DNA from: Haloplanus sp. XH21
Lineage (GTDB): Archaea; Halobacteriota; Halobacteria; Halobacteriales; Haloferacaceae
Direction: 5' to 3'
NCBI RefSeq assembly: GCF_023276355.1
Contig: NZ_JALLPL010000001.1
Location: 2,108,001 to 2,172,000, forward strand
Length of the DNA: 64,000 nt
The notes under the pieces: generated by a model
Seen by the model: the letters and a program-made list of their open reading frames with translations, nothing else
What the model was told of the DNA's origin: nothing
Database searches by the model: none
Translations under genes and position numbers: made by a program
Shown here: one piece after another, positions 1 through 64,000 of the stretch
Numbering within the stretch: the stretch's first letter is position 1
Layout of the letters: the number at the start of each line of letters is the position of its first letter

Positions 1-474
1 AGCAACCCGGTCTCACATGCGATTGGGAACAGGATGGCTCAATTAAATATCAGAAGTAGAGATACAAATTAGTTATATCATATACAACATATAAATATAT
101 AAGCGGAGAACTGAGTCTACTTTTCGTCCAAAATATTATAGTACGACAATTATTTTACCTATTCCGAAAAATATAGATACTATATTGGCCCCAAATTCAA
201 AATTATTAATAAATTTGACCATCCTTCATCGGAGCAAGCTGTGAAAAGAGCTATAGATGCTTGAGTGCGCAATTTAGGGATTTCTGATGCTGGATTCCGC
301 CCACTCGATTGGCCGTTATACTTCTAAAACATAATATTTAGATAATATATCTAAATTTTATACTTCTGCCGAGGGAGCACGGGGACTTAGCAGTGAGCGT
401 CCGGTCGACATCTCTGTCACGGAGAGATGATTCCGAGGAACTGAGACAGGGCCTCGAAGCCCGTTCGAGCGACA
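1..474. other. AT-rich gene-free stretch
   Basis: I see no convincing gene here. About the first 370 bases are far richer in A and T than the rest of the window, and the composition switches sharply to GC-rich near 375. The stretch holds a 21-base palindrome at 336-356 with arms ATTTAGAT and ATCTAAAT. It lies downstream of the SMC-like gene that ends at 475, so it may hold a terminator or the edge of an acquired segment. No replication-origin repeats or RNA gene were recognised. Confidence 0.5.
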
Positions 475-2529
475 TCACCAGGGCGGGGACAGATACCGAT
501 AGTCGTCGTCGAGGGCCGCGGCGTCTTCCGGAAGCAGTGCGACGACGAGATACGTCGGATATTTCGAGAGGTAGTCGACGAGGTGTGCGATACGCTCGGA
601 GTCGATAGCTTCGAGCGAGTCGAGAACCATAAACGGCATCGATTCGTGCACTTCGTGGGTGAGATAGCCTGCGAGGGCGAAGATGAGACCGGTGACCTCC
701 CGTTCGCTTTCGCTCAGGTGGTCGACGGTGTCGCGGTAGGAACTGCCCTCTTGCGTCGTCCGGACGATGTGGAGGTCGAACTGAGTCGAGCGCTGTTCCG
801 CTATCCCGCCGGTTTCGATGTTGGTCCGCTCTATCCAGATTCTCTCGATGTTGGAGTAGTCGAGGATACCGAGGATATCCGCCATCCGGTCGTTGAATTC
901 GTCGACTGCTTCTCGTTCGATCTGTTCTACGGTCTGGCGGAGTTCATCGAGCGTATCACGGATGCTCGACCGGCGGGTTTCGAGTTGATTCCGCTGTTCG
1001 ACCCGGTCTTCGATAGCGTCAATTTCGTTTTCGACCTCGGTTAGCTGTTCGTGTGACTGTTCGAGTTCGATCTCCACTCGTTTTGCCTGCTCTTTCAGTT
1101 CGAGTACCGTACTGTAGTCGTCCTCTTGTGATTTGATGTCGGCACGAAGTCGGTCGATGTCGGCGGACAGGTCGTCAATATTCTGGGTGAGCGCGTCGTG
1201 TTCGCTCTCTAACTCCGCGATTCGTTCGCGCCGGTCCTCGATTTCGCGGGTGAGCCGTTCAGCCTCTCGTTCGAGTCGGTCACGTCGTTCTCCGGCCCGT
1301 TCCAGTTCCTGTTTCTCTGCCTGGAGGCTCTCCAGATTGGACTCGATGGAGTCGAGCACATCGAGTTGCTCTTCACGGACATCTCGGAGTTCCTCGATGA
1401 TCTGCTGGATTCGGGTCCGTTTGACTCGGCTCCCGCACGTCCAACAGGTGAGGATCTGATAGTCGTCGACGAGCTGGTCCGTGACCGACCCCTCAGTCTC
1501 GTACTCGCGCCGGAACGCACCCAGCAAATCCGCGTTCCCCTGTGAGCGCAAGGAACTGAGAAAGCCACCGCCCTCGTCGTCGTCTCGCTGCAGGTTGCTG
1601 AAAATTTCCTCCCGCTCCTCCGTCTCCAATCGCTCCTCGTTGAACTGGATGATGTTCTGGAGCTGATTGACGGTGGATTTGACGGATTTCTGTTGCGTTC
1701 GAGCCTGCGTCAGCTGAGATTCTATCTGTCGCAGACGGCTATCAGCGACGTCGGGAACGTCGTCGAGTTCCGATTCTATCTCGTCGTGTTCCGTCCGAAG
1801 CGACGCCAGACTCTCGCGTTGGGTTTCGAGTTCGAACTCGATTTCCTCCCGTGTCGACTCCAACTCCTGTTTTTCGTCGAGACGTTCCTCGACACGATGT
1901 TTCTTTTCGTCGTGGTCGTTCGTTTTCGTATCTCGCTTCTCGATGTCCGAGCGGAGGGTTTCAAGTTGGCTTTCCTGTTGCTCGATCTCCTCTCGAACCG
2001 ATGTCTGGCGCTGAACGAGTTCTGGAAGCCGTTTCTCGCGCTCGTCGATATTCGCGATTTCCGTCTCGATCTCGTCACGTTCCTGCTTGAGCTGGTCGAT
2101 TTCGTTTTGAATTTCCTCGGTATCGACCGGCGACATGATGAGTTCGCGGAGATCACCGCCGTGAGCGACCCGCCGTCGGGCCTCGTTCGATTCCATGAGA
2201 AAGGCGAACAGGTCGGCAACTTCGGCTTCTTCGAGTAGCGGGTCGCCGGATGTGGCCACGTTACTGCCGCGCCGCGTTAGCAGTCGAGTGTGAGACCCTC
2301 CGTCGAGAGACAGCGTTGCCTCGCCCTCTTCGGCATCGGCCTTGAGAGAGACGTTCGATCCGCCGAGAGCGCCGATGAGTGCTCGCAGGAGCGAACTGCG
2401 GTTCGTCGCGTTCGAACCGGTGAGAACGTTGACCCCCGGAACGAACTCGACGTCGGCAGTATCGATACCCCCGATATTCGTGGCAGAGAGGGCGGCGACA
2501 TCACTCGATTGGTCTCTGATTCCGCTCAC
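475..2529 (-). CDS. Archaea-specific SMC/Rad50-like coiled-coil protein (Sph-type)
   Basis: This 684-residue protein has the SMC/Rad50 layout: an N-terminal ATPase half, a long coiled coil (about 130-330), a CWTC hinge motif at 362-365 like a Rad50 zinc hook, a return coiled coil (about 370-560) and a C-terminal ATPase half. The P-loop position reads GSNATNRSS (38-46), so the usual GK is replaced by NR. The ABC signature is LSESE, and a Walker-B-like segment MPFMVLDSLEAID lies near the C-terminus. Known haloarchaeal relatives (Sph family) are linked to chromosome organisation and cell shape, sometimes next to rdfA; no rdfA is visible here. The ATPase may be altered or dependent on a partner. 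Confidence 0.85.
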   Translation of the reverse strand: MSGIRDQSSDVAALSATNIGGIDTADVEFVPGVNVLTGSNATNRSSLLRALIGALGGSNVSLKADAEEGEATLSLDGGSHTRLLTRRGSNVATSGDPLLEEAEVADLFAFLMESNEARRRVAHGGDLRELIMSPVDTEEIQNEIDQLKQERDEIETEIANIDEREKRLPELVQRQTSVREEIEQQESQLETLRSDIEKRDTKTNDHDEKKHRVEERLDEKQELESTREEIEFELETQRESLASLRTEHDEIESELDDVPDVADSRLRQIESQLTQARTQQKSVKSTVNQLQNIIQFNEERLETEEREEIFSNLQRDDDEGGGFLSSLRSQGNADLLGAFRREYETEGSVTDQLVDDYQILTCWTCGSRVKRTRIQQIIEELRDVREEQLDVLDSIESNLESLQAEKQELERAGERRDRLEREAERLTREIEDRRERIAELESEHDALTQNIDDLSADIDRLRADIKSQEDDYSTVLELKEQAKRVEIELEQSHEQLTEVENEIDAIEDRVEQRNQLETRRSSIRDTLDELRQTVEQIEREAVDEFNDRMADILGILDYSNIERIWIERTNIETGGIAEQRSTQFDLHIVRTTQEGSSYRDTVDHLSESEREVTGLIFALAGYLTHEVHESMPFMVLDSLEAIDSERIAHLVDYLSKYPTYLVVALLPEDAAALDDDYRYLSPPW

Positions 2530-2600
2530 GAAGCCCCGTATGATGTCCGAGTAAATAAACCCACTCTGCGATTTCGCCCGGTTCGGACCGTTCTACCGGG

Positions 2601-3131
2601 TTAACAGTCCTCGACTCGCTTCCCCGTCGCTTGCGGGATCACTTCCCGCTCCGCATCCACCCATTCCCGGTCGAGTTCGCGGCCCTCGAACAACCGGTCG
2701 AGAAACACCGCCAGCGCCGCCACCTCCGAATGTGGCTGGTTGGTGACGCCCACGTTCCAGTCGGCGTGGTCGTACACCTCGAAGTCGACCTTGCCGGCGC
2801 CGACGACGACCAAGAGCGGGTCGGTGCGGTGTCGCTCCCGGATGTCGGGCGTCACCTCCTCGACCGGTTCGCCGTACATCGTGAGATGGACGATGTCCCC
2901 CTCCCAGTCGCGGAGGATGGGTCGATAGGCATCGGTGACCGTCACGTCGAAGGGGCCGCCGAAGCGGTCAGTGATGTCGGTCACCGTCTCGGCGGCGTTG
3001 GAGGCCTCGCCGACGAGGATGGCGCGGTCGGCACCCAGCGCCCGCGCCGTCAGGCCGATGTGGGTCGTCATCCGGTCGTCGCGCCCGGGCCGATGCCCCA
3101 GACGCAACACCGCGACCTCGGAGTCGTGCAT
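2601..3131 (-). CDS. trm56: tRNA (cytidine(56)-2'-O)-methyltransferase
   Basis: The 176-residue product matches the archaeal SPOUT-fold Trm56 family, which methylates the 2'-O of C56 in the T-loop of tRNA. The N-terminal LRLGHRPGRDDRMTTHIGL block and the C-terminal VGVTNQPHSEVAALAVFLD block, which forms the knotted cofactor pocket, are characteristic. The ATG at 3131 was chosen because this block begins right after it; a longer frame exists but runs antisense into the epimerase gene. It stands alone, 71 bases upstream of the SMC-like gene and divergent from the epimerase. Confidence 0.9.
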   Translation of the reverse strand: MHDSEVAVLRLGHRPGRDDRMTTHIGLTARALGADRAILVGEASNAAETVTDITDRFGGPFDVTVTDAYRPILRDWEGDIVHLTMYGEPVEEVTPDIRERHRTDPLLVVVGAGKVDFEVYDHADWNVGVTNQPHSEVAALAVFLDRLFEGRELDREWVDAEREVIPQATGKRVEDC

Positions 3132-3216
3132 GCGTGAACCGACGGGACCGAGGGGGTAACGGCTTTCGGAACGCCCGGACCGGAAGGCACTTGCGCCGGC
3201 CCAGAAATGGGAGGAT

Positions 3217-4146
3217 ATGAATCTCTCCGACCGACGCGTGGTGATCACCGGCGGCGCGGGCCTCATCGGCTCCCACCTCGCGGCCCGCCTCGCCCCCGAC
3301 AACGACGTCGTCGTCGCGGACGACTGCTCGAAAGGGGAAGCCGACCGGGTTCCGGACGGCGCGACCCTCGCCGTCACCGACATCACCGATCCCGAGGCCG
3401 TCGCGGAAGTCGTCACGGCTGACGTCGACGCCATCTTCCACCTCGCCGCCTACACCGACACCAACTACGCCGACCCCCGCCAGCTGTTCGAGGAGAACAC
3501 CGAGATGACCTACACCCTCCTCGAACGCGCCAACGAAGTCGGCGTCGACAACTTCGTATTCACTTCCTCGTCGACCGTCTACGGCGAGGCGCCACGCCCG
3601 ACGCCCGAGGATTACGCCCCCCTCGAACCCATCAGCGAGTACGGCGCGAGCAAACTCGCCGACGAGGGCCTGGTCTCGACGTACGCCCACTCCTACGACA
3701 TCCAGTCGTGGACGTTCCGCTTTGCCAACATCGTCGGCCCGCATCAACGGGGCAACGTCATCCCCGACTTCATCGAGAAACTCCGCGACGACCCGGAGAC
3801 GCTCACCATCCTCGGCGACGGCCGCCAGGAGAAGTCCTACCTCCACGTCGAGGACTGCGTCGACGCCATCTGTCACGTGGTCGAACACGCCGACCAACCG
3901 CTCAATACGTACAACCTCGGCACCCGCACCACCACCTCGGTCAACCGCATCGCCGACATCGTGAGCGAGGAGATGGGTCTCGACCCGGACTACGAGTACA
4001 CGGGCGGTGACCGCGGCTGGACGGGCGACGTGCCGAAGATGCGCCTCTCGATCGAGAAACTCGCGGCGCTCGGCTGGGAGCCACCGGAGTCGAGCGACGA
4101 AGCGGTGCGCCGCGCGACGCGGCAGTTGATCGACGAACTCGTATAG
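3217..4146 (+). CDS. NAD-dependent epimerase/dehydratase (extended SDR)
   Basis: This 309-residue extended short-chain dehydrogenase resembles UDP-glucose 4-epimerases. It opens with the nucleotide-binding GGAGLIG motif (residues 12-18), has FHLAAYTDT, then SSSTVYGE with the active-site Ser/Thr, and the catalytic YGASK. The RGNVIPDFI and DGRQEKSYLHVEDC segments are typical of the substrate domain. It probably interconverts a nucleotide sugar for surface glycans. The two glycosyltransferases at 5841-8033 could use the product, but they are not in one operon with it. The exact sugar cannot be told. Confidence 0.85.
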   Translation: MNLSDRRVVITGGAGLIGSHLAARLAPDNDVVVADDCSKGEADRVPDGATLAVTDITDPEAVAEVVTADVDAIFHLAAYTDTNYADPRQLFEENTEMTYTLLERANEVGVDNFVFTSSSTVYGEAPRPTPEDYAPLEPISEYGASKLADEGLVSTYAHSYDIQSWTFRFANIVGPHQRGNVIPDFIEKLRDDPETLTILGDGRQEKSYLHVEDCVDAICHVVEHADQPLNTYNLGTRTTTSVNRIADIVSEEMGLDPDYEYTGGDRGWTGDVPKMRLSIEKLAALGWEPPESSDEAVRRATRQLIDELV

Positions 4147-4166
4147 CGCCAGCCCCAATCCAACCC

Positions 4167-4931
4167 GTGCAACTCGTCGGCTACGACGCGACCGATGGTG
4201 GCCTCCTCGTGAGCGATACCGCCGCCGATGCCGACGGCGGGACGGTGGAGTACGTCGCCCTGAATCCCGGCGAGCGGATCGAGTATCGCCTCGACGACCG
4301 CCACTGTGCGGGCGTCGTCACCGACGACGGTCACCGCCCCTGTGCGGCCGCCGACGCGCCACACTGTCCGGCCCACACCTCGACGTGGGTGTGTGCGCGC
4401 TGTACCGGCACCTGCCTCAAGGACGAGATGGACTGTTTCGACGACCACGCGGTCTACCTGGCCGCGTTCGCGCCGGCCACGTTCAAGGTGGGCGTCACGA
4501 AGGCGTGGCGCCTGGAGACCCGCCTCCGCGAACAGGGAGCCGACCGCGCGGCCCACGTCCGGACGGTCGAAAACGGCCGTATCGCCCGCGAAATCGAATC
4601 GGAACTGGCCGAGCGCATCCCCGACCGGGTGCGGGTCCCGGCCAAGATAGCCGGACTCGGACGCGCCGTCGACGACGCCGCGTGGGACGCCCTGCTCGAC
4701 GAGTTCGATCCCATCGAACGGTTCGACCTCGGTTATGGCCTCGACCTGGCCGACCGTCCGGTCGCCGAAACGATAGCGACGGGGACGGTCCGCGGCACCA
4801 AGGGCCGACTGCTCGTGCTTGACCACGGCGGGAGCACCTACGCCGTCGACCTGCGGGATCTGGTGGGGTACGAGGTGACCGAGGGCGGCACCGACCGCCA
4901 CCTCCAGTCGAGTCTCGGTGCGTTCGACTAG
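4167..4931 (+). CDS. DUF2797 family zinc-binding protein
   Basis: A 254-residue protein starting at GTG 20 bases after the epimerase stop, so it is probably co-transcribed. Paired cysteine motifs around residues 50-95 (HCAG, PHCPAH, CARCTGTC) form a likely zinc site. They are followed by a segment (AAFAPATFKVGVTKAWRLETR) that recalls a GIY-YIG-like fold. This matches the DUF2797 family as I remember it; its biochemical role is unknown. No ATG upstream keeps the frame, which supports the GTG start. Confidence 0.75.
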   Translation: MQLVGYDATDGGLLVSDTAADADGGTVEYVALNPGERIEYRLDDRHCAGVVTDDGHRPCAAADAPHCPAHTSTWVCARCTGTCLKDEMDCFDDHAVYLAAFAPATFKVGVTKAWRLETRLREQGADRAAHVRTVENGRIAREIESELAERIPDRVRVPAKIAGLGRAVDDAAWDALLDEFDPIERFDLGYGLDLADRPVAETIATGTVRGTKGRLLVLDHGGSTYAVDLRDLVGYEVTEGGTDRHLQSSLGAFD

Positions 4932-4961
4932 CCGCCTCGGATCACCGTCCGCAGAAACGGT

Positions 4962-5276
4962 CTATGTCCGCCGCCAGCGCGGCGACGCGTCGAGGCGTGG
5001 GAGTGCGCGGGAAAGGTCCATCTGTGCGGCGCCATAGAACTGTTCTCGGCCGATCGGCGTCCGAACGCGGATGACGACGGTCTGACTCGTGACGCGAAAG
5101 AGCGACAGCGACCACGACGAGTCGGTCCCCGTCCACCGGCTCTGCAGGGACGATTCGTCGCCGTCGACCACGCGAGCGCCGAGTTCCCAGCTCAGTCGTG
5201 TCAGCGGCGAGAGGTCGAACGGCACGGCGTCGGGGAGCGTCACGCCGTCACCGCTCGGAGAGCCACGGGTAGCCAT
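4962..5276 (-). CDS. Hypothetical protein, haloarchaeal
   Basis: A 104-residue protein of unknown function. It has no signal peptide or membrane segment. The middle part alternates hydrophobic and polar residues (SWSLSLFRVTSQTVVIRVRT), suggesting a beta-rich domain, and the C-terminus is arginine-rich. The ATG at 5276 was chosen because residues upstream of it are arginine-rich and look non-coding. It is convergent with the DUF2797 gene and divergent from the Gly/Met-rich gene at 5414. Confidence 0.55.
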   Translation of the reverse strand: MATRGSPSGDGVTLPDAVPFDLSPLTRLSWELGARVVDGDESSLQSRWTGTDSSWSLSLFRVTSQTVVIRVRTPIGREQFYGAAQMDLSRALPRLDASPRWRRT

Positions 5277-5413
5277 ACCATTCGCTGAGACATCGGGAAA
5301 TAAAAATCTGCGCGTTTGCCCTCGGCCGAACCGCGCTCGCAGGGCGATCCGTTCGGATGTCGAACGTACCGGAGACGGCAACCCTTTTCGGCGTGGGTTG
5401 CGAACTCGGGCGC

Positions 5414-5812
5414 ATGGCAGACGACACTGACGAGGCCGAGAACGCGGGCGGCGAGGAGAGCGGTGACGAGGAAAAATCCTTCCGCGAACGCGTCGAGGAG
5501 ATCCGCGAGCGCCGCGCCGAGGAGCGAGAGGAAGGCGAAGCGCCCGGCCCCGAGGAGATGATGGGCGGCGAGGGCGGTCCCGGCGGCAACCCCTTCGCCC
5601 AGATGATGAGCGGCATGATGGGCGGCGGTGGCGGTCCCGGTGGCATGGGCGGCGGCCCGCCCGGCATGGGTGGTGGCCCGCCGGGCGCCGGCGGCCAGGA
5701 AGAGAGCGCAGGCAACGAAGAACTCGTCCGCGAAGTGCGCCAGCTCCGCGACGAGGTCCGGGACGCGACCCGACAGCTGCAGCGCATCGCGCAGGCGCTC
5801 GAAGACGACTGA
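5414..5812 (+). CDS. Gly/Met-rich low-complexity protein with terminal coiled coils
   Basis: This 132-residue protein has three zones: a charged Glu/Arg helix (about 1-50), a repetitive Gly-Gly-Pro-Met centre (about 50-92, with units such as GGMGGGPPGMGGG) and a C-terminal helix (about 97-132, LVREVRQLRDEVRDATRQLQ) that looks like a coiled coil. I do not recognise a catalytic domain. The flexible centre suggests a linker or scaffold. A start 57 bases further upstream is possible, but the ATG at 5414 gives the acidic N-terminus typical of the organism. Confidence 0.6.
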   Translation: MADDTDEAENAGGEESGDEEKSFRERVEEIRERRAEEREEGEAPGPEEMMGGEGGPGGNPFAQMMSGMMGGGGGPGGMGGGPPGMGGGPPGAGGQEESAGNEELVREVRQLRDEVRDATRQLQRIAQALEDD

Positions 5813-5840
5813 TCGCGGCGCAGACGGCGGCGTTCTCTAA

Positions 5841-6956
5841 CTACCGACTCACTCGGTCGTAGACATCGGCGAGGCGGTCGACCGACCGCGAGACGGCGTG
5901 TCGGCCCCGCCGGTCGAGACACCGGTCGCCGATTGCTTTCCGTTCGTCGAGCGTCCGCCGTATCGACTGCCGAAGCGACTCCACGTCACCCGTCTCGAAG
6001 TGATAGCCCGTCACGCCGTCCTCGACGGTATCGGCGAGGGCGCCCTCGTCCGCGCCGACGACGGGGGTGCCACAGGCGTTCGCTTCGAGGGCGACGAGTC
6101 CCTGCGTTTCGACGGGGCTCGGGAAGACGAAAGCGTCGAGCGCGCTGTAGAACGCGGGGAGTTCGTCGCGGTCCAGAAAGCCGAGAAAGTGTGCGTCCAC
6201 GTCGCGCTCGGCTGCGCGCGCTTCGAGATCCTCGCGGGCCGGCCCGTCGCCGCCGAAGACGACGGTCACGTCGAGCGTGGCCGCGGCGTCGATCAGATCC
6301 GACAGGCGCTTCTCGTAGCCGTGCCGGCCGGTGTAGCCGATCAGCGGGCGGTCGATGTCGTCGAGGCCGTGTCGTGTCAGGAAGGCGTCGGCGTCGACCG
6401 GGCGGAACCGATCGGTGTCGATGCCGTTCGGAACGACGGTGACGGGCGTCGACACCCCGACCTGGTCGGTGAGGTGGTCGGCCGTGGCCTCGCTCGGCGC
6501 GACGACGGCGTCGGCGTGGTCGAGGAACCACCGCTCGTACCGCTCGCTCACGCGTTCGAGGGCGGGTTCGAGGCTGGACGCGGCGCCGGATGCGAGGTAG
6601 TCCGCGTACTCGGCGGTCGGGGTGTGATACGAGGCGACGAAGGGACGGTCGCTCCCTCGTGCCAGGCGGAGGCCCGCGAGACCGATGGCGAACGGCGTGT
6701 GGGCGTGGACGATGTCGACATCGCGAACCCGGCGGGGAATCCAGGGGGCACCGAGGCGGAATCCGGGGTAGAACGGGAACGGAAGGCTCCGAACCGGATA
6801 CTCGCCGGTGCGCGCGGTGTAGCCGCCGGTTCGTGGATACACCACGTCCATGCGGCCGCCGCGCTCCGTCCAGCAGTCGCGCCAGGCCTGGACCGTGTAG
6901 GTGACGCCGTTGACGGTGGGCAGATAGGTGTCGGTGAACGCGGCGACCGAACGCAT
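5841..6956 (-). CDS. GT4-family glycosyltransferase
   Basis: A 371-residue GT-B-fold glycosyltransferase of the GT4 type. The acceptor half begins FTDTYLPTVNGV and includes VHAHTPFAIGLAGL. The donor half has VVPNGIDTDRFRP, GYTGRHGYEKR, VFGGDGP and the E-x7-E motif in PSPVETQGLVALEANACGTPVV. The opening resembles enzymes that glycosylate diacylglycerol-type lipids, but the acceptor cannot be fixed. It follows the second GT4 gene (6981-8033) on the same strand, 24 bases apart, so the two probably share a transcript. Confidence 0.85.
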   Translation of the reverse strand: MRSVAAFTDTYLPTVNGVTYTVQAWRDCWTERGGRMDVVYPRTGGYTARTGEYPVRSLPFPFYPGFRLGAPWIPRRVRDVDIVHAHTPFAIGLAGLRLARGSDRPFVASYHTPTAEYADYLASGAASSLEPALERVSERYERWFLDHADAVVAPSEATADHLTDQVGVSTPVTVVPNGIDTDRFRPVDADAFLTRHGLDDIDRPLIGYTGRHGYEKRLSDLIDAAATLDVTVVFGGDGPAREDLEARAAERDVDAHFLGFLDRDELPAFYSALDAFVFPSPVETQGLVALEANACGTPVVGADEGALADTVEDGVTGYHFETGDVESLRQSIRRTLDERKAIGDRCLDRRGRHAVSRSVDRLADVYDRVSR

Positions 6957-6980
6957 TGGCGTCGGTTCGGCGAGGAAGGC

Positions 6981-8033
6981 TTAATCGCTTGTGACTTCGG
7001 CGTAGGCGTCGACCAGTTTCTCGCCGACGCGTTCGAGGGAGTGTTCGGCCGCCGTCTCCTCGGCGTTCGCCCCCAGGCGCTCCCGGAGGGGCGGGTCGGC
7101 CGCGAGACGGTCCAGCGCCGCCCGGAACTCCTCGCGGGTCGAGCATTTCAGGCAGTCGTGGCCGTGGGTGTAGAACTCCTCGAAGACGGGGATGTCGCGG
7201 AGGACGACGGGTTTTCCGCAGGCCATCGCCTCGAGGACGGCGATACCCTGGTTCTCGGCCTTGGTCGGGAAACAGTAGATGTCGCCGGCGGCGAAGGCGC
7301 CGCGCTTGTCGTCGACCCACCCGGTGAACGTGACGTTCTCGGGGGGATCCGCCGTCCAGCGACGCACCGTCTCCGAGGCCTGTGGGCCGGAGTCGTAGGG
7401 ACCGAACCACGCGAACTCGTAATCGGTCTCTTGGGCGAGTCGGCAGAACGTGGTGAGACCCTTCCGTTCGAAGACGTTGCCGACGGAGAAGACGACGAGG
7501 CCATCCAGGTCGAACCGGTCGCGGTACTCCTCGCGGAGGGAGTCGTAGCCCGCGAGCGACGCCGTATCGACGCCGTTGGTGATCGGACGGATCGGTGCGT
7601 CGACGGGGTAGGCTTCGAGCACCCGCTTCGTGTGCGCGCTCGGACAGAGCACGAGGTCCGCCTGCGAGTAGAACCAGCGGAGATAGCGACCGAGCGGGCC
7701 GGCGAGGTGGGTCGACCCGCGGAAACTCTCGGCGAAGTCCTCGCGGGTGACGTGGGCGTGGAGAACGAGCGGCGTGTCGGTGCGCTTGGCGTGCCGGGCC
7801 ACCGCGAGGGTGCCGGGACCGATCATGTTGCAGTGAGCGACGTCGTACTCGCGGAACCCCCCTCGGCCACGAAGGGTGGCCGAGACGGCACTGGCGGGCG
7901 ACCCACCCTGCCAGGGCGAGGTGAGCACCGACACGTCCGTCGTCGCCAGCGCGGCGCGTTGCTGGGCGGCGGCGGTGCCGATGCCGCTCCGGTCGAGTCG
8001 GCCTTCGAGTTCGAGGTAGTTCAACACCCGCAC
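6981..8033 (-). CDS. GT4-family glycosyltransferase
   Basis: A 350-residue GT4-type transferase. The GTG at 8033 is chosen because it gives VRVLNYLELEGRLDRSGIG, a usual opening for haloarchaeal relatives; the open frame upstream has unrelated, arginine-rich coding. Visible motifs are NMIGPGTLAVARHAK, LVLHAHVTREDFAESFRG, CPSAHTKRVLEAYPV, FSVGNVFERKGL and the C-terminal PTKAENQGIAVLEAMACGKP with the E-x7-E pattern. Its start lies 81 bases from the divergent rnp4 gene, so the two probably have back-to-back promoters. Likely role: building a glycolipid or surface glycan with the adjacent transferase. Confidence 0.85.
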   Translation of the reverse strand: MRVLNYLELEGRLDRSGIGTAAAQQRAALATTDVSVLTSPWQGGSPASAVSATLRGRGGFREYDVAHCNMIGPGTLAVARHAKRTDTPLVLHAHVTREDFAESFRGSTHLAGPLGRYLRWFYSQADLVLCPSAHTKRVLEAYPVDAPIRPITNGVDTASLAGYDSLREEYRDRFDLDGLVVFSVGNVFERKGLTTFCRLAQETDYEFAWFGPYDSGPQASETVRRWTADPPENVTFTGWVDDKRGAFAAGDIYCFPTKAENQGIAVLEAMACGKPVVLRDIPVFEEFYTHGHDCLKCSTREEFRAALDRLAADPPLRERLGANAEETAAEHSLERVGEKLVDAYAEVTSD

Positions 8034-8114
8034 GGACGGCGGTAGCCCGGTGATGGCCTTGACGCTACCGATGCCGGTCGGAAGGCCTTTGCCACCGCGC
8101 GGCCGGGTTCGCCC

Positions 8115-8390
8115 ATGGGCATCGCCGCGGAGCGCATCGACCGACTGGAAGCGCTCGCCCGGGAGGCGGTCGGAAACGACAACGAGGACCGCGCCCGGCG
8201 ATACGTCCGGTTGGCGCGCCGCATCGCCGAGCGCAACCGCCTCACGCTCCCGCGCTCCTTCCGGCGGTTCACCTGCGACGCCTGTGACACCTATCTCGTC
8301 CCCGGAAAGAACGCCCGCGTCCGCCTGCAGAACGGGCACGTCGTCGTCCGGTGTGACTGTGGCGCGACCGCGCGTTATCCGTACGACTGA
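8115..8390 (+). CDS. rnp4: Ribonuclease P protein component 4 (Rpp21)
   Basis: A 91-residue archaeal RNase P subunit. It has a helical, basic N-terminus that includes ERIDRLEALAREA and the ARRYVRLARRIAERN segment, then a zinc ribbon made of CDACDTYLVPGKNARVRL and CDCGATARYPY. Rnp4 pairs with Rnp1 on the RNase P RNA and helps remove 5' leaders from tRNA. The order glycosyltransferase / rnp4 / YhbY / MscS is one I recognise from other haloarchaea. Confidence 0.93.
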   Translation: MGIAAERIDRLEALAREAVGNDNEDRARRYVRLARRIAERNRLTLPRSFRRFTCDACDTYLVPGKNARVRLQNGHVVVRCDCGATARYPYD

Positions 8391-8464
8391 GCCCGGGCTC
8401 CGGATCGCCGAGACCGTCAACCGATAGTATAAACTTTCAAACCGGTTCGGCGCCAGTATCGAGT

Positions 8465-8713
8465 ATGGATACCCAAGCGCTGCGCAAGCGGGCACACGAC
8501 CTCGACGTGACGGTGTGGGTCGGCAAGGGGGGACTCGACCCCGTCGTCGACGAATGTGATGATCAGCTGAAAAGCGCCGAGCTGGTGAAGGTGAAGTTCC
8601 TGCGGTCGGCCCAGGGCGGCACCGACGTGGAGACGCTGGCGGACGAGTTGGCCGACCGGACCGACGCCGACGTGGTGGAAACGCGCGGAAACACCGCGGT
8701 GCTGTATCGATGA
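8465..8713 (+). CDS. YhbY-type CRM-domain RNA-binding protein
   Basis: An 82-residue single CRM (YhbY) domain. The signature is LDVTVWVGKGGLDPVVDE, a GxxG-type RNA-binding loop, followed by LVKVKFL and VVETRGNTAVLYR. Relatives bind pre-ribosomal or intron RNA. It overlaps the following MscS gene by four bases (ATGA), so translation is probably coupled. An AT-rich promoter-like stretch (tataaactttcaaa) lies at about 8428-8440. Confidence 0.9.
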   Translation: MDTQALRKRAHDLDVTVWVGKGGLDPVVDECDDQLKSAELVKVKFLRSAQGGTDVETLADELADRTDADVVETRGNTAVLYR

Positions 8714-9609
8714 GCGCGGTGCCGCTCCAGGCCGACGCCAGCGGTGGAGCCATCACACGGTTCCTCGTGAACAACGGCGTGCCGTACGCCGAGTCGGTCG
8801 GGTCGGCAATCGCGTTCGTCATCGCGTTGCTCATCGTCTACCTCATCGGACGCCTGGTAGTCATCCCGCTCATCGACCGAGTGATGGACGCCCGGGGACT
8901 GGAGGTGCACGCGCGCAAGCCGCTCCGAAAGCTCGCGCTGGCCATCGTCGTCTTCATCGGTATCGCCGTCGCCTTCGGCTTTGCCGGGTACGGCAACTTC
9001 CTGCAGTCGCTCGCGACGGTAGCGGCCGCCGCGACGCTCGCCATCGGCTTCGCGATGCAGGACGTCATCGCGAACTTCGTCGCCGGCGTGTTCATCTTCA
9101 CCGACAAGCCGTTCCGCATCGGCGACTGGATCGAGTGGGACGGGAACTCCGGCATCGTCGAAGACATCAGTTTCCGCGTGACACGGGTGCGGACCTTCGA
9201 CAACGAACTCCTGACCGTGCCGAACTCGAACCTCACCGACGACGTGATCAAGAACCCGGTCGCCAAGAAACAGCTTCGGCTGCAGGTCCCCTTCGGCATC
9301 GGCTACGACGACGACATCGAGCGAGCGAACGAGATCATCCTCGAGGAGGCCCACGCCCACCCCGACCTCCTCGACGACCCCGCGCCGTCGGTGCGGCTGA
9401 CCGAACTCGGTGACTCGTCGGTCGTGCTCAAATCGCGCGTCTGGATCGACGACCCGAGCCGGTCCGACTTCGTCAAGGCACGCGGCGAGTACGTCACCGC
9501 GGTCAAGCAGCGGTTCGACGAGGAGGGTATCGACATCCCCTACCCGAACCGGACGCTCAGCGGCGAGGTCGAAGTCACCGGTATCACCGCCGATACCGTC
9601 TCGGACTAG
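8710..9609 (+). CDS. Small-conductance mechanosensitive channel (MscS family)
   Basis: A 299-residue membrane protein. TM segments lie at about 33-55 (AIAFVIALLIVYLIG), 80-100 (ALAIVVFIGIAVAFGFAG) and a pore-lining TM3 at about 105-130 (SLATVAAAATLAIGFAMQDVIANF). The cytoplasmic MscS beta domain follows (FRIGDWIEWDGNSGIVEDI, VPNSNLTDDVIKN). It releases osmolytes during a drop in salinity. Its stop codon overlaps that of the convergent HD gene inside the tetranucleotide CTAG at 9606-9609. Confidence 0.93.
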   Translation: MSAVPLQADASGGAITRFLVNNGVPYAESVGSAIAFVIALLIVYLIGRLVVIPLIDRVMDARGLEVHARKPLRKLALAIVVFIGIAVAFGFAGYGNFLQSLATVAAAATLAIGFAMQDVIANFVAGVFIFTDKPFRIGDWIEWDGNSGIVEDISFRVTRVRTFDNELLTVPNSNLTDDVIKNPVAKKQLRLQVPFGIGYDDDIERANEIILEEAHAHPDLLDDPAPSVRLTELGDSSVVLKSRVWIDDPSRSDFVKARGEYVTAVKQRFDEEGIDIPYPNRTLSGEVEVTGITADTVSD

Positions 9610-10427
9610 AGTTCGATCCGTTCGACCAGTTCGCTCTCCTCTTTGGTGTTGATGGCGACGATGCGGATGTAATCTTCGAGCATCGAGTCCCGTAGCTTGG
9701 CCTTCAGCAAGTTGTCGACCTGGTAGACGCCGGCCGCGTTCACCATCTCGATCTCGACGAGCACGGGTTTGTCTTCACCCTCTCGCAGGGTGACGTTTCG
9801 AATCGCCTGGCTCGACAGCGTGTTGATGCCGCGGCCGCCTTTCTCGTAGGGGATGCGCGAGCGCCCCCGCTCCATATCGAGGGCGTCGGCGACGCGGATG
9901 ACCCCGGCCTCGCGGGTCAGGGGATCCTCCTCGGTGTGGTGACAGAGGATGGCGTGCAGCGTCTCGGCTTTCATCCGGACGGCCTCGCTTCGGTCGTAGA
10001 ACTCGGCGAGGATCCGGTCGAGCAGGTCCGCTGCAAGCGGAATCGAGTAGTAGGCGTGCTGGTCGCGGTGGACGACGTGGCCGATGTCGTGCAGGGTGGC
10101 CGCGAGGGCGACGATGACGGGTTCGTCGGCTTCCTCGAGACCCTGTTCGGAGGCGCCGTTGAACGGGACCCCGGCGCGTTTCAGCAGTTCGTACAGCCGA
10201 AGCGCGCGGTTCCGGACGATTTCGATGTGTTTCGGCCCGTGGTCGTTGTACCCCTTCCGCATGACGGCGTTGACGTTCTGGGCGTCCAGATACGTCTTCA
10301 CCTCCGGATCGTCGACGATGGTCGGGAGGATCCGGTTCAGTTTCTCGTCGGGGAACGAGTGTGCCGCGTTTGGATCGTACGGCCGGCCGCTGTCACTGTC
10401 GTCGCTGTCGCCGCCGTCGGAACTCAT
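9606..10427 (-). CDS. HD-domain phosphohydrolase
   Basis: A 273-residue protein of the HD superfamily. The metal-binding pattern is clear: H in NDHGPKHIEIV, the HD pair in ALAATLHDIGHVVH, and a later ILCHHTEEDPL / RVADALDMERGR block carrying the remaining His and Asp ligands. Such proteins hydrolyse phosphomonoesters or cyclic nucleotides; the substrate is unknown. The first 20 residues are Asp/Ser-rich. Its upstream region (10428-10552) contains one copy of the 75-bp palindromic repeat. Confidence 0.88.
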   Translation of the reverse strand: MSSDGGDSDDSDSGRPYDPNAAHSFPDEKLNRILPTIVDDPEVKTYLDAQNVNAVMRKGYNDHGPKHIEIVRNRALRLYELLKRAGVPFNGASEQGLEEADEPVIVALAATLHDIGHVVHRDQHAYYSIPLAADLLDRILAEFYDRSEAVRMKAETLHAILCHHTEEDPLTREAGVIRVADALDMERGRSRIPYEKGGRGINTLSSQAIRNVTLREGEDKPVLVEIEMVNAAGVYQVDNLLKAKLRDSMLEDYIRIVAINTKEESELVERIEL

Positions 10428-10475
10428 ACCCCGTCGTAGGGGCCGACCGGGAAAAAGAGCGCTGCCTCGGCAGGC

Positions 10476-10550
10476 GATTTCTTGTGAGCCAGTATCCGTG
10501 GTTCGCCAAGACGGTCCCGGGAATCACGGGTAGCCAGTGACAATGATCCG
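10476..10550. repeat. 75-bp palindromic repeat, copy A
   Basis: It begins GATTTCTTGTGAGCCAGTA and ends CAGTGACAATGATCCG. The centre is an imperfect hairpin with arms at 10496-10503 (CCGTGGTT) and 10522-10529 (AATCACGG). Copy B (11075-11149) has the same length and the same outer sequence in the same direction, but its central 18 bases are the reverse complement of those here (16 of 18 match). Copy A lies just after the peroxiredoxin stop and upstream of the HD gene. Confidence 0.85.
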
Positions 10551-10552
10551 TC

Positions 10553-11029
10553 TCAGTCGGCGGCCTCGGCTGCAGCCTGGCGCACTGCCTCGTAGTCCGG
10601 TTCCTGCTTCGGGTTGTCGCCGATCCAGCGATACGTGACCCGCCCGTCGCTATCGACGACGAACACCGCACGCTGGGCGACGCGGATGTCGCGGGGCTCC
10701 CACGCCTCCGCCACGTCGTAGGCCTCGATGAGTTCTCGCTGCTCGTCGCTGAGCAGGCCGAAGTTCAGGTCGTTCTGCCGCCGGAACTCGTTGAGCGTGT
10801 ACGGCAGGTCGACGCTGATGCCGTACACCGTCGCGCCGATGTCTTCGAAGTTCGAGAGCTGATCGCGGAACGTACACATCTCGGTCGTACAGGTGTTGGT
10901 GAACGCGGCCGGGAAGAAGGCGAGAACGATCGGTGCCTCGTCGAGATGCTCGGACAGCGTGAACGTCTCGACGTCGCCGTTCGCGAGCGGGACGGTGAAG
11001 TCGGGGGCGGTGTCGCCGATGTCGACCAT
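10553..11029 (-). CDS. Peroxiredoxin (AhpC/TSA-type redoxin)
   Basis: A 158-residue thiol peroxidase. The active-site pattern P-x3-T-x2-C is seen at residues 40-47 (PAAFTNTC), with Cys47 the likely peroxidatic residue and Cys52 a possible resolving or structural partner. R120 lies in the RVAQRAVFVVD strand. It would reduce hydrogen or organic peroxides in the cytoplasm with a thioredoxin-like donor. The ATG at 11029 gives the family opening VDIGDTAPDFTVPLANG. The gene sits exactly between two related 75-bp repeats, as if it were a cassette. A second peroxiredoxin lies at 57536. Confidence 0.9.
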   Translation of the reverse strand: MVDIGDTAPDFTVPLANGDVETFTLSEHLDEAPIVLAFFPAAFTNTCTTEMCTFRDQLSNFEDIGATVYGISVDLPYTLNEFRRQNDLNFGLLSDEQRELIEAYDVAEAWEPRDIRVAQRAVFVVDSDGRVTYRWIGDNPKQEPDYEAVRQAAAEAAD

Positions 11030-11074
11030 AGTCACGATTCGAGGGAGGTGGATATTACGTCTTGTGGGTCCCAC

Positions 11075-11149
11075 GGTTTCTTGTAAGTCAGTACCGGTGG
11101 TTGGCGGGACCGTCTTGGCGAACCACCGGTGGACAGTGACAATAACCCG
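11075..11149. repeat. 75-bp palindromic repeat, copy B
   Basis: It begins GGTTTCTTGTAAGTCAGTA and ends CAGTGACAATAACCCG. Perfect 10-base arms, ACCGGTGGTT (11093-11102) and AACCACCGGT (11121-11130), enclose an 18-base loop. It lies between the divergent peroxiredoxin and tatA genes, so it could influence both promoters. Relative to copy A the outer parts are in direct orientation while the loop is inverted. Confidence 0.88.
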
Positions 11150-11190
11150 CACCGAGGGGCGTACTTCCGAGCCTGACCGGTCCAAAAAGC

Positions 11191-11198
11191 CTATAATT
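11191..11198 (+). promoter_or_regulatory. TATA box of tatA
   Basis: CTATAATT centred about 26 bases before the GTG/ATG pair at 11221/11224, preceded by A-rich bases that could be the BRE. The spacing predicts an essentially leaderless transcript. Confidence 0.6.
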
Positions 11199-11223
11199 GC
11201 GAACGGGTTAGCCTGGCGTAGTG

Positions 11224-11511
11224 ATGTACGACCCAATCGTCCCACTGTTCCCCGGGTTGCCCGGCGGGCCGGAGTTGCTCATCGTCCTCTTCGTCCTCGT
11301 CTTGCTGTTCGGGGCGAACAAGATCCCCAAACTGGCCCGCTCGACGGGTCAGGCGATGGGCGAGTTCCGCCGCGGCCGCGAGGAAATCGAGGAGGAACTG
11401 CAAGAGGGGAGCGAGGAAGCGGAGACGGAGTCGACGACCGACACGTCCGCAACGACCGACTCGTCGACCACGTCGGCCGACGAGACCACCGACACCGAAA
11501 AGAGCAGCTGA
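11224..11511 (+). CDS. tatA: Twin-arginine translocase TatA-type subunit
   Basis: A 95-residue protein with the classic TatA layout: a short extracellular N-terminus, one TM helix (about 15-32, GPELLIVLFVLVLLFGANK), the FGANKIPKLARSTGQAMGEFRRG amphipathic helix, and a Ser/Thr/Glu-rich cytoplasmic tail. It forms the pore for folded Tat substrates, the main export route in haloarchaea. The adjacent cupredoxin (11654-12172) carries such a signal. A GTG three bases earlier could also start translation. Confidence 0.92.
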   Translation: MYDPIVPLFPGLPGGPELLIVLFVLVLLFGANKIPKLARSTGQAMGEFRRGREEIEEELQEGSEEAETESTTDTSATTDSSTTSADETTDTEKSS

Positions 11512-11653
11512 ACGCGGTCGTCGGGTCGATTTTTCCAATCTGCAACACGCCCGTGAGCCGACCCTGTACCCGTTCGTTCGGAGACGACTGACCCCGGAGC
11601 CACGGCTCAACGATCGACGGAAACGAGACCGCCAGGCGGCGAATCGAAAGAGC

Positions 11654-12172
11654 CTACTGCGGTTCGCAGGGCAGCATCTCCTGGTCGTAGTCCTGGTCCC
11701 CGACGACGACGGCCGCACACCCGCCGATGTGGCCGTAGTCGTATCTACACTTGTACTCGTAGACACCCTCCTCGGGGAAGTAGTGGCTGATTGGCTCGCT
11801 GCTGATGTCCTGGTTCATTTCCCAATCGGAGGCGATATCGGGGTGCCACGCCTGGCGACCGCTTTCCGAACTCGACGGCGACAGCGACGTGACGCTGTGA
11901 GAGCCGATGCCCTCGTAGGTCCACTCGACGACGGTCCCGGGGTCGACCTCCGCGACCATCGGGATGAACGTCTTGTTCTCGACGGTGACGGACTGAACCG
12001 GAGCGTCCTCGGGCGGTCCCGAGGGAGTCGGCGTCGCCGTTTCCGTCGCCGTCTCCGTCGGCGTCGCCGTCGCCGTGTCGTCGCCAGTACTTCCGGAACC
12101 GCCCGAACAGCCCGCGAGTGAGCCAACGAGTCCAGCAGCGGCCGCAACGATCGTCCTGCGACTAAATGTCAT
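11654..12172 (-). CDS. Halocyanin-like cupredoxin lipoprotein with unusual ligands
   Basis: A 172-residue exported protein. The N-terminus is a Tat lipoprotein signal (SRR near residue 4, then LVGSLAGC with the lipidated Cys). A Thr/Glu-rich linker (about 30-55) leads to a cupredoxin domain with TVENKTFIPMVAEVDPGTVVEW and GSHSV, which holds the first His ligand. The C-terminal loop reads YKCRYDYGHIGG. Compared with the usual C-x2-H-x4-M pattern, the second His position is Asp and the axial Met position is His. It probably carries electrons, or binds metal, at the outer membrane face. Confidence 0.8.
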   Translation of the reverse strand: MTFSRRTIVAAAAGLVGSLAGCSGGSGSTGDDTATATPTETATETATPTPSGPPEDAPVQSVTVENKTFIPMVAEVDPGTVVEWTYEGIGSHSVTSLSPSSSESGRQAWHPDIASDWEMNQDISSEPISHYFPEEGVYEYKCRYDYGHIGGCAAVVVGDQDYDQEMLPCEPQ

Positions 12173-12304
12173 GGTAAGGTGTAGGAGTCGGTAAGTGAGG
12201 CCCCTTCAAAAAACATTCGAGGTTGGATCGACCACGGGGCTCCGATTATCATCCGGCTAGATTAGCCACCAGAGTTTATGTCCGTGAGGCGCCTGACCCA
12301 TACA

Positions 12305-15070
12305 ATGGCTATCGACGACGCCGAGGGCTCCGGCTCCGGGGAGTCCGATGGCGCGGTCACCGCCGATGGAGCGTCCGAAACGGTCGATCCAGCGGCACTG
12401 TCCGAACTACTCGCAGCCGGTGAGACGGCGGCAACCCGACTCGACGCCGCCGTCTCGCGTTCGAAGGAGGCAGGGACACCCGTCGTCAAGGATCGCTGGA
12501 CGTGGGAGGACTACAAGGAGGAGTTCTACTACGACGAGAACGGTGAGCCGCCGACGGACGGTAGCGGCGAGGTGGTGCCGTTCGACCCCGAAGACGAACT
12601 CGGATTCGATCCCGACCTGACGGAGAACATGCTGTCGTTTGCGGCCGATCTCGGCGATCAGTTGGATGACGTGGTGGACGAACGGACCGTCGACGTCGAC
12701 GCCGAACTCGACGAAGACGAGTTCTTCGGCACGCCGATGGGCACGACGACCGTCGTCAACCGGTACGATCTGGAGAAGACCGTGCCCCTGGAGAAGAAGA
12801 CACATTTCCGGGAGATCGACCGCTACTGGGTGAACAAGCCCTACGCCTTCATCATCATCTTCCAGTCGACAAAGGAAAACGAGAAGAAATACTACGCCGT
12901 CCAGCCCCACACCACGCCCATCGAGGACGACCTGCGGGAGTTCCTGACGGGGAAGCTCCAGAACGCCATCAAATACTCCGACGTCGGCGTCGCGGGCGGC
13001 CCCGAGGAACGCGAGCAGGTGATCCGCGACGAGACGTACTCGCTGCTCGAACGCTACGACCTCTACGCGCGGACATCCGGTGCCGGACTGCTCGACTCCA
13101 TCGCGACGCAGATCGGCGTCGAGGACGCAGACGGCACCGTCGGACGCCTGCTCTCGCGCCTCGGCTGGGAGCCGGGGACCGAGACGACGACGGAGCAACT
13201 CTCCGGGAGTTCCGCGCGCCCGGAGCCAGCGATCCTCGACGAGGATCCCGACGACCTCTCGGAGTACCAGGTCGAGAAACTGCTCTACTACCTCAAACGG
13301 GACTTCATCGGCTACGAGCGCATCGACCCCATCAAACACGACATCAACGTCGAGGACATCTCGTGTGACGGCTACCACTCTCCCGTCTTCGTCTACCACA
13401 GCGACTACGAGCAGATCATCTCCAACATCTACCACGGCGAGACCGAACTCGACGACTTCGTGGTCAAACTCGCCCAGCGGTCGGGGAAGGGCATCAGCAA
13501 GCGCCGGCCACAGGTCGACGCCACCCTTCCCGACGGCTCGCGTGCCCAGCTCACGCTCGGCAAGGAAGTCTCCGACCACGGGACCAACTACACCATCCGC
13601 CAGTTCAAAGACGTCCCGTTCACGCCGGTCGACCTCATCAACTGGAAGACGTTCTCCTTAGAGGAGATGGCGTATCTCTGGCTCGCCATCGAGAACAACA
13701 AGTCGCTCATCTTCGCCGGCGGGACCGCGTCCGGGAAGACGACGAGCCTGAACGCCGTCTCCCTGTTCATCCCCTCGAACTCGAAGATCGTCTCCATCGA
13801 GGACACCCGCGAGGTCGAGCTCCCCCAGCGCAACTGGGTGGCGTCGGTCACGCGGCCCTCCTTCTCCGACGACGAACAGGGCGAAGTCGACGAGTTCGAC
13901 CTGCTGGAAGCCGCGCTCCGGCAGCGGCCCGAATACATCGTCATGGGCGAGATCCGTGGCGAGGAGGGCCGGACGCTCTTCCAGGTCATGTCGACCGGGC
14001 ACACCACGCTGACGACGTTCCACGCCGACTCCGTGGGCGAGGTGCTCAAGCGGTTCACCACCGAGCCGATCAACGTCTCGAAGACGATGTTCTCGGCGCT
14101 TGACCTCGTGTCGATCCAGACCCAGACGCGGGTCAAGGGGCGGAAGGTCCGCCGGAACAAGAACATCACCGAGATCAACTTCTACGACGCCGAAAACGAC
14201 GAGATCAACGTCCAGGACGTCTACCAGTGGCAGGCCGAAACCGACGAGTTCCTGCGGATGAGCGACTCGAACACGCTCGACGAGATCCGCTTCGACCGCG
14301 GGTGGACTCGGGCGACGCTCGACAAGGAGCTGTTCAAACGGAAAGCCGTCCTCGCGTACCTCATCAAGAACGGCCTCAACACCTACACCCAGGTCGCGGC
14401 GACCGTCCAGGCGTTCATCAACGACGAGGAGACGATCATGTCCCTCATGGCGAACGACCAGCTCGAACGCAGCCTGGAGGACCTCCGCGAGATGGAGTCG
14501 GTCCTGATCGACATCGACCCAGAGAAGGAGGCGATGGTGCCCCGTCCCGATCCGAACGAGGAGGGGCTGGAACAGTGCAACCGGATCCTCGAGCGGGCCG
14601 AGACGGAACTGTTCGAGGACTACCACGGGGCGGCCGTCGAAGGGATCGACTCCGCGCTCGCGGGGATGGACGCAGCGACGGACGTGACGGCATCGCCGTC
14701 CGAAGCGGATACGGACCACCCTGCCGACGCCGCCGAAGAGGGTGACGCCACGGAGTCGGCCGAAGCGGACGCCGGCTCGGCCCAACCCGCCGATGCTGCC
14801 GGATCCGACGGCACGGCGTCCGCGAGCGACGCTATCGAGGCGGACACCGAACCGGCCGCCGGGACGGAAATCGACGAGGGATCGATCTTCGGTGAGTCGT
14901 CCGAGCGTGACGAGGGAGGAATTTCGTTCGAACCGACCGACGACGAGGACGAGGGCGCCGAAGCGGCGGACGGCGGCACCGAGATGGAAACGGAGTCGGA
15001 CGAGGACGACGACACCGCGGACGTCGACGAATGGGGCTTCGGCGACGTGACCGACGCCGAGGAGGATTAG
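12305..15070 (+). CDS. pilB: Type IV pilus assembly ATPase (PilB-like)
   Basis: A 921-residue type II/IV secretion ATPase. An acidic N-terminus (1-150) leads to an N-domain, then the RecA-like core with Walker A GGTASGKTT at about 472-480, an Asp/His-box region (SIEDTREVELP), Walker B region EYIVMGEIRGEEGRT and STGHTTLTTFHAD. The last 130 residues are a disordered Asp/Glu/Ala tail. It powers pilus extension with the PilC platform encoded next. An ATG 27 bases upstream at 12278 is possible; 12305 gives the acidic opening typical of the organism. One base separates its stop from pilC. Confidence 0.93.
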   Translation: MAIDDAEGSGSGESDGAVTADGASETVDPAALSELLAAGETAATRLDAAVSRSKEAGTPVVKDRWTWEDYKEEFYYDENGEPPTDGSGEVVPFDPEDELGFDPDLTENMLSFAADLGDQLDDVVDERTVDVDAELDEDEFFGTPMGTTTVVNRYDLEKTVPLEKKTHFREIDRYWVNKPYAFIIIFQSTKENEKKYYAVQPHTTPIEDDLREFLTGKLQNAIKYSDVGVAGGPEEREQVIRDETYSLLERYDLYARTSGAGLLDSIATQIGVEDADGTVGRLLSRLGWEPGTETTTEQLSGSSARPEPAILDEDPDDLSEYQVEKLLYYLKRDFIGYERIDPIKHDINVEDISCDGYHSPVFVYHSDYEQIISNIYHGETELDDFVVKLAQRSGKGISKRRPQVDATLPDGSRAQLTLGKEVSDHGTNYTIRQFKDVPFTPVDLINWKTFSLEEMAYLWLAIENNKSLIFAGGTASGKTTSLNAVSLFIPSNSKIVSIEDTREVELPQRNWVASVTRPSFSDDEQGEVDEFDLLEAALRQRPEYIVMGEIRGEEGRTLFQVMSTGHTTLTTFHADSVGEVLKRFTTEPINVSKTMFSALDLVSIQTQTRVKGRKVRRNKNITEINFYDAENDEINVQDVYQWQAETDEFLRMSDSNTLDEIRFDRGWTRATLDKELFKRKAVLAYLIKNGLNTYTQVAATVQAFINDEETIMSLMANDQLERSLEDLREMESVLIDIDPEKEAMVPRPDPNEEGLEQCNRILERAETELFEDYHGAAVEGIDSALAGMDAATDVTASPSEADTDHPADAAEEGDATESAEADAGSAQPADAAGSDGTASASDAIEADTEPAAGTEIDEGSIFGESSERDEGGISFEPTDDEDEGAEAADGGTEMETESDEDDDTADVDEWGFGDVTDAEED

Positions 15071-15071
15071 C

Positions 15072-17099
15072 GTGAGCCTCGACACCGGCGGCGGTCTGGA
15101 TCGGGGCGTCGACAGCCTCGGCGACCTGTTTTACCCGCTCTACCAGTGGCTGTTCGACGACGACGGCGACTTCGTGGACGACGTGGAGACCAAACTGGAG
15201 CAGGCGCGGATGGCGACGACGGTCGAACTCTACCTGTCGCGGGCGCTCGCCGTCGGCGTCCTGACCGGCCTGGTGCTGTGGTTGCTCGGCACGTTCATCG
15301 GCTACAGCCTCTTTGCGCTCGGCCTCCTCTCACCGGAGCTGCTATCGACGGGGGCGCGCATTCCGAACGAGACGGTCGTCGCCATCATCGAGCAGGCGAA
15401 AGTCCCCGTCGCCATCGGCCTCGTAGGAATCGTGGCCGGTTCGATCGGCTTTCTCACCGGATTCGGCACGCTCGTTGCCATCCCCTACTCGCGGGCGTCG
15501 ACCCGAAAGCGGGAGATCAACATGCTGCTCTCGGACTCGATTTCGTTCATGTACGCGCTGTCGGTCGGGGGGCTCAACCAGTTGGAGATTCTGGAGGCGA
15601 TGGCGCGGGCCGACGACACCTACGGCGAGGTGTCCCGGGAGTTCCAGAGCATCGTTCAGGAGACGGAGTATTTCGGCACCGACTACCGAAACGCGATCCG
15701 GAAACAGGCGGCCGCCACCCCGAGCGACGACCTCTCGCAGTTCCTGACGGACATGCTCTCTATCGTCAACTCCGGGGGGAACATGCAGGCGTTCCTCTCC
15801 GATAAGAAGGACAAGCACATGCGGACCGCCAAACAGCAACAGGAGGTCACGCTCGACACCCTCGAACTGTTCGGCGAGATGTACATGACACTGTCGCTGT
15901 TCCCGCTCCTGCTCATCATCATCCTCGTCATCATGAGCATGCTGGGCGAGGCGCAGTCGGTCATGCTGTACGGGACGGTCTACGGACTCATCCCGATCAC
16001 CGGCGTGATGTTCCTCGTACTGGTCTCGACGGTGAAACAGGACGAACCCGGCGACGGCTACCTGGACCCCGGGAGCGGCGAGGAGAGCCTCCAGAGCGCC
16101 GGGCAGGACGGTCTGTTCCACCTCGGGCTGATCGAGAACTACGTCGGCGAGTTCGGCATCTTCGACCGCATCAAATCCCGCGAGGGAACGTTCCAGACCA
16201 AGCAACTGCTGCGGAACCCGCACCACTTCTTCCGGGACCATCCCCTGTTCACGCTCGCACTGACCGTGCCCGCGGCGCTGGTGACTATCGGCGTCGCGGC
16301 AGGGAGTGGCGCGGCACCGACGACGTGGGATGGGATGATCGGGGCACCCGTCTGGGGGACGTTCGTCTGGGTGTACGTGCCGCTGTACCTGATACTGATT
16401 CCGCTCGGCGTCTTCCACGAGTGGAACGTTCGGTCGCGGGCGGCGATTACGGGCAAACTCTCCGACAACCTGCGGAAACTGTCGAGCGCGAACGACACGG
16501 GACAGACGCTCTTGGAGTCGATACAGACCACGGCCGAGACGTCGTCGGGGAAACTCGCCGACGAGTTCGACGTCATCTACGCCAAGGTGAACTACGGGAT
16601 GAGCCTGCGGGAGGCGCTCGTGGAGTTCAACAACAAATACCACATCCCCCGGCTGGCACGGACGGTCAAGCTCATCAGCAAGGCACAGGAGGCGTCGAGT
16701 CAGATTACGCAGGTGTTGACGACGGCCGCACAGGCCAGCGAGAACCAGGACGACATCGAGCGCGAGCGGCGGTCGCGAACCCGGATGCAGGTGGCGATCA
16801 TCCTGATGACGTATCTGACGCTCCTGGGCGTGATGGCCATCCTGAAGACGCAGTTCCTCGACGTGATGGCCGGGCTCACGGAACAGGCCAGCGGTGGCGG
16901 CGGGGGCAGTCAGTCACAGTTCGGCGGCGGACTCGACATCGAACTGATGTCGCTGCTGTTCTTCCACGCCGTGACGCTCCAGGCCATCCTGTCCGGCGTC
17001 ATCAGTGGCTTCATCCGGACGGCCACCCTCTTGGCCGGCGTCAAGTTCGTGGTGATTCTTCAGACCATCGCGCTGATAACATGGCTGGTGGTTGGATGA
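15072..17099 (+). CDS. pilC: Type IV pilus membrane platform (PilC-like, T2SF family)
   Basis: A 675-residue polytopic membrane protein starting at GTG, one base after pilB. It has two T2SF-type domains: the first around SDSISFMYALSVGGLNQLEILEAMARAD and the second around KLSSANDTGQTLLESIQTTAE. Each is followed by hydrophobic helices (for example LFPLLLIIILVIMSML and IILMTYLTLLGVMAILK). A Gly-rich insert lies near residue 610. It couples PilB to the growing pilus in the cytoplasmic membrane. Its stop overlaps the next start by four bases (ATGA). Confidence 0.92.
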   Translation: MSLDTGGGLDRGVDSLGDLFYPLYQWLFDDDGDFVDDVETKLEQARMATTVELYLSRALAVGVLTGLVLWLLGTFIGYSLFALGLLSPELLSTGARIPNETVVAIIEQAKVPVAIGLVGIVAGSIGFLTGFGTLVAIPYSRASTRKREINMLLSDSISFMYALSVGGLNQLEILEAMARADDTYGEVSREFQSIVQETEYFGTDYRNAIRKQAAATPSDDLSQFLTDMLSIVNSGGNMQAFLSDKKDKHMRTAKQQQEVTLDTLELFGEMYMTLSLFPLLLIIILVIMSMLGEAQSVMLYGTVYGLIPITGVMFLVLVSTVKQDEPGDGYLDPGSGEESLQSAGQDGLFHLGLIENYVGEFGIFDRIKSREGTFQTKQLLRNPHHFFRDHPLFTLALTVPAALVTIGVAAGSGAAPTTWDGMIGAPVWGTFVWVYVPLYLILIPLGVFHEWNVRSRAAITGKLSDNLRKLSSANDTGQTLLESIQTTAETSSGKLADEFDVIYAKVNYGMSLREALVEFNNKYHIPRLARTVKLISKAQEASSQITQVLTTAAQASENQDDIERERRSRTRMQVAIILMTYLTLLGVMAILKTQFLDVMAGLTEQASGGGGGSQSQFGGGLDIELMSLLFFHAVTLQAILSGVISGFIRTATLLAGVKFVVILQTIALITWLVVG

Positions 17100-17584
17100 G
17101 CCGCGCGCAGACGACACTCGATTTCGCCATCGGAATGAGCGTCTTCCTCGGGGTCGTCGCCTTCGCGTTCGGCTTCATCCCGACCATGTTCGCGCCGTTC
17201 GAGACGGAGACGGGGACGAACGCAGTGATCGCCGACCGCGTCGGAGATCGGTTGGTCGGCGACGCGCTCGCCGAAGAGCCGACGAACCCATCGATCCTGA
17301 ACGGAACCTGTACGGCGTCGTTTTTCGCCGGCGATAGCCCGGGCGACTGCCGGTACACCACGGCCGACCTGCACAGGGCGACCGGCGTCCAGTCGACCGT
17401 GAACCTGAACGTCACGGTCTACGACGACTCGGATATCCAGACGCTCGACGGGGTCGAACTGACTCGCGGCCCGTCGCCATCGTCGAACGATGTCGTGGTC
17501 GCACGACGCATCGTCTCACTCCCCACGCATCTCGGTGGGGGTGCGACCCGGGAAGCGTACCGACTCGAGGTCAAGGTGTGGTAA
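17096..17584 (+). CDS. Pilus-operon protein with pilin-like N-terminus (1)
   Basis: A 162-residue protein with a short N-terminus (MSRAQTTLDFAIG) and one hydrophobic helix (about 10-32). The SRAQTTLDFAIG stretch resembles a class III (prepilin) signal cut by a PibD-type peptidase. The exterior domain has several N-x-S/T sites and a Cys pair (C67, C79), suggesting a secreted fold. It is probably a minor pilin or assembly factor. I believe this is a haloarchaeal DUF family restricted to pil operons. It overlaps pilC by four bases and is one base from the next gene. Confidence 0.75.
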   Translation: MSRAQTTLDFAIGMSVFLGVVAFAFGFIPTMFAPFETETGTNAVIADRVGDRLVGDALAEEPTNPSILNGTCTASFFAGDSPGDCRYTTADLHRATGVQSTVNLNVTVYDDSDIQTLDGVELTRGPSPSSNDVVVARRIVSLPTHLGGGATREAYRLEVKVW

Positions 17585-17585
17585 C

Positions 17586-18194
17586 ATGCGGGGCCAGGCA
17601 CACACACTCGAGGCGTTCGTCGCGGGGCTGCTGGTGTTGAGTGGCATCGTCTTCGCGCTGCAGGCGACGGCAGTGACGCCGCTGTCGGCGAGTACCTCGA
17701 ACCAGCACGTCGGCAACCAGGAGCGGGCCATGGCGGCCGGCGTACTCGAAACGACGGACGCCAACGGTAGTCTCGAGGAGGCGATCGTCTACTGGAACAC
17801 GACCCCAGACAATCAGGACCGCGGCGAGTTCTACGGGGCGAACGCCACCGACGGGACGGCGTACGCCGACGCACCACCGAACGCCTTCGGGCGGGCGCTC
17901 GACGACGCGTTCGGTGAGCGACGAACCGCGTTCAACGTCGTCGTCCACTCCTTCGGCGAGAACGCGAGTCTGACCCGCACGTGGATGGTGCGGATGGGTA
18001 TTCCAAGCAGCGATGCGGTCACGGTCGGCCGGCAGGTCACCCTGTTCGACGATGCGACGTTCTCGTCGCCGGAGGCAGGCAACATCTCGGCGGCGGCAGC
18101 GAACCCGGATCGCCGGTTCTACGCGTCGGATGCGTCGCGCGATGGCCGCCTGTTCAACGTCGTGGAGGTGCGCATCACCGTATGGCGGATCTGA
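17586..18194 (+). CDS. Pilus-operon protein with pilin-like N-terminus (2)
   Basis: A 202-residue secreted or membrane-anchored protein. It opens MRGQAHTLEAFVAGLLVLSGIVF, a short basic start followed by one hydrophobic helix like a class III signal. The rest is polar with several glycosylation-type N-x-S/T sites (NGS, NTT, NAT, NAS, NIS) and no cysteines. It probably sits at the cell surface as a minor pilin-like subunit. Its end overlaps the next gene by 13 bases, so the two are likely translated together. Confidence 0.72.
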   Translation: MRGQAHTLEAFVAGLLVLSGIVFALQATAVTPLSASTSNQHVGNQERAMAAGVLETTDANGSLEEAIVYWNTTPDNQDRGEFYGANATDGTAYADAPPNAFGRALDDAFGERRTAFNVVVHSFGENASLTRTWMVRMGIPSSDAVTVGRQVTLFDDATFSSPEAGNISAAAANPDRRFYASDASRDGRLFNVVEVRITVWRI

Positions 18195-19591
18195 AGCCGC
18201 CATCGGATCAGGACCGCGGACAGCTCATCCTGGTCACGGGGTTCGCTATCGCGGTGACGATCATCGCGTTGGTGTTGCTGCTGAACTCGGCCATCTACAC
18301 GCAGAACCTCGCGACGCGTGGCACCGACATCGGGGCTGACGACGCGCTGGCACACCGGGATACGGTCGACGAGAACCTCTGGCCCGTGATCGAAGCGGCC
18401 GCGAACAACGACGCCGAAGCCACTACCAGAGCCGAGGTGGAGGCAAACGTCACGGCGCGACTCGAACGGTTCGACGTCACGGCGGCACAGCCACATCTCG
18501 CGCGCGGCGCCAGTACGGACGTGACCGTGACTGGCTTCGACGACGGGATGCGCCTGCGACAGACGGACACCAGTCGGCAGCTAACGAGCGACTCGCTCGC
18601 GCCGAACTGGACACTCGTCGACAGCACGAACGACGTGCGACAGTTCGAACTGAACACGACCGGCGGGCTGGCGCAGACATCCACTCCCAAGAACGAATCG
18701 TTCCGGATGGTCGTCAACGGCACCGGCGGCGATCAGTGGCGCGTCTACGTGTACAACGACTCAACGCCCACGCTCGCCGTCAAAAACGGGAGCTCGTCGA
18801 TCAACAAGGACATCTGTAGCGACGTGGTCACGGGACCGCCAAGAGTGAACCCAGTCGCGGGCACGGTAAACGGCGTTGACTGCCCAGCCCTGTCGTTCGG
18901 CGAGGGCACGTCACCGCCGTATCGGATCGGATTCGTCTACGGCAACCGGACGACAGGGACCTACGACGCCATCGTGAACGGGACGACGGTCGCCAGTAGT
19001 AACTTCGATAGCCATCCGACGTCGCCGTACACGCTACCGGTCGTCTACGGCGTCGAAACGCGGCTCTCGTATCAGTCGGCCGAGCTGACCTACCGGAGCC
19101 AAGGCAAGACGACGCCGGCGCCACCGTCCGGGGGGCGGACGTTCGTGTTCGCCAAGGACGCCGGAGCGACCGTCGAAGCAAGCGACGGCGACACGCTACG
19201 GTTCCGGATCGAAAACGCCGCCGACGAACGGGTGACCGTCGAGCAGTTCGAAGTCGACGCGACGGCGATCAACGCGAGCATGACCCTCGACAACGGGACC
19301 GATCCCGAATTGAGCGTCCAACAGACGGGCATTCAGGACGGGACGGCGAACCGGAGTGGTTCGTTCGAAGCCAACGGGACGCAGTGGTACGACCTCGTCG
19401 GGGACAGCACCGCTGACGGACAGTACGCGATCATCGATTCCGGCGCCGGCAACGTCGCGGTGAGCGTCGGGCGGTTCAGCCAGCCGGTCGGAACGCTGAC
19501 GGTGACGTACGCCGAGTCGGAGGCCGATCTGACGGTCACGCTGGTGTTGAGCGACGGCACCGAGGAGGTGTTTTACTTCGATGAGCAGTGA
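18182..19591 (+). CDS. Pilus-operon surface protein with pilin-like N-terminus (3)
   Basis: The largest of the pilin-like set, 469 residues. After ten polar residues comes DRGQLILVTGFAIAVTIIALVLLLN, a class-III-like signal with a long hydrophobic helix (about 14-38). The large exterior part is beta-rich, carries many N-x-S/T sites and two Cys residues (in KDICSDVV and GVDCPALS), and ends in an acidic strand. It may be a pilus-tip, adhesive or large minor pilin. The start at 18182 overlaps the previous gene by 13 bases, and the end overlaps the next by 11. Confidence 0.72.
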   Translation: MADLKPPSDQDRGQLILVTGFAIAVTIIALVLLLNSAIYTQNLATRGTDIGADDALAHRDTVDENLWPVIEAAANNDAEATTRAEVEANVTARLERFDVTAAQPHLARGASTDVTVTGFDDGMRLRQTDTSRQLTSDSLAPNWTLVDSTNDVRQFELNTTGGLAQTSTPKNESFRMVVNGTGGDQWRVYVYNDSTPTLAVKNGSSSINKDICSDVVTGPPRVNPVAGTVNGVDCPALSFGEGTSPPYRIGFVYGNRTTGTYDAIVNGTTVASSNFDSHPTSPYTLPVVYGVETRLSYQSAELTYRSQGKTTPAPPSGGRTFVFAKDAGATVEASDGDTLRFRIENAADERVTVEQFEVDATAINASMTLDNGTDPELSVQQTGIQDGTANRSGSFEANGTQWYDLVGDSTADGQYAIIDSGAGNVAVSVGRFSQPVGTLTVTYAESEADLTVTLVLSDGTEEVFYFDEQ

Positions 19592-20060
19592 CGAGGGTTC
19601 CGTCCGAAGGACGCTGGTCGCGGGCGCTGCCGACGAGCGCGCGGTCTCCACGGCCGTCAGTTACGTGCTCACCCTGGGGCTCACGACCATCCTCATCAGC
19701 GGTCTGCTCATCGCCGCAGGCGGGACCGTCGACGAGCGACAGCAAGTGACGACACAGGCGTCGCTCGAGGTCGCCGGGCAGCGACTCGCTGCGAACCTGA
19801 TGACGGCCGACCGCCTCGCCGAAACGTCGGGGACGACGGCGGTGTCGGTCACGGTCGATCTTCCCGCCCAGGTCTCGGGAAGCACCTACGGCGTGGCGGT
19901 CGATCCGGGGGCGTCGAGACTCGTCCTCGAATCGGGGTCGACCGGTGTCTCGGTAGTCGTCGGATTCACCGCAACGACGCCGGTCGACGCGACCAGCGTT
20001 CGCGGCGGCGACCTCCGGATCGTCCTCGACAGCGGAGCACTGGAGGTACGGTCGGCATGA
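19581..20060 (+). CDS. Pilus-operon protein with pilin-like N-terminus (4)
   Basis: A 159-residue protein whose N-terminal DERAVSTAVSYVLTLGLTTILISG closely follows the haloarchaeal pilin pattern (DRAVSPVIGVIL), with cleavage expected just after the charged residues. The remaining 115 residues form a Ser/Thr/Val-rich beta domain without cysteines. Of the six, this looks most like a true pilin. It overlaps both neighbours (11 and 4 bases). Confidence 0.75.
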   Translation: MSSDEGSVRRTLVAGAADERAVSTAVSYVLTLGLTTILISGLLIAAGGTVDERQQVTTQASLEVAGQRLAANLMTADRLAETSGTTAVSVTVDLPAQVSGSTYGVAVDPGASRLVLESGSTGVSVVVGFTATTPVDATSVRGGDLRIVLDSGALEVRSA

Positions 20061-20773
20061 ATCGGGCACAGAGCGAGACGGTCGGCTTCGTGCTCGTGTT
20101 CGCGCTGATCGCCGTCTCGACCGGGGTGGTGTACGTCGCGGGGACGTCGTCGCTCGACGACGCCCGGACCGCGGAGGAACTCAATAATATGGAACGGGCG
20201 TTCGACGTGCTGGCCGAGAACATCGGCGAGGTGTCTCGAGACAGGGCACCGAGCCGGACCACTGAACTCCGCCTCGGGAACGGCGACATCGAACTCGGAG
20301 CGCCGGTCAACATCACCGTCACGACGAACGTGTCAGCGATACCAGTGACGATACACACGCGGCCGATCGTCTACCGACTGGACGACACCGAAATCGTCTA
20401 CACGTCGGGCGCGGTCCTCCGCAGTGATCGGGGCGCGACGGCGATACGCTCCGAACCGGACTGGGTGGTGTCGGAGCGACAGACCATCCTCCCGCTGACC
20501 GACGTCGACGCCACCGGGAGAGCGGCGATGGGCGGAGACACCACGGTCCTGGTCCGGGCACGGCAGAAGAACCCGCCGAACTCGCGGTCGTTCGCGACGA
20601 ACGAGAGCGCAGTCAACGTGACCGTCACCATCGATTCACCGCGGTCCGGCGCGTGGCGTCGACTGCTCGAATCCCGAGGGTTCAGTTGTGACCCTCCAGG
20701 AGTCAACTGCACGTTCACGACCGATGAACTCCACGTCGTCTGGAGTACGACGAGCGTCGAGTTCAGTCCGTGA
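20057..20773 (+). CDS. Pilus-operon protein with pilin-like N-terminus (5)
   Basis: A 238-residue protein that opens MNRAQSETVGFVLVFALIAVS, a class III signal with the Glu that is often found at position +5 of processed pilins. The exterior domain is Val/Thr-rich with N-x-S/T sites and a C-terminal Cys pair (FSCDPPGVNC). It is the last gene of the operon on this strand and converges on the sixth family member, leaving 24 bases between the stops. Confidence 0.73.
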   Translation: MNRAQSETVGFVLVFALIAVSTGVVYVAGTSSLDDARTAEELNNMERAFDVLAENIGEVSRDRAPSRTTELRLGNGDIELGAPVNITVTTNVSAIPVTIHTRPIVYRLDDTEIVYTSGAVLRSDRGATAIRSEPDWVVSERQTILPLTDVDATGRAAMGGDTTVLVRARQKNPPNSRSFATNESAVNVTVTIDSPRSGAWRRLLESRGFSCDPPGVNCTFTTDELHVVWSTTSVEFSP

Positions 20774-20797
20774 TGGGCCCGGAAGCGAACGACGCCG

Positions 20798-22198
20798 TCA
20801 GCCGTTCTCGACGGTCACGGTCGTAACCGATACGTGGAGGTACAGCACCGGGGGCGCACCGGGGCCGATACCCAGATTGACGTTCGTGACGGATGGATCG
20901 TGGGTGAAGTCGTTGGCCGGTTGGCCGTTGATAGTGATCTGTTCGCCGATGATGCTGCCCGTCATCTTCCCGTTCCCGTTCAGCGTGATGTCGGACTCGG
21001 GCGCGTAGAGCAGTCCGACGAAGACGGCGTTCCCTCCCATAGAGACATCGCTGGCGGAGTGGACCAGCACGCGGAAGTCGTCGGGTGAGCCACCCTCGTT
21101 CGCCTCGCCGAATTCGACATCGCCCTTCACGAACACAGTAGTGGTGTTATCGCCGGTGATGGTGACGCTGTTCGGTTCGAACGAGCCGTCGACGACGAGC
21201 GAGACGTTTCCATCACTGGTGTCGATCGAGATGTCGTCGTTTTTCACGTCGCTGTCGGTGTAGTACCGCCCCGAACTGTCGATGTCCGGCGTCCAGGCCT
21301 TACAGTCGTCGGAGTCGCGGCAGTCCTGGATCTGGCTCTCGATCCGGCTATCCGCCGAGCGGTAGTTGACATCGGTTTCCGAGGGCGACGGTGGATCGCC
21401 ACCGTTGGCCCGGATCCCGCCATCGGTCGTCGAGAGTACGTTGTCGAACTCCTCTTTGAACGGGGTCTGTAACTCGATCTTGGCAGTCTGCTCGGCGTGA
21501 TCGTACGTCACGTCGCCGGTGGTTCGATCTTCGAAAAACGCTCCCCACGCCTCGTAGTAGTCGCTCTGAACGGTCACGGTGACACGCCCCTGCGTGAGCG
21601 GGTTGGATCGTGACGCGTTCGGATACTTCCCCTCGACCGGCGTGGTCTGTGTGATCCGGGCTGAACGGCCGGTGAAGCCATCGCTTCGAACGCGGACCAA
21701 GGGGAGCGTCAGCGTCCCCTGTCGGTAGTGGAACTCCGGGGGCGACACCATCGTGCTCCCGCTCCCGTCGCTTCGCCAGACGCCACCGCCCTGGTAGGCC
21801 ATCGTCGTCCGACCGCGATCGTATCTGACGGCACCCAGAGTCTCGTTGAGAATCGTCTCGTTGCCGTGCGTGCCGTTGATGATGCGAACGGTCATGCGAC
21901 CGGCGTCGTTATCGACGCTGGTCGTCCCACGACCGTTCTCCCGGAGGCTGACCCGCTGGGAGTCCGACGAGCCGTGCGCGACCAGGCTCGCCTTCGAGTC
22001 CAACTGCGTCATCGCGTGCTCCGCCTGGGCGACATCCACCGACGTAGCCGATTCGTCAATGGCGTTCGCGCCGAACACAACGACGGTTCCTGCCCCGACG
22101 AGCGTGAGCCCGACGAGAAGAATCACCGCGAGCGGCTCCGACTGTGCCTGCCGGTCTCGAACGAACCGGTACAGCCAGGGGACTCGCGACCGCGACAT
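20798..22198 (-). CDS. Pilus-locus surface protein with beta-helix-like C-terminus (6)
   Basis: A 466-residue protein convergent with the pil operon. After a basic start comes RQAQSEPLAVILLVGLTLVG, a class-III-like signal and membrane helix. The middle has N-glycosylation-type sites and a Cys pair (CRDSDDCK). The C-terminal 130 residues (SIDTSDGNVSLVVDG, VFVKGDVEFGEA, FVGLLYAPESDITLNGNG) recall right-handed beta-helix polymer domains found in surface and pilus proteins. The ATG at 22198 puts the signal about 15 residues from the start. It may be a large minor pilin or adhesin; its opposite orientation suggests separate regulation. Confidence 0.72.
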   Translation of the reverse strand: MSRSRVPWLYRFVRDRQAQSEPLAVILLVGLTLVGAGTVVVFGANAIDESATSVDVAQAEHAMTQLDSKASLVAHGSSDSQRVSLRENGRGTTSVDNDAGRMTVRIINGTHGNETILNETLGAVRYDRGRTTMAYQGGGVWRSDGSGSTMVSPPEFHYRQGTLTLPLVRVRSDGFTGRSARITQTTPVEGKYPNASRSNPLTQGRVTVTVQSDYYEAWGAFFEDRTTGDVTYDHAEQTAKIELQTPFKEEFDNVLSTTDGGIRANGGDPPSPSETDVNYRSADSRIESQIQDCRDSDDCKAWTPDIDSSGRYYTDSDVKNDDISIDTSDGNVSLVVDGSFEPNSVTITGDNTTTVFVKGDVEFGEANEGGSPDDFRVLVHSASDVSMGGNAVFVGLLYAPESDITLNGNGKMTGSIIGEQITINGQPANDFTHDPSVTNVNLGIGPGAPPVLYLHVSVTTVTVENG

Positions 22199-22283
22199 AG
22201 CCAGAGAAACGGCGTCAGCGCGTAAAAGGTGACTGGCCGATTTTCGCCAGCGATAGTTGGCGAGACGCTCCGGTGGCCGCTCG

Positions 22284-22523
22284 TTACGCGAGCAAACCTG
22301 GGACGACTCGCCGCCAGATGACGGTGAGCACCGCGACGACGAGATACACGCCACACAGCGAGGCGGCGGTGTAGAGCACCAGTTGGGTGAGCGGCAGCGA
22401 CGACGACGACATGGAGACGGCGGCGCTGACGGTGTAGCCGATGGCGAGCGCGTGGTGATACCAGGTAAAAAACGAGTCGTCGGAGCGGTCAGTCAGGATA
22501 TCGTCGTCGGGCGAGGCAGGCAT
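22284..22523 (-). CDS. Small membrane protein, two TM segments
   Basis: A 79-residue hypothetical protein with an acidic N-terminus (MPASPDDDILTDRSDDS) and two hydrophobic stretches (about 22-38 and 48-70, LYTAASLCGVYLVVAVLTVIW). The ATG at 22523 was chosen because the charged stretch follows it directly. No family recognised. It lies head-to-head with the tiny membrane protein at 22633. Confidence 0.6.
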   Translation of the reverse strand: MPASPDDDILTDRSDDSFFTWYHHALAIGYTVSAAVSMSSSSLPLTQLVLYTAASLCGVYLVVAVLTVIWRRVVPGLLA

Positions 22524-22601
22524 ACGTCGGGGGTCGATGTGGAGAGAGAAAAGAGGTGGGGGCACGGAATCGTTCCGGGCAGTGTCTCTACGCCCCGAAA
22601 C

Positions 22602-22609
22602 GATTATTT
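22602..22609 (+). promoter_or_regulatory. TATA box of the 35-residue membrane protein
   Basis: GATTATTT lies 27 bases before the ATG at 22633, the spacing expected for a leaderless haloarchaeal gene. It is the main support for that very short gene. Confidence 0.5.
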
Positions 22610-22632
22610 GGCGTCCAGAACGTCACTCGACT

Positions 22633-22740
22633 ATGGACCCTGCCAAGCTGATCGGGGATATCATAAGCGTGCTCACGTTCGTGGCCGTCGTGGGAGCGCT
22701 GGTCTGGCTCGTCGTTACGCAACTGATCCCGTTTTTCTAG
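22633..22740 (+). CDS. Single-span membrane miniprotein (35 residues)
   Basis: MDPAKLIGDIISVLTFVAVV starts the product and LVWLVVTQLIPFF ends it, so nearly the whole chain is one amphipathic-to-hydrophobic helix. A TATA-like box sits at the leaderless distance. Such proteins often act as subunits or regulators of larger membrane complexes, but nothing here shows which. Function unknown. Confidence 0.5.
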   Translation: MDPAKLIGDIISVLTFVAVVGALVWLVVTQLIPFF

Positions 22741-22873
22741 GCGGCGGTCAGTTGAGTGATCAGCCTATTCGGAAGTGGCGCCTCGTGGCAGATATCTACT
22801 GTTGGGCACGGACACGTTCCCCGAGTAGTACGGGCCCCGAACACTTATCGGCGCACCACCACTACCACCACCT

Positions 22874-23134
22874 ATGAGCACGGGCCGCGAAATCCGCCTG
22901 ATCGAGGAGGACGAGGGCGTCTGGTCGGCCATTGACGAGGAGCTGAACGTCGCCAGCCAGGGCGAAACCCGGGAGGAAGCCTTGGAGATGCTCGATGAGG
23001 CGGTCGCGCTCCACAAAGGCGAGGCTGGCGAACCGGTCACCGACGAGGACCTTCGGGAGCTGGGCATCGACCCCGAAAACGTGCCCGACGAGACGGTGGT
23101 TCCAGACGCGCCGTGGTTTGATTCTGCGGAGTAA
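22874..23134 (+). CDS. hicB: HicB-type antitoxin
   Basis: An 86-residue HicB/UPF0150-like protein. The partial RNase H-like fold is seen in IRLIEEDEGVWSAIDEELNVASQGETREEALEMLDEAV, and the acidic C-terminus (ENVPDETVVPDAPWFD) would bind the toxin. It is followed two bases later by hicA, in the antitoxin-first order. HicB neutralises the HicA RNase and usually represses the operon. The pair opens the accessory island. Confidence 0.9.
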   Translation: MSTGREIRLIEEDEGVWSAIDEELNVASQGETREEALEMLDEAVALHKGEAGEPVTDEDLRELGIDPENVPDETVVPDAPWFDSAE

Positions 23135-23136
23135 TT

Positions 23137-23382
23137 GTGGTTCAAACGCGATTCGCGGGCCGAGAGATCGTGAGTGCGTTGACTGAGATGGGGTATCGCC
23201 CGGTCGACCGAACGGGAAGCCATCTCAAACTCCGATATGTCCACCCTGAGACGGGCGAGACGCGGAACGTTACTGTCCCGCTCGGCCACGAAATCGGAGG
23301 AGATACGCTTCGGAAAATCGCGGAGCAGTGCGGCGCTAACGACTTCCACGCGTGGTGTCGCTGGATCGACGAGCATCGCTGA
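23137..23382 (+). CDS. hicA: HicA-type mRNA interferase toxin
   Basis: An 81-residue dsRBD-like HicA toxin starting at GTG. The segment MGYRPVDRTGSHLKLRY contains the catalytic His (GSH), and VTVPLGHEIGGDTLRKIAEQCG completes the fold. It cleaves mRNA when free of HicB. It seems intact, so the pair may be active and may stabilise the island. Confidence 0.9.
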   Translation: MVQTRFAGREIVSALTEMGYRPVDRTGSHLKLRYVHPETGETRNVTVPLGHEIGGDTLRKIAEQCGANDFHAWCRWIDEHR

Positions 23383-23649
23383 CCCGTCTCTCACTTACCT
23401 CCTCGAACGCCAGTTCGGATTCCACGCACGCCGAAGTCGGCGAGCAGGCCCGCCATCCAGCGCGGTATCGACCGCTCTTCCCATCGAGGAATTGTCCGAG
23501 GGCTAGTTATTCGACTCTCTAGGTTCAAGTTAAAGGATTACGAGTTGACGCCGTATGACCAAAAGGGGCTGGGGTAGGTAACCAACCCGCATCGTGGAAG
23601 TCAAACCTCAGAAGTATAAGAGTATGCTCCAGGTGGGGGACCACCGGTA

Positions 23650-24183
23650 ATGAGTTCCCAGCTGGAGGAGCAAGAGAAGAAGGAGAGGCTTCAGAATATC
23701 GACCCGTACGATTTCGAGAATTTTGTCGGGGAACTCTGGGAAAAAGAGGGTTGGACGACGTCGGTTTCGCAAGACACCAACGATCAGGGCATCGACGTAA
23801 TTGCCGACAAGAAGGGAACGATTGACCAGCGACTCGCCATTCAGGCGAAGCGGTACAGCGCAGGCAACAAGGTCGGACGCCCGAAGATACAGCAGTACCA
23901 TTCTCTGAAGGAACAGGACACGAATGCCGACGCTGCAGTAGTCGTGACGACGAGCGGATTCACGGCCCACGCGAAAAATTGGGCGCGCGAACACAACGTC
24001 AAACTCGTCGACGGTGACGATCTCGTCGAGATGGTGGAACGTCACGGTGCTCACGACCTGCTCGATGAATACGCTCCGCCGCTGAGCGAGATCGACGAGG
24101 AGCCGACCAAATCGACATCCACTGAGCAAAGCTCTGACTCGAAGAGTTCTACCACTTCGACATCCCCAACGACGACCGGGTAG
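23650..24183 (+). CDS. Mrr-like restriction endonuclease
   Basis: A 177-residue nuclease of the Mrr type. The PD-(D/E)xK core is D49 in NDQGIDVIAD and Q65-x-K67 in RLAIQAKRY, with an N-terminal helix (PYDFENFVGELWEKEGWTT) usual for this group. The C-terminal 30 residues are a Ser/Thr tail. Such enzymes cut modified or foreign DNA. The stop TAG is followed at once by the GTG of a membrane-protein gene, so the two are probably translated together. Base composition is lower in GC than in the core genes. Confidence 0.82.
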   Translation: MSSQLEEQEKKERLQNIDPYDFENFVGELWEKEGWTTSVSQDTNDQGIDVIADKKGTIDQRLAIQAKRYSAGNKVGRPKIQQYHSLKEQDTNADAAVVVTTSGFTAHAKNWAREHNVKLVDGDDLVEMVERHGAHDLLDEYAPPLSEIDEEPTKSTSTEQSSDSKSSTTSTSPTTTG

Positions 24184-24453
24184 GTGAAATGGGTGGTTTT
24201 AGCGACCCTCGTCTCCGGCGCGGGGTTCGCACTTTCGATCGATCCCTCTCTATTCCCCCTATTATCGGTGAATGGCGCTGCCTATCTTGCGATGGCGGGT
24301 TGGATGACTGCTCCTGTCTTTATCTTCCTTGACGCTCTGGGACTTCATCAGAATAATGCCGATAAGAAACCGAACCGTCTGATTTGGCCGAGTATCGCAT
24401 TCTGCGTCCCGGTCTTAGCGCCGCTCGCACATAATACCGTAGATAGCAACTAA
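24184..24453 (+). CDS. Small membrane protein coupled to the Mrr-like nuclease
   Basis: An 89-residue protein starting at GTG with no gap after the nuclease stop. Hydrophobic stretches lie at about 3-18, 24-52 and 68-83. A central LDALGLHQNNADKKPNR loop is polar. No family recognised. The zero spacing suggests a functional pair with the nuclease, for example a membrane anchor or effector, but this is inference. It converges on the next gene with a four-base overlap. Confidence 0.6.
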   Translation: MKWVVLATLVSGAGFALSIDPSLFPLLSVNGAAYLAMAGWMTAPVFIFLDALGLHQNNADKKPNRLIWPSIAFCVPVLAPLAHNTVDSN

Positions 24454-24794
24454 TCTTGTCTCACGAGGCAGCTGAAGCATACTTCGAGAGTTTTTGAGGG
24501 GAGTGTTATGACCGTGGTGAGAGAATCGACTGCTTCGAACCACCATGGAATATCAAAGAACAAACTAGAGATCTTCCCGGTAATATAGCCTACTCCTATA
24601 AGCCAGAGAATATAGTGAGAGGAATAGAGAAAAATCCACACTTTTGGGGCAGTCATGATGAGGAAACAAAAGAGTGAAAATATATCAACAAAATTCTTCA
24701 CACCTTCCCACAGAAGATACCGATATCGCGTCGGGCTGCCAGGATTAATCAGCCCTAGTAAACTTGTGTCTGGTGTATTGTGACACTGATCCAT
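24450..24794 (-). CDS. Hypothetical membrane protein, AT-rich
   Basis: A 114-residue open frame with three strongly hydrophobic stretches (about 35-56, 60-78 and 80-95) and a polar Cys-containing C-terminus (CFSCLVRQD). GC content is low, unlike the core genome, so it may be recently acquired. I do not recognise it. The frame could be non-coding, since AT-rich DNA gives hydrophobic translations by chance. Confidence 0.4.
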   Translation of the reverse strand: MDQCHNTPDTSLLGLINPGSPTRYRYLLWEGVKNFVDIFSLFCFLIMTAPKVWIFLYSSHYILWLIGVGYITGKISSLFFDIPWWFEAVDSLTTVITLPSKTLEVCFSCLVRQD

Positions 24795-24838
24795 AGGGAG
24801 ACACGTGTCTGAAATCTATTAATATGTAGGTAGAGATA

Positions 24839-25081
24839 CTACCACCAACGAGAGTCAATTCGGGATCGGTACTGTAGTGCGACCACTTCTGTATTAAAAC
24901 GCTGAATCGTCGCGGGATCGAAATCGTCGCGAGCGTCGCGAAGGTTCTGCTCGCTCTGGATCAGATGAGTGAGTGCAGCGTCGAGAACATCGCTCGTCGG
25001 TGAGTCGTCGCTGCCGTCGGCTCTCTCGTCAGTGTTGTATATGCGGATCATCAAGTGGATGTGAAGAAATCGCGACTGCAT
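24839..25081 (-). CDS. Hypothetical acidic protein next to nuclease
   Basis: An 80-residue product. Its second half (DVLDAALTHLIQSEQNLRDARD) looks helical. It follows the nuclease gene (25118) on the same strand after a short gap and may be co-transcribed. A TTG at 25111 or an ATG at 25051 could also start it. Function unknown; a small partner of the nuclease is possible. Confidence 0.45.
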   Translation of the reverse strand: MQSRFLHIHLMIRIYNTDERADGSDDSPTSDVLDAALTHLIQSEQNLRDARDDFDPATIQRFNTEVVALQYRSRIDSRWW

Positions 25082-25117
25082 CGCTGACTGCCACCAAGAT
25101 GTCGACACCAACTTCGG

Positions 25118-25513
25118 CTATCTGAATTGGCGGGTGAACCGCCCAATATTATCTACATCTACGAGACGACAGTCGATGGATCCAAGCATTGCGTCCCAGT
25201 CGATACGTCCGAAATCACGCTTGGCTGCGACGACGACTGCCTTCGGGATATCCATATTTCGGAAATCTCCCATCTCAGCGTACGCGCGCCGCATATGATT
25301 GATATACGTACTCTGATTCGATGAGCGCGATGTTTCTTTAACTTCGACATACCCCTTCCGAAGTCCATTCTCATCAAGTAGGACACAGTCTGCGGTCCAT
25401 TTATTTCCGGACTGCCCAACTTCGGGTTGTTTCTTGCAGATATAGCTAGTTTCTCTTGCTAAGATATTCTGAACATGCTGTTCGAAATCGTCGTATTCTG
25501 TCGAATGTGTCAT
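25118..25513 (-). CDS. Small PD-(D/E)xK nuclease-like protein
   Basis: A 131-residue protein with a compact PD-(D/E)xK core: D42 in KWTADCVLLDENG, then E57-V-K59 in GYVEVKE, after an N-terminal helix (DDFEQHVQNILARE). The C-terminal half (AVVVAAKRDFGRIDWDAMLG) fits the rest of the fold. It is divergent from the HerA-like ATPase at 25635, with about 120 bases between starts. Nuclease plus HerA-type ATPase pairs occur in known DNA-processing and defence systems; a link here is inference. Confidence 0.55.
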   Translation of the reverse strand: MTHSTEYDDFEQHVQNILARETSYICKKQPEVGQSGNKWTADCVLLDENGLRKGYVEVKETSRSSNQSTYINHMRRAYAEMGDFRNMDIPKAVVVAAKRDFGRIDWDAMLGSIDCRLVDVDNIGRFTRQFR

Positions 25514-25603
25514 AGCTTCCGATCGATTGCAGTAATGAGCTCCATCTATACGCTTCGTCGGCTTCGAATACTCGTTGATCTACTCACATTCCAGACAGCC
25601 TAG

Positions 25604-25612
25604 GATTATAAC
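25604..25612 (+). promoter_or_regulatory. TATA box of the HerA-like gene
   Basis: GATTATAAC is centred about 27 bases before the ATG at 25635. The spacing favours that ATG over the GTG nine bases upstream. Confidence 0.5.
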
Positions 25613-25634
25613 ACTTCGTTGAATAGTGGGTTCC

Positions 25635-27032
25635 ATGCCTGACGGGTTGCCCTCCGGTGAGCCCTCCATTAACGATCTGATCGATGAAAGCTCGCACGTA
25701 GGCGGTATCTTCTCCATGGAGTATGATGAGTGCTCAATGCTTGTTAACGACTACTGGACACGTGAAGCCGGCGGCCTCCCCCGTCATAGTCTCCTAATAG
25801 CGCGTCCAATGGTGCAAGCTGTCGATCCTGAGGAATCGGAGACTGGTACCGACGAGTGGACTGTTCCGGGAACGGAAGTAGACTCCGAGAGTGAGGAAGA
25901 GTCCCCACTCATTGGAGACCCAAACCATGCAATGCTGCTACGGGTAATGGGTCCGGCCGAACTACCGACAGAGACGCGCCTCAAAACGAATCGTCATGAC
26001 GCGATTCGACAGACTGTCACATCACAAAACGGCTCGAAACCCAGTGAAGAGGACGTAGCAGATCTACTCACACGCCGAGAGATGCAGTACTCAGGCGTGA
26101 CTGCAAAGGTCCTCGGGACATTCTACTACGATACACCGAAAGATGATGAGCCGGATGTTGACAAACTCCTACGATATGGGTGCGATATTCAGAATGTCTT
26201 CTCGGCGGGGAACTACATAGTCTACAAGCTCCAAGATCAGGCCCTTTCGTGGGTTGGGAGTTACCCATCCCATCGGAGCGAGGTCCAAGTTGACCTTGGC
26301 GATGTAAAGTACACGAGTACTCAGATTTGGGATACAGACGATAACCGCCCGACTGTGTCGATACCGATTGACGATTTCATTGGGACGAAAACAGCTCTGT
26401 TCGGAATGACCCGAACTGGCAAATCGAACGCTATGAAGATTCTCGCGACAGCGATTGAAACGGCCAATGAACAAGTTGGTCAGCTACTGTTCGACCCCAG
26501 CGGCGAATATGCCTACACGAATGAGCAAGACGAGAAAGCCTTAGCTGATCTCGGGGAGAGGACAACGATTTATAAATTCGGTGCTCAGCCGAGTGAGGAC
26601 AATGTGAAACCCCTTCGATCTGATCTTTTGGATCCAGAAAACATCGAGGTGGCACATTTACGCGTCCAGCAGGTACTATCCGACGAGACCAGCAACTATC
26701 TCAAGGACTTCCGCACCGTTCGACCCCCAACTGTTGACGATATTGTATCCTTAGATAGATCCAAAAAAGAACGGGCCAAACGAGTTCGGCGCAAGTCCGA
26801 CAGACGAGGACTGTTCGCCACGTCTCTGGAGTTGCCTCCTCCAGTTTACTGGCGTAGCAACAGGCTGCATACCCCTGTTTATCGCAATCGTAGCAAATCA
26901 CAGGAGCAAACTCAGGAGATGGCTGATCATCGCGGATATGAGCGACAACGCGCACCAACTCGTCGGCAGACTCGCGGTTTACGTTTCCCCGTCCGTACCC
27001 ACTCCCGTCCTCGACGGTACCGCCGTCGGTGA
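25635..27032 (+). pseudogene. HerA-like ATPase, 3'-truncated at a chimeric junction
   Basis: The first ~385 codons encode the N-terminal HAS-barrel-like region (GGIFSMEYDECSMLVNDYW, VTAKVLGTFYYD) and the start of the HerA/DUF87 ATPase, with Walker A GMTRTGKSNAMK and LLFDPSGEYAY. After VDDIVSLDRSKKERAKRVR (about 26790) similarity ends. The frame continues for 80 codons as arginine-rich translation antisense to the methyltransferase gene. Walker B, the arginine finger and the C-terminal half are missing, so the motor is very likely dead. GC content is lower before the junction than after it. Confidence 0.75.
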
Positions 27033-27936
27033 TCAGCGGCTTCTGCTCACCAGTCGCGAGCTCGCTCTCGCGGCGCCGTTGGTAAGCGTCGCGGGCTTCA
27101 GGCTCGCAGTCGATAGCGACCCACTCCCGTCCGAGTCGCTCGGCGGCGATCGCGGCCGGCGCCGTGCCAGCACACGGAACGACGACCGTCTCGCCGGGCT
27201 CGGTGATCGCGTCGATCCACGCCTCGTAGGGCTCGACGGGCTTGACGCTCCCCCAACCGTAGCGGTCCTGCGGCCGGCGGGCGATCTGCCGAGCGGACTC
27301 GGACCACCGGCGATCTGTCTCGCCTTTGTGCGCGAAGACGACAGGGTAGCCGCCCGTAGAACCGTACATCCCGGGAGTGCTCCGGTCGGGCTCGCCGCTC
27401 GACGACGTGAGCGTGACACCGCCGACCTTTCTATATCCGTTCTGGTACGTCTCCGCGGCGTCTCCCCAGTTCTCCCGAAGGTAGTTGACAAGTCGGGGGA
27501 GAAGCCAGTCGTCGGCGTCCGCTATCAGCCAGCCACCGGGTTTGAGCACCTCTCGGCAGGCCGAGAGGGTTTGCTTTGTCTCGGCAAAGTCGTGCGTCGG
27601 GTACTCCACACCGAAGGCATCCCCGCGCTTTGGTCGCGCCCAGGCGTCGTCGAGCGCGACGACCGCCGCGGACTCGCTCGGGAGCGAGCGCAGCTCGGCC
27701 AGCGCGTCGCCGACCCGGTAGCGGTCAGTACCGTCCGCGTCCGTACCGCCGTCCGTCCGCGGCCCCTCGCCGCGGTCCACGTCGTCCGTCTCCGGCTGTC
27801 CGTTGCACGGTCCCCGGACCCCTCCGAGTCCGGTCCTGTTGCATTTCTGGCAGCGGTACTCGGAGATTCCGGACTGATACGTTACAAGGGGGAGCAGAAC
27901 GTGTTGCTCACTCCCGCTCCCAGAGTGACCGCTCAT
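26701..27936 (-). CDS. Phage-type DNA methyltransferase, C-terminus replaced at junction
   Basis: A 411-residue frame; its native part runs from 27936 to about 26795. An N-terminal CQKCNRTG cysteine motif precedes a methyltransferase domain with YRVGDALAELRSLPSESAAVVALDDAW, where DDAW sits at the usual catalytic DPPY-like position. REVLKPGGWLIADADDW follows, then the cofactor motif VVVPCAGTAPAAIAAERLGREWVAIDCEPEA. It ends in a zinc-ribbon-like CYDC ... CRTC. The last ~30 residues (VWPVLFWIYLRI onward) are antisense to the HerA fragment. The catalytic domain is complete, so activity is possible. It overlaps the SWIM gene by four bases. Confidence 0.65.
   Translation of the reverse strand: MSGHSGSGSEQHVLLPLVTYQSGISEYRCQKCNRTGLGGVRGPCNGQPETDDVDRGEGPRTDGGTDADGTDRYRVGDALAELRSLPSESAAVVALDDAWARPKRGDAFGVEYPTHDFAETKQTLSACREVLKPGGWLIADADDWLLPRLVNYLRENWGDAAETYQNGYRKVGGVTLTSSSGEPDRSTPGMYGSTGGYPVVFAHKGETDRRWSESARQIARRPQDRYGWGSVKPVEPYEAWIDAITEPGETVVVPCAGTAPAAIAAERLGREWVAIDCEPEARDAYQRRRESELATGEQKPLITDGGTVEDGSGYGRGNVNRESADELVRVVAHIRDDQPSPEFAPVICYDCDKQGYAACCYASKLEEATPETWRTVLVCRTCAELVWPVLFWIYLRIQYRQQLGVERCGSP
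26785..26800. other. Chimeric junction inside the island
   Basis: Two convergent genes lose their natural 3' ends here: the HerA-like ATPase from the left and the methyltransferase from the right. Sequence left of the point is AT-richer. A deletion or recombination between two acquired segments explains this best. The exact base cannot be set by eye. Confidence 0.6.
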
Positions 27937-28298
27937 GCCTCCCCTCCGTCGCGCCGGTACTGGCGCCACAGCATCGCGTTCTCTTCGGCGATGTCGACGT
28001 CGAGGTCGGCGACGACGATCTCGTTGCGGACGTAGGCGAGCAGCATGGCGGCGAGGTGGGCGCACCACCCGTGATGGTTGTGACCCAGACAGTCGCACTC
28101 GCCGACGGGCTGGCCCGAGCGTGTACCGAACACGACGCGGTGACGATCACCGTCGCCGACGCGGACCATCCACTCGGCGCGGTTGATCGGCTCGACGCGC
28201 GTCTCTTCCTCGCGAGCACGTTGCCAGGACGTCGAGTCGTCGAAGTCGTCGGGCAGGTCGATTTCGGGATACCCGCCGACCGGCGTCTCGGTGCTCAC
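27933..28298 (-). CDS. SWIM zinc-finger protein
   Basis: A 121-residue protein with a SWIM-type zinc motif C-x-C-xn-C-x-H: ECDCLGHNHHGWCAHLAAML at about residues 67-86. An upstream basic strand (RHRVVFGTRSG) is typical. SWIM domains bind DNA or proteins and are common in haloarchaeal viruses and integrated elements. The start is GTG and overlaps the stop of the zinc-ribbon miniprotein. The end overlaps the methyltransferase start by four bases, making a tight operon. Confidence 0.8.
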   Translation of the reverse strand: MSTETPVGGYPEIDLPDDFDDSTSWQRAREEETRVEPINRAEWMVRVGDGDRHRVVFGTRSGQPVGECDCLGHNHHGWCAHLAAMLLAYVRNEIVVADLDVDIAEENAMLWRQYRRDGGEA

Positions 28299-28402
28299 CG
28301 CTCGCCACCCCCGTTACACTCGGGGCAGGTCCGGCGAGGAAGGCCTCCGCGCGACGTGGTCATGATGAGACGCGTCCCGCAGGTCGGGCAGTGGCGTCTC
28401 AT
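28295..28402 (-). CDS. Zinc-ribbon miniprotein (35 residues)
   Basis: The product starts MRRHCPTCGTRLIMTTSRGG and ends with CPECNGGGER, so two C-P-x-C knuckles form a complete zinc ribbon. Its TGA overlaps the GTG of the SWIM gene, a sign of real translational coupling. Short zinc ribbons of this kind are frequent in haloarchaeal virus-like gene clusters. Role unknown. Confidence 0.6.
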   Translation of the reverse strand: MRRHCPTCGTRLIMTTSRGGLPRRTCPECNGGGER

Positions 28403-28510
28403 GGCATACACCACCCGTTGTCGAGCGCAGGACACTTGTAAGGAAAGCGAGGGATGAAGCCGCCGCAGTATTCGCAGATCGGCGGCTCACCGTCGCTATT
28501 GTCTTTAAGG
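28399..28510 (-). pseudogene. Zinc-finger ORF running into tRNA-Trp, no start codon
   Basis: An open frame ends at 28399 and encodes CEYCGGF followed by PYKCPALDNGWC, so it resembles the zinc-finger proteins next to it. Reading back, it reaches the 3' end of tRNA-Trp without an ATG, GTG or TTG. This looks like the 3' remainder of a gene whose start was lost when the segment joined the tRNA. A non-canonical start cannot be excluded. Confidence 0.4.
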
Positions 28511-28516
28511 ACGGTA

Positions 28517-28693
28517 TGGGGTTGGAGGGATTTGAACCCCCGATCGACTGATATCTCCGGTCGTGCCTCGGTACTCCAGAGGGTCGTCGTCGCGCAGCGA
28601 TGATCAGTCGCGCGCTCGGTATATCAGTCTGGAGTGTCGTCACCGGGCGTGGCCTCTGGAGTCAGTCGCCATGCCGGGCTTGGCCACAACCCC
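28517..28693 (-). tRNA. tRNA-Trp (CCA anticodon) with a 103-nt intron
   Basis: Exon 1 is 28656-28693 and exon 2 is 28517-28552, giving a 74-base tRNA before CCA addition. The acceptor pairs GGGGTTG (28687-28693) with CAACCCC (28518-28524); the D arm, the anticodon loop CTCCAGA and a T arm with GGTTCAAATCC are all visible. The 103-base intron (28553-28655) lies after position 37, the usual archaeal place. The known haloarchaeal tRNA-Trp intron acts as a box C/D guide. Here the intron stretch CTCTGGAGT (28573-28581) is complementary to ACTCCAGAG around the anticodon. Confidence 0.95.
28553..28655 (-). ncRNA. tRNA-Trp intron, putative box C/D guide RNA
   Basis: Within the 103-base intron a C-box-like GTGACGA lies near the 5' end, a D'-like CTGA soon after, and the guide-like CTCTGGAGT just before a degenerate D box (CCGA). 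In known haloarchaea this intron directs 2'-O-methylation of the pre-tRNA anticodon arm. The nine-base complementarity to the anticodon loop supports the same role here; the boxes are imperfect. Confidence 0.6.
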
Positions 28694-28733
28694 TCGACAA
28701 GTCGTTACCCGAAGGACGGTAAAGGGATTTCGG

Positions 28734-28955
28734 TTATCGGTCGTCGGCAGACCAGTCGCATTCCTGGCATTTGTAGCCCGTGATCAGCTCCGTCACCGAG
28801 GGCATGTACGCGACGGCGAGGACATCACCGCCACACTCGGGACAGTCGCGGTCGGCGTCCTCGATGTCGTCGGCCTCCATCGGTCGTTCGCCCTCGATCA
28901 GTTCGGCCAGGCGTTCGGCGGTCACCATCCGCCCCTGCACGACGCGGTTGCTCAT
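28734..28955 (-). CDS. DUF5795-type small zinc-ribbon protein
   Basis: A 73-residue protein with two cysteine knuckles, CPECGGD (about 38-44) and CQECDWS (about 63-69), separated by a VAYMPSVTELITGYK strand. The opening MSNRVVQGRMVTAERLAELIEGERP is a pattern I recognise from a conserved haloarchaeal family (DUF5795). Role unknown. It lies 41 bases upstream of tRNA-Trp on the same strand and marks the conserved side of the island. Confidence 0.8.
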   Translation of the reverse strand: MSNRVVQGRMVTAERLAELIEGERPMEADDIEDADRDCPECGGDVLAVAYMPSVTELITGYKCQECDWSADDR

Positions 28956-29091
28956 ACGAACCGGAGGGGGTGAAGACAGGTAAGCCCTGCGTACCCGGGG
29001 GGGCGGGGTTCTCCGTGACCGGTAACTTTTGGTACTCGCAGATAGTACGACCGGATGAGATGGGAGTACACGGGAGACACACCGTGGGGGC

Positions 29092-29265
29092 GTGGAAACT
29101 GTGACTGCACCGTACAGCTACGAAGGAATGCTCGACCTGGGACCGGGCGAGGGGTCGAAGTACGTCTGTTCGAAGTGCGAGTCGTCGTTCGACGACGACC
29201 ACTACCTCTGTCCGGTCTGCGGAACGCTGACGCTCGAACGCCGCCGACCGACGGCGGAATCCTAA
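29092..29265 (+). CDS. Small zinc-ribbon protein (57 residues)
   Basis: The frame from GTG encodes METVTAPYSYEGMLDLGPGE and then YVCSKCESSF and YLCPVCGTLTLERR, so there are four cysteines in two knuckles, a rubredoxin-like ribbon. The codon pattern matches the organism. A GTG nine bases further on could also start it. It lies upstream of the HalX regulator on the same strand. Confidence 0.6.
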   Translation: METVTAPYSYEGMLDLGPGEGSKYVCSKCESSFDDDHYLCPVCGTLTLERRRPTAES

Positions 29266-29364
29266 ACCGCGCGGTGCGATCCGTCCCGGGCACTCCCCGG
29301 GGAGGAGCAATACCTTTTACCGTCCCGTCGTAACGTCCCGTCGCCGAACGGAATCGGCGGTCCC

Positions 29365-29940
29365 ATGACTTCGTCACCACCCAGCGTACTCATCGTCGAG
29401 GACGAGACCGAGCTGGCGGAACTGTTCGCCCAGTGGCTCTCCGAGGAGTACGACGTTCGTGTCGCGACGAGCGGCGAGGAAGCGCTGGAGGAGGTCGACG
29501 AAGACATCGACGTGGTGTTGCTCGATCGCCTGATGCCCGGCATCTCGGGCGACGAGGTGCTCGAAACGATCCGCGAACGCGACCTTTCCGTCAGAGTCGC
29601 GATGGTGACGGCGGTCGAACCTGATTTCGACGTCCTCGAGATGGGGTTCGACGACTACGTGGTCAAGCCGCTCTTCCGCGAAGACCTCCAGCGGCTTGTC
29701 AGCGGGCTACTCGAACGCGACGAGTACGACCAGCAGCTGGCGGAGATGTTCGCCACTGCCTCCAAACTTGCCGCCCTGGAGTCACACAAGACGGAGGCGG
29801 AACTCGCCGAGAGCGACGAGTATCGCCGCCTCAAAGACGAGTTCGAAGACACACGCCACCGGATCGAAGAACTCGAATCCCGGATGGAAACAGGGGATTT
29901 CGAGGCGGTGTTTTACGATTTCGAAGACGCAGATCTGTAA
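29365..29940 (+). CDS. Response regulator with HalX domain
   Basis: A 191-residue two-domain regulator. The receiver (about 7-118) has the acidic pocket VEDE, the phospho-acceptor D54 in VVLLDRLMPG and K101 in VVKPLF. It is followed by a helical HalX domain (about 120-180, YDQQLAEMFATASKLAALESHKTEAEL), a haloarchaeal output domain without a known DNA-binding helix. No kinase is adjacent. The Glu-rich coiled end (HRIEELESRM) may mediate contacts. Confidence 0.9.
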   Translation: MTSSPPSVLIVEDETELAELFAQWLSEEYDVRVATSGEEALEEVDEDIDVVLLDRLMPGISGDEVLETIRERDLSVRVAMVTAVEPDFDVLEMGFDDYVVKPLFREDLQRLVSGLLERDEYDQQLAEMFATASKLAALESHKTEAELAESDEYRRLKDEFEDTRHRIEELESRMETGDFEAVFYDFEDADL

Positions 29941-29975
29941 CCAGGGGCCGTCGCCACGGACCGAGAATCGGACCA

Positions 29976-29985
29976 AGCTATTTGT
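29976..29985 (+). promoter_or_regulatory. TATA box of the four-TM membrane protein
   Basis: AGCTATTTGT lies 29 bases before the ATG at 30010 and supports that ATG over the TTG 15 bases upstream. Confidence 0.45.
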
Positions 29986-30009
29986 ATCGCGACGTTGACA
30001 TTCGGATGT

Positions 30010-30435
30010 ATGGCACGCGCCGAATCCGGAGCGACCGCGAGTGGTGGAGAATCGATCGTGAGCCTGCCCGAGTCCTCCCTCGGCTACCTGCCCATCGTAC
30101 TGGCCGCCGTGACAGGAGTGATCCACCTGTTCCTAGCCCCGCAGGTGATCGGCTTCAGCCAGACGCTCGGCATTCTCTTTGCCCTCAACGGCCTGGGCTT
30201 TCTCGGCGGCACCGCCATCTATCTGACCCGATACTGGCAGCGGGAACTCTTCGCCGTCGCCGCCGGCTACGCCCTCGTCACCTTCGTCGCCTTCTTCCTG
30301 TGGGGCGGGTTCGACGGCTTCGCGTCGGCGTTCTACATGGGCGGTGAACTCAACGTGATGGCGGTCATCGCGAAGACCGCGGAAGTCCTGCTCGTCGTGA
30401 GCGCCCTCGCACTGTATACGAATACGGAGACCTGA
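30010..30435 (+). CDS. Four-TM membrane protein, haloarchaeal
   Basis: A 141-residue membrane protein with hydrophobic helices at about 26-44 (YLPIVLAAVTGVIHLFL), 50-70, 80-98 (FAVAAGYALVTFVAFFLW) and 117-136. A first His in the initial helix and a conserved-looking LNGLGFLGGTAIYLTRYW segment match a haloarchaeal membrane family I know only as a DUF. Function unknown. It stands alone with its own promoter. Confidence 0.75.
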   Translation: MARAESGATASGGESIVSLPESSLGYLPIVLAAVTGVIHLFLAPQVIGFSQTLGILFALNGLGFLGGTAIYLTRYWQRELFAVAAGYALVTFVAFFLWGGFDGFASAFYMGGELNVMAVIAKTAEVLLVVSALALYTNTET

Positions 30436-30559
30436 CGGAGCGACAACAGCTATCGATCGGAGAGATCCGCCGACGGCGACACCACGAGGTGTGTCCGGCG
30501 GTCACATTCCGCAATCGTCGAAGATGCCCTTCGACAATATATTGCCACGAACACCCAGG

Positions 30560-30567
30560 TTTTTATC
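30560..30567 (+). promoter_or_regulatory. TATA box of the aminotransferase gene
   Basis: TTTTTATC is centred 27 bases before the ATG at 30590, defining a leaderless start and ruling out the longer upstream frame. Confidence 0.6.
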
Positions 30568-30589
30568 CTGCTCGTCCCTCAGTTCGACC

Positions 30590-31753
30590 ATGAGGAGTCC
30601 ACCTGAGACGAGCGAACTCGATACACCGTCACGAATTCTGATGGGCCCCGGCCCGAGCATGATCGACCCGCGCGTGCTCCGAGCGATGTCGACGCAGGCG
30701 CTCGGCTACATGGACCCGTCCTTCCTGGAGATCATGGACGACATCCAGGAACTGCTCCGGTACACGTTCCAGACGGACAACGAGTGGACGCTCGCGACCA
30801 GCGGCACGGGCACGGCGGCGATGGAGACGGCCATCGGCAACATCGTCGAACCCGGCGACACGATGCTGGTGCCCACGAACGGCTACTTCGGCGACCGGAT
30901 GGGCAAGATCGCGCGCCGCGCCGGCGGCGACGTGGTCACCGTCGACGCGCCGTGGGGCGAACCCCTCCAGCCCGCGGACGTGGCCGACGCCTTCGACGAG
31001 CACCAGCCCGATGTCTTCGGCTTCATCCACGCCGAGACGAGTACGGGCGTCTGCCAGCCGAACGTCCCCGAACTGACCGACATCGCCCACGACCACGACG
31101 CCCTCGTCATCGCCGACTGCGTCACGTCCCTGTCCGGCGTCGAACTCCGTATCGACGAGTGGGGCATCGACGCCGCCTACGGCAGCCCCCAGAAATGCCT
31201 CTCCTGTACGCCCGGCGCGACGCCGCTCACCATCGGCGAGCGGGCGCGCGAGAAGATCGAGAACCGCGATACCGACACCGGCTCCTGGTATCTCGACCTG
31301 GATCTCGTCATGGAGTACTGGGGCGACGAGCGCAACTACCACCACACCGCGCCGACGACGAACTTCTACGGCCTGCGCGAGGCGCTGCGTCTCGTCGCCG
31401 AAGAGGGGCTGGAGAACCGCTGGGAGCGCCACCGCGAGGTCGCCGGCGAGCTCCGTGCCGGCCTGCAGGACCTCGGTCTCGAACCCGCTGCCGAGAAGGA
31501 GTACTGGCTCCCCAGCCTGAACTCCGTCGAGGTGCCTGACGGCGTCGACGACGCCGCCGTCATCGACTTCCTGATGGACGAGTACGACATCGAGATCGCG
31601 AGCGGTCTCGGCGCGCTCGAAGGCGACATCTGGCGCATCGGCTGCATGGGCTACTCCGCTCGTCGACAGAACGTCGCTGCCCTGCTGGCGGCGATGGAAG
31701 ACGCGCTCGAAGCCCAGAACTACGACGTCGACGAACCGCCGATCGAGGCGTAA
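30590..31753 (+). CDS. PLP-dependent aminotransferase, alanine-glyoxylate/serine type
   Basis: A 387-residue class-V aminotransferase. Characteristic parts are LMGPGPSMIDPRVL at the start, ATSGTGTAAMETAIGNI, HAETSTGVCQPNVPEL, the cofactor-binding VIADCVTSLSGVEL and the Schiff-base Lys in AAYGSPQKCLSCTPG. The C-terminal IEIASGLGALEGDIWRIGCMGYSA is typical of alanine-glyoxylate or serine-pyruvate transaminases. It moves an amino group between Ala or Ser and a 2-oxoacid. The substrate cannot be settled by reading. Confidence 0.9.
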   Translation: MRSPPETSELDTPSRILMGPGPSMIDPRVLRAMSTQALGYMDPSFLEIMDDIQELLRYTFQTDNEWTLATSGTGTAAMETAIGNIVEPGDTMLVPTNGYFGDRMGKIARRAGGDVVTVDAPWGEPLQPADVADAFDEHQPDVFGFIHAETSTGVCQPNVPELTDIAHDHDALVIADCVTSLSGVELRIDEWGIDAAYGSPQKCLSCTPGATPLTIGERAREKIENRDTDTGSWYLDLDLVMEYWGDERNYHHTAPTTNFYGLREALRLVAEEGLENRWERHREVAGELRAGLQDLGLEPAAEKEYWLPSLNSVEVPDGVDDAAVIDFLMDEYDIEIASGLGALEGDIWRIGCMGYSARRQNVAALLAAMEDALEAQNYDVDEPPIEA

Positions 31754-31759
31754 CGCCGA

Positions 31760-32533
31760 CTACTCGGCGTCCATCGGCGCGTCGTGCAGTTCGACGGCCG
31801 TCTGTCGGTGCCGACACTCTTCCAGTGCGTGTTTCGCCACGATGCCCGCGTCGTGAGCGGTCGCGCCGCGCCCCACGCCGACCTTGAGATCGACGCCGAC
31901 CGACTGCTCGACGTGGTCGATGGCGCCGTGGTACGCCTCGGCGTCCAAGTCGGGCGTGACGGCGATGATGTTGTCGCCACCGACGAAAAAGGAGAGGCCG
32001 CCGTGCTCCTCCCGGAGATACCGCATCAGCGTCGCGTATCCCTGTTCGATCTGGATGAACGAGTCGAACTCGTTGAGTCGGTCGGTGTACTTCTCGGTCG
32101 CGTCGTTCACGTCGAAGTGAGCGATGGCGACGTCGTCGTCGGTGGTGTCGTCGATCGGCTCGCCGGACAGTACCTCGCGGCGCTCCTGATCCTGTGCGCT
32201 TCCCGCTCGCTGCAACCGTTCGGTCGCTCGTTCCAGTGCGACCGCCGGATTCGGATCGGTGCCGATACCGAGGCTGACGGTGACCGGGTAGCGGTTCCCC
32301 GTCGACTCCTGGAGGAGCCGATGGTCGTCGGCATCGAGGCCGTTGGTCACGGCCACCATGTTGTCGAAGCGGGTGAAGAAAATGTACCCACCCCGGTGGC
32401 CGACGAACTGGGCGAGGTCGGCGAACAGCCGAGACTGGAGGGTCTGGAGATCCATCTCGCGTCGCGGTTCCGGCGTCACCGTCCACGGCCCGTAGTTGTC
32501 GATCTGAACGAGCGTCAACTGCGTGTTCGTCAC
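31760..32533 (-). CDS. arfA: GTP cyclohydrolase III (IIa)
   Basis: A 257-residue archaeal GTP cyclohydrolase that makes 2-amino-5-formylamino-6-ribosylaminopyrimidinone phosphate, the first step toward riboflavin and deazaflavin (F420) cofactors. Two tandem ferredoxin-like halves each contain a GGDEF-like core: QFVGHRGGYIFFTRFDNMVAV and REEHGGLSFFVGGDNIIAV. The start MTNTQLTLVQIDNYGPWT matches the family. It converges on the aminotransferase and is divergent from the HAD hydrolase. Confidence 0.93.
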   Translation of the reverse strand: MTNTQLTLVQIDNYGPWTVTPEPRREMDLQTLQSRLFADLAQFVGHRGGYIFFTRFDNMVAVTNGLDADDHRLLQESTGNRYPVTVSLGIGTDPNPAVALERATERLQRAGSAQDQERREVLSGEPIDDTTDDDVAIAHFDVNDATEKYTDRLNEFDSFIQIEQGYATLMRYLREEHGGLSFFVGGDNIIAVTPDLDAEAYHGAIDHVEQSVGVDLKVGVGRGATAHDAGIVAKHALEECRHRQTAVELHDAPMDAE

Positions 32534-32616
32534 GGTACCGGAGGCTAGGTGGGCTGCTTGATGGCTCTTTGGTTCCGTCCGGCCGCGAACGCGGGGTTCA
32601 ACTACGCGTCGCGCCT

Positions 32617-33402
32617 ATGGCGGCTATGTCCTATCGCGGAGCCATCCTCGACGTGGATGGGACGGTCGTCCGTGGCGACGAGCCGATCCCGGGCGCTGCC
32701 GACGGGCTCGACCGCCTGGCATCGGCGGGCCTCCGGCGCCTGTTCGTCTCGAACAACCCGACCAAGCGGCCGCCGGCCTACGCTGACCGGCTCCGTCGCG
32801 CCGGTTTCGACGCCGCGCCCGACGAAATCGTCACCGCCGGAACGATCACCACCGACTACCTCGCCGAGCGACACGCCGACGACGCGCTGTTCGTCGTCGG
32901 CGAGCAAGCGCTGGTCGAGCAGTTGACCGACACCGGGTTGACGGTCGTCGACGACGGGACACGGGCCGACACCGTCGTCCTCTCCATCGATCGCTCGTTC
33001 GACTACGACCGCCTCGCGGCGGCGCTGCGGGCGTGTTCGGGCGAGGCCACCATCGTCGGCACCGATCCCGACATGGTGATCCCGGCCGCCGAGGGAAACG
33101 TTCCGGGGTCGGGCGCAATCATCAACGCCGTCGCGGGCGTGGTCGGCCGGGAGCCGGACGTCGTCCTCGGCAAACCGTCGGCGCCGGCCCGCCGGCTCGT
33201 CCGCGATCGGATCGGTGTCCCGCCCGCGGACTGTCTAGTCGTCGGTGACCGCCTCGACACCGACATCGCCCTCGGCGAACGCGCGGGGATGACGACGGCG
33301 CTGGTCCGGACCGGCGTCACCGACGACGACGACCTGGCCGACAGCGAGGTGACGCCGGATCACGTCCTCGACTCCCTCGGCGACATCGGGCGGGTGCTCT
33401 AG
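32617..33402 (+). CDS. HAD-superfamily IIA hydrolase (NagD-like)
   Basis: A 261-residue HAD phosphatase. Motif I is DVDGTVVRG with the nucleophile Asp, motif II is FVSNNPTKR, motif III Lys lies in VVLGKPSA, and motif IV is VVGDRLDTDIALG. The capped IIA type acts on small phosphorylated metabolites, perhaps sugars or nucleotides. The start could also be the ATG nine bases later (MSYRGAILD). It converges on the TrkA-type gene with a four-base overlap. Confidence 0.88.
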   Translation: MAAMSYRGAILDVDGTVVRGDEPIPGAADGLDRLASAGLRRLFVSNNPTKRPPAYADRLRRAGFDAAPDEIVTAGTITTDYLAERHADDALFVVGEQALVEQLTDTGLTVVDDGTRADTVVLSIDRSFDYDRLAAALRACSGEATIVGTDPDMVIPAAEGNVPGSGAIINAVAGVVGREPDVVLGKPSAPARRLVRDRIGVPPADCLVVGDRLDTDIALGERAGMTTALVRTGVTDDDDLADSEVTPDHVLDSLGDIGRVL

Positions 33403-34052
33403 CCACGGAGCAGGTTCAACACCTCGTCGACGACGCCAAGTTCGACCGCGACGACGTAGCGGTTCCTAGGCGTCAGCGTCGTCCCCGAACGGGCGACGCG
33501 TTCGCCCTCGTCGTCCGAGACGACGAGCGTACCGGAGGGAAACCGAACGTCCTGCAGTTCCTTCCCGGCGGCGGGTGCGCCCTCGGCCATCCGGATCTCC
33601 ATGATGTCGAGCGTGCCCGTCACGTCGGCGAGCGTCCGAACGCTCTCCCCCTCGATTTCGTTGACGGCCGTGCGCGCACCGGCGTGCTCGGGAAAGACCG
33701 TGGCGTCGACGAACCGGTCGTACTGCGCCTTGCGGCCGTGGTCGATGCGGGCGACCGTCCGGACGTCGTCTGCCAGCTCCGACGCTTCCATACAGACCGC
33801 CAGGTTCAGCCCCGCGTGGCCGGTCAGCCCAGCGATCACGTCACAGGATTCGACGCCGGCCTGCTGGAGGATATCCGGATTCGAGGCGTCACCCTGGACG
33901 ACGGTCGCGAGATACTCGTCGGCGAGCGCCGCACACCGCTCCTGATCGGCGTCGATCACCGTGACGGTGTGCCCGCGGTCGTCGAGCAGCGCCGCTGCCT
34001 GAAGGCCGACACGTCCGCCGCCCGCGATGATGATGTCGAGGTGACTGGTCAT
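33399..34052 (-). CDS. TrkA-type NAD-binding potassium-transport regulator
   Basis: A 217-residue protein with a TrkA_N Rossmann domain (IIAGGGRVGLQAAALLDD, then VIDADQERC) and a C-terminal TrkA_C domain (about 140-215, LDIMEIRMAEGAPAAGKEL). Such proteins gate K+ or amino-acid transporters by sensing nucleotides. It starts two bases after the permease stop, so both are likely one transcript. This pairing suggests a regulatory subunit of the transporter, though the permease has lost much of its membrane part. Confidence 0.88.
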   Translation of the reverse strand: MTSHLDIIIAGGGRVGLQAAALLDDRGHTVTVIDADQERCAALADEYLATVVQGDASNPDILQQAGVESCDVIAGLTGHAGLNLAVCMEASELADDVRTVARIDHGRKAQYDRFVDATVFPEHAGARTAVNEIEGESVRTLADVTGTLDIMEIRMAEGAPAAGKELQDVRFPSGTLVVSDDEGERVARSGTTLTPRNRYVVAVELGVVDEVLNLLRG

Positions 34053-34054
34053 GG

Positions 34055-34768
34055 TCAATCGGATGACTGTTGGGTCGTCGGTCGGTCGGTGTCGCCGCTC
34101 GGCGTCGACAGGAGTCGCGTGTGGACGACGTAGGCGACGCCGCCGAGCAGGATCCAACCGGCGCTGAGAACGAGCGCCCGCGGATCGCTCCGGAACAGAT
34201 GTCGGATCAGAACGCCGGTCAAGAGCAGATTGAGGCCGATGCCCACCAGCGGCGGGATGGGGTAGTACGGCAGTTCGTACGGCCGGGTCATATCCGGTCG
34301 CTCCCGGCGGAGTTTGATGACGGTGGCGTTGACGACGATAAAGGAGAGGAGAAAGAAGAGACTGGAGACGTTGCCGGCGCTCTGGGTGGGCAACGCCACC
34401 GATCCGGCCATCACCACGCCGCTGGCGAGGATGGCGACCAGCGGCGTTCCGTAGCGGTGGTGGAGTTGGCCGAAAGAGGGGACGAGTTGCTCCTCACGGC
34501 CCATCGAGAACGCCACGCGCGAGGCGGAGATGACCACGGCGTTGAGCGCGGTCAGCGTCGAGAAGACGGCGCCGAAGACGATGATCGACCCGCCGTTTTG
34601 CACGAGGGGAAGCCCCGTCAGGACGAAGATGCCCGCGCCGATCATCGCCCCCATGCTGATCATCGTCGCGTCGAGGAGGCCGAGGCTGGCCTCCGGCGAG
34701 CGCTCGCCGTGGCTGCTCACGGGGGCTTCCCTCCCGGCGATGCTGGCGAAACCTGCTTCGACAGCCAC
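34055..34768 (-). CDS. APC-family amino-acid permease, internally deleted
   Basis: A 237-residue product, about half the length of a normal APC permease. It keeps the first helix signature LLDATMISMGAMIGAGIFVLTG, but the frame passes directly into GSIIVFGAVFSTLTALNAVVISASR, a segment that belongs near helix 8. About 200 residues between them (TM2 to TM7) are therefore missing, in frame. The rest (SMGREEQLVPSFG through several helices) looks sound. It may be non-functional or a remodelled short form. The TrkA-type gene follows directly. Confidence 0.7.
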   Translation of the reverse strand: MAVEAGFASIAGREAPVSSHGERSPEASLGLLDATMISMGAMIGAGIFVLTGLPLVQNGGSIIVFGAVFSTLTALNAVVISASRVAFSMGREEQLVPSFGQLHHRYGTPLVAILASGVVMAGSVALPTQSAGNVSSLFFLLSFIVVNATVIKLRRERPDMTRPYELPYYPIPPLVGIGLNLLLTGVLIRHLFRSDPRALVLSAGWILLGGVAYVVHTRLLSTPSGDTDRPTTQQSSD

Positions 34769-34872
34769 TCGACACGGTCACGGCAGCCGCCGATATGTCC
34801 GCAGACCATCCTCCGACTGTCGGACTCGAGGGCGGCGGGACCAAGAAAGTGCGCGATAAACCGTCTGACGCA

Positions 34873-34880
34873 ACTTTATT
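34873..34880 (+). promoter_or_regulatory. TATA box of the 49-residue protein
   Basis: ACTTTATT is centred 29 bases before the ATG at 34906, supporting that short start instead of the longer open frame. Confidence 0.5.
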
Positions 34881-34905
34881 TGTGTGCAAGGCAGTACCAC
34901 GTCGT

Positions 34906-35055
34906 ATGGCACCGAACCACAGCCCATACGTCTTCCGCGAACCGATCGGGGACGACGGAGACGACGACGATCACCCGACGACCGAGGGCCAGGAGGTCGT
35001 CATCGTCGACGGGCAGGCGATGAGTTACCGGTGGTACCGGGGTCGTCGCCGCTAG
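34906..35055 (+). CDS. Small acidic-basic conserved protein (49 residues)
   Basis: The product opens MAPNHSPYVFREPIG, has an Asp run (GDDGDDDD) and ends with YRWYRGRRR. It is well preceded by a TATA box. I recognise the pattern of short haloarchaeal proteins with an acidic middle and basic end, but know of no function. It is convergent with the OsmC gene, which ends two bases beyond its stop. Confidence 0.55.
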   Translation: MAPNHSPYVFREPIGDDGDDDDHPTTEGQEVVIVDGQAMSYRWYRGRRR

Positions 35056-35057
35056 AG

Positions 35058-35456
35058 CTAGAAGGCGTCGCCGTAGACATCGATGTCGGCCGCGAGGCCG
35101 TCACGAAGCGCCGCGTCGACGTGACAGATATCCTCCGCACGCTCGACGATCTCGGCTAGCGTCTCGTCGTCGATGTCCGCTTCGACGTGGATCGCAAAGT
35201 GGATCGACGCGAGATCATCGTCGTCGTCGAGCGTGGCGTCGGCATCGATCTGTACCTTGCCGAGATCGTCGTGCCCACGCTGCTCGCCGCCGACGCGGAA
35301 CGCCGGGAGGAAACAGGAGGCGTAGGTCGCCACGAGGGCTGCGTTCGGGTTCGGGCCGTCCTGGTCGGTGGCGTCGATCGTGAACTCGAAGTCGCCGACC
35401 TGATTGACACACGCGAAGCCTTCCTCGCTGACGGTGATGGTTTCGATGTCACTCAT
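35058..35456 (-). CDS. OsmC-family peroxidase-like protein
   Basis: A 132-residue OsmC protein. The active-site pair is C48 in LVATYASCFLPAFRV and C111 in AEDICHVDAAL, with PNPNAALVATYASC the family core. OsmC enzymes reduce organic peroxides with dithiol donors. The second Cys context reads CHVDAAL where CPVSNAL would be usual. It forms a short divergent block with the MBL-fold hydrolase upstream. Confidence 0.88.
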   Translation of the reverse strand: MSDIETITVSEEGFACVNQVGDFEFTIDATDQDGPNPNAALVATYASCFLPAFRVGGEQRGHDDLGKVQIDADATLDDDDDLASIHFAIHVEADIDDETLAEIVERAEDICHVDAALRDGLAADIDVYGDAF

Positions 35457-35508
35457 TCCGTCGAAAGGAACGGCCTGTGGCGCCTAAATACTATCCCTCG
35501 ACCGAGAA

Positions 35509-36243
35509 CTACTTCTCGGCGTAGGGTCGCTCGAAGGCGAACGACTCGTCGCCGTCGAGGACGTACACCTCGGCGTCGGACCCGGTCGCTCGCACCTCGC
35601 GCTCGAACTGATCGATCTCGACTTCGATCGGCGGGAACGTGTCGTAATGCATCGGGAAGACGTGGTCGACGTCGAGCCAGTCGGTCGCGATGCCGGCCTG
35701 GGTTGGCCCCATCGTGAAGTGGTCGCCGACGGGCAGGGCCGCGGCGTCGGGTTCGAGATACGTCCCGATGACGTCGCGCATCTCCGTCATGAGACCGGTG
35801 TCGCCCGCGTGGTAGAACGCGAAGGACTCCTCGTCGGTCTCCTGGGTGGGGACCGTATCGCTGATGACGTAGCCGGCGGGCATCCCCGCGCTGTACTCGT
35901 AGTCCGTCGCGATGCCGTTTGAGTGGTCCGCGCGGTGCATCGTCACGTACGCGTCGCCACACTCGACGGTGCCGCCGAGGTTCATGCCGATGGTGTCCTC
36001 CATCCCGTGTTCGTCGGTGACCCAGCCGACGAGTTCGGGCGTGCCCACGACCGTCGCATCGGGGAACTCGGCGACATCCGCGACGTGGTCGGCGTGGCCG
36101 TGGGTCAAGAGGACGTAGTCCGGCGCCGGCACGTCGGACGCGTCCAGCGAAGTCTTCGGGTTGTCGAAGAAGGGGTCGATCAGCATCGTCGTGTCGTCGA
36201 CCGTGACGTGCCACGTGGAGTGGCCGTGCCAAGTGAGTTCCAT
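35509..36243 (-). CDS. Metallo-beta-lactamase-fold hydrolase (UPF0173 type)
   Basis: A 244-residue metal-dependent hydrolase. The H-x-H-x-D-H motif is THGHADHV, and further ligands are in [21 protein letters not shown] and [10 protein letters not shown]. It starts [13 protein letters not shown], typical of UPF0173 proteins. Substrate unknown. It lies upstream of OsmC on the same strand with 52 bases between. Confidence 0.9.
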
Positions 36244-36313
36244 AGTCGTCCGGAAATTGTCCCGAGACCACCGTCAAAGTTGCCCCTACGTGACGGCGTC
36301 CCGAACGAGGAAG

Positions 36314-36321
36314 GCTTATTT
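36314..36321 (+). promoter_or_regulatory. TATA box of the FAH-family gene
   Basis: GCTTATTT is centred 28 bases before the ATG at 36345 and marks a leaderless start. Confidence 0.55.
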
Positions 36322-36344
36322 CGTGGGCGGGTGACCCACACCCC

Positions 36345-37076
36345 ATGCGACGCGTCAGATTCCGCGATCCCGCAGGCATGGTTCGGTCAGGCGAGTGGCA
36401 CGGCGACGCCGTCAGTTTCGCCGACGACACCTACGACCTCGACGAGGTGACGCTGCTCTCGCCCTCGGACCCCTCGAAGATCATCTGTATCGGCATCAAC
36501 TACGCCGATCACGCCGAGGAGACGGGGATCGACGTCCCGGATCGGCCGATGCTCTTCTTGAAGACGCCGAACACGGTCGCCGCCCACGGAGACACCATCA
36601 CCCTCCCCGAAGGCAAAGAGCAGGTCGACTGGGAGGCCGAACTCGGCATCGTCATCGGCGAGCAGTGCCGCAACGTCGACGCCGCGGACGCCGAGAGCGT
36701 CATCGACGGCTACACCGTCGTCTGTGACATCTCGAACCGCGACGACCAGCAGGAGGAACAGAACTGGGTGCGCGGCAAGGCCTTCGACGGCGCCGCCCCG
36801 ATGGGACCCGTCGTGGCCGACCCCGAACACCTCCCCGACGACGCCGACGTGCAACTCCGCGTCAACGGCGAGACGAAACAGTCCTCCGACATCTCGCAAC
36901 TCATCTTCTCCGTCCCGGAACTCATCGAGGAGATCTCGAGTTACATGACGCTCGAACCCGGCGACGTGATTTCGACGGGCACGCCGTCCGGCGTCGGCGG
37001 CCTCGAAGACGGCGACGAGGTCGAAGTCGAGATCGAAGGCGTCGAAACGCTGCGATTCACGGCGCGCCGCGACTGA
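36345..37076 (+). CDS. Fumarylacetoacetate hydrolase family protein
   Basis: A 243-residue FAH-fold enzyme. The metal ligands are in DWEAELGIVIG (Glu, Glu) and VVCDISNRDDQ (Asp), with the family signature CIGINYADHAEETG at the start of the fold and MTLEPGDVISTGTPSGVG near the end. Such proteins hydrolyse or decarboxylate 2-oxo acids (fumarylpyruvate, oxaloacetate, 5-oxopent-3-ene-dioate). The exact substrate is not visible. It is monocistronic. Confidence 0.9.
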   Translation: MRRVRFRDPAGMVRSGEWHGDAVSFADDTYDLDEVTLLSPSDPSKIICIGINYADHAEETGIDVPDRPMLFLKTPNTVAAHGDTITLPEGKEQVDWEAELGIVIGEQCRNVDAADAESVIDGYTVVCDISNRDDQQEEQNWVRGKAFDGAAPMGPVVADPEHLPDDADVQLRVNGETKQSSDISQLIFSVPELIEEISSYMTLEPGDVISTGTPSGVGGLEDGDEVEVEIEGVETLRFTARRD

Positions 37077-37128
37077 TACGGACAACGATCCGCATACCTC
37101 CGCCGCCGTTTTTCTCCGCCACCGCAGA

Positions 37129-37157
37129 AGGCAAGCCATAAATTTAGGCTTGCCTAA
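37129..37157. promoter_or_regulatory. Putative DtxR/SirR-type operator around the TATA box
   Basis: Two nested inverted repeats overlap the promoter of the dehydrogenase pair. The outer arms AGGCAAGCC (37129-37137) and GGCTTGCCT (37147-37155) flank ATAAATTTA, which holds the TATA box (37138-37145). The inner TTAGGCTTGCCTAA (37144-37157) resembles the TTAGGY half-sites bound by iron-dependent DtxR-type repressors. The TATA box is 28 bases before the ATG at 37169. Binding here would block transcription. Confidence 0.6.
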
Positions 37158-37168
37158 TCCCTCACCGA

Positions 37169-37708
37169 ATGGATCTGACTCGACGGGACGCGCTCGCGGC
37201 GCTCGCGGCGACGGGCGCGGCGGTCGGCGGCACGGCGCTGCTCCGAGACGACGGGGACAGCGAGGCCACCGAGGCGGCGGTCCCCGACGACGCTCTCGCT
37301 AGCCTCGTCGCCGTCGCCCAGGTGGTCTACCCCGACGAGGCGACGGGTATCGAACCGTTCGTCGAAACGTACGTCGCGGGACGCCTCGACGACCCGGCAC
37401 ACCGCTCCGGCGTTCTCGACGCCGTCGCCGAACTCGACGCGACGGCCCGCGACTGGTTCGACGCGCCGCTCACCGACCTCGACCCCGAGACTCGTGACCG
37501 ACTGCTCCGTGACCTCGGCGTCGACGTGGCCGGCCCGAACCCCGATGGCAACCTCTCGGACCGGGTGCGGTTCTACGTCGTCAACGAACTCCTCTACGCC
37601 TTCTACGCCTCGCCGACCGGGGGTCGGTTGGTCGGCATCGAGAACCCCATCGGCCACCCCGGCGGGACCGAGAGTTATCAGCGCGCGCGAATGGAGGACG
37701 ATGGCTGA
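37169..37708 (+). CDS. Gluconate-2-dehydrogenase subunit-3-like Tat protein
   Basis: A 179-residue protein with an N-terminal twin-arginine signal (MDLTRRDALAALAATGAAVG) and a gluconate_2-dh3-like domain. Its PDDALASLVAVAQVVYPDEATGIEPFVETYV and NELLYAFYASPTGGRLVGIENPIGHPGG segments are typical. It probably helps the GMC subunit, encoded next with an eight-base overlap, to be exported and assembled. No haem-c subunit follows, so electron transfer would need another partner. Confidence 0.88.
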   Translation: MDLTRRDALAALAATGAAVGGTALLRDDGDSEATEAAVPDDALASLVAVAQVVYPDEATGIEPFVETYVAGRLDDPAHRSGVLDAVAELDATARDWFDAPLTDLDPETRDRLLRDLGVDVAGPNPDGNLSDRVRFYVVNELLYAFYASPTGGRLVGIENPIGHPGGTESYQRARMEDDG

Positions 37709-39335
37709 CGTGGATCGATCGCCGTCCGCGCGGGCGGACATCTGCATCGTCGGCGCGGGGCCCGCGGGCGCCATCGTCGCCGCCCGTCTCGCCGAGACGG
37801 GGCACGACGTGGTGGTCCTCGACGCCGGCCCACGCTTCGACCTCGACGACCGCACGGACCAGCTCGACGCCCACCTCCGACCCGGCGTGGATAGCGCGGC
37901 GCAAAGCGCCGCGGAAAACCGGCCAACGGCCGGTGATGGACTCTGGGGCATGGGCGGCGAGCGCGACGCCTACACCTCCAGCGGCCCGAAGGGCTACCCG
38001 CTCAACGCCGCCCGCGTCAAGGGCGTCGGCGGCTCGACGCTCCACTGGCAGGGGATGGTGATGCGCCTCCACGAGCGCGACTTCGAACTCGACTCGCGCC
38101 ACGGCGTCGGCGCCGACTGGCCGATCGACTACGGCGACCTGCGGCCCTACTACGCCGAGGCGGAGCGCGAACTCGGCGTCGCCGGCGCCGACGACAACCC
38201 CTTCGCGCCGCCCCGAGAGGAACCCTTCCCCCTCCCTGCCTTCCCGCCTTCCCACAGCGACTCGATCTTCGCGGAGGCCTGCGAAGCGCTCGAACTCCCG
38301 ATGCACTCCGTGCCGAACGCGCGCAACTCCGAACCCCACGACGGCGCGTCGGCGTGTGTCGGCTACGGCACCTGCAAGCCGGTCTGTCCCTCGGGGGCCA
38401 AATACACCGCGGAGCGCCACGTCGCCCGGGCCGAGGCCGCCGGCGCCCGCGTCATCGACCGCGCACCCGTTCAGCGACTCGTCCACGACGACGCGGGCGA
38501 GCAGGTCGAGGCCGCCGTCTACGCCACGCCCGACGGCGACGAACACCGACAGGAGGCTCGCGCCGTCGTCCTCGCCTGCGGCGGCGTCGAGAACGTCCGC
38601 CTCCTCCTGCTCTCCGCCTCCGACGAACATCCGGACGGTCTCGCCAACTCCTCCGACCTCGTCGGGCGGCACTTCATGGATCACTGCTTCGCGGGCGTCG
38701 GCGGCCGTATCGACCGCCCCACGCGACAGAACCACGTCGGCTTCAACACCAGCGAGTGTCACGCGCTCTACGACGGGGAGGACCCCCTGCCGGGCGTCAA
38801 ACTCGAATTCCTGAACTACGCCGGCCCGTCGCCCGTCATCGACGCCCTGCACGCCGAGGAGTGGGGGGACGCCCTGCTCGACTCGTTGCAGGACTCGTAC
38901 GGCACCCACCTCGCCGTCGGCGGCCTCGTCGAGCAGTTCCCCGACGCCGAGAACCGCATCACGCTCGACCGCTCGACGACCGACGACCACGGCAACCCCG
39001 TTCCCGAGGTCCACTGGTCGGTCGGGGCCGAGACCAGGGCGGCCATCGAACGCGCAAACGAGGTCCAGCGGGCCATCCTGGCGGAACTCGGCGCCGACAT
39101 CGACTGGGTGGTCGGCCCCGACGAAACCGGCCCGGCGTTCCACCACATGGGGACGACACGGATGGGCACCGACCCCGACGAGAGCGTGGTCGCCCCCGAC
39201 TGCCGAGCGCACGACCTGGACAACCTCTGGATCGGCGGCAGCAGCGTCTTCCCCACCGGCGGCGCCATGAACCCGACGCTCACGATCGCGGCGCTGAGTT
39301 GTCGCCTGGCCGACCGCCTGGATGCGTGGCTCTGA
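37701..39335 (+). CDS. GMC-family oxidoreductase (large subunit)
   Basis: A 544-residue FAD flavoprotein. The FAD-binding CIVGAGPAGAIVAARLAE is at about 14-31, GVGGSTLHWQGM follows, and the C-terminal GMC part has HMGTTRMGTDPDESVV and GSSVFPTGGAMNPTLTIAALS. A Cys cluster CVGYGTCKPVCPSGAKY sits near residue 220 and may bind an Fe-S centre or stabilise the fold. It likely oxidises a sugar, polyol or alcohol at the outer membrane face. The start overlaps the Tat-subunit stop, and the probable iron-dependent operator covers both. Confidence 0.9.
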   Translation: MADVDRSPSARADICIVGAGPAGAIVAARLAETGHDVVVLDAGPRFDLDDRTDQLDAHLRPGVDSAAQSAAENRPTAGDGLWGMGGERDAYTSSGPKGYPLNAARVKGVGGSTLHWQGMVMRLHERDFELDSRHGVGADWPIDYGDLRPYYAEAERELGVAGADDNPFAPPREEPFPLPAFPPSHSDSIFAEACEALELPMHSVPNARNSEPHDGASACVGYGTCKPVCPSGAKYTAERHVARAEAAGARVIDRAPVQRLVHDDAGEQVEAAVYATPDGDEHRQEARAVVLACGGVENVRLLLLSASDEHPDGLANSSDLVGRHFMDHCFAGVGGRIDRPTRQNHVGFNTSECHALYDGEDPLPGVKLEFLNYAGPSPVIDALHAEEWGDALLDSLQDSYGTHLAVGGLVEQFPDAENRITLDRSTTDDHGNPVPEVHWSVGAETRAAIERANEVQRAILAELGADIDWVVGPDETGPAFHHMGTTRMGTDPDESVVAPDCRAHDLDNLWIGGSSVFPTGGAMNPTLTIAALSCRLADRLDAWL

Positions 39336-39360
39336 TAGGCACCCGTTTCCCGCCCCTCTA

Positions 39361-39433
39361 GTAGCCTTTGTAAGTCAGCGCACACCTGATCGCACGCAGT
39401 CCGGCGATCAGGTGTGTACACAATTCCAAACGC
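39361..39433. repeat. Palindromic intergenic repeat, copy C
   Basis: It begins GTAGCCTTTGTAAGTCAGCG and ends TTCCAAACGC. Perfect 13-base arms CACACCTGATCGC (39381-39393) and GCGATCAGGTGTG (39404-39416) enclose a 10-base loop, ACGCAGTCCG. Copy D (60598-60668) matches over the whole length. The left flank TTGTAAGTCA is shared with copy B. It separates the GMC gene from hisC and could form a strong RNA hairpin. Confidence 0.85.
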
Positions 39434-39479
39434 CACTATATTGGCCACGCTTAAGCGTCACCGTCCGCATCCTCCACCC

Positions 39480-40562
39480 ATGCAACCACGCGATCTCTCG
39501 CACCTCTCGCCGTACGTCCCCGGTCGTGGCGCCGAGGAGGTCGCCCGCGAACTCGGGATGGACCCCGCGGACCTCACGAAGCTCTCCTCGAACGAGAACC
39601 CCCACGGGCCGAGTCCGGCGGCCGTCGACGCCATCCGGGAGACGGCCCCCAACGTCGGCGTCTACCCCAAGGCCTCGCACACCGACCTCGGCGACACCCT
39701 CGCCGACCAGTGGGGCGTCACGCCGGAACAGGTGTGGGTGACGCCCGGCGCTGACGGGGCGCTTGACTACCTCTCGCGGGCCTTCCTCGAACCGGGCGAC
39801 CGCATCCTCGCGCCCGAACCCGGCTTCTCCTACTACCGGATGAGCGCCCGCTACCACCACGGCGAGGTGGCGACGTATCACCTCGACAAGGCGGACGACT
39901 TCGCCCAGACGCCCGACACCGTCCTCGACGCCTACGACGGCGAGCGCATCGTCTATCTCACGACGCCGCACAACCCCACCGGGTCGGAGTTCGCTCGCGA
40001 GGACATCGAGACGCTGGCCGACGCCGTCGCCGATCACACCCTCGTCGTCGTCGACGAGGCCTACGCCGAATACACGGACGCCCCGTCGACCATCGACCGC
40101 CTCGACGCCTACGACAATCTCGCGGTCACCCGGACGTTCTCGAAGGCGTACGGCCTCGCCGGCCTGCGGGTCGGCTACGCCATCGTCCCCGAGTCGTGGG
40201 CCGACGCCTACGCCCGCGTCAACACGCCCTTCGCTGCCAGCGAGGTTGGCTGTCGGGCCGCCATCGCCGCCCTCGACGACGACGACCACCTCGAAACGAC
40301 GATCGAGACCGCGCGCTGGGCGCGGGAGTATCTCCGCGAGAACCTCGACACGCCGACCTGGGAGAGCGGCGGCAACTTCGTCCTCGCCGAAGTGGGCGAC
40401 GCGAGCGCCGTCGCCGAGGCCACCCAGCGACAGGGCGTCATCATCCGCGACTGCACGAGTTTCGGCCTGCCGGCCTGCGTTCGCGTGTCCTGTGGCACCC
40501 GCGAGAGCACGCGCGAGGCCGTCGAGGTCATCAACGACGTGCTTCAGGAGGTGACGGCATGA
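39480..40562 (+). CDS. hisC: Histidinol-phosphate aminotransferase
   Basis: A 360-residue class I/II aminotransferase that converts imidazole acetol phosphate to histidinol phosphate in histidine synthesis. It has the N-terminal SPYVPGRGAEEVARELG and LSSNENPHGPSPAA segments, the cofactor Asp/Tyr in VVVDEAYAEYTD, and the Schiff-base Lys in RTFSKAYGLAGLRVGY. A TATA-like GCTTAAGC (39449-39456) lies 27 bases before the ATG. The adenylate kinase gene overlaps its stop by four bases. Confidence 0.9.
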   Translation: MQPRDLSHLSPYVPGRGAEEVARELGMDPADLTKLSSNENPHGPSPAAVDAIRETAPNVGVYPKASHTDLGDTLADQWGVTPEQVWVTPGADGALDYLSRAFLEPGDRILAPEPGFSYYRMSARYHHGEVATYHLDKADDFAQTPDTVLDAYDGERIVYLTTPHNPTGSEFAREDIETLADAVADHTLVVVDEAYAEYTDAPSTIDRLDAYDNLAVTRTFSKAYGLAGLRVGYAIVPESWADAYARVNTPFAASEVGCRAAIAALDDDDHLETTIETARWAREYLRENLDTPTWESGGNFVLAEVGDASAVAEATQRQGVIIRDCTSFGLPACVRVSCGTRESTREAVEVINDVLQEVTA

Positions 40563-41077
40563 GCGACGACGGCGTCGACTACCGCGTCGCCGTCACCGGC
40601 ACGCCCGGCACGGGCAAGACCACGGCGACGACGCTGCTCGACACGCCAGTCATCCACCTCAACGACCTGATTCGAGAGGCGGGGCTCTGGACGGAACGCG
40701 ACGAGGAGCGGGAGTCGCTGGTGGCCGATCTCGACGCCGTGCGGGAGGCGCTCGGCGACTGGTCGGGCGTCGTCGAATCCCATCTCGCCCACCACCTCGA
40801 CACCGACGAGGTGGTCGTCCTCCGGTGCCGGCCGGACGTGCTCGAAGAACGCCTGCGTGACCGCGGTGCGAGCGAGGCGAAAGCGAGCGAGAACGCCGAG
40901 AGCGAGGCGCTGGACGTCATCCTCTCGGAAGCGGTCGAGCGCCACGGCACCGATCACGTCTACGAAATCGACACGACCGACCGGACGCCCGCCGAGGTGG
41001 CCGCGGAGATTGAGGCGGTCATCGAGGGCGAGCGCAATCCGAGCGCGGGCGAGGTCGACTTCATGGACTACCTATGA
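40559..41077 (+). CDS. Adenylate-kinase-like NTPase (AK6/Fap7 family)
   Basis: A 172-residue P-loop kinase. Walker A is VTGTPGTGKTTATT (about 13-26). VVESHLAHHLDTDEVVVLRCRPDVLEERL follows, then an R-rich lid. The start is HLNDLIREAGL, and the end EVDFMDYL is typical of the archaeal AK6 branch. It probably phosphorylates AMP and, by analogy with Fap7, may act in small-subunit ribosome assembly. It overlaps hisC and the following gene by four bases each. Confidence 0.9.
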   Translation: MSDDGVDYRVAVTGTPGTGKTTATTLLDTPVIHLNDLIREAGLWTERDEERESLVADLDAVREALGDWSGVVESHLAHHLDTDEVVVLRCRPDVLEERLRDRGASEAKASENAESEALDVILSEAVERHGTDHVYEIDTTDRTPAEVAAEIEAVIEGERNPSAGEVDFMDYL

Positions 41078-41673
41078 CCCTCGATCGCCTCCGGCCCATC
41101 GCGGAGCTCGTCCTCGATCCGATGGCGACGGCCGCAGACCGAGTGGGTCTCACGCCGAACGGCGTCAGCGTCCTCGCGTTCGGCTTCGCCGTCGGCGCCG
41201 CCGTCGGATTCTACGTCGCGACGCCCCTCGGATACGTTCTCGGTGCCGCTTGCGTCCTCGCCAACGGCTGGCTGGACCTGCTGGATGGCGCGCTTGCCCG
41301 CCTGCAGAACGTCGACTCCCGCGCCGGCGACCTGCTCGATCACGTCCTCGACCGCTACGCCGACATCGTCCTCGTCATCGGCCTCGCGGCGGGCATCGAC
41401 CGCTACGGCCTGGGGCTGCTGGCCGTCACCGGCGTCCTGATGACGTCGTATCTCGGCACGCAGATCCAGGCGGTCGGATTGGGGCGGGAGTACGGCGGCC
41501 TGGTCGGGCGCGCGGATCGCCTCGCGCTCGTCGGTATCACGGGCGTCGTCGCCGCCGTCGTGGGGCAACCGGTCGGCCCCCTCCCGGTCGTCGGCTGGCT
41601 CCTCGTCCTCTTCGCGCTCGTCGGGCATCTGACGGCGCTCCAGCGGTTCTGGGGCGCGTGGCACGACCTCTAA
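41074..41673 (+). CDS. CDP-alcohol phosphatidyltransferase (archaetidylinositol-phosphate-synthase-like)
   Basis: A 199-residue membrane enzyme with the CDP-AP signature D-x2-D-G-x2-A-R-x8-G-x3-D-x3-D at about 66-88 (DLLDGALARLQNVDSRAGD). Five or six hydrophobic helices surround it. The family joins CDP-archaeol to a polar head such as inositol phosphate or glycerol phosphate. Its place after the AK6 gene is one I have seen in haloarchaea. The head-group substrate is not clear. Confidence 0.88.
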   Translation: MTLDRLRPIAELVLDPMATAADRVGLTPNGVSVLAFGFAVGAAVGFYVATPLGYVLGAACVLANGWLDLLDGALARLQNVDSRAGDLLDHVLDRYADIVLVIGLAAGIDRYGLGLLAVTGVLMTSYLGTQIQAVGLGREYGGLVGRADRLALVGITGVVAAVVGQPVGPLPVVGWLLVLFALVGHLTALQRFWGAWHDL

Positions 41674-41686
41674 CCGCCGGGCGCAC

Positions 41687-41694
41687 CTTTTATC
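41687..41694 (+). promoter_or_regulatory. TATA box of the MBF1 gene
   Basis: CTTTTATC lies 28 bases before the ATG at 41718 and gives a leaderless start. Confidence 0.5.
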
Positions 41695-41717
41695 CCCGGC
41701 CACCCGCTAGGTCGGGT

Positions 41718-42251
41718 ATGCCCCAGTGTGAAATGTGCGGTGCCGAAAGTTCGTCGCTCACGACGACGAAAGTCGAGGGGGCGGAACTGGAACTCTGCGA
41801 CGACTGTGCGGACTTCGGAACGGAGGTCCGGACCGAGTCGAGCAGTTCGTCCTCGACCAAATACTCCACGTCGTCCTCCTCGTCTTCTTCGTCTTCGTCT
41901 TCGTCCTCGTCGTCAGGCGGGTCGAGTTCGACGAGCGGCGGGTCACAGCGCCGTAGCGACATGTTCGACGATATGGATGAAATCGTCGCCGACTACGACG
42001 ACCGCATCCGGAACGCCCGCGAAGAGCGCGGGCTGAGCCAGGAGGAACTCGCCGCCGAACTCAATGAGAAGGCGAGCCTCATCCGCAAACTCGAACGCGG
42101 CGACATGCTGCCGAGCGACGCGGTCCAGCGCGAACTCGAATCCGAACTGGACATCTCGCTGTCCGAAGGCGCGAGCGACGAGGACGCCGAGTGGTCCGGC
42201 GGCTCCTCGACGACGACCACGCTCGGCGACGTCGTCAAGCGCAAGGACTGA
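41718..42251 (+). CDS. Multiprotein-bridging-factor 1-like transcription factor
   Basis: A 177-residue MBF1 homologue. The N-terminus is a zinc ribbon (CEMCGAE ... CDDC). A linker of 14 or more serines follows (about 44-66), then the Cro/C1-type helix-turn-helix (IRNAREERGLSQEELAAELNEKASLIRKLERG). MBF1 proteins bridge regulators and TBP at archaeal promoters. The serine run is encoded by an imperfect TCG/TCT repeat that may vary in length. The C-terminus ends in LGDVVKRKD. Confidence 0.93.
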   Translation: MPQCEMCGAESSSLTTTKVEGAELELCDDCADFGTEVRTESSSSSSTKYSTSSSSSSSSSSSSSSSGGSSSTSGGSQRRSDMFDDMDEIVADYDDRIRNAREERGLSQEELAAELNEKASLIRKLERGDMLPSDAVQRELESELDISLSEGASDEDAEWSGGSSTTTTLGDVVKRKD

Positions 42252-42253
42252 AC

Positions 42254-42261
42254 TTCTATAT
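42254..42261 (+). promoter_or_regulatory. TATA box of the nitrilase gene
   Basis: TTCTATAT is centred 28 bases before the ATG at 42286. It starts two bases after the MBF1 stop. Confidence 0.5.
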
Positions 42262-42285
42262 CGGTCGCTCCGTAAACCCTCGGGC

Positions 42286-43383
42286 ATGTCCCGAGAGGTA
42301 GCCGAATCGTTCACGCTCGGCGCTGCCCAGATCGAACCGGTGTATCACGACAGCGAGGCGACGCTAGACAAGACCTGCCGGTGGATCGAACGTGCCGGTG
42401 ACCGCGATGTCGACGTGCTGGTGTTTCCGGAGACGTACTTCCCGGGGTACCCCTACTGGCGTCGAAGTACGTCCATCGCCCGCTGGACCGATCTGATGGT
42501 CGACCTGCAGGAACACAGCCTCCACGTCGACAGCGACGCCGTTGCCACCATCGGCGACGCCGTCGCCGAGGCGGACCTCCATCTCGTTCTCGGCACCAAC
42601 GAGGTCGACGACCGGTCGGGGAGCGAGACGCTCTACAACTCGCTGTTTTTCTTCGACCGCTCCGGCGAGCTGGTCCGTCGCCACCGCAAACTCATGCCCA
42701 CCCACGACGAGCGCAGCATCTGGGGGCGCGGCGACCCCGCCCACCTCGCAGTCCACGACACCGACGTGGGGCGACTCGGCGGGCTCGTCTGTTACGAGAA
42801 CCACATGACGCTGTCGAAGGCGGCGCTCTGCGCACAGGGCGAGGAGATCCACGCCGCCGTCTGGCCCGGCTTCTGGGAACAGCACGGACATCCCGGCGAC
42901 AAGACGCGCGCCGAGTCGGCGGCGGCCCGCGACACCTGCGACATCTACCCTGCCGTCCGTGAGTACGCCTTCGAGACCCAGTCGTTCGTCGCCTCGTGTT
43001 CGGCCTACATGAGCGACGACGTTCCCGAGGGGTTCGAGGAGGGAGAACTCGGCTTCGGTGTGGGCAACGGTGGAAGCATGCTCGTCAACCCCGCCGGGAT
43101 CGTGAAAGCCGGCCCCGCCGTCGGCGAGGAGACGCTCCTGACCGCGGAGTTCGACCGTGACGAGCGCCGCGCCACCAAAGCTTACTTCGACGCGATGGGC
43201 CACTACGCCCGATGGGACGCCGTGAACCTGGAGGTGCGCGACGACCGCCTCGATCCGATCCATCGGCACGGACACGACGAGGGCCGCTCCCTCTCGGCCG
43301 CCACTGCGCAGTCACTCGCCGAGGAGTACGACGTCTCCATCGAGGCCGTCGAGGCCATCGCCGACGCCGTCGAGAACGACTAG
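42286..43383 (+). CDS. Carbon-nitrogen hydrolase (nitrilase-like)
   Basis: A 365-residue nitrilase-superfamily enzyme with a complete Glu-Lys-Cys triad: E49 in [12 protein letters not shown]135 in [12 protein letters not shown] and C169 in [10 protein letters not shown]. The [12 protein letters not shown] loop and the long C-terminal extension resemble aliphatic or aromatic nitrilases. It likely hydrolyses a nitrile to the acid, or an amide. Transcribed from its own promoter. Confidence 0.88.
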
Positions 43384-43384
43384 C

Positions 43385-43392
43385 CTTTTTGT
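43385..43392 (+). promoter_or_regulatory. TATA-like box of tpiA
   Basis: CTTTTTGT is centred 27 bases before the ATG at 43415, directly after the nitrilase stop. Confidence 0.4.
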
Positions 43393-43414
43393 CGCCGCGT
43401 CACCCTCCCCTCGT

Positions 43415-44059
43415 ATGTTCATCCTCGTCAACCTGAAGGCGTACCCCTGCGACCCGGTCGCCGTCGCCGAGGCGGCCCGCGACGTCGCCGAATCGAGCGG
43501 CGTCCGCATCGCCGTCGCGCCACAGACGGCCCATCTCGACCGCGTGGCGGCGACCGGCGTCGAGACGTGGAGCCAACACGTCGCGCCCATCGAACACGGC
43601 AGCCACACCGGCCACACCCTGGCCGAGGCCGTCGCCGATGCGGGCGCGACCGGCACCCTGCTCAACCACTCCGAGCGCCGCCTGCGCCTCGCCGACATCG
43701 ACGCCGGTCTCGACGCCGCCGAGCGGGCCGACCTCGAGACGGTCGTCTGTGCCAACAATCCCGATCAGGTGGGTGCGGTCGCAGCGCTCGACCCGGACGC
43801 CGTGGCGGTCGAACCCCCCGAACTCATCGGGGGCGATGTCTCGGTCAGCACTGCCGATCCGGGCATCGTCGAGGGGGCCGTCGCCGCGGCGGACGCGGTC
43901 GACCCCGACGTCGATGTCTACTGCGGGGCCGGCGTCTCGACGGGCGACGACTTGGCCGCGGCCGCGGATCTCGGTGCGCGTGGCGTCCTCCTCGCGAGCG
44001 GCGTCGCCAAGGCCGACGATCCGCGCGCGGCGCTCGAAGCCCTCGTCTCGGGCGTCTAA
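43415..44059 (+). CDS. tpiA: Triosephosphate isomerase, archaeal type
   Basis: A 214-residue short archaeal triosephosphate isomerase, interconverting dihydroxyacetone phosphate and glyceraldehyde 3-phosphate. The active site is visible: N6 and K8 in LVNLKAYP, H85 in LLNHSERR and E133 in [10 protein letters not shown]. The phosphate-binding loop is [10 protein letters not shown] near the C-terminus. It overlaps the convergent HerA-like gene by four bases at the stops. Confidence 0.95.
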
Positions 44060-45966
44060 AGGATCTCCGCGTCGGTGGGCGAGCGCGGATCGTCGTCGCC
44101 GTCGTCGCCGCTCCCCGACGCCATCTGTCGGCGCGTCGCGTCGTCGGCCGACGCCGGCGCGCCGCCGTTTTCGTCCACGAAGACGGCGTCCTCGTCTACG
44201 AATCCGTCGTCACCCTCGACATCCTCGTCGACGACTTCCACCTCGTCGCGCTCGTCGGCGGCGCGGATGTCCTGTTCCTCGGCATCGAGCACCGACTCGT
44301 CGACGAACGCTTCCTCGACCGCTCGAACCGCCGCATCGAGCGCGTCGCCCTGGAGATGGTCGTCGAAGGCCGCCGCGACTCGATCACGGAGCGCGTACCG
44401 GTACCGGTCGCCGTCGACGTGTTCGACGAACCCGGCCGTCCGGAGCGGGCGGTTTCGGCCGTACGCGATGGGGCGGTCCGGCGTTCCGCCCGCAGCGACG
44501 TGGGCGTCCACCGGATCGGCGACGCGCTCGTGCCGGTAGTGGGCGAGCATCTCCTGTGAGATGTCGGGGAGGTCGGCGATCTCCGCGCGCAGATCGGCGA
44601 CGACCGCCTCGCGGGTGCCCGGCGTCGCGTCGCGTTCGGACGCGTCCGGGTCGTCGTCCGTTGCCGACGCGGGATCGGTCTCGGTCGCGCTCCCGTCGTC
44701 GCCCATCGCCGCAGCGTCGAACGTCACGTCGGCCATCGCGACGGTGTCGGCCGGGGTGTCCGAATCGCCGTCGACCGTATCGTCCGCCGTCGTCTCCGCG
44801 CCGTCGCCGGACTCGCCGTCCGGTTCGTACGCCTGGAGTTCGACCTGATCGGTGGGGAGGTCCTCTACGCGCGCGAAATTCCGCCCGTCGCCGCCGCGGT
44901 ACGGCGCCTCCGTCTTCTGGAGCATCGCCTGCGCGAACTGGTCGGCCATCCGCGACAGGTCGCGGGCCTCCGCCAGTTCCGCCTCGAGTTCCTCGATGCG
45001 GGCCTCCTTCCGGTCGAGTTCCTGGCGCAGGTCGGCGAGTTCGCTCTCGCGGCGCTCCTGTTCGTCGCTGATCTCGCGGAGGTCGGAGACGAGGTCGTCG
45101 CTCACCGACTTGAGTTCCGGGCGCTCGAAGTCGTCGAGGCCGGGCGTCGCGCCCGCGTCGAAGGTGCGCTTGCGGTGGAACTGCACGCGCCGCACCGACT
45201 CGCTCCAGTCGGTCATCAGGAACGCCTCGCCGTCGCCCAGGTCCTCGACGGCGTTCGCGTGTTCGGCGTCGATGATCCGACTCACGACGTTCGTGTCGTT
45301 GTTCCACGTCAGGCGGTGCCACACCAGCCAGTCACACTGCGTGATGAAGTCCTTCTTCACGTCGGCGGGGCGCTGGCTGATGCCGACGATACCGAGGCCG
45401 TGTTTCCGGCCCCGTTTTCCGATCTTGATCAGCATCTTCCCCGTCTCGTCGAGGCCGCCGCCTTCCGGGATGTACTCGTGGACCTCCTCGACGAGCATCA
45501 GGAACGGCTTTTTCAGTTTCTTCTCCTTGGCAAAGAGGTGGCGGGCGACCGACAACAGGAGTTCCTTCGCCTCGCTGTCGTCGAGATAGCCCGACACGTC
45601 GAGGATGATCGGGACGTTGCCCTCCAGCGCCAGCGACGCGAGTTTCTCGGCGTGTTCCGGGCTGACCTGGATGTCACACTCGTCGTCCGCGCCCGCGTGC
45701 AGAAGTTCGAACTCCTCTTTCAGACCGTAGTACTCCCCGTCCGTGTCGACCACCAGAACGGGAAAGTTGTTCGCGAGAAGGTTCTCGACCAGCACCGAGG
45801 CGGTGTTCGACTTGCCAGATCCGGATTTCCCCGTGACGAACCCCCGACCGGTGAGCAGTTCCACGACCGGGAGCGAAACGGGCGTTCCGGGGTCAGCGTC
45901 GGCGGTGCCGCCCGGGCCGTCGCTCACGTCCGCGACCGTGATCGTTTCCGTATCCGTCTCCGTCAT
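44056..45966 (-). CDS. HerA-like DUF87 ATPase
   Basis: A 636-residue ATPase. Walker A is [14 protein letters not shown] (about 45-58), [13 protein letters not shown] and [16 protein letters not shown] supply Walker B, and [16 protein letters not shown] is the HerA-type sensor. A coiled coil (about 300-345) and a long acidic, disordered stretch follow, then a small C-terminal domain with many charged residues. HerA-like motors translocate DNA. This one is intact, unlike the fragment at 25635. Confidence 0.9.
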
Positions 45967-46033
45967 CGGCCTGTGAGAGGGTCCCGTCCCCCATAGTTCC
46001 GCGTCAGACGCGCGTCCGCTCCCGGCTGTCGTA

Positions 46034-47302
46034 CTACGCGTCGAAATCAGTCAACGACGACTGGCCATCGGTCCCGTCGGCGTCCGTAGAGACCGCCTCG
46101 CCGTCGCTCGAATCCGTCCCCTCCGCACCGTTCCACCCGTCCAGTCGCGCCTGTTCCGCGGCGTCGAACTGCAGATTCGACACCCGCACCCCGAGTTTCC
46201 GGACCGTCTCCTCCGAGAACTCCGCGAGGAGGTCGAGCGCCACCTCCCGAACCAGATCGGCGTCGGCGACGGGGCCGGAGAGCGACCGCTCCCGCGTGTT
46301 GACATCGTAGGGCGGGGTGATCACCTTGATGCCGATGGTGCGGTACAGGGCACCCTTGCTCGCGGCCCGGTCGGCCACGTCCGCCGCGAGACCGGCGACG
46401 ACCTCTCGCTTGCGGTCGTCGGCCGCCGTCGCCTCCGTGAGCGCCGACTCGCGGGCCAGGCTCTTGGGTCGCCCCGTCGGCGTCACCTCCCGGTCGTCGT
46501 GTCCCCGGGCGCGATCGTAGAGCGTGCGCCCGCGCTCGCCGAACCGATCCCGGAGCGTTCCGGGGTCGGCCGCCGCGAGATCGCCCGCCGTCTCGATGCC
46601 CAGCTCGCCCAACTCCCGAGCCGTCACCGGCCCGACGCCGTGGACGGCCTCGACGGGGAGCGGTGCAAAAAACTCCTGCACGTCGCCGGGTTCGACCACC
46701 ACCAGTCCGTCGGGTTTGTCGCGGTCGCTCGCCACCTTCGCGGCGCTCATGTTGGGCGCGACGCCGACGCTCGCCGGGACACCGACCTCGCGGGCGATTC
46801 GGTCCTTGAGATGACGGGCGTACCCCTCGGCGAGCGTCCGGCCGTCGACCGTCGTCCACGCCGTCCGCTCCGTCACGTCCAGATACGCCTCGTCGACGCT
46901 CACTTCGCGGATCCGCTCGGCCGACTCCCGGAGGATGGCCTTGATGCGGTCGGCCACCTCGCGGTAGTACTCCAGGTCGACGGGGCGGTAGTAGCCAGCG
47001 TCGTCGACGTCGAGGGCGGGGTCGTCGCGGGCCCGTGCCATCCGCGGCAGTCGGTCGAGCGCCTGCGAGATGGGCTGGGCGCTCTCGACACCGGACGCCC
47101 GCGCCTCGTAACTCGCCGTGGCGACGGCGCCGTGGGGTTCGCCGGACTCGTAGCCCATGCCGACGACGACAGGTTCGCCGCGCAGTCCGGGCTCGCGCAG
47201 CCGCTCACAGGAAGCGTAAAAGCAGTCCATGTCGACGTGACAGACGATGCGGTCCTCGGCGTCGTCGACGTCGGCCCCGGGGAGCGTCCCGCCGGCATCC
47301 AT
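46034..47302 (-). CDS. dinB: DNA polymerase IV (Y family)
   Basis: A 422-residue translesion polymerase. Catalytic acidic residues lie in HVDMDCFYASCE and VSVDEAYLD, and the HhH segment is EAVHGVGPVTARELGELG. A C-terminal PCNA-binding box reads QSSLTDF. It copies past damaged bases with low fidelity. The ATG at 47302 is preferred to a TTG 30 bases upstream, since the MRVVRDP extension has no family match. Confidence 0.93.
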   Translation of the reverse strand: MDAGGTLPGADVDDAEDRIVCHVDMDCFYASCERLREPGLRGEPVVVGMGYESGEPHGAVATASYEARASGVESAQPISQALDRLPRMARARDDPALDVDDAGYYRPVDLEYYREVADRIKAILRESAERIREVSVDEAYLDVTERTAWTTVDGRTLAEGYARHLKDRIAREVGVPASVGVAPNMSAAKVASDRDKPDGLVVVEPGDVQEFFAPLPVEAVHGVGPVTARELGELGIETAGDLAAADPGTLRDRFGERGRTLYDRARGHDDREVTPTGRPKSLARESALTEATAADDRKREVVAGLAADVADRAASKGALYRTIGIKVITPPYDVNTRERSLSGPVADADLVREVALDLLAEFSEETVRKLGVRVSNLQFDAAEQARLDGWNGAEGTDSSDGEAVSTDADGTDGQSSLTDFDA

Positions 47303-47347
47303 ACGTGTGGCTGGGTCGCGGACGACCCTCAAGATTCCGCTCGACCG

Positions 47348-47776
47348 CTACTTGAGTCGCTCCTGCAGAAACGAGGGATGCGTCGCCGTCACGCCCTCCA
47401 GCGCCAGGATGTCGTCGTTGATCACGTCGCCGAGGGCGTCGCCGTCCGGCGCCCGAACCTCCGCCATCAGCATGTGGTCGCCCGAGGAGGTGTAGAGTGC
47501 CTCGACGGCATCGAGATCCTTGAGCGTGCGCGTCACCTCGACGTACCGCTCGCTCGCGACTTCGATCCCGACGATGGCGATGGACTGCCCCGAGAGCTTT
47601 TTCGGGTCGACCTCCGCGGAGTAGCCGACGATAGTGCCATCCTCTTCCATCTGCTGGATATACTTCCGAACGGTCGGCTTCGAGACGCCGGCCCGCTCGG
47701 CGATCTCCCCGTAGGAGGCCTGCGCGTCCTCCTCGAGTACGGAGAGGATGCGACGTTCCGTAGCGGTCGTTCCCAT
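47348..47776 (-). CDS. Lrp/AsnC-family transcriptional regulator
   Basis: A 142-residue regulator with an N-terminal helix-turn-helix (TERRILSVLEEDAQASYGEIAERAG then VSKPTVRKYIQQME) and a C-terminal RAM ligand-binding domain (about 68-140). A TATA-like AAAAATAT (47800-47807) lies 27 bases before its start. It sits between polymerase IV and the 2-oxoacid oxidoreductase and may sense an amino acid or 2-oxoacid. Regulation of its neighbours is possible but not shown. Confidence 0.92.
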   Translation of the reverse strand: MGTTATERRILSVLEEDAQASYGEIAERAGVSKPTVRKYIQQMEEDGTIVGYSAEVDPKKLSGQSIAIVGIEVASERYVEVTRTLKDLDAVEALYTSSGDHMLMAEVRAPDGDALGDVINDDILALEGVTATHPSFLQERLK

Positions 47777-47869
47777 ACCTATCCCTTTCGTTCCACGGAA
47801 AAAATATGTTGCGAAGGAGAAAATCAGTTCGCGGTCCGTCTCCGGAGCGCTCGGGAGCCGTCTATCGGG

Positions 47870-48808
47870 CTACTTGTGCCGGTCGAGCAGCAGGTCGTGG
47901 GTGCGCTCCCACTCGTAGTCCTCGTCGAAGTAGCGCTCCGCGAGCGGCTCCTCGGGCATCTCGCCGATGGCCTGTTTCTCCTCCTGGTAGGAGGGCCGGT
48001 CCGAATCGACGTAGAACCGGCCGGTCAGCACTTCGCCGTCGTAGAGCGCCTGTTCGGCCTCGCTGGCCATGTCCGCGGCGTCGCCCTTGTTCGTCGGATC
48101 GAAGTCGTAGTCGTCGGAGTCGTTGACATCGATGTAGGGGACGTACTGCCGAGCGTCCTTGTTCCAGGTCGGACACTGCGTGAGGAAGTCCACGTGGGCG
48201 AAGCCGTCGTGTTGCATCGCCTCGACGAGGATTTCCTTGGCCTGATTGGGGTTGACCGCCGCGGTCCGGGCGACGTAGGACGCCCCCGAAGTGAGCGCGA
48301 GCGACAGCGGCCGGATGGGGTCCTTGGCGCTGCCGTGGGGTTGCGTCTTCGACTTGTGACCCTTCGGCGACGTGGGCGAGGTCTGCCCTTTCGTCAGGCC
48401 GAAAATCTCGTTGTTGAAGACGATGTAGGTCATGTCGTGGTTCTCGCGAGCGGTGTGCATGAAGTGGTTCCCGCCGATGCCGTAGCCGTCGCCGTCCCCG
48501 CCGGCGGCGACGACTTCGAGGTCGGGGTTCGCGAGCTTGGCCGCCCGCGCGATGGGGAGCGACCGCCCGTGGATGGAGTGGTAGCCGTAGCTCTCGAAGT
48601 AGCTGTTGAGCTTGCCCGAGCAGCCGATGCCAGTGACCAGCAACACCTCGTCGGGGTTGCGGCCGATTTCGGGCATGGCCTGTTTCAGCGCCTTCAGGAC
48701 GCCGAAGTCGCCACAGCCCGGACACCACGTCGCCTGTGGTTCGAGGGTGGGAGTGAACTCTTCGCGGTCGATTTCGCGGTCTTCGCCGATGGCTGAGAAT
48801 GCGCTCAT
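47870..48808 (-). CDS. porB: 2-Oxoacid:ferredoxin oxidoreductase, beta subunit
   Basis: A 312-residue thiamine-diphosphate subunit. It has the 4Fe-4S/TPP segment TWCPGCGDFGVLKAL, GIGCSGKLNSY, the TPP-binding GGDGDGYGIGGNHF and NNEIFGLTKGQTSPTSP. With the alpha subunit it oxidises a 2-oxoacid to its acyl-CoA and reduces ferredoxin. The length and the opening (SAFSAIGEDREIDREEFTP) fit the pyruvate enzyme; a 2-oxoglutarate enzyme remains possible. It starts three bases after the alpha subunit. Confidence 0.85.
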   Translation of the reverse strand: MSAFSAIGEDREIDREEFTPTLEPQATWCPGCGDFGVLKALKQAMPEIGRNPDEVLLVTGIGCSGKLNSYFESYGYHSIHGRSLPIARAAKLANPDLEVVAAGGDGDGYGIGGNHFMHTARENHDMTYIVFNNEIFGLTKGQTSPTSPKGHKSKTQPHGSAKDPIRPLSLALTSGASYVARTAAVNPNQAKEILVEAMQHDGFAHVDFLTQCPTWNKDARQYVPYIDVNDSDDYDFDPTNKGDAADMASEAEQALYDGEVLTGRFYVDSDRPSYQEEKQAIGEMPEEPLAERYFDEDYEWERTHDLLLDRHK

Positions 48809-48811
48809 GGG

Positions 48812-50698
48812 TTAGTCACCTGCCGCTGGTACGTAGGTCGTCTGCTGGCCGGGGACATCCTCCCCGTCGATGCTGGCTTCGAACCCGGCGACGATTTCGG
48901 CGGGCTCGAACGGTTCGCCGTTGTACTTCAGGAGGCTCGACAGTTTGTCGCCGAACCGGCCGAGTTCCTTCTGGGTAAGCCCCCGGAACTGTCCGGAGGC
49001 GTTCATCTCGACGACGAGCGCCTCGTCGACGCTCTCTAAGAACTCCGTCATCTCCGCCTCGGGGTAGGGCATCATGTCGCTCACGCCGATGCCTTTCACC
49101 GAGTGACCAGCGTCGTTGAGGCGGTCGACCGCCTCCGCGACCGTCCCCTGCTGGCTCCCGAAGGTGATGAGGCCGTAGTCGGCCTCGTCGGGACCCATGT
49201 ACGTCTGCGTCGACTGGTCGTCGAGGAACTCGCGGATGGCGTCGAGTTTCGACATCCGGCGCTCCATCTGCGTGACGCGGTTGGTCGGATCCTCGTCGAT
49301 GTGGCCGGCCTGGTTGTGCTCGTTACCGGTTACGAGGAAGTGGCCGCCCTTCTGGCCGGGGATCGACCGCGGGCTGACGCCGTCCTCGGCGTCGTAGCGG
49401 TAGCGGTAGAACTTCCCGCCGGGGCCGTGTGGGGCGTCCGCAAGTTCCTCTTCGGTCGTCACCGCGCCGAGGTCCGGATTCGGCTCGCGGTCGAAGTGAC
49501 TCGCGGGCACGTTCATCAGTTCGCCACCGATCTTCTGGTCGTAGAGCAGGACGACCGGGATGTTGTAGCCGTAGGCGAGCTGGAACGCGAGGCGCGACTG
49601 CTCGTAGGCCTCGGCAACCGTTCCCGGCGCCAGAACGACCCGATTCGAGTCGCCCTGACTCGTATAGAGGACGTGTTCGAGGTCGGCCTGTTCGGGCTTG
49701 GTCGGTAGCCCCGTCGAGGGGCCGGCGCGCATCGCCTCGACTAGCACGACGGGCGTCTCGGACATCTCGGCCAGACCGAGCGGTTCGGACATAAGCGCGA
49801 ACCCGCCGCCCGAGGATCCCGACATCGCCTTGACGCCGGCGTGGGAGGCGCCGAGCGCGAGCGCCGCGGCCGCGATTTCGTCCTCGACCTGCTCGGAGAT
49901 GCCGCCCACCTCCGGCAGCGCCTGGGACATGATAGTGAACACCTCGGTCCACGGCGTCATGGGGTAGCCCGCGATGAACCGACACCCCTCGTCGATGGCG
50001 CCGTAGGCGATAGTGTCGCTCCCCGAGAGCAACACCTGCTCCTCGTCGTGGCTGCCCTGGGGCACGCGGAGGTCGTGGGTGAACTCGAACTCCTCTTTCA
50101 CCATGTCGTGGGTGTAATGGAGGATCTCCGTGTTGGGTTCGAGAATATCTTCGGGCATCGCCTCGGCCATCAGATCCTCGAAATACTGGAGATCGATCCC
50201 CAGGAGCGCGGCGGTGGCGCCGACGCCTGCCGTGTTTCGCATCACCTCTCGCCCCTGCTCGCGGGCGATTTCGCGGAGGTTGATGGGGTAGACGTGCCAG
50301 TCGTTCTCCTCGACGCGCTCCTCGAAGTTCGGGATGTCGGCGGCGTCGAGCAGACCGGTGTCGTAGACGATGACCCCACCCTCGTTGAGGTCGTCCAAGT
50401 TCTCCGACAGCGGCTTGATCTCCTCGTCGCCGTAGTAGGCCCCTTCCTGTGGATTCCGGGCGAAGGAGTCACCGAGCGCGAGCAGACAGTTGAATCCGTC
50501 ACCTCGTGAGGTGACTGGCTCCGAGTCGGCGCGTACTTCGGTGTACGTGTGGCCGCCGCGGATCCGCGACGGATAATGTCGGTGCGTAAAGACGTGCAGC
50601 CCCGCTCGCATCAGGGCCTTGGCGAAGTTCTGGCTGGTCGATGCGATACCGTCGCCCGACCCGCCAGCGATCCGCCACATGAGTTCATGGTCAGTCAT
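48812..50698 (-). CDS. porA: 2-Oxoacid:ferredoxin oxidoreductase, fused gamma-alpha subunit
   Basis: A 628-residue subunit in which a gamma domain (about 1-190, GSGDGIASTSQNFAKALMRAG) is fused to the alpha domain (about 210-628, with SGSDTIAYGAIDEGCRFIAGYPMTPWTEV and AMSGSSGGGFALMSEPLGLAEM). The C-terminal QGTVAEAVDRLNDAG part is the domain II of such enzymes. It partners with PorB. The fused form is the haloarchaeal type. Whether pyruvate or 2-oxoglutarate is used is not fully certain. Confidence 0.87.
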   Translation of the reverse strand: MTDHELMWRIAGGSGDGIASTSQNFAKALMRAGLHVFTHRHYPSRIRGGHTYTEVRADSEPVTSRGDGFNCLLALGDSFARNPQEGAYYGDEEIKPLSENLDDLNEGGVIVYDTGLLDAADIPNFEERVEENDWHVYPINLREIAREQGREVMRNTAGVGATAALLGIDLQYFEDLMAEAMPEDILEPNTEILHYTHDMVKEEFEFTHDLRVPQGSHDEEQVLLSGSDTIAYGAIDEGCRFIAGYPMTPWTEVFTIMSQALPEVGGISEQVEDEIAAAALALGASHAGVKAMSGSSGGGFALMSEPLGLAEMSETPVVLVEAMRAGPSTGLPTKPEQADLEHVLYTSQGDSNRVVLAPGTVAEAYEQSRLAFQLAYGYNIPVVLLYDQKIGGELMNVPASHFDREPNPDLGAVTTEEELADAPHGPGGKFYRYRYDAEDGVSPRSIPGQKGGHFLVTGNEHNQAGHIDEDPTNRVTQMERRMSKLDAIREFLDDQSTQTYMGPDEADYGLITFGSQQGTVAEAVDRLNDAGHSVKGIGVSDMMPYPEAEMTEFLESVDEALVVEMNASGQFRGLTQKELGRFGDKLSSLLKYNGEPFEPAEIVAGFEASIDGEDVPGQQTTYVPAAGD

Positions 50699-50909
50699 AT
50701 TTACATCACGGCCCCCTGAGGGCCATTACTGAGAAAGTTGATCACGGTTCGACTAAAGCCTTTGCTATACATTACCACACAAAAATGATGTAAGATCCCA
50801 CTGCCTCGGGCGATTATTCGACCCGGTTCGCGACGAAAATCCACCCTGCCAGGCGTCGCTCGGCACCGTCAGCAAACCGAGCGAAGAAGAGATCGCCAAA
50901 CAGGAATCG

Positions 50910-51352
50910 TTACGCCGACACCACGTCGGGTTTCAGCGCCGCCACGGCGTCGAGCAGTTCCGCTCGGTCGCGCTCCGGCACGTCGAACGCCTGGAGACTC
51001 GCGTCCAGATGCTCCGCGACGCGGTCGAAGTCCGCCCCGGTGATGTTCAGGTGGGCGTGGGCCGCCTCCATGTTGCGGCCGTCGTACTCCCCCGGGCCGC
51101 CGGCGACCTGGCTGATGAACGTCGCCTGGTGGTCGTGCAGGGCGTCGGTGTCGACGCCCTCGAAGTAGGGTTCGGGCCGTTCGTCGTTCATACTGCGGCT
51201 GGAAGTCAATACAGCTATTCGCCGACCCGGGGCGGCGAATGGCTTGAAACAGTTACAGCCGACAGTATCAGCACGCGGTCGGAGAACTCGTCGACGACGG
51301 CCTCGATGGCGTCTCGTCCGCCGAGTCTGTCGTACAGCGTCTCCGACGACAT
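50910..51352 (-). pseudogene. Truncated haemoglobin (group I-like) split by a 77-bp insertion
   Basis: Two parts of one globin lie on either side of a short element. The first starts at ATG 51352 and reads MSSETLYDRLGGRDAIEAVV, then DEFSDRVL, until it enters the insert, where it stops in frame after about 20 more codons. The second resumes as NDERPEPYFEGVDTDALHDHQ and contains EAAHAHLNI with the probable haem-binding His. Removing the insert plus one copy of the TCA duplication restores one frame across VL|NDE. The downstream part could be translated from a new ATG at 51191, but would lack the first two helices. Confidence 0.85.
51191..51267. mobile_element. 77-bp MITE-like element in the globin gene
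   Basis: The ends are imperfect inverted repeats: TACTGCGGCTG (51191-51201) and CAGCCGACAGTA (51256-51267, reverse complement TACTGTCGGCTG). A TCA lies on both sides (51188-51190 and 51268-51270), a 3-bp target duplication. Inside is a hairpin with perfect arms ATTCGCCG (51217-51224) and CGGCGAAT (51233-51240). It has no coding capacity and must have been moved in trans. Confidence 0.8.
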
Positions 51353-51403
51353 GTCGTCACCGACGAGCGATTCGGGCGGAATGAAGGTTCCGAACCGCGC
51401 CCG

Positions 51404-52567
51404 CTACGAGTCGACGTTGTCCGGGCTTCGCGGGTGGTAGTCGGTGTCGTACTCGCCCGGTCGGCCGTCGATCCGGTCGGGGGTGATCCGCCCGCCGAGC
51501 AGCATGAAGTCCAGCACGGTGCAGTAGAGCAGCGCTTCGACGACGGGAACGGCCCGCGGCGGCAGGACCGGATCGTGGCGGCCGACGACCTGAATCTCCT
51601 TCTCCTCGCCCGTCTCCCAGTCGACCGTCGTCTGAGTCTTCGGAATCGACACCGGCGGATGCCACGTCACCTCGCCGTAGATGGGCTGGCCGGTCGTGAT
51701 ACCGCCCTGGATCCCGCCGTGGTCGTTGCCCCCGGGAACGGGATCGCCCGACTCGTCGAATTCCCAGTCCTCGTTGTACTCGCTGCCGGCCGTCGTCCGG
51801 GCCTCGCGCCCGATGCCGTACTCGAAGTCGTTGACCGCCGGAATCGAGTACATGGCCTTCGCGAGCCGGGCGGGAATGCCGTCGAACCGGGGCGCGCCGA
51901 GACCGCGGGGGACGCCCTGACATTCGAAGTAGATGGACCCGCCGATGGAGTCGCCTTCGGTCTGATACTGGTCGGCCAGCTCGCGCATCTCTGCTGCCGT
52001 CTCGGGGTGGGCGCACCGCACCTCGTTCTCCTCGCTGTGTTCGAGGATCTCCTCGAACGTGACCGGCGGCGCCTCGATATCACCCATCTGGTTGACGTGG
52101 GCCTTGATCTGGATGTCGTGGTCCGAGGCGTCGAGCACCTGCTTGGCGACGGCGCCGGCCGCCACCCAGTTCACCGTCTCCCGGGCCGAGGAGCGCCCGC
52201 CGCCGCCCCAGTTGCGCGTGCCGAACTTCGCGGAGTAGGTGAAGTCGCCGTGACTGGGGCGCGGTGCCGTGATGAACGGCTCGTACTTGCCCGAGCGGGC
52301 GTCCTTGTTCTCGATGACCATCCCCAGCGGCGTGCCGGTGGTGTAGCCGTCCTGCAGGCCGCTCTGGATGCGCACCTCGTCGGGTTCGCCGCGGCTGGTC
52401 GTGATCTGTGACTGGCCGGGCTTGCGCCGGTCCAGGTCGCGCTGGATGTCCGCCTCCGAGAGTTCGACCCCGGCGGGACAGCCGGAGACGACGACGCCCA
52501 TCGCGTCCCCGTGGCTCTCGCCGTAGGTCGTCAGCTGGAACAGACGACCGAATCGATTACCGTTCAT
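51404..52567 (-). CDS. aroC: Chorismate synthase
   Basis: A 387-residue enzyme that converts EPSP to chorismate with reduced FMN. Family motifs are [61 protein letters not shown] and [18 protein letters not shown]. The ATG at 52567 gives NGNRFGRLF; it overlaps the end of aroA by 11 bases, so the two shikimate steps are translated together. The gene ends 52 bases before the start of the broken globin. Confidence 0.97.
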
Positions 52568-53852
52568 GTCGCTCCAGTTCGGCTCCGAGGTCATAAAGCA
52601 CGTCGAAGAACGCCGGGAACGAGACATCGACGTGGTCGGCGTCCTCGATGGTCGTCGTCCCCTTGGCGACCAGGCCGGCGATGGCCAGCGACATCACGAT
52701 GCGGTGGTCGTCGTGGCCGGCGACCGTCGCCCCCTGCAGACGGGTGTCGCCGCCGTGGATCGTCAGCGTGTCCTGACTCTCGGACACCGACACCCCCATC
52801 TTTGCCAGTTCCGTCGCCATCGCGCTCACACGGTCGGTCTCCTTGTACCGGACGTGCTCGCAGTTGACGATGCGCGTGTCGCCGTCGGCGACCGCGCCGA
52901 GGACGGCGATGGTCGGCAGGAGGTCCGGCGTGTCGCCCACGTCGACCTCGATCCCCGACAGCGCGCTCCGTCGGACCGTAATCTCTCCCGCGCCGCGGTC
53001 CCACGAGATGTCCGCGCCCATCCGCTCCAGCACGTCGACGATGGCGCTATCGCCCTGGGCGCTCGGCTGGGCACCCTCGACGACAACTTCGTCAGCTGCG
53101 GCCACCGCGCCCGCCGCCAGCAGATACGACATCGACGAGAAGTCGCCGGGCACAGGGTAGGGATCGGCGCGTTCGTACTGCTGGCCGCCGGGAACGCGAT
53201 ACCCCGACTCGGTTTCCGACGCGTCGATCCCGAACGCCGCCAGCAGTTCGAGCGTGATGTCGACGTACGGCGCCGACTTCAACTCCGTTTCGAGGTCGAT
53301 ACTGATGCCGTCCTCGGTCACGGCCCCGGCCATCAACAGCGCGGTGATGTACTGCGAGGAGACGTCGCCTGGTATCGACGCCGTGCCGCCGTCGACGCCG
53401 CCGCCGACGACGAGGGGTGCCTGTCCGTTACCGCGCGTACTCTCCGCGCGCCCGCCGAGTTGCTGAATCGCGTCGAGCAGCGGCCCCTGGGGGCGCGAGC
53501 GGAGCGATTCGTCGCCCGTCAGAACGGTCAACCCGTCCGCGAGCGCCGCACAGGCCGTCACGATGCGCATCGTCGTGCCGCTGTTGGCGCAGTCGATGAC
53601 ATCGTCGGGGACGGTGGGCCGGCCGTCGAAGCCGTCGACGTCGAGGCGTCGATCGTCGTCAGCGCGGTCGACCGCGCCGCCGAAGGCTCGGACCGCCCGC
53701 ATCGTCGCCCGGGTGTCCGCGCTGACGAGAGGGTCCGCGACGACGGCGCCGTCGCTGTACCCCGCCGCGAGGATGGCTCGGTGCGTGTAGCTTTTCGACG
53801 GCGGTGCGCGCGCCCGCCCGCCGACGCGCGACTGCGTGAGTTCGACGTCCAT
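52557..53852 (-). CDS. aroA: 3-Phosphoshikimate 1-carboxyvinyltransferase (EPSP synthase)
   Basis: A 431-residue EPSP synthase, joining phosphoenolpyruvate to shikimate 3-phosphate. It has the [19 protein letters not shown] start, [11 protein letters not shown], the [20 protein letters not shown] substrate loop and [16 protein letters not shown]. The ATG at 53852 gives [21 protein letters not shown]; upstream frame residues are unrelated. It precedes aroC in an overlapping operon. Confidence 0.96.
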
Positions 53853-53961
53853 ACCGACCCGTCGACCGGGTGCCGTATCAGCGTACCGAACGCGACACTC
53901 CGTCGGCCTCGGCGCACCGCCGCGACGCAAACTGTTTCAACCGCCCGCGAGACGTGCGGGT

Positions 53962-55011
53962 ATGTTCGATAAGTCGACGTGGATCAAACTCCCCCGGAAC
54001 GTGGTCGTCGGCCACGACGTCCTCGACGAGTTGGGCGCCGTGATCGACGACCTCTCCGTGGTCGGCCGGCCGCTGATCGTCACGAGTCCGACGCCGGACC
54101 GCCTCGTCGGCGACCGCGTACGCGCCCAACTGGGCGACGATCCCGTGACCGTCACCGTCGAAACCGCGGGCTTCGACGCCGTCGAGCGTATCGCCGAAAC
54201 GGCCGAGCGCGAGGACGTGGGCTACCTGGTCGGCCTCGGCGGCGGCAAGCCAATCGACACCGCGAAGATGGTCGCCGACCGCCGCGGCCTCGGCCTCGTC
54301 TCCGTCCCCACCGCCGCCAGCCACGACGGCATCGTCAGCGGTCGGTCGTCCATCCCGGAGGGCGATACGCGCCACAGCGTCGCCGCGGATCCGCCGCTCG
54401 CCGTCGTCGCCGACACCGAAGTCCTCGCGGCCGCGCCCTGGGAACTCACCACCGCCGGCTGTGCCGACATCGTCTCCAACTACACCGCCGTGGCGGACTG
54501 GAAACTCGCCCACCGCCTGCAGAACGTCGAGTACTCGGAGTACGCGGGCGCGCTCTCGCGGATGACCGCCGAGATGCTGGTCGAGAACGCCGGCTCGGTC
54601 AAGCAGGGCCTCGAAGAATCGGCGTGGGTCGTCGTGAAGGCGCTCGTCTCCTCGGGCGTCGCCATGTCCATCGCGGGGTCCTCGCGCCCGGCCAGCGGCG
54701 CCGAACACCTCTTCTCGCATCGGCTGGACCGCATGGCGCCCGACCAGGCCCTCCACGGCCACCAGGTCGGTGTCGGCACCATCCTCGTCGCCTACCTCCA
54801 CGAGGGCGAGGAGGGCACCTGGCGCAACATCCGCGAGGCGCTGTCGGTCATCGGCGCGCCCACGACCGCGGCGGACCTCGGCTTCGACGACGAGACGATC
54901 ATCGAGGCGCTGACGACCGCGCACCGTATCCGCGACCGGTACACCATCCTCGGCAACGGGATCAGCGAGGCCGCGGCGCGGGAGGCAGCCCGGACGACGG
55001 GCGTGATTTAG
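53962..55011 (+). CDS. egsA: sn-Glycerol-1-phosphate dehydrogenase
   Basis: A 349-residue NAD(P)-dependent enzyme that reduces dihydroxyacetone phosphate to sn-glycerol 1-phosphate, the backbone of archaeal lipids. The start FDKSTWIKLPRNVVVG, the nucleotide-binding VGLGGGKPIDTAKMVA, SVPTAASHDGIVSGRSS and the metal-binding GAEHLFSHRLD and HGHQVGVG are seen. The CTGTTTCAAC stretch 27 bases before the ATG may be its TATA region. Confidence 0.96.
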   Translation: MFDKSTWIKLPRNVVVGHDVLDELGAVIDDLSVVGRPLIVTSPTPDRLVGDRVRAQLGDDPVTVTVETAGFDAVERIAETAEREDVGYLVGLGGGKPIDTAKMVADRRGLGLVSVPTAASHDGIVSGRSSIPEGDTRHSVAADPPLAVVADTEVLAAAPWELTTAGCADIVSNYTAVADWKLAHRLQNVEYSEYAGALSRMTAEMLVENAGSVKQGLEESAWVVVKALVSSGVAMSIAGSSRPASGAEHLFSHRLDRMAPDQALHGHQVGVGTILVAYLHEGEEGTWRNIREALSVIGAPTTAADLGFDDETIIEALTTAHRIRDRYTILGNGISEAAAREAARTTGVI

Positions 55012-55149
55012 TCGCACACCGGTCCCGCAGTGCGGTCGTCCGTCCGATCGACGGGTGACACGTCTATCCGACGATGGCGGACTGCGTACCACCGTTGGAG
55101 AGTCGAGAGAGGGCAGCCTGCCGAACACCCGTCCACAGAGTAACCGGGG

Positions 55150-55806
55150 TCAGTCCTCCTGTTCGTCGACCAGCAGCGTGTTCAGTACGAGGGTGGAGAT
55201 GCCGCGCCGGAGGCGTTCGGTGACGGCCTGGTCGGAAATATCGAACGTGTCCGCGAGTTCCTGGGTGGATATCTGTCGAGGCAACGAATAGTATCCGGCC
55301 TCGACGGCGGTCGTGAGCGTTTCGCGCTGCGGGGGCGTCAAGCCGTACCAGGGTCCGGCGTCGGGTTTCGTGGGGTTGTAGATGCGCTTGATCGACACCT
55401 CGATGTCCTCTTCGAGGTAGTAGTCCTGAAACGTCGAGAGGTCCTCGTGAGTCGGGAATCTGAGTTCGAGCCCCCACGTGTCGGCGGTACCGGTTGCACT
55501 CAACAGCGCCGCGTCGAGATCGAGGATCGTTCGCAACAGTGAGGCCTCCGACGGGTCCCAATCCAGTGCGTACAATGTTTCGTCCTCGTGTGTGTTGACG
55601 AGTTGGATCTCGTTGACCGACGGATGTTCGCGGACGGAGCGTTCGAACGTCTCTCGTGCGTCGTTCCGAACCCGAACGAACGGGGTGGGTTTCCCCCCCA
55701 GCGGCACCATCGTTTCGAGGATGACCTGGGTCGACTCTTCGACCCGAAGGATCTGTCCCAACTCGAACGCTTCAGATGAAATAGTTATTTCGACGATGAC
55801 GCTCAT
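55150..55806 (-). CDS. Bacterio-opsin-activator-type HTH regulator
   Basis: A 218-residue haloarchaeal regulator. The N-terminal ~155 residues form the Bat-associated sensor region (VIVEITISSEAFELGQIL, TLYALDWDPSEASLLRTIL). The C-terminal HTH_10 is LTPPQRETLTTAVEAGYYSLP and then ISTQELADTFDISDQAVTERLRRG. The ATG at 55806 gives MSVIVEITI, a usual opening. Likely a transcription factor of a stress or metabolic response; its target is unknown. Confidence 0.88.
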   Translation of the reverse strand: MSVIVEITISSEAFELGQILRVEESTQVILETMVPLGGKPTPFVRVRNDARETFERSVREHPSVNEIQLVNTHEDETLYALDWDPSEASLLRTILDLDAALLSATGTADTWGLELRFPTHEDLSTFQDYYLEEDIEVSIKRIYNPTKPDAGPWYGLTPPQRETLTTAVEAGYYSLPRQISTQELADTFDISDQAVTERLRRGISTLVLNTLLVDEQED

Positions 55807-56023
55807 TAGATATGTACCCATTCCGTCGCAACTGCGTTAAAGACTCGGTAGAGGGTGTCTTCCGCGAGGATTCGGGCATGGTACACCATGCTTTCCGGTG
55901 GTGTTATCCCGTGTGACAGCGTAGTGGGTACTGCAGAGGCACCCGACTGTGGCCCCCCTGATCGTGTGGCGGTGAGTTCCACACTGCAGCGACGTCGTCT
56001 CGCAGTTGAGCGTGTCCCCCACT

Positions 56024-56203
56024 ATGACAACCGACTTCACTTCCGACGACGAGATGTCGAGCACAGAGGACTTCGAGACTGCCCTCGGACGGGTGATCCT
56101 TGCCGCCCTCGAAAGTGGCATCGATCCGCGTGGGACGTGGGAATACCGCACCGACGGGACGAACTCGGACATGGAAGTCATGGTCGTCGAGTTGGCGGAT
56201 TGA
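56024..56203 (+). CDS. Small haloarchaeal protein (HalOD1-like), 59 residues
   Basis: A 59-residue acidic protein. After MTTDFTSDDEMSSTEDF comes ETALGRVILAALESGIDPRG and then a strand WEYRTD and DMEVMVVELAD. The helix-strand pattern resembles a short output or adaptor domain found beside haloarchaeal kinases, such as the one encoded at 56293. An upstream GTG or TTG could also start it. Function unknown. Confidence 0.5.
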   Translation: MTTDFTSDDEMSSTEDFETALGRVILAALESGIDPRGTWEYRTDGTNSDMEVMVVELAD

Positions 56204-56292
56204 CGCTCGGATGATCACACCAGCGGGTACTGGTTTGAATCCCATGATACGCCATCCCGAAAGACTTCTCGAACGGGGCAGGATATTCGTGT

Positions 56293-57336
56293 ATGACGGA
56301 TGCTCTCGATTCCTCAAGCGAGCAGCCCGAATCGAGAGACACTGTCGCTCGTCGGCTCCTCGAGGGCGTCTCGACGCACGCGATCTTCATGCTCGATACC
56401 GACGGGAACATCGTCACGTGGCCCGCCCCGGCGACGGCGCTCTACGGACACGACGTGGCGGTCGTTCGTGACCAGCACGTGAGGATGTTGTTCGCCGACG
56501 ACGAAGGGACTGACTCCGACTCGCTCCCGGAGGGATTTTTCGAGGGACCGAAGACCGACGCAGTTGAGTTCGAACACTGGCACCGGCGGGCGGACGGCTC
56601 AGTTTTCTGGGGGACGCTAACGCTGTCGCCGCTGTGGAACGACACGTTTCACGGCTACGCAGCAATCAGTCAGGATACGACGACCACGAAAGAGTACGAG
56701 CGAATGCTGGAACGCCAGAACGACCGGCTCAAGGAGTTCACCGACATCCTCGCGCACGACCTCAGAAACCCACTGAACGTCATTGACGGGAATTTGATCC
56801 GGTTCGAGGAAACCGGCGACGAGGCACACCTGGAGACGATCGACGAGACGACCGACAGAATGGCACGACTCGTCGAGGATCTACTCCGCGTGGCACGACA
56901 GGGAAACGTCGTCACCGACCCGGAGCCGATCGACATCGGCGACATCATCGACACGGCCTGGCAGAGCATGAACACCGACTCCGGCGCGACCCTTCAGTAC
57001 GAGACCGCCCGGCCAGTAAGCGGCGATCCCGACAGACTCTGTGAGTTGTTCGAGAACCTCTTCCACAACGCCGTAGAGCACGGTGGGAACGACGTAACGG
57101 TTCGCGTCGGCCCGCTCGACACCGGCTTTTTCGTCGAAAACGACGGGCCAGGCATCCCCGACGAACACAAAGAGCAGGTCTTCGATCACGGGTTCACTAC
57201 GCGAGACGACGGTCACGGGTACGGTCTCTCTGTCGTCCGGACGATCGTCAACGCGCACGGGTGGGACATCATCGCTGCCGACGCGCAAACCGGTGGTGCG
57301 CGGTTCGAAATCACCGGTATCGACCTGCTCGGCTGA
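56293..57336 (+). CDS. PAS-domain sensor histidine kinase
   Basis: A 347-residue soluble kinase. A PAS domain (about 18-132, IFMLDTDGNIVTWPAPATALYG, then YAAISQDTT) is followed by the HisKA region with H155 in FTDILAHDLRNPLNV. The HATPase_c domain has FENLFHNAVEHG, VENDGPGIPD and DDGHGYGLSVV. There is no membrane helix, so the signal is probably cytoplasmic. A response regulator at 58170 could be a partner, but a peroxiredoxin gene lies between. Confidence 0.92.
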   Translation: MTDALDSSSEQPESRDTVARRLLEGVSTHAIFMLDTDGNIVTWPAPATALYGHDVAVVRDQHVRMLFADDEGTDSDSLPEGFFEGPKTDAVEFEHWHRRADGSVFWGTLTLSPLWNDTFHGYAAISQDTTTTKEYERMLERQNDRLKEFTDILAHDLRNPLNVIDGNLIRFEETGDEAHLETIDETTDRMARLVEDLLRVARQGNVVTDPEPIDIGDIIDTAWQSMNTDSGATLQYETARPVSGDPDRLCELFENLFHNAVEHGGNDVTVRVGPLDTGFFVENDGPGIPDEHKEQVFDHGFTTRDDGHGYGLSVVRTIVNAHGWDIIAADAQTGGARFEITGIDLLG

Positions 57337-57535
57337 TCCTTGATTCCGGTGGACGTGTCCGGGCATACCTCGATTTCGACGGCGCGGGACGGAGGATTCG
57401 TATCCCGCAATCGAGGGGTGATATAACGGGCATTGTTCACCATCCCCAATGAGTATCGACCAGTAGACGAATACTACCGAGTGTGATGACCGTCGAGAAA
57501 CCAGTGCCATCGGTTGAGGGATCAGAGAGTTCGCT

Positions 57536-58063
57536 ATGAGTTCGGACTCAACGTCCCCTCATAGAGACGGAGAGCATCGTGCGACGCCGAAAGAAGTCGG
57601 CGAACCGGCTCCAGCGTTCGAACTTCCCGGTGCCGGAGAGGACGGGATCGACACGTTCGACCTCGCTGACTACACCGAGGAGGGTGCGCTCATCCTCTCG
57701 TTCTACCCGTTCGATTTCAGCCCGATCTGCACCCAACAGCTCTGTGGCTTTCGTGATGCGGAGTGGTTGGCGTTCACGGATAACATCGATGTCGTCGGTA
57801 TTTCCGTCGATAGCGCCTACTCCCACCACCAATTTCGAGACGAATACGGGTTGACGTTCCCGTTGTTGACCGACCGGCTGGCCTCCGTCGCCGGCCAATT
57901 CGGCGTGAGATACGACGAGTGGGAACGCCACCCGGCCGTCTGCCAACGCGCGATATTCGCTATCGACACGTCACAGACCATCCGCTACACTTGGTGGACC
58001 GAGGATGGCAGCGAACAACCCACGTTGGACGATCTGTACGAATCCATCGAGTGGGTGGCGTGA
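57536..58063 (+). CDS. Peroxiredoxin (AhpC/TSA-type redoxin)
   Basis: A 175-residue redoxin. Its active-site pattern is P58-x3-S-x2-C65 (YPFDFSPIC), with C70 next and a third Cys in HPAVCQRAIFAID. The S replaces the common T. It would reduce peroxides. It is similar in plan to the peroxiredoxin at 10553 but diverged, and lacks the flanking repeats. It lies between a sensor kinase and a response regulator. Confidence 0.87.
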   Translation: MSSDSTSPHRDGEHRATPKEVGEPAPAFELPGAGEDGIDTFDLADYTEEGALILSFYPFDFSPICTQQLCGFRDAEWLAFTDNIDVVGISVDSAYSHHQFRDEYGLTFPLLTDRLASVAGQFGVRYDEWERHPAVCQRAIFAIDTSQTIRYTWWTEDGSEQPTLDDLYESIEWVA

Positions 58064-58169
58064 CACGATGGCCTTCCCCTACGGTGTGTAACGTGAAATC
58101 AGTCGACGAGCCCCGGGCAGACGCCGCTCGTGTTCGAAGGAGCTGATTCCGAACAGTGGTTATCAACTC

Positions 58170-58580
58170 ATGACGCTCGAAGACGATCATACGATCAGTC
58201 TGAGCAAGTCCGACACAGGGGGGCACGATGCTCAGCAGGTGACGGTCTTAGTGGCTGATGACGATGCGGACTTTCGTGAGACGCTCTGTCTCTGGTTGGC
58301 GAACGAGGACACCTATGAGACGAACGACGTCCAAAACGGGGAGCGAGCGATAGCGCAACTCGATGAGACGGTCGATATCCTGGTGCTTGACCGTCAGATG
58401 CCGAAACTCTCTGGCCCGGAAGTCGTCGAGCGACTCGACAAGACCTCCTTCGACGGAGCGGTCATCGTGCTCAGTGCCGATACGGCCGATTCGGCGCTGG
58501 ATGAAAACGACGTTACGGAATACCTCACCAAGCCGATCGGCCAGGCACTGTTTCTAGACACGATGCGCCGGAGTATCTGA
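58170..58580 (+). CDS. Single-domain response regulator (receiver)
   Basis: A 136-residue receiver domain with no output domain. The acidic pocket is VADDD, the phospho-acceptor is D74 in ILVLDRQMPKLSG, and K121 lies in YLTKPIG. It could pass a phosphate from the PAS kinase at 56293 to another protein. The first 22 residues are polar and unstructured. Confidence 0.9.
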   Translation: MTLEDDHTISLSKSDTGGHDAQQVTVLVADDDADFRETLCLWLANEDTYETNDVQNGERAIAQLDETVDILVLDRQMPKLSGPEVVERLDKTSFDGAVIVLSADTADSALDENDVTEYLTKPIGQALFLDTMRRSI

Positions 58581-58737
58581 GTAACGGTTGCTAGATTCAT
58601 ACCGGCGGGAAGCGTGGCCGCCGATACTCTCCACGGAAAGTGTGCACTCTTCAGCGATCTCACCGCTGCTCGCCGGACGTGCGACCAGTACCGGACACAA
58701 TAGCAAGAGGCAAGCCGGTGCGGTCCAACCGCCGAAT

Positions 58738-59355
58738 ATGGCAACGGCTAGCGCCAGCGGCCCGATCAAAGAGCATCCCGCCGCGGTCACCGCCGTCCTC
58801 TCGGCCGTGGGCTACACCCTCGTCGTGGGCACGTTCCTCGGCGTCGTTCCGGGATCGATCTTTCCTGATCTCTCGCTCCAGCAGGTGAATCGCCTCTCGG
58901 ACGCCATCGCCGTCGTCAACACGGTTGCGACGCTCACCCTGCTCGCCGGCTGGCGGTGGATCCGCCGCGACGAGGTGACGAGACACGCCACCGCGATGGC
59001 GACGGGGTTCGGTCTCATCCTCGTCTTTCTCGTCCTCTACCTGACGAAGATCGGTGGCGGCGGCACCAAGGAGTTCGTCGGCCCGACGCTCGTCTACTAC
59101 GCCTACCTGGCGATGCTCGCGATCCACATCCTCCTCTCTATCGTCTCGGTGCCGGTCGTCCTCTACGCGCTGGTTCTGGGCGTGACCCACACCCCGGCCG
59201 AACTCCGGAAAACGGCCCACGCCCGCGTCGGCCGCGTCGCTGCGGGGTCGTGGATCCTCTCGCTCTCGCTCGGCGTCGTGACCTACCTCCTCCTCAACCA
59301 CGTCTACGACTGGGAGTTCGTCGAGGCTGTCGTCGTCCTCCCGGTCGGCGCGTGA
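58738..59355 (+). CDS. DUF420-family membrane protein
   Basis: A 205-residue protein with six likely TM helices, matching the DUF420 family found near haem-copper oxidase and cytochrome genes. Signature pieces are LSDAIAVVNTVATLTLLAGW, LYLTKIGGGGTKEFVGP and LAIHILLSIVSVPVVLYAL, with conserved-looking His residues in the helices. Possible role in respiratory-chain assembly. The ATG at 58738 gives a short polar start before the first helix. Confidence 0.87.
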   Translation: MATASASGPIKEHPAAVTAVLSAVGYTLVVGTFLGVVPGSIFPDLSLQQVNRLSDAIAVVNTVATLTLLAGWRWIRRDEVTRHATAMATGFGLILVFLVLYLTKIGGGGTKEFVGPTLVYYAYLAMLAIHILLSIVSVPVVLYALVLGVTHTPAELRKTAHARVGRVAAGSWILSLSLGVVTYLLLNHVYDWEFVEAVVVLPVGA

Positions 59356-59505
59356 GCGTTCGGGACGACGAGCACCGGGGCGTCGCTCCCGTCGGTCGGC
59401 GCGAGAACGCGGTCGTGCATGACCGACGGTTCGGCCGTGCGATCCGTCAAGGCACCGCCGGTTCCCGGCGGGCGGGTTCACAGCGCGGATGATCGACGAA
59501 AGGAC

Positions 59506-59513
59506 TTTTTATA
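59506..59513 (+). promoter_or_regulatory. TATA box of the glycosyltransferase at 59535
   Basis: TTTTTATA is centred 25 bases before GTG 59535 and is the main evidence that this GTG is the start. Confidence 0.6.
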
Positions 59514-59534
59514 CGGCCGTCGCGTGGTCGACGT

Positions 59535-60596
59535 GTGCACGTCGCGTTCGTGACGATGACGACGGCTCAGCACGAAGCCAGTTGGCACGCTCAGCGGGTG
59601 CGTGCGCTCGCTGAGCGACTGGTCGCCCACGGCCACGAGGTGACCATCTGCTGTGCGCAGTGGTGGGACGGCGACCATCCCGCCTTCGACTACGAAGGCG
59701 TCACCTACCGCCGGGTGACGACCGAGCGCGCGCCCCGGCCGTTCCTCGCGAAACTCCCGCTCGTCCTCAACGGCGTCCGTGCCGACGTGATCCAGGTGGC
59801 CACACGGCCACTGCTGGCCGTGCCCGCCGCGAACGTCGCGGCGACCCTTCGCCGGACACCGGTCGTCGCCGAGTGGTGGGACAGTCCCGATGACGGCGGT
59901 CGCACCTGGCGAGACCACTGGGCCGTCCGGTCGCCAAACGCCGTCCTCGTCCCGTCACAGACCGTCGAAACTGCGGTGCGTGAGCGGGGCGCCGACCCCG
60001 ACTCCATCGAGGTGATCCCCGACAGCATCGACATGCCGCTGATTCGGGACGCCCCCGTGGATCCCCGCGCGGATATGGTGTACGCCCGCTCGCTCGACGA
60101 ACACGCCAACGTCGAGGAGTTTCTGCTGGCGCTGGCGGAACTCCGGCAGCAGGAGTGGCGCGCCGCGGTCATCGGCGACGGGCCGGCGCGAACCGACGCC
60201 GAGCGCATGGCTCGGGACCTCCGAATCGACGACCGAGTGGAGTTTCTGGGGGCGCTCGACCCCGCCGAACAGGTGCCGATCCTCAAGGGCGCACACGTCT
60301 TCGCCCAGACCGCCACCTGGGAACCGTTCGCGAGCGACCTCCTCCGCGCGCTGGCGTGTGGCTGTGTCGGCGTCGTCGAGTATCAAGCCGACTCGGCCGC
60401 CCACGAACTCGTCGAGGAAGACCCGCGCGGCGCGCTGGTGACCAGCCCCCAGGAACTCGCGGGCGAAATCGTGACCGCAGCCGGGATGGAGCGCTGGACC
60501 GTCAACGAGGCGTACGCGTCCTACGACCATCACGCCGTCCTGAACCGCTATGTCGACTGTTACGAGCGGGGTATCGAAAACTACGGATTCCTCTAG
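59535..60596 (+). CDS. GT4-like glycosyltransferase
   Basis: A 353-residue GT-B glycosyltransferase starting at GTG. The first half has HVAFVTMTTAQHEASWHAQR and PLLAVPAANVAATL. The second has VIPDSIDMPLIRD, VIGDGPARTDAERM and the donor-site region TATWEPFASDLLRALACGC. The E-x7-E motif appears shifted (EPFASDLLRAL), so the donor site is somewhat atypical. The acceptor is unknown. Repeat copy D follows its stop. Confidence 0.83.
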   Translation: MHVAFVTMTTAQHEASWHAQRVRALAERLVAHGHEVTICCAQWWDGDHPAFDYEGVTYRRVTTERAPRPFLAKLPLVLNGVRADVIQVATRPLLAVPAANVAATLRRTPVVAEWWDSPDDGGRTWRDHWAVRSPNAVLVPSQTVETAVRERGADPDSIEVIPDSIDMPLIRDAPVDPRADMVYARSLDEHANVEEFLLALAELRQQEWRAAVIGDGPARTDAERMARDLRIDDRVEFLGALDPAEQVPILKGAHVFAQTATWEPFASDLLRALACGCVGVVEYQADSAAHELVEEDPRGALVTSPQELAGEIVTAAGMERWTVNEAYASYDHHAVLNRYVDCYERGIENYGFL

Positions 60597-60597
60597 C

Positions 60598-60668
60598 GTA
60601 GCGTTCGTAAGTCATCACACCTGATCGCGCGCAGTCAGGCGATCACGTGCGCAAACGGCTCCAAACGC
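60598..60668. repeat. Palindromic intergenic repeat, copy D
   Basis: It aligns with copy C (39361-39433) along its full length: GTAGCGTTCGTAAGTCA at the left, CACACCTGATCGC (60616-60628) and GCGATCACGTGCG (60639-60651) as imperfect arms, and TCCAAACGC at the right. It lies between the glycosyltransferase and the MTH865-type gene. Confidence 0.8.
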
Positions 60669-60717
60669 AACTGGAGCTTTCGGAACGCTTTTCCGCCGGA
60701 TCCGCCCACAGTTGGCC

Positions 60718-60978
60718 ATGAGCGACACCGTAGAGGCGGAACTCCGCGAGCAGTTCCGGGCGGCGTTCGAGAACGCGGACTTCCCCGTGTCCGACCAGAT
60801 GGATCTCGTTCCGGCGCTCCCGAACGGCCCGGCAACGCGGTTCGAGGCCGGCGACGTCTCCTTTTCCGCGATGGAACTCGCAGCGAACCTCGACGGTCAC
60901 CAGGAGTTCCCCTACGACTCCGTCGACGAACTCGTCGATGACCTGATCGCGGCGCTGGAAGCCGAAGACCTGCTATAG
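60718..60978 (+). CDS. MTH865-family small protein
   Basis: An 86-residue acidic helical protein. The pattern LREQFRAAFENADFPVSDQMDLVPALPNGP and then MELAANL and FPYDSVDELVDDLIAALE matches the MTH865-like family, whose structure is known but function is not. The ATG at 60718 follows a likely AT-rich promoter. It precedes the S9 peptidase by 37 bases. Confidence 0.85.
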   Translation: MSDTVEAELREQFRAAFENADFPVSDQMDLVPALPNGPATRFEAGDVSFSAMELAANLDGHQEFPYDSVDELVDDLIAALEAEDLL

Positions 60979-61015
60979 GGGGAACACGTTTGGGTCATCC
61001 CGACCAACGGCCCCT

Positions 61016-62860
61016 ATGTTCGACATCGAGCGGTATCTCAACATCCGGAGCGCGTACGGCGCCTCCTTCGGCCCGGACGGCGACCGTCTCGCCTTCCTCA
61101 TGGACACCACGGGCGTCCCGCAGGTGTGGACGATCGACGACCCGGGGGCCTGGCCGGAACAGCGGACTTTCTTCGACGACCGCGTCACGTTCGTTTCGTG
61201 GTCGCCCGAACGTCCCGAACTCGTCTTCGGAATGGACCGCGGCGGCAACGAGCGCGAGGCGCTCTACCGGCTCGATGTCGCCAGCGGCGCCGTCACCGAC
61301 CTGACCCGCCACCCGGACGCGAAACACCGGTTCGGCGGGTGGAGTCCCGACGGCGAGTACGTCGCCTTCGCGTCGAACCGCCGCGACAACGCCGTCTTCG
61401 ACATCTACGTCCAGGGCCGAACCGACACGGGCGCCGACGCCGAACGCGTCCACGAGGGCGACGGCTGGTTCGCCGTCAGCGGGTGGAGTCCCAGCGGTGA
61501 CCGCCTCGCGCTCGTCGAATCCCACTCCAGTTTCGACCAGGACGTCTACGTCCTCGACGTGGCGACCGGCGAGCGCCGCCACCTCACCCCTCACGACGGC
61601 GACGTGCGCTACCAAAGCGTCTCGTGGGGACCGGACGGCGACAACCTGTATCTCGTCACGGACCGGGACGTGGACACCCTCTCGCTCGCCCGGATCGACC
61701 TCTCGACGGGCGACCTCTCGACCGTCGAGGCGGCCGATGCCGACGACCACGAGGCCGACGACGACTGGAACGTCGATGGCGTCGCCGTCGACGACGAGTC
61801 TCGCCGACTGGTCTACTCGCGCAACGTCGACGGCTACACCGAACTCGGCGTCGGGGAACTCGTCGCGCCGGGACGGGTCGACCACTTCCCGTCGCCGGAC
61901 CTGCCGCCCAGCGTCGCCGGCGGCGTGAGTTTCGACGATTCGGGCGAGCGGTTCGCGCTGACCGTCACCCGGAGCGACGACACCGCCAACGTCTACGTCG
62001 CCGACGTGGTGAGCGGTGGGGTGGAGCGGTGGACCCGGGCGTCGACGGCGGGCATCCCCCGTGACACCTTCGTCGCCCCCGAACTCGTCCGGTATCCCTC
62101 TTTCGACGGGCTGGAGATTCCCGCCTTCTTCTCGCTGCCCGAGACGGACACCGGCCACGGCGAGACGCCCGTCGTCGTCGACGTCCACGGTGGCCCCGAA
62201 TCACAGCGCCGCCCCTCGTTCGGCCGGGTGAAGCAGTATCTGCTCTCGCGTGGCTACGCGGTGTTCGAACCGAACGTCCGGGGGTCGTCGGGGTACGGCA
62301 AGGCCTACACCCACCTCGACGACGTGGAAAAACGGATGGATTCGGTCGCCGACCTGAAGGCGGGCGCCGAGTGGCTCCACGACCACCCGGCAGTCGATCC
62401 CGACCGCATCGCCGTCATGGGCGCCTCCTACGGCGGGTTCATGACGCTCGCCGCGCTGACCACATATCCCGACATCTGGGCGGCCGGCGTCGACATCGTG
62501 GGTATCGCCAACTTCGTGACGTTTCTCGAAAACACGGGCGACTGGCGGCGCGAACTCCGCGAGGCCGAGTACGGCTCGCTGGACGCGGACCGGGAGCTCC
62601 TCGAATCCATCAGTCCGATCCACCAGGTCGAGGAGATTACGGCCCCGCTGTTCGTCCTCCACGGGGAGAACGACCCTCGCGTCCCCGTGAGCGAGGCTCA
62701 CCGCATCGTCGAGGGCGCCCGTGAGGCCGGCGTGCCCGTCCGGGAACTGATCTTCGAGGACGAAGGCCACGGTTTCACGAAACTGGAGAACCGCATCGAG
62801 GCCTACGCGGCCATCGTGGAGTTCCTCGATACGCATCTCGCCGACGGGAAAACGGACTAG
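61016..62860 (+). CDS. S9-family serine peptidase (acylaminoacyl-peptidase-like)
   Basis: A 614-residue S9 peptidase. The N-terminal ~340 residues form a beta-propeller with WSPDGEYVAFASNR-type blades. The C-terminal alpha/beta hydrolase domain has the oxyanion segment VVDVHGGPESQRRPSFG, the nucleophile Ser471 in GASYGGFMT, the Asp in HGENDPRVPVSEA and the His in DEGHGF. It cleaves short or N-acylated peptides. The protein has no signal peptide, so it acts in the cytoplasm. Confidence 0.93.
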   Translation: MFDIERYLNIRSAYGASFGPDGDRLAFLMDTTGVPQVWTIDDPGAWPEQRTFFDDRVTFVSWSPERPELVFGMDRGGNEREALYRLDVASGAVTDLTRHPDAKHRFGGWSPDGEYVAFASNRRDNAVFDIYVQGRTDTGADAERVHEGDGWFAVSGWSPSGDRLALVESHSSFDQDVYVLDVATGERRHLTPHDGDVRYQSVSWGPDGDNLYLVTDRDVDTLSLARIDLSTGDLSTVEAADADDHEADDDWNVDGVAVDDESRRLVYSRNVDGYTELGVGELVAPGRVDHFPSPDLPPSVAGGVSFDDSGERFALTVTRSDDTANVYVADVVSGGVERWTRASTAGIPRDTFVAPELVRYPSFDGLEIPAFFSLPETDTGHGETPVVVDVHGGPESQRRPSFGRVKQYLLSRGYAVFEPNVRGSSGYGKAYTHLDDVEKRMDSVADLKAGAEWLHDHPAVDPDRIAVMGASYGGFMTLAALTTYPDIWAAGVDIVGIANFVTFLENTGDWRRELREAEYGSLDADRELLESISPIHQVEEITAPLFVLHGENDPRVPVSEAHRIVEGAREAGVPVRELIFEDEGHGFTKLENRIEAYAAIVEFLDTHLADGKTD

Positions 62861-62866
62861 CCGCGT

Positions 62867-63277
62867 CTAAGTGACCCGTTCGTGATCGTCGGGATTGGCG
62901 GCGCGGTTCGCGACCGTGTTCTCCTCGCCATCTCGTCGCCGTGGGTCCGCCGCCGCCGCGAGTTCCTTCGTCGGCATGGATTCGTCACCCTCCTCTTCCT
63001 CTTCCGCTTCCGCTTCCGCTTCGGCCTCGGCCTCCTCGACTTCGTGATCGGCGGGGTTGGCCGCGCGGTTCGCGACCGTGTTCTCCTCGCCATCTCGCCG
63101 TCGCGGGTCCGCCGCTGCCGCGAGGTCCTTCGTCGGCATGGCCTCGTCGCCTTCCTCCGCTTCTTCCTCCGCTTCTTCCTCCTCCACTTCGGGCTCCGGC
63201 TCCGGTTCCGGCGTCGTGGATGCCGATTCGGATTTACCGAGGCCGAACAGCGAGAGGACGCTGTCGAGGAGACTCAT
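62867..63277 (-). CDS. Acidic protein with two tandem 37-residue repeats
   Basis: A 136-residue protein. An N-terminal amphipathic stretch (SLLDSVLSLFGLGKSE) leads to an acidic Glu/Ala region and then two nearly identical units, residues 43-79 and 97-133, each reading MPTK(D/E)LAAAADPRRRDGEE then NTVANRAANP. An EAEAEAEAE spacer separates them. The arginine triplet followed by a conserved Asn-rich tail suggests a binding motif used twice. I do not recognise a family. It converges on the S9 peptidase and overlaps a 33-residue gene upstream. Confidence 0.6.
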   Translation of the reverse strand: MSLLDSVLSLFGLGKSESASTTPEPEPEPEVEEEEAEEEAEEGDEAMPTKDLAAAADPRRRDGEENTVANRAANPADHEVEEAEAEAEAEAEEEEEGDESMPTKELAAAADPRRRDGEENTVANRAANPDDHERVT

Positions 63278-63375
63278 GTGGCGTCACCTCCGTGGTTGGC
63301 CGCCGTCAGCGCGCCGCCGAAAACAGTCAGTATCCCGCTCGTCACGGTGTCGACAGTCGGTCTGAGTCGGTGCAT
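63274..63375 (-). CDS. Small hydrophobic protein coupled to the repeat protein (33 residues)
   Basis: The frame starts MHRLRPTVDTVTSGILTVFG, continues GALTAAN and stops at 63274, overlapping the ATG of the repeat protein by four bases (ATGA). One hydrophobic stretch is present. A TATA box on this strand (63400-63407) lies 28 bases before the ATG at 63375; an in-frame ATG at 63390 would lie too close to that box. Role unknown. Confidence 0.45.
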   Translation of the reverse strand: MHRLRPTVDTVTSGILTVFGGALTAANHGGDAT

Positions 63376-63399
63376 GTCTTTCGTTAACATGATGCTCCA

Positions 63400-63407
63400 T
63401 TATAAAG
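63400..63407 (-). promoter_or_regulatory. TATA box of the small-protein/repeat-protein pair
   Basis: On the minus strand the box reads CTTTATAA. It is centred 28 bases before the ATG at 63375 and probably drives both overlapping genes. Confidence 0.5.
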
Positions 63408-63473
63408 GTAGGCGCCGATACGCCGATTCGGGCGTCCGTTAGAGTCAAACAGTCGCACGGCGAACGCTCACAC

Positions 63474-63890
63474 ATGAGTACGGGGCAGGAACAACGAACC
63501 GTCCGGTGTCTCGTCGCCAAGGTCGGTCTCGACGGACACGACCGCGGAGCCCACGTCATCTCGCGAGCCTTCCGCGACGCCGGCTTCGAAGTGATCTATT
63601 CGGGGCTCCACCGGGCGCCGGAGGAGATCGTCCAGGCGGCCGTCCAGGAGGACGTGAACGTGCTCGGCATCTCGATTCTCTCTGGAGCGCACAACACGCT
63701 CGTGCCGAAGGTGGTCGAGGGGCTGAAAGAGTACGGCGCGTTCGAGGACACCCTCCTCATCGTCGGCGGGATCATCCCCGACGAGGACCGCGAAGATCTG
63801 AAGGCGGCGGGCGTCGCCGAGATATTCGGCCCCGGGACGCCGATGCAGGAGACCATCGACTTCGTCCGCGAGAACGCCCCCCAGCGATGA
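63474..63890 (+). CDS. Methylmalonyl-CoA mutase, cobalamin-binding (C-terminal) subunit
   Basis: A 138-residue B12-binding domain. The ligand motif D-x-H-x2-G is in KVGLDGHDRGAHV, followed by GISILSGAHN and IVGGIIPDEDRE and FGPGTPMQE. In haloarchaea this small subunit is separate from the catalytic subunit, and together they isomerise methylmalonyl-CoA and succinyl-CoA. The GTPase chaperone gene overlaps its stop by four bases. Confidence 0.94.
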   Translation: MSTGQEQRTVRCLVAKVGLDGHDRGAHVISRAFRDAGFEVIYSGLHRAPEEIVQAAVQEDVNVLGISILSGAHNTLVPKVVEGLKEYGAFEDTLLIVGGIIPDEDREDLKAAGVAEIFGPGTPMQETIDFVRENAPQR

Positions 63891-64000
63891 GCGCGGGCGA
63901 CGCGGAGCGTCTCGTCGACGACGTTCTCGACGGCGACCACCGAGCGCTCGCCCGCACCATCACGAAAATCGAGAACCGCGAAGACGGCTACCGGGACATC
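63887..64000 (+). CDS. meaB: MeaB-type GTPase, methylmalonyl-CoA mutase-associated (partial)
   Basis: Only the first 38 residues are in the window: MSAGDAERLVDDVLDGDHRA and then LARTITKIENRE, the helical N-terminus typical of the MeaB/ArgK chaperone that loads and protects B12 in the mutase. The overlap with the mutase subunit supports the call. The P-loop is outside the window. Confidence 0.8.
   Translation, partial: MSAGDAERLVDDVLDGDHRALARTITKIENREDGYRDI

Follow-up and report, generated by a model that had tools for sequence, protein, structure and literature searches.

Abundant short extragenic palindromes of conserved length occur in bacteria, among them the ERIC, Correia and RUP elements and the REP/BIME palindromes. 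In Haloquadratum walsbyi, small mobile repeats (SMRs) of 80-110 bp have been described whose inverted ends are unrelated to any transposon, and which by definition make no target duplication (PMC3119063). The elements of the PIF/Harbinger group, in turn, produce a 3-bp target site duplication (TSD) (PMC2213677). Here we analysed a stretch of 64,000 nucleotides from Haloplanus sp. XH21 (the window), for which a sequence-only reading had proposed that a tiny MITE-like element with a 3-bp target duplication interrupts a truncated-haemoglobin gene. All three parts of that proposal were upheld, and repeats of this kind were found to be very common in many haloarchaeal genomes. The description that fits them best is a new MITE variant of haloarchaea, apparently an orphan, characterised by the duplication of TNA and a strong stop-codon habit.

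The element in the globin gene

The element is a near-palindrome of 77 bp with TCA on both sides, and its presence was confirmed at base level at positions 51188-51270 of the window (Table 1). As DNA it folds at -23.3 kcal/mol (z = -6.3), a value that none of 200 shuffled sequences reached, and the internal hairpin noticed in the sequence-only reading is present. When paired ends and equal flanking 3-mers were demanded together, one object was found in the window, compared to three in 100 shuffled windows. The ends, TACTG-C-GGCTG and (as reverse complement) TACTG-TC-GGCTG, form inverted repeats of 11 and 12 bases that leave one base unpaired, just as originally described. The unpaired base, however, does not characterise the family: since its members normally measure 78 bp and have a 15-bp end stem, the comparison of copies indicates a deletion of 1 bp in the left arm that is private to this copy.

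Table 1. Features at the interrupted globin gene, in window coordinates.
Feature	Position	Strand	Remark
3' part of split globin gene (NDERPEPYF...VVSA)	50910-51190	-	New ATG at 51189-51191; possible 93-aa fragment
Target duplication TCA, left copy, 3 bp	51188-51190	+	Fits TNA rule
Type-A element, 77 bp	51191-51267	+	Family length 78; 1-bp deletion in left arm
Left (L) end TACTG-CGGCTGGAAGTCA	51191-51208	+	Tip TAnnG and subterminal L motif AAGTC
Inner hairpin AGCTATTCGCCG...CGGCGAATGGCT	51213-51243	+	Sequence differs between copies, stays complementary
Right (R) end CAGTTACAGCCGACAGTA	51250-51267	+	Subterminal R motif CAGTT, asymmetric counterpart of AAGTC
Target duplication TCA, right copy, 3 bp	51268-51270	+	
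5' part of split truncated-haemoglobin gene (MSSETLYDRLGGRDAIEAVVDEFSDRVL)	51268-51352	-	Runs into element, stops

On the minus strand, the globin gene is interrupted between FSDRVL and NDERPEPYF, and both halves match Bac_globin (profile positions 1-29 and 32-119 of 121). The 5' ORF has 45 codons and then ends within the element. The new ATG that had been noticed is real, being created at 51189-51191 (minus strand) from an element base plus the duplicated bases. The accompanying idea that the C-terminal piece is expressed from it is only a possibility: in the candidate fragment the globin domain is missing its first 30 positions, and the XH21 genome carries two intact truncated-haemoglobin paralogues (C2:115080 and C1:1690394). 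The split gene is most likely a pseudogene, and the element explains a broken globin that annotation pipelines could take for a short real gene. In the 5' part (51268-51352, minus strand) the gene reads FSDRVL where FY (FY.RVL) stands in G116, a genome of the same genus, and in the solved truncated haemoglobin that matches best; the Ser likely lies at the position of the distal B10 tyrosine. Decay or divergence of the gene may have preceded the insertion or followed it.

Empty sites

In G116 (locus L097) the globin gene is intact and 72% identical to the split one, and in both genomes its neighbours are a 2-oxoacid:ferredoxin oxidoreductase subunit and aroC (chorismate synthase). The G116 site reads GTGTTGACCGAC, whereas XH21 reads GTGCTGA, the insert and then TGAACGAC. 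With a single TGA in G116 versus TGA-element-TGA on the XH21 gene strand, the gain amounts to 80 bp (77+3) and the target duplication to exactly three bases. As the sequence-only reading had noted, removal of the 77+3 bases restores the frame, and what remains matches the G116 site, a syntenic globin with neither the insert nor the duplication. A duplication of TA only (IS630-like) was rejected for this copy, because removing 73+2 bp leaves an in-frame stop (gtg ctg ata tga). The TGA that was hit is the out-of-frame TGA in ctg-aac, so that the gain of 80 bp shifts the frame and would have disabled the gene, making this one of the rarer harmful insertions.

A second empty site was identified on plasmids, where Halomicrobium mukohataei DSM 12286 carries a 79-bp copy and strain LC1Hm a plain TCA, annotated as the stop codon of HMUK_RS16305. 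One of the two duplicates at the occupied site is TCG, presumably by a later change. The junction alignment of another candidate, L271:44764-44843, was too poor for it to be counted.

A superfamily of near-palindromic repeats

The focal element belongs to a class that we call type A. In the XH21 genome it is represented by about 16 full-length copies (76-79 bp) and by decayed ones, roughly 30 in total when ends are counted at one mismatch or fewer (at two mismatches there are 61 matches, versus 28 for a reversed control pattern). The sister type B, of 80 bp, gave 156 end matches compared to 3 in the control, which corresponds to about 75 copies, many of which were read from end to end. The sequence-only reading had named a lack of further copies with similar ends as an outcome that would refute it; this did not occur, and the XH21 genome alone contains about 100 related copies of the two types. 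Nearly all of them are on C1 (2.53 Mb), with next to none on C2 and C3 (about 0.41 Mb together).

Within the host's family, 23 genomes out of 148 contain type A. Across its class the type is present in 56 of 292 sampled genomes and in 21 of 77 genera, including Haloarcula, Halomicrobium, Natrarchaeobius, Natronococcus, Halostagnicola, Halobellus, Salinigranum and Natronomonas. Copies also occur on plasmids of Haloarcula and Halomicrobium, and the 107-bp class (see below) had no match among plasmids. Near-identical 78-bp copies occupy many sites in G148 and in the PXRS01 contigs (QS_5_68_33; e.g. L138, L141, L147, L169). The genomes with fresh copies of this kind further include Natrarchaeobius chitinivorans, Halomicrobium katesii and G176, the last with 137 candidate places, and Haloarcula hispanica is another carrier of the element. 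The phages searched gave no element match, and the viral contigs gave 10 single-end matches and no paired element. Matches to the end pattern in Bryobacterales, Arsukibacterium and Ruminococcus contigs were discarded, since these are single ends with no partner and look like chance.

We next describe the anatomy of 221 candidate elements, which were gathered with no condition on their flanks. Their lengths are mainly 74, 76-80 (109 being exactly 78) and 104-109 bp, and they are multicopy and too short to encode a transposase, as MITEs are. Across types, the tips TA..G (TAnnG) and their complements are invariant, and just inside them lies a conserved asymmetry, AAGTC at the L end and CAGTT at the R end, the family end pattern being TAnnG...TGTAAGTC with TNA duplicated. 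When the hairpin forms, AAGTC and CAGTT face each other with two mismatches, G-G and C-C, in the middle of stems that are otherwise largely paired; just 2-8% of copies have a pair at these positions. In 49 non-redundant copies of the 78-bp class, most of positions 1-14 of the 15-bp end stem are paired in 82-100%, and position 6 in 73%.

The lineages differ in sequence and each has a matching partner arm, as seen for the arms TACTG.CGGCTG, TACGG.TTATTG, TACGG.CGGTTG, TAGTGATTGTTG, TAAGGGCTGTTG and TACTGTCGGACAC. Pair cells with both bases changed number 185 in the 78-bp class and 138 in the 80-bp class, versus 72 and 47 in column shuffles, all uncorrected for relatedness. Near-identical copies, in contrast, show 180 single unpaired changes versus 16 compensatory double changes. 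The copies therefore decay freely, as transposon copies would be expected to, while the active lineages stay symmetric.

Elements were also found nested within each other. In L208 and L228, members of the 107-109-bp class lie inside 78-bp elements and have duplicated TA; the point of entry is always TGTA/ACTG, which elements of other types occupy in L019 and L142. At L228:1798-2067, a 78-bp-class element contains two nested elements of other types, one per arm, each with TA duplicated. Chimeric elements with one type-A and one type-B end occur at L016:1501-1578 and L055:502-541, one of them just 40 bp long. The window itself contains, at 60582-60732, a decayed relative of a third type (GTTCGTAAGTCATCACACCTGATCGCGCGCAGTC...GCGCAAACGGCTCCAAACGC; compare L019). 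A further palindromic repeat, of 84 bp and with the ends TATAGTA...TACTATA, was seen at L019:1394-1477, L270:15142-15225, L271:19294-19377 and L272:30966-31049; in contrast to types A and B, the flanking 3-mers of its plasmid copies do not match.

Target sites and stop codons

The triplets flanking the elements are equal in 149 of the 221 candidates, and equal 4-mers were found in none. Among the 159 cases in which both flanks read TNA, the middle base is the same in 147, compared to 62 expected, and TGA or TCA accounts for 130 of the 145 TNA targets. In a minority of insertions TA is duplicated instead of TNA.

The insertions show a marked excess exactly at stop codons. Of 74 copies, 40 directly adjoin the stop of an ORF with 100 codons or more, a position shared by 9.9% of the TNA triplets nearby. 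When a crude gene caller was applied to the reconstructed empty sites, 47 of 145 fell at stops, compared to 431 of 14,097 TNA triplets (3.1%; odds ratio 15), or to 431 of 4,027 (10.7%; odds ratio 5.7) when only non-coding TNA is considered. A codon periodicity is visible in the bases that precede TGA, with G-A-C and then TGA, so that many of these sites independently read as gene ends. On one of the two strands a TNA triplet is a stop codon, and many of the TGA and TCA sites hit are real gene ends. Since the duplication of TNA would rebuild the stop codon, insertion there would be nearly harmless and copies could accumulate. The excess may reflect target choice, the survival of harmless insertions, or both. 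Under the TNA rule nearly all gene ends would offer a place where insertion is close to neutral, a simple account of how about 100 mobile copies can reside in a compact genome, and the insertions could be used as marks for haloarchaeal strain history.

The search for a mobilising enzyme

The sequence-only reading had seen no transposase with such ends in the window, and this observation extended to all the searches performed. In the XH21 genome, no two type-A ends paired at a distance of 0.5-5 kb except at C1:1973260-1974849, which was rejected as an autonomous partner: its flanks, AAA and TGA, are unequal, it encloses a gene for a coiled-coil protein, and the pairing is put down to chance. 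For the ends located in three other genomes, the usual spacing is 78 bp, and no pair at the distance of an IS was conspicuous. PF01609 (DDE_Tnp_1) loci were inspected in XH21, G148 and G150 (30 of 62), and none had the family ends with a TNA duplication; their ends are unrelated, ISH1- or ISH8-like, with duplications of 6-10 bp or none detectable. PF13359 (DDE_Tnp_4, Harbinger-type) was present in none of eight host genomes. No paper describing elements with these ends was found in the literature searched.

Origin of the elements

We consider it very probable that the elements are non-autonomous, MITE-like DNA transposons that duplicate TNA, frequently land on stop codons and are moved in trans. 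The superfamily comprises the near-palindromes of 74-80 and 104-109 bp with TAnnG tips, AAGTC on the left and CAGTT on the right. A trans-acting enzyme would move them, cutting T-N-A (in nearly all cases TGA or TCA) with a 3-bp stagger, which would leave the insertion bracketed by the duplicated TNA. Two observations count against this: the transposase searches, which were non-exhaustive, returned no gene with the family ends, and the minority that duplicates TA is not explained by one simple cut. A narrower form of the same explanation, and not its opposite, is that these are ordinary MITEs of a known haloarchaeal IS family, with an autonomous partner outside the sequences examined (for example an IS5-superfamily IS that duplicates TNA, or one of another transposase class). 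A TNA duplication, inverted ends and no coding capacity are typical of PIF/Harbinger-IS5 superfamily MITEs, and the near-identical copies in G148 and QS_5_68_33 would imply a recently active enzyme. However, the PF01609 loci inspected (30 of 62, in the three genomes named above) are ISH1- or ISH8-like with 8-10-bp duplications or nothing, and the eight genomes have no PF13359. We give this narrower form an even chance.

The elements could instead be SMRs as in H. walsbyi, mobilised by an unknown process. The size classes are alike (80 and about 110 bp), both are abundant with no related transposon, and the nesting at TGTA/ACTG, whether of the 107-109-bp class (L208, L228) or of others (L019, L142), fits as well; the plain 3-bp duplication seen here, however, makes this reading unlikely. 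Because SMRs are defined by having no target duplication (PMC3119063), membership is not claimed. Equally doubtful is an orphan class of mobile hairpins, whose undescribed enzyme would read the shape of the hairpin rather than the end sequence and steer insertions to TGA stops. The cues would tentatively be the TAnnG tip, the fixed length of 78-80 or 107-109 bp and the fixed G-G/C-C mismatch, telling left from right; if this were true, TGA stop codons would be a built-in safe harbour. A structured RNA at gene 3' ends, such as a terminator or mRNA-stability hairpin kept by selection, would account for the location at stop codons, for the strong fold (-23.3 kcal/mol) and for arms that change together between lineages (185 versus 72 in shuffles). 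We find it quite improbable, as G-T pairs are no more frequent than A-C mismatches (80 versus 107) and so give no sign of RNA pairing, changes between related copies are mostly single and uncompensated (180 versus 16), and insertions into genes occur; an Rfam gathering search of the window returned one tRNA only and no match for the element.

Comparison with known systems

Returning to the preferred reading, a non-autonomous MITE-like transposon, the elements resemble Tourist-type MITEs (PIF/Harbinger, related to bacterial IS5) in being short non-coding hairpins with terminal inverted repeats, a T-N-A-like 3-bp duplication and a high copy number. They differ in the absence of PF13359 from the eight host genomes, in a far more rigid length and L/R asymmetry, and in their preference for stop codons. 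With ERIC, Correia and RUP elements and with REP/BIME they share neither sequence nor host domain, and they are distinguished from these by the 3-bp TNA duplication and the exact abutment to stop codons. The MITEs of Haloquadratum are likewise non-coding elements with inverted terminal repeats (ITRs) and target duplications, but those bear the ends of known haloarchaeal ISs, which the present elements, as far as tested, do not (PMC3119063). The Haloquadratum SMR-A and SMR-B, of 80 and about 110 bp, are similar in having ITRs unrelated to transposons and in inserting into mobile repeats, and the nested 108-bp class resembles SMR-A, which targets the palindromes of other repeats; SMRs are reported to make no duplication (PMC3119063), whereas the present elements duplicate TNA and have the stop codons of genes among their main sites.
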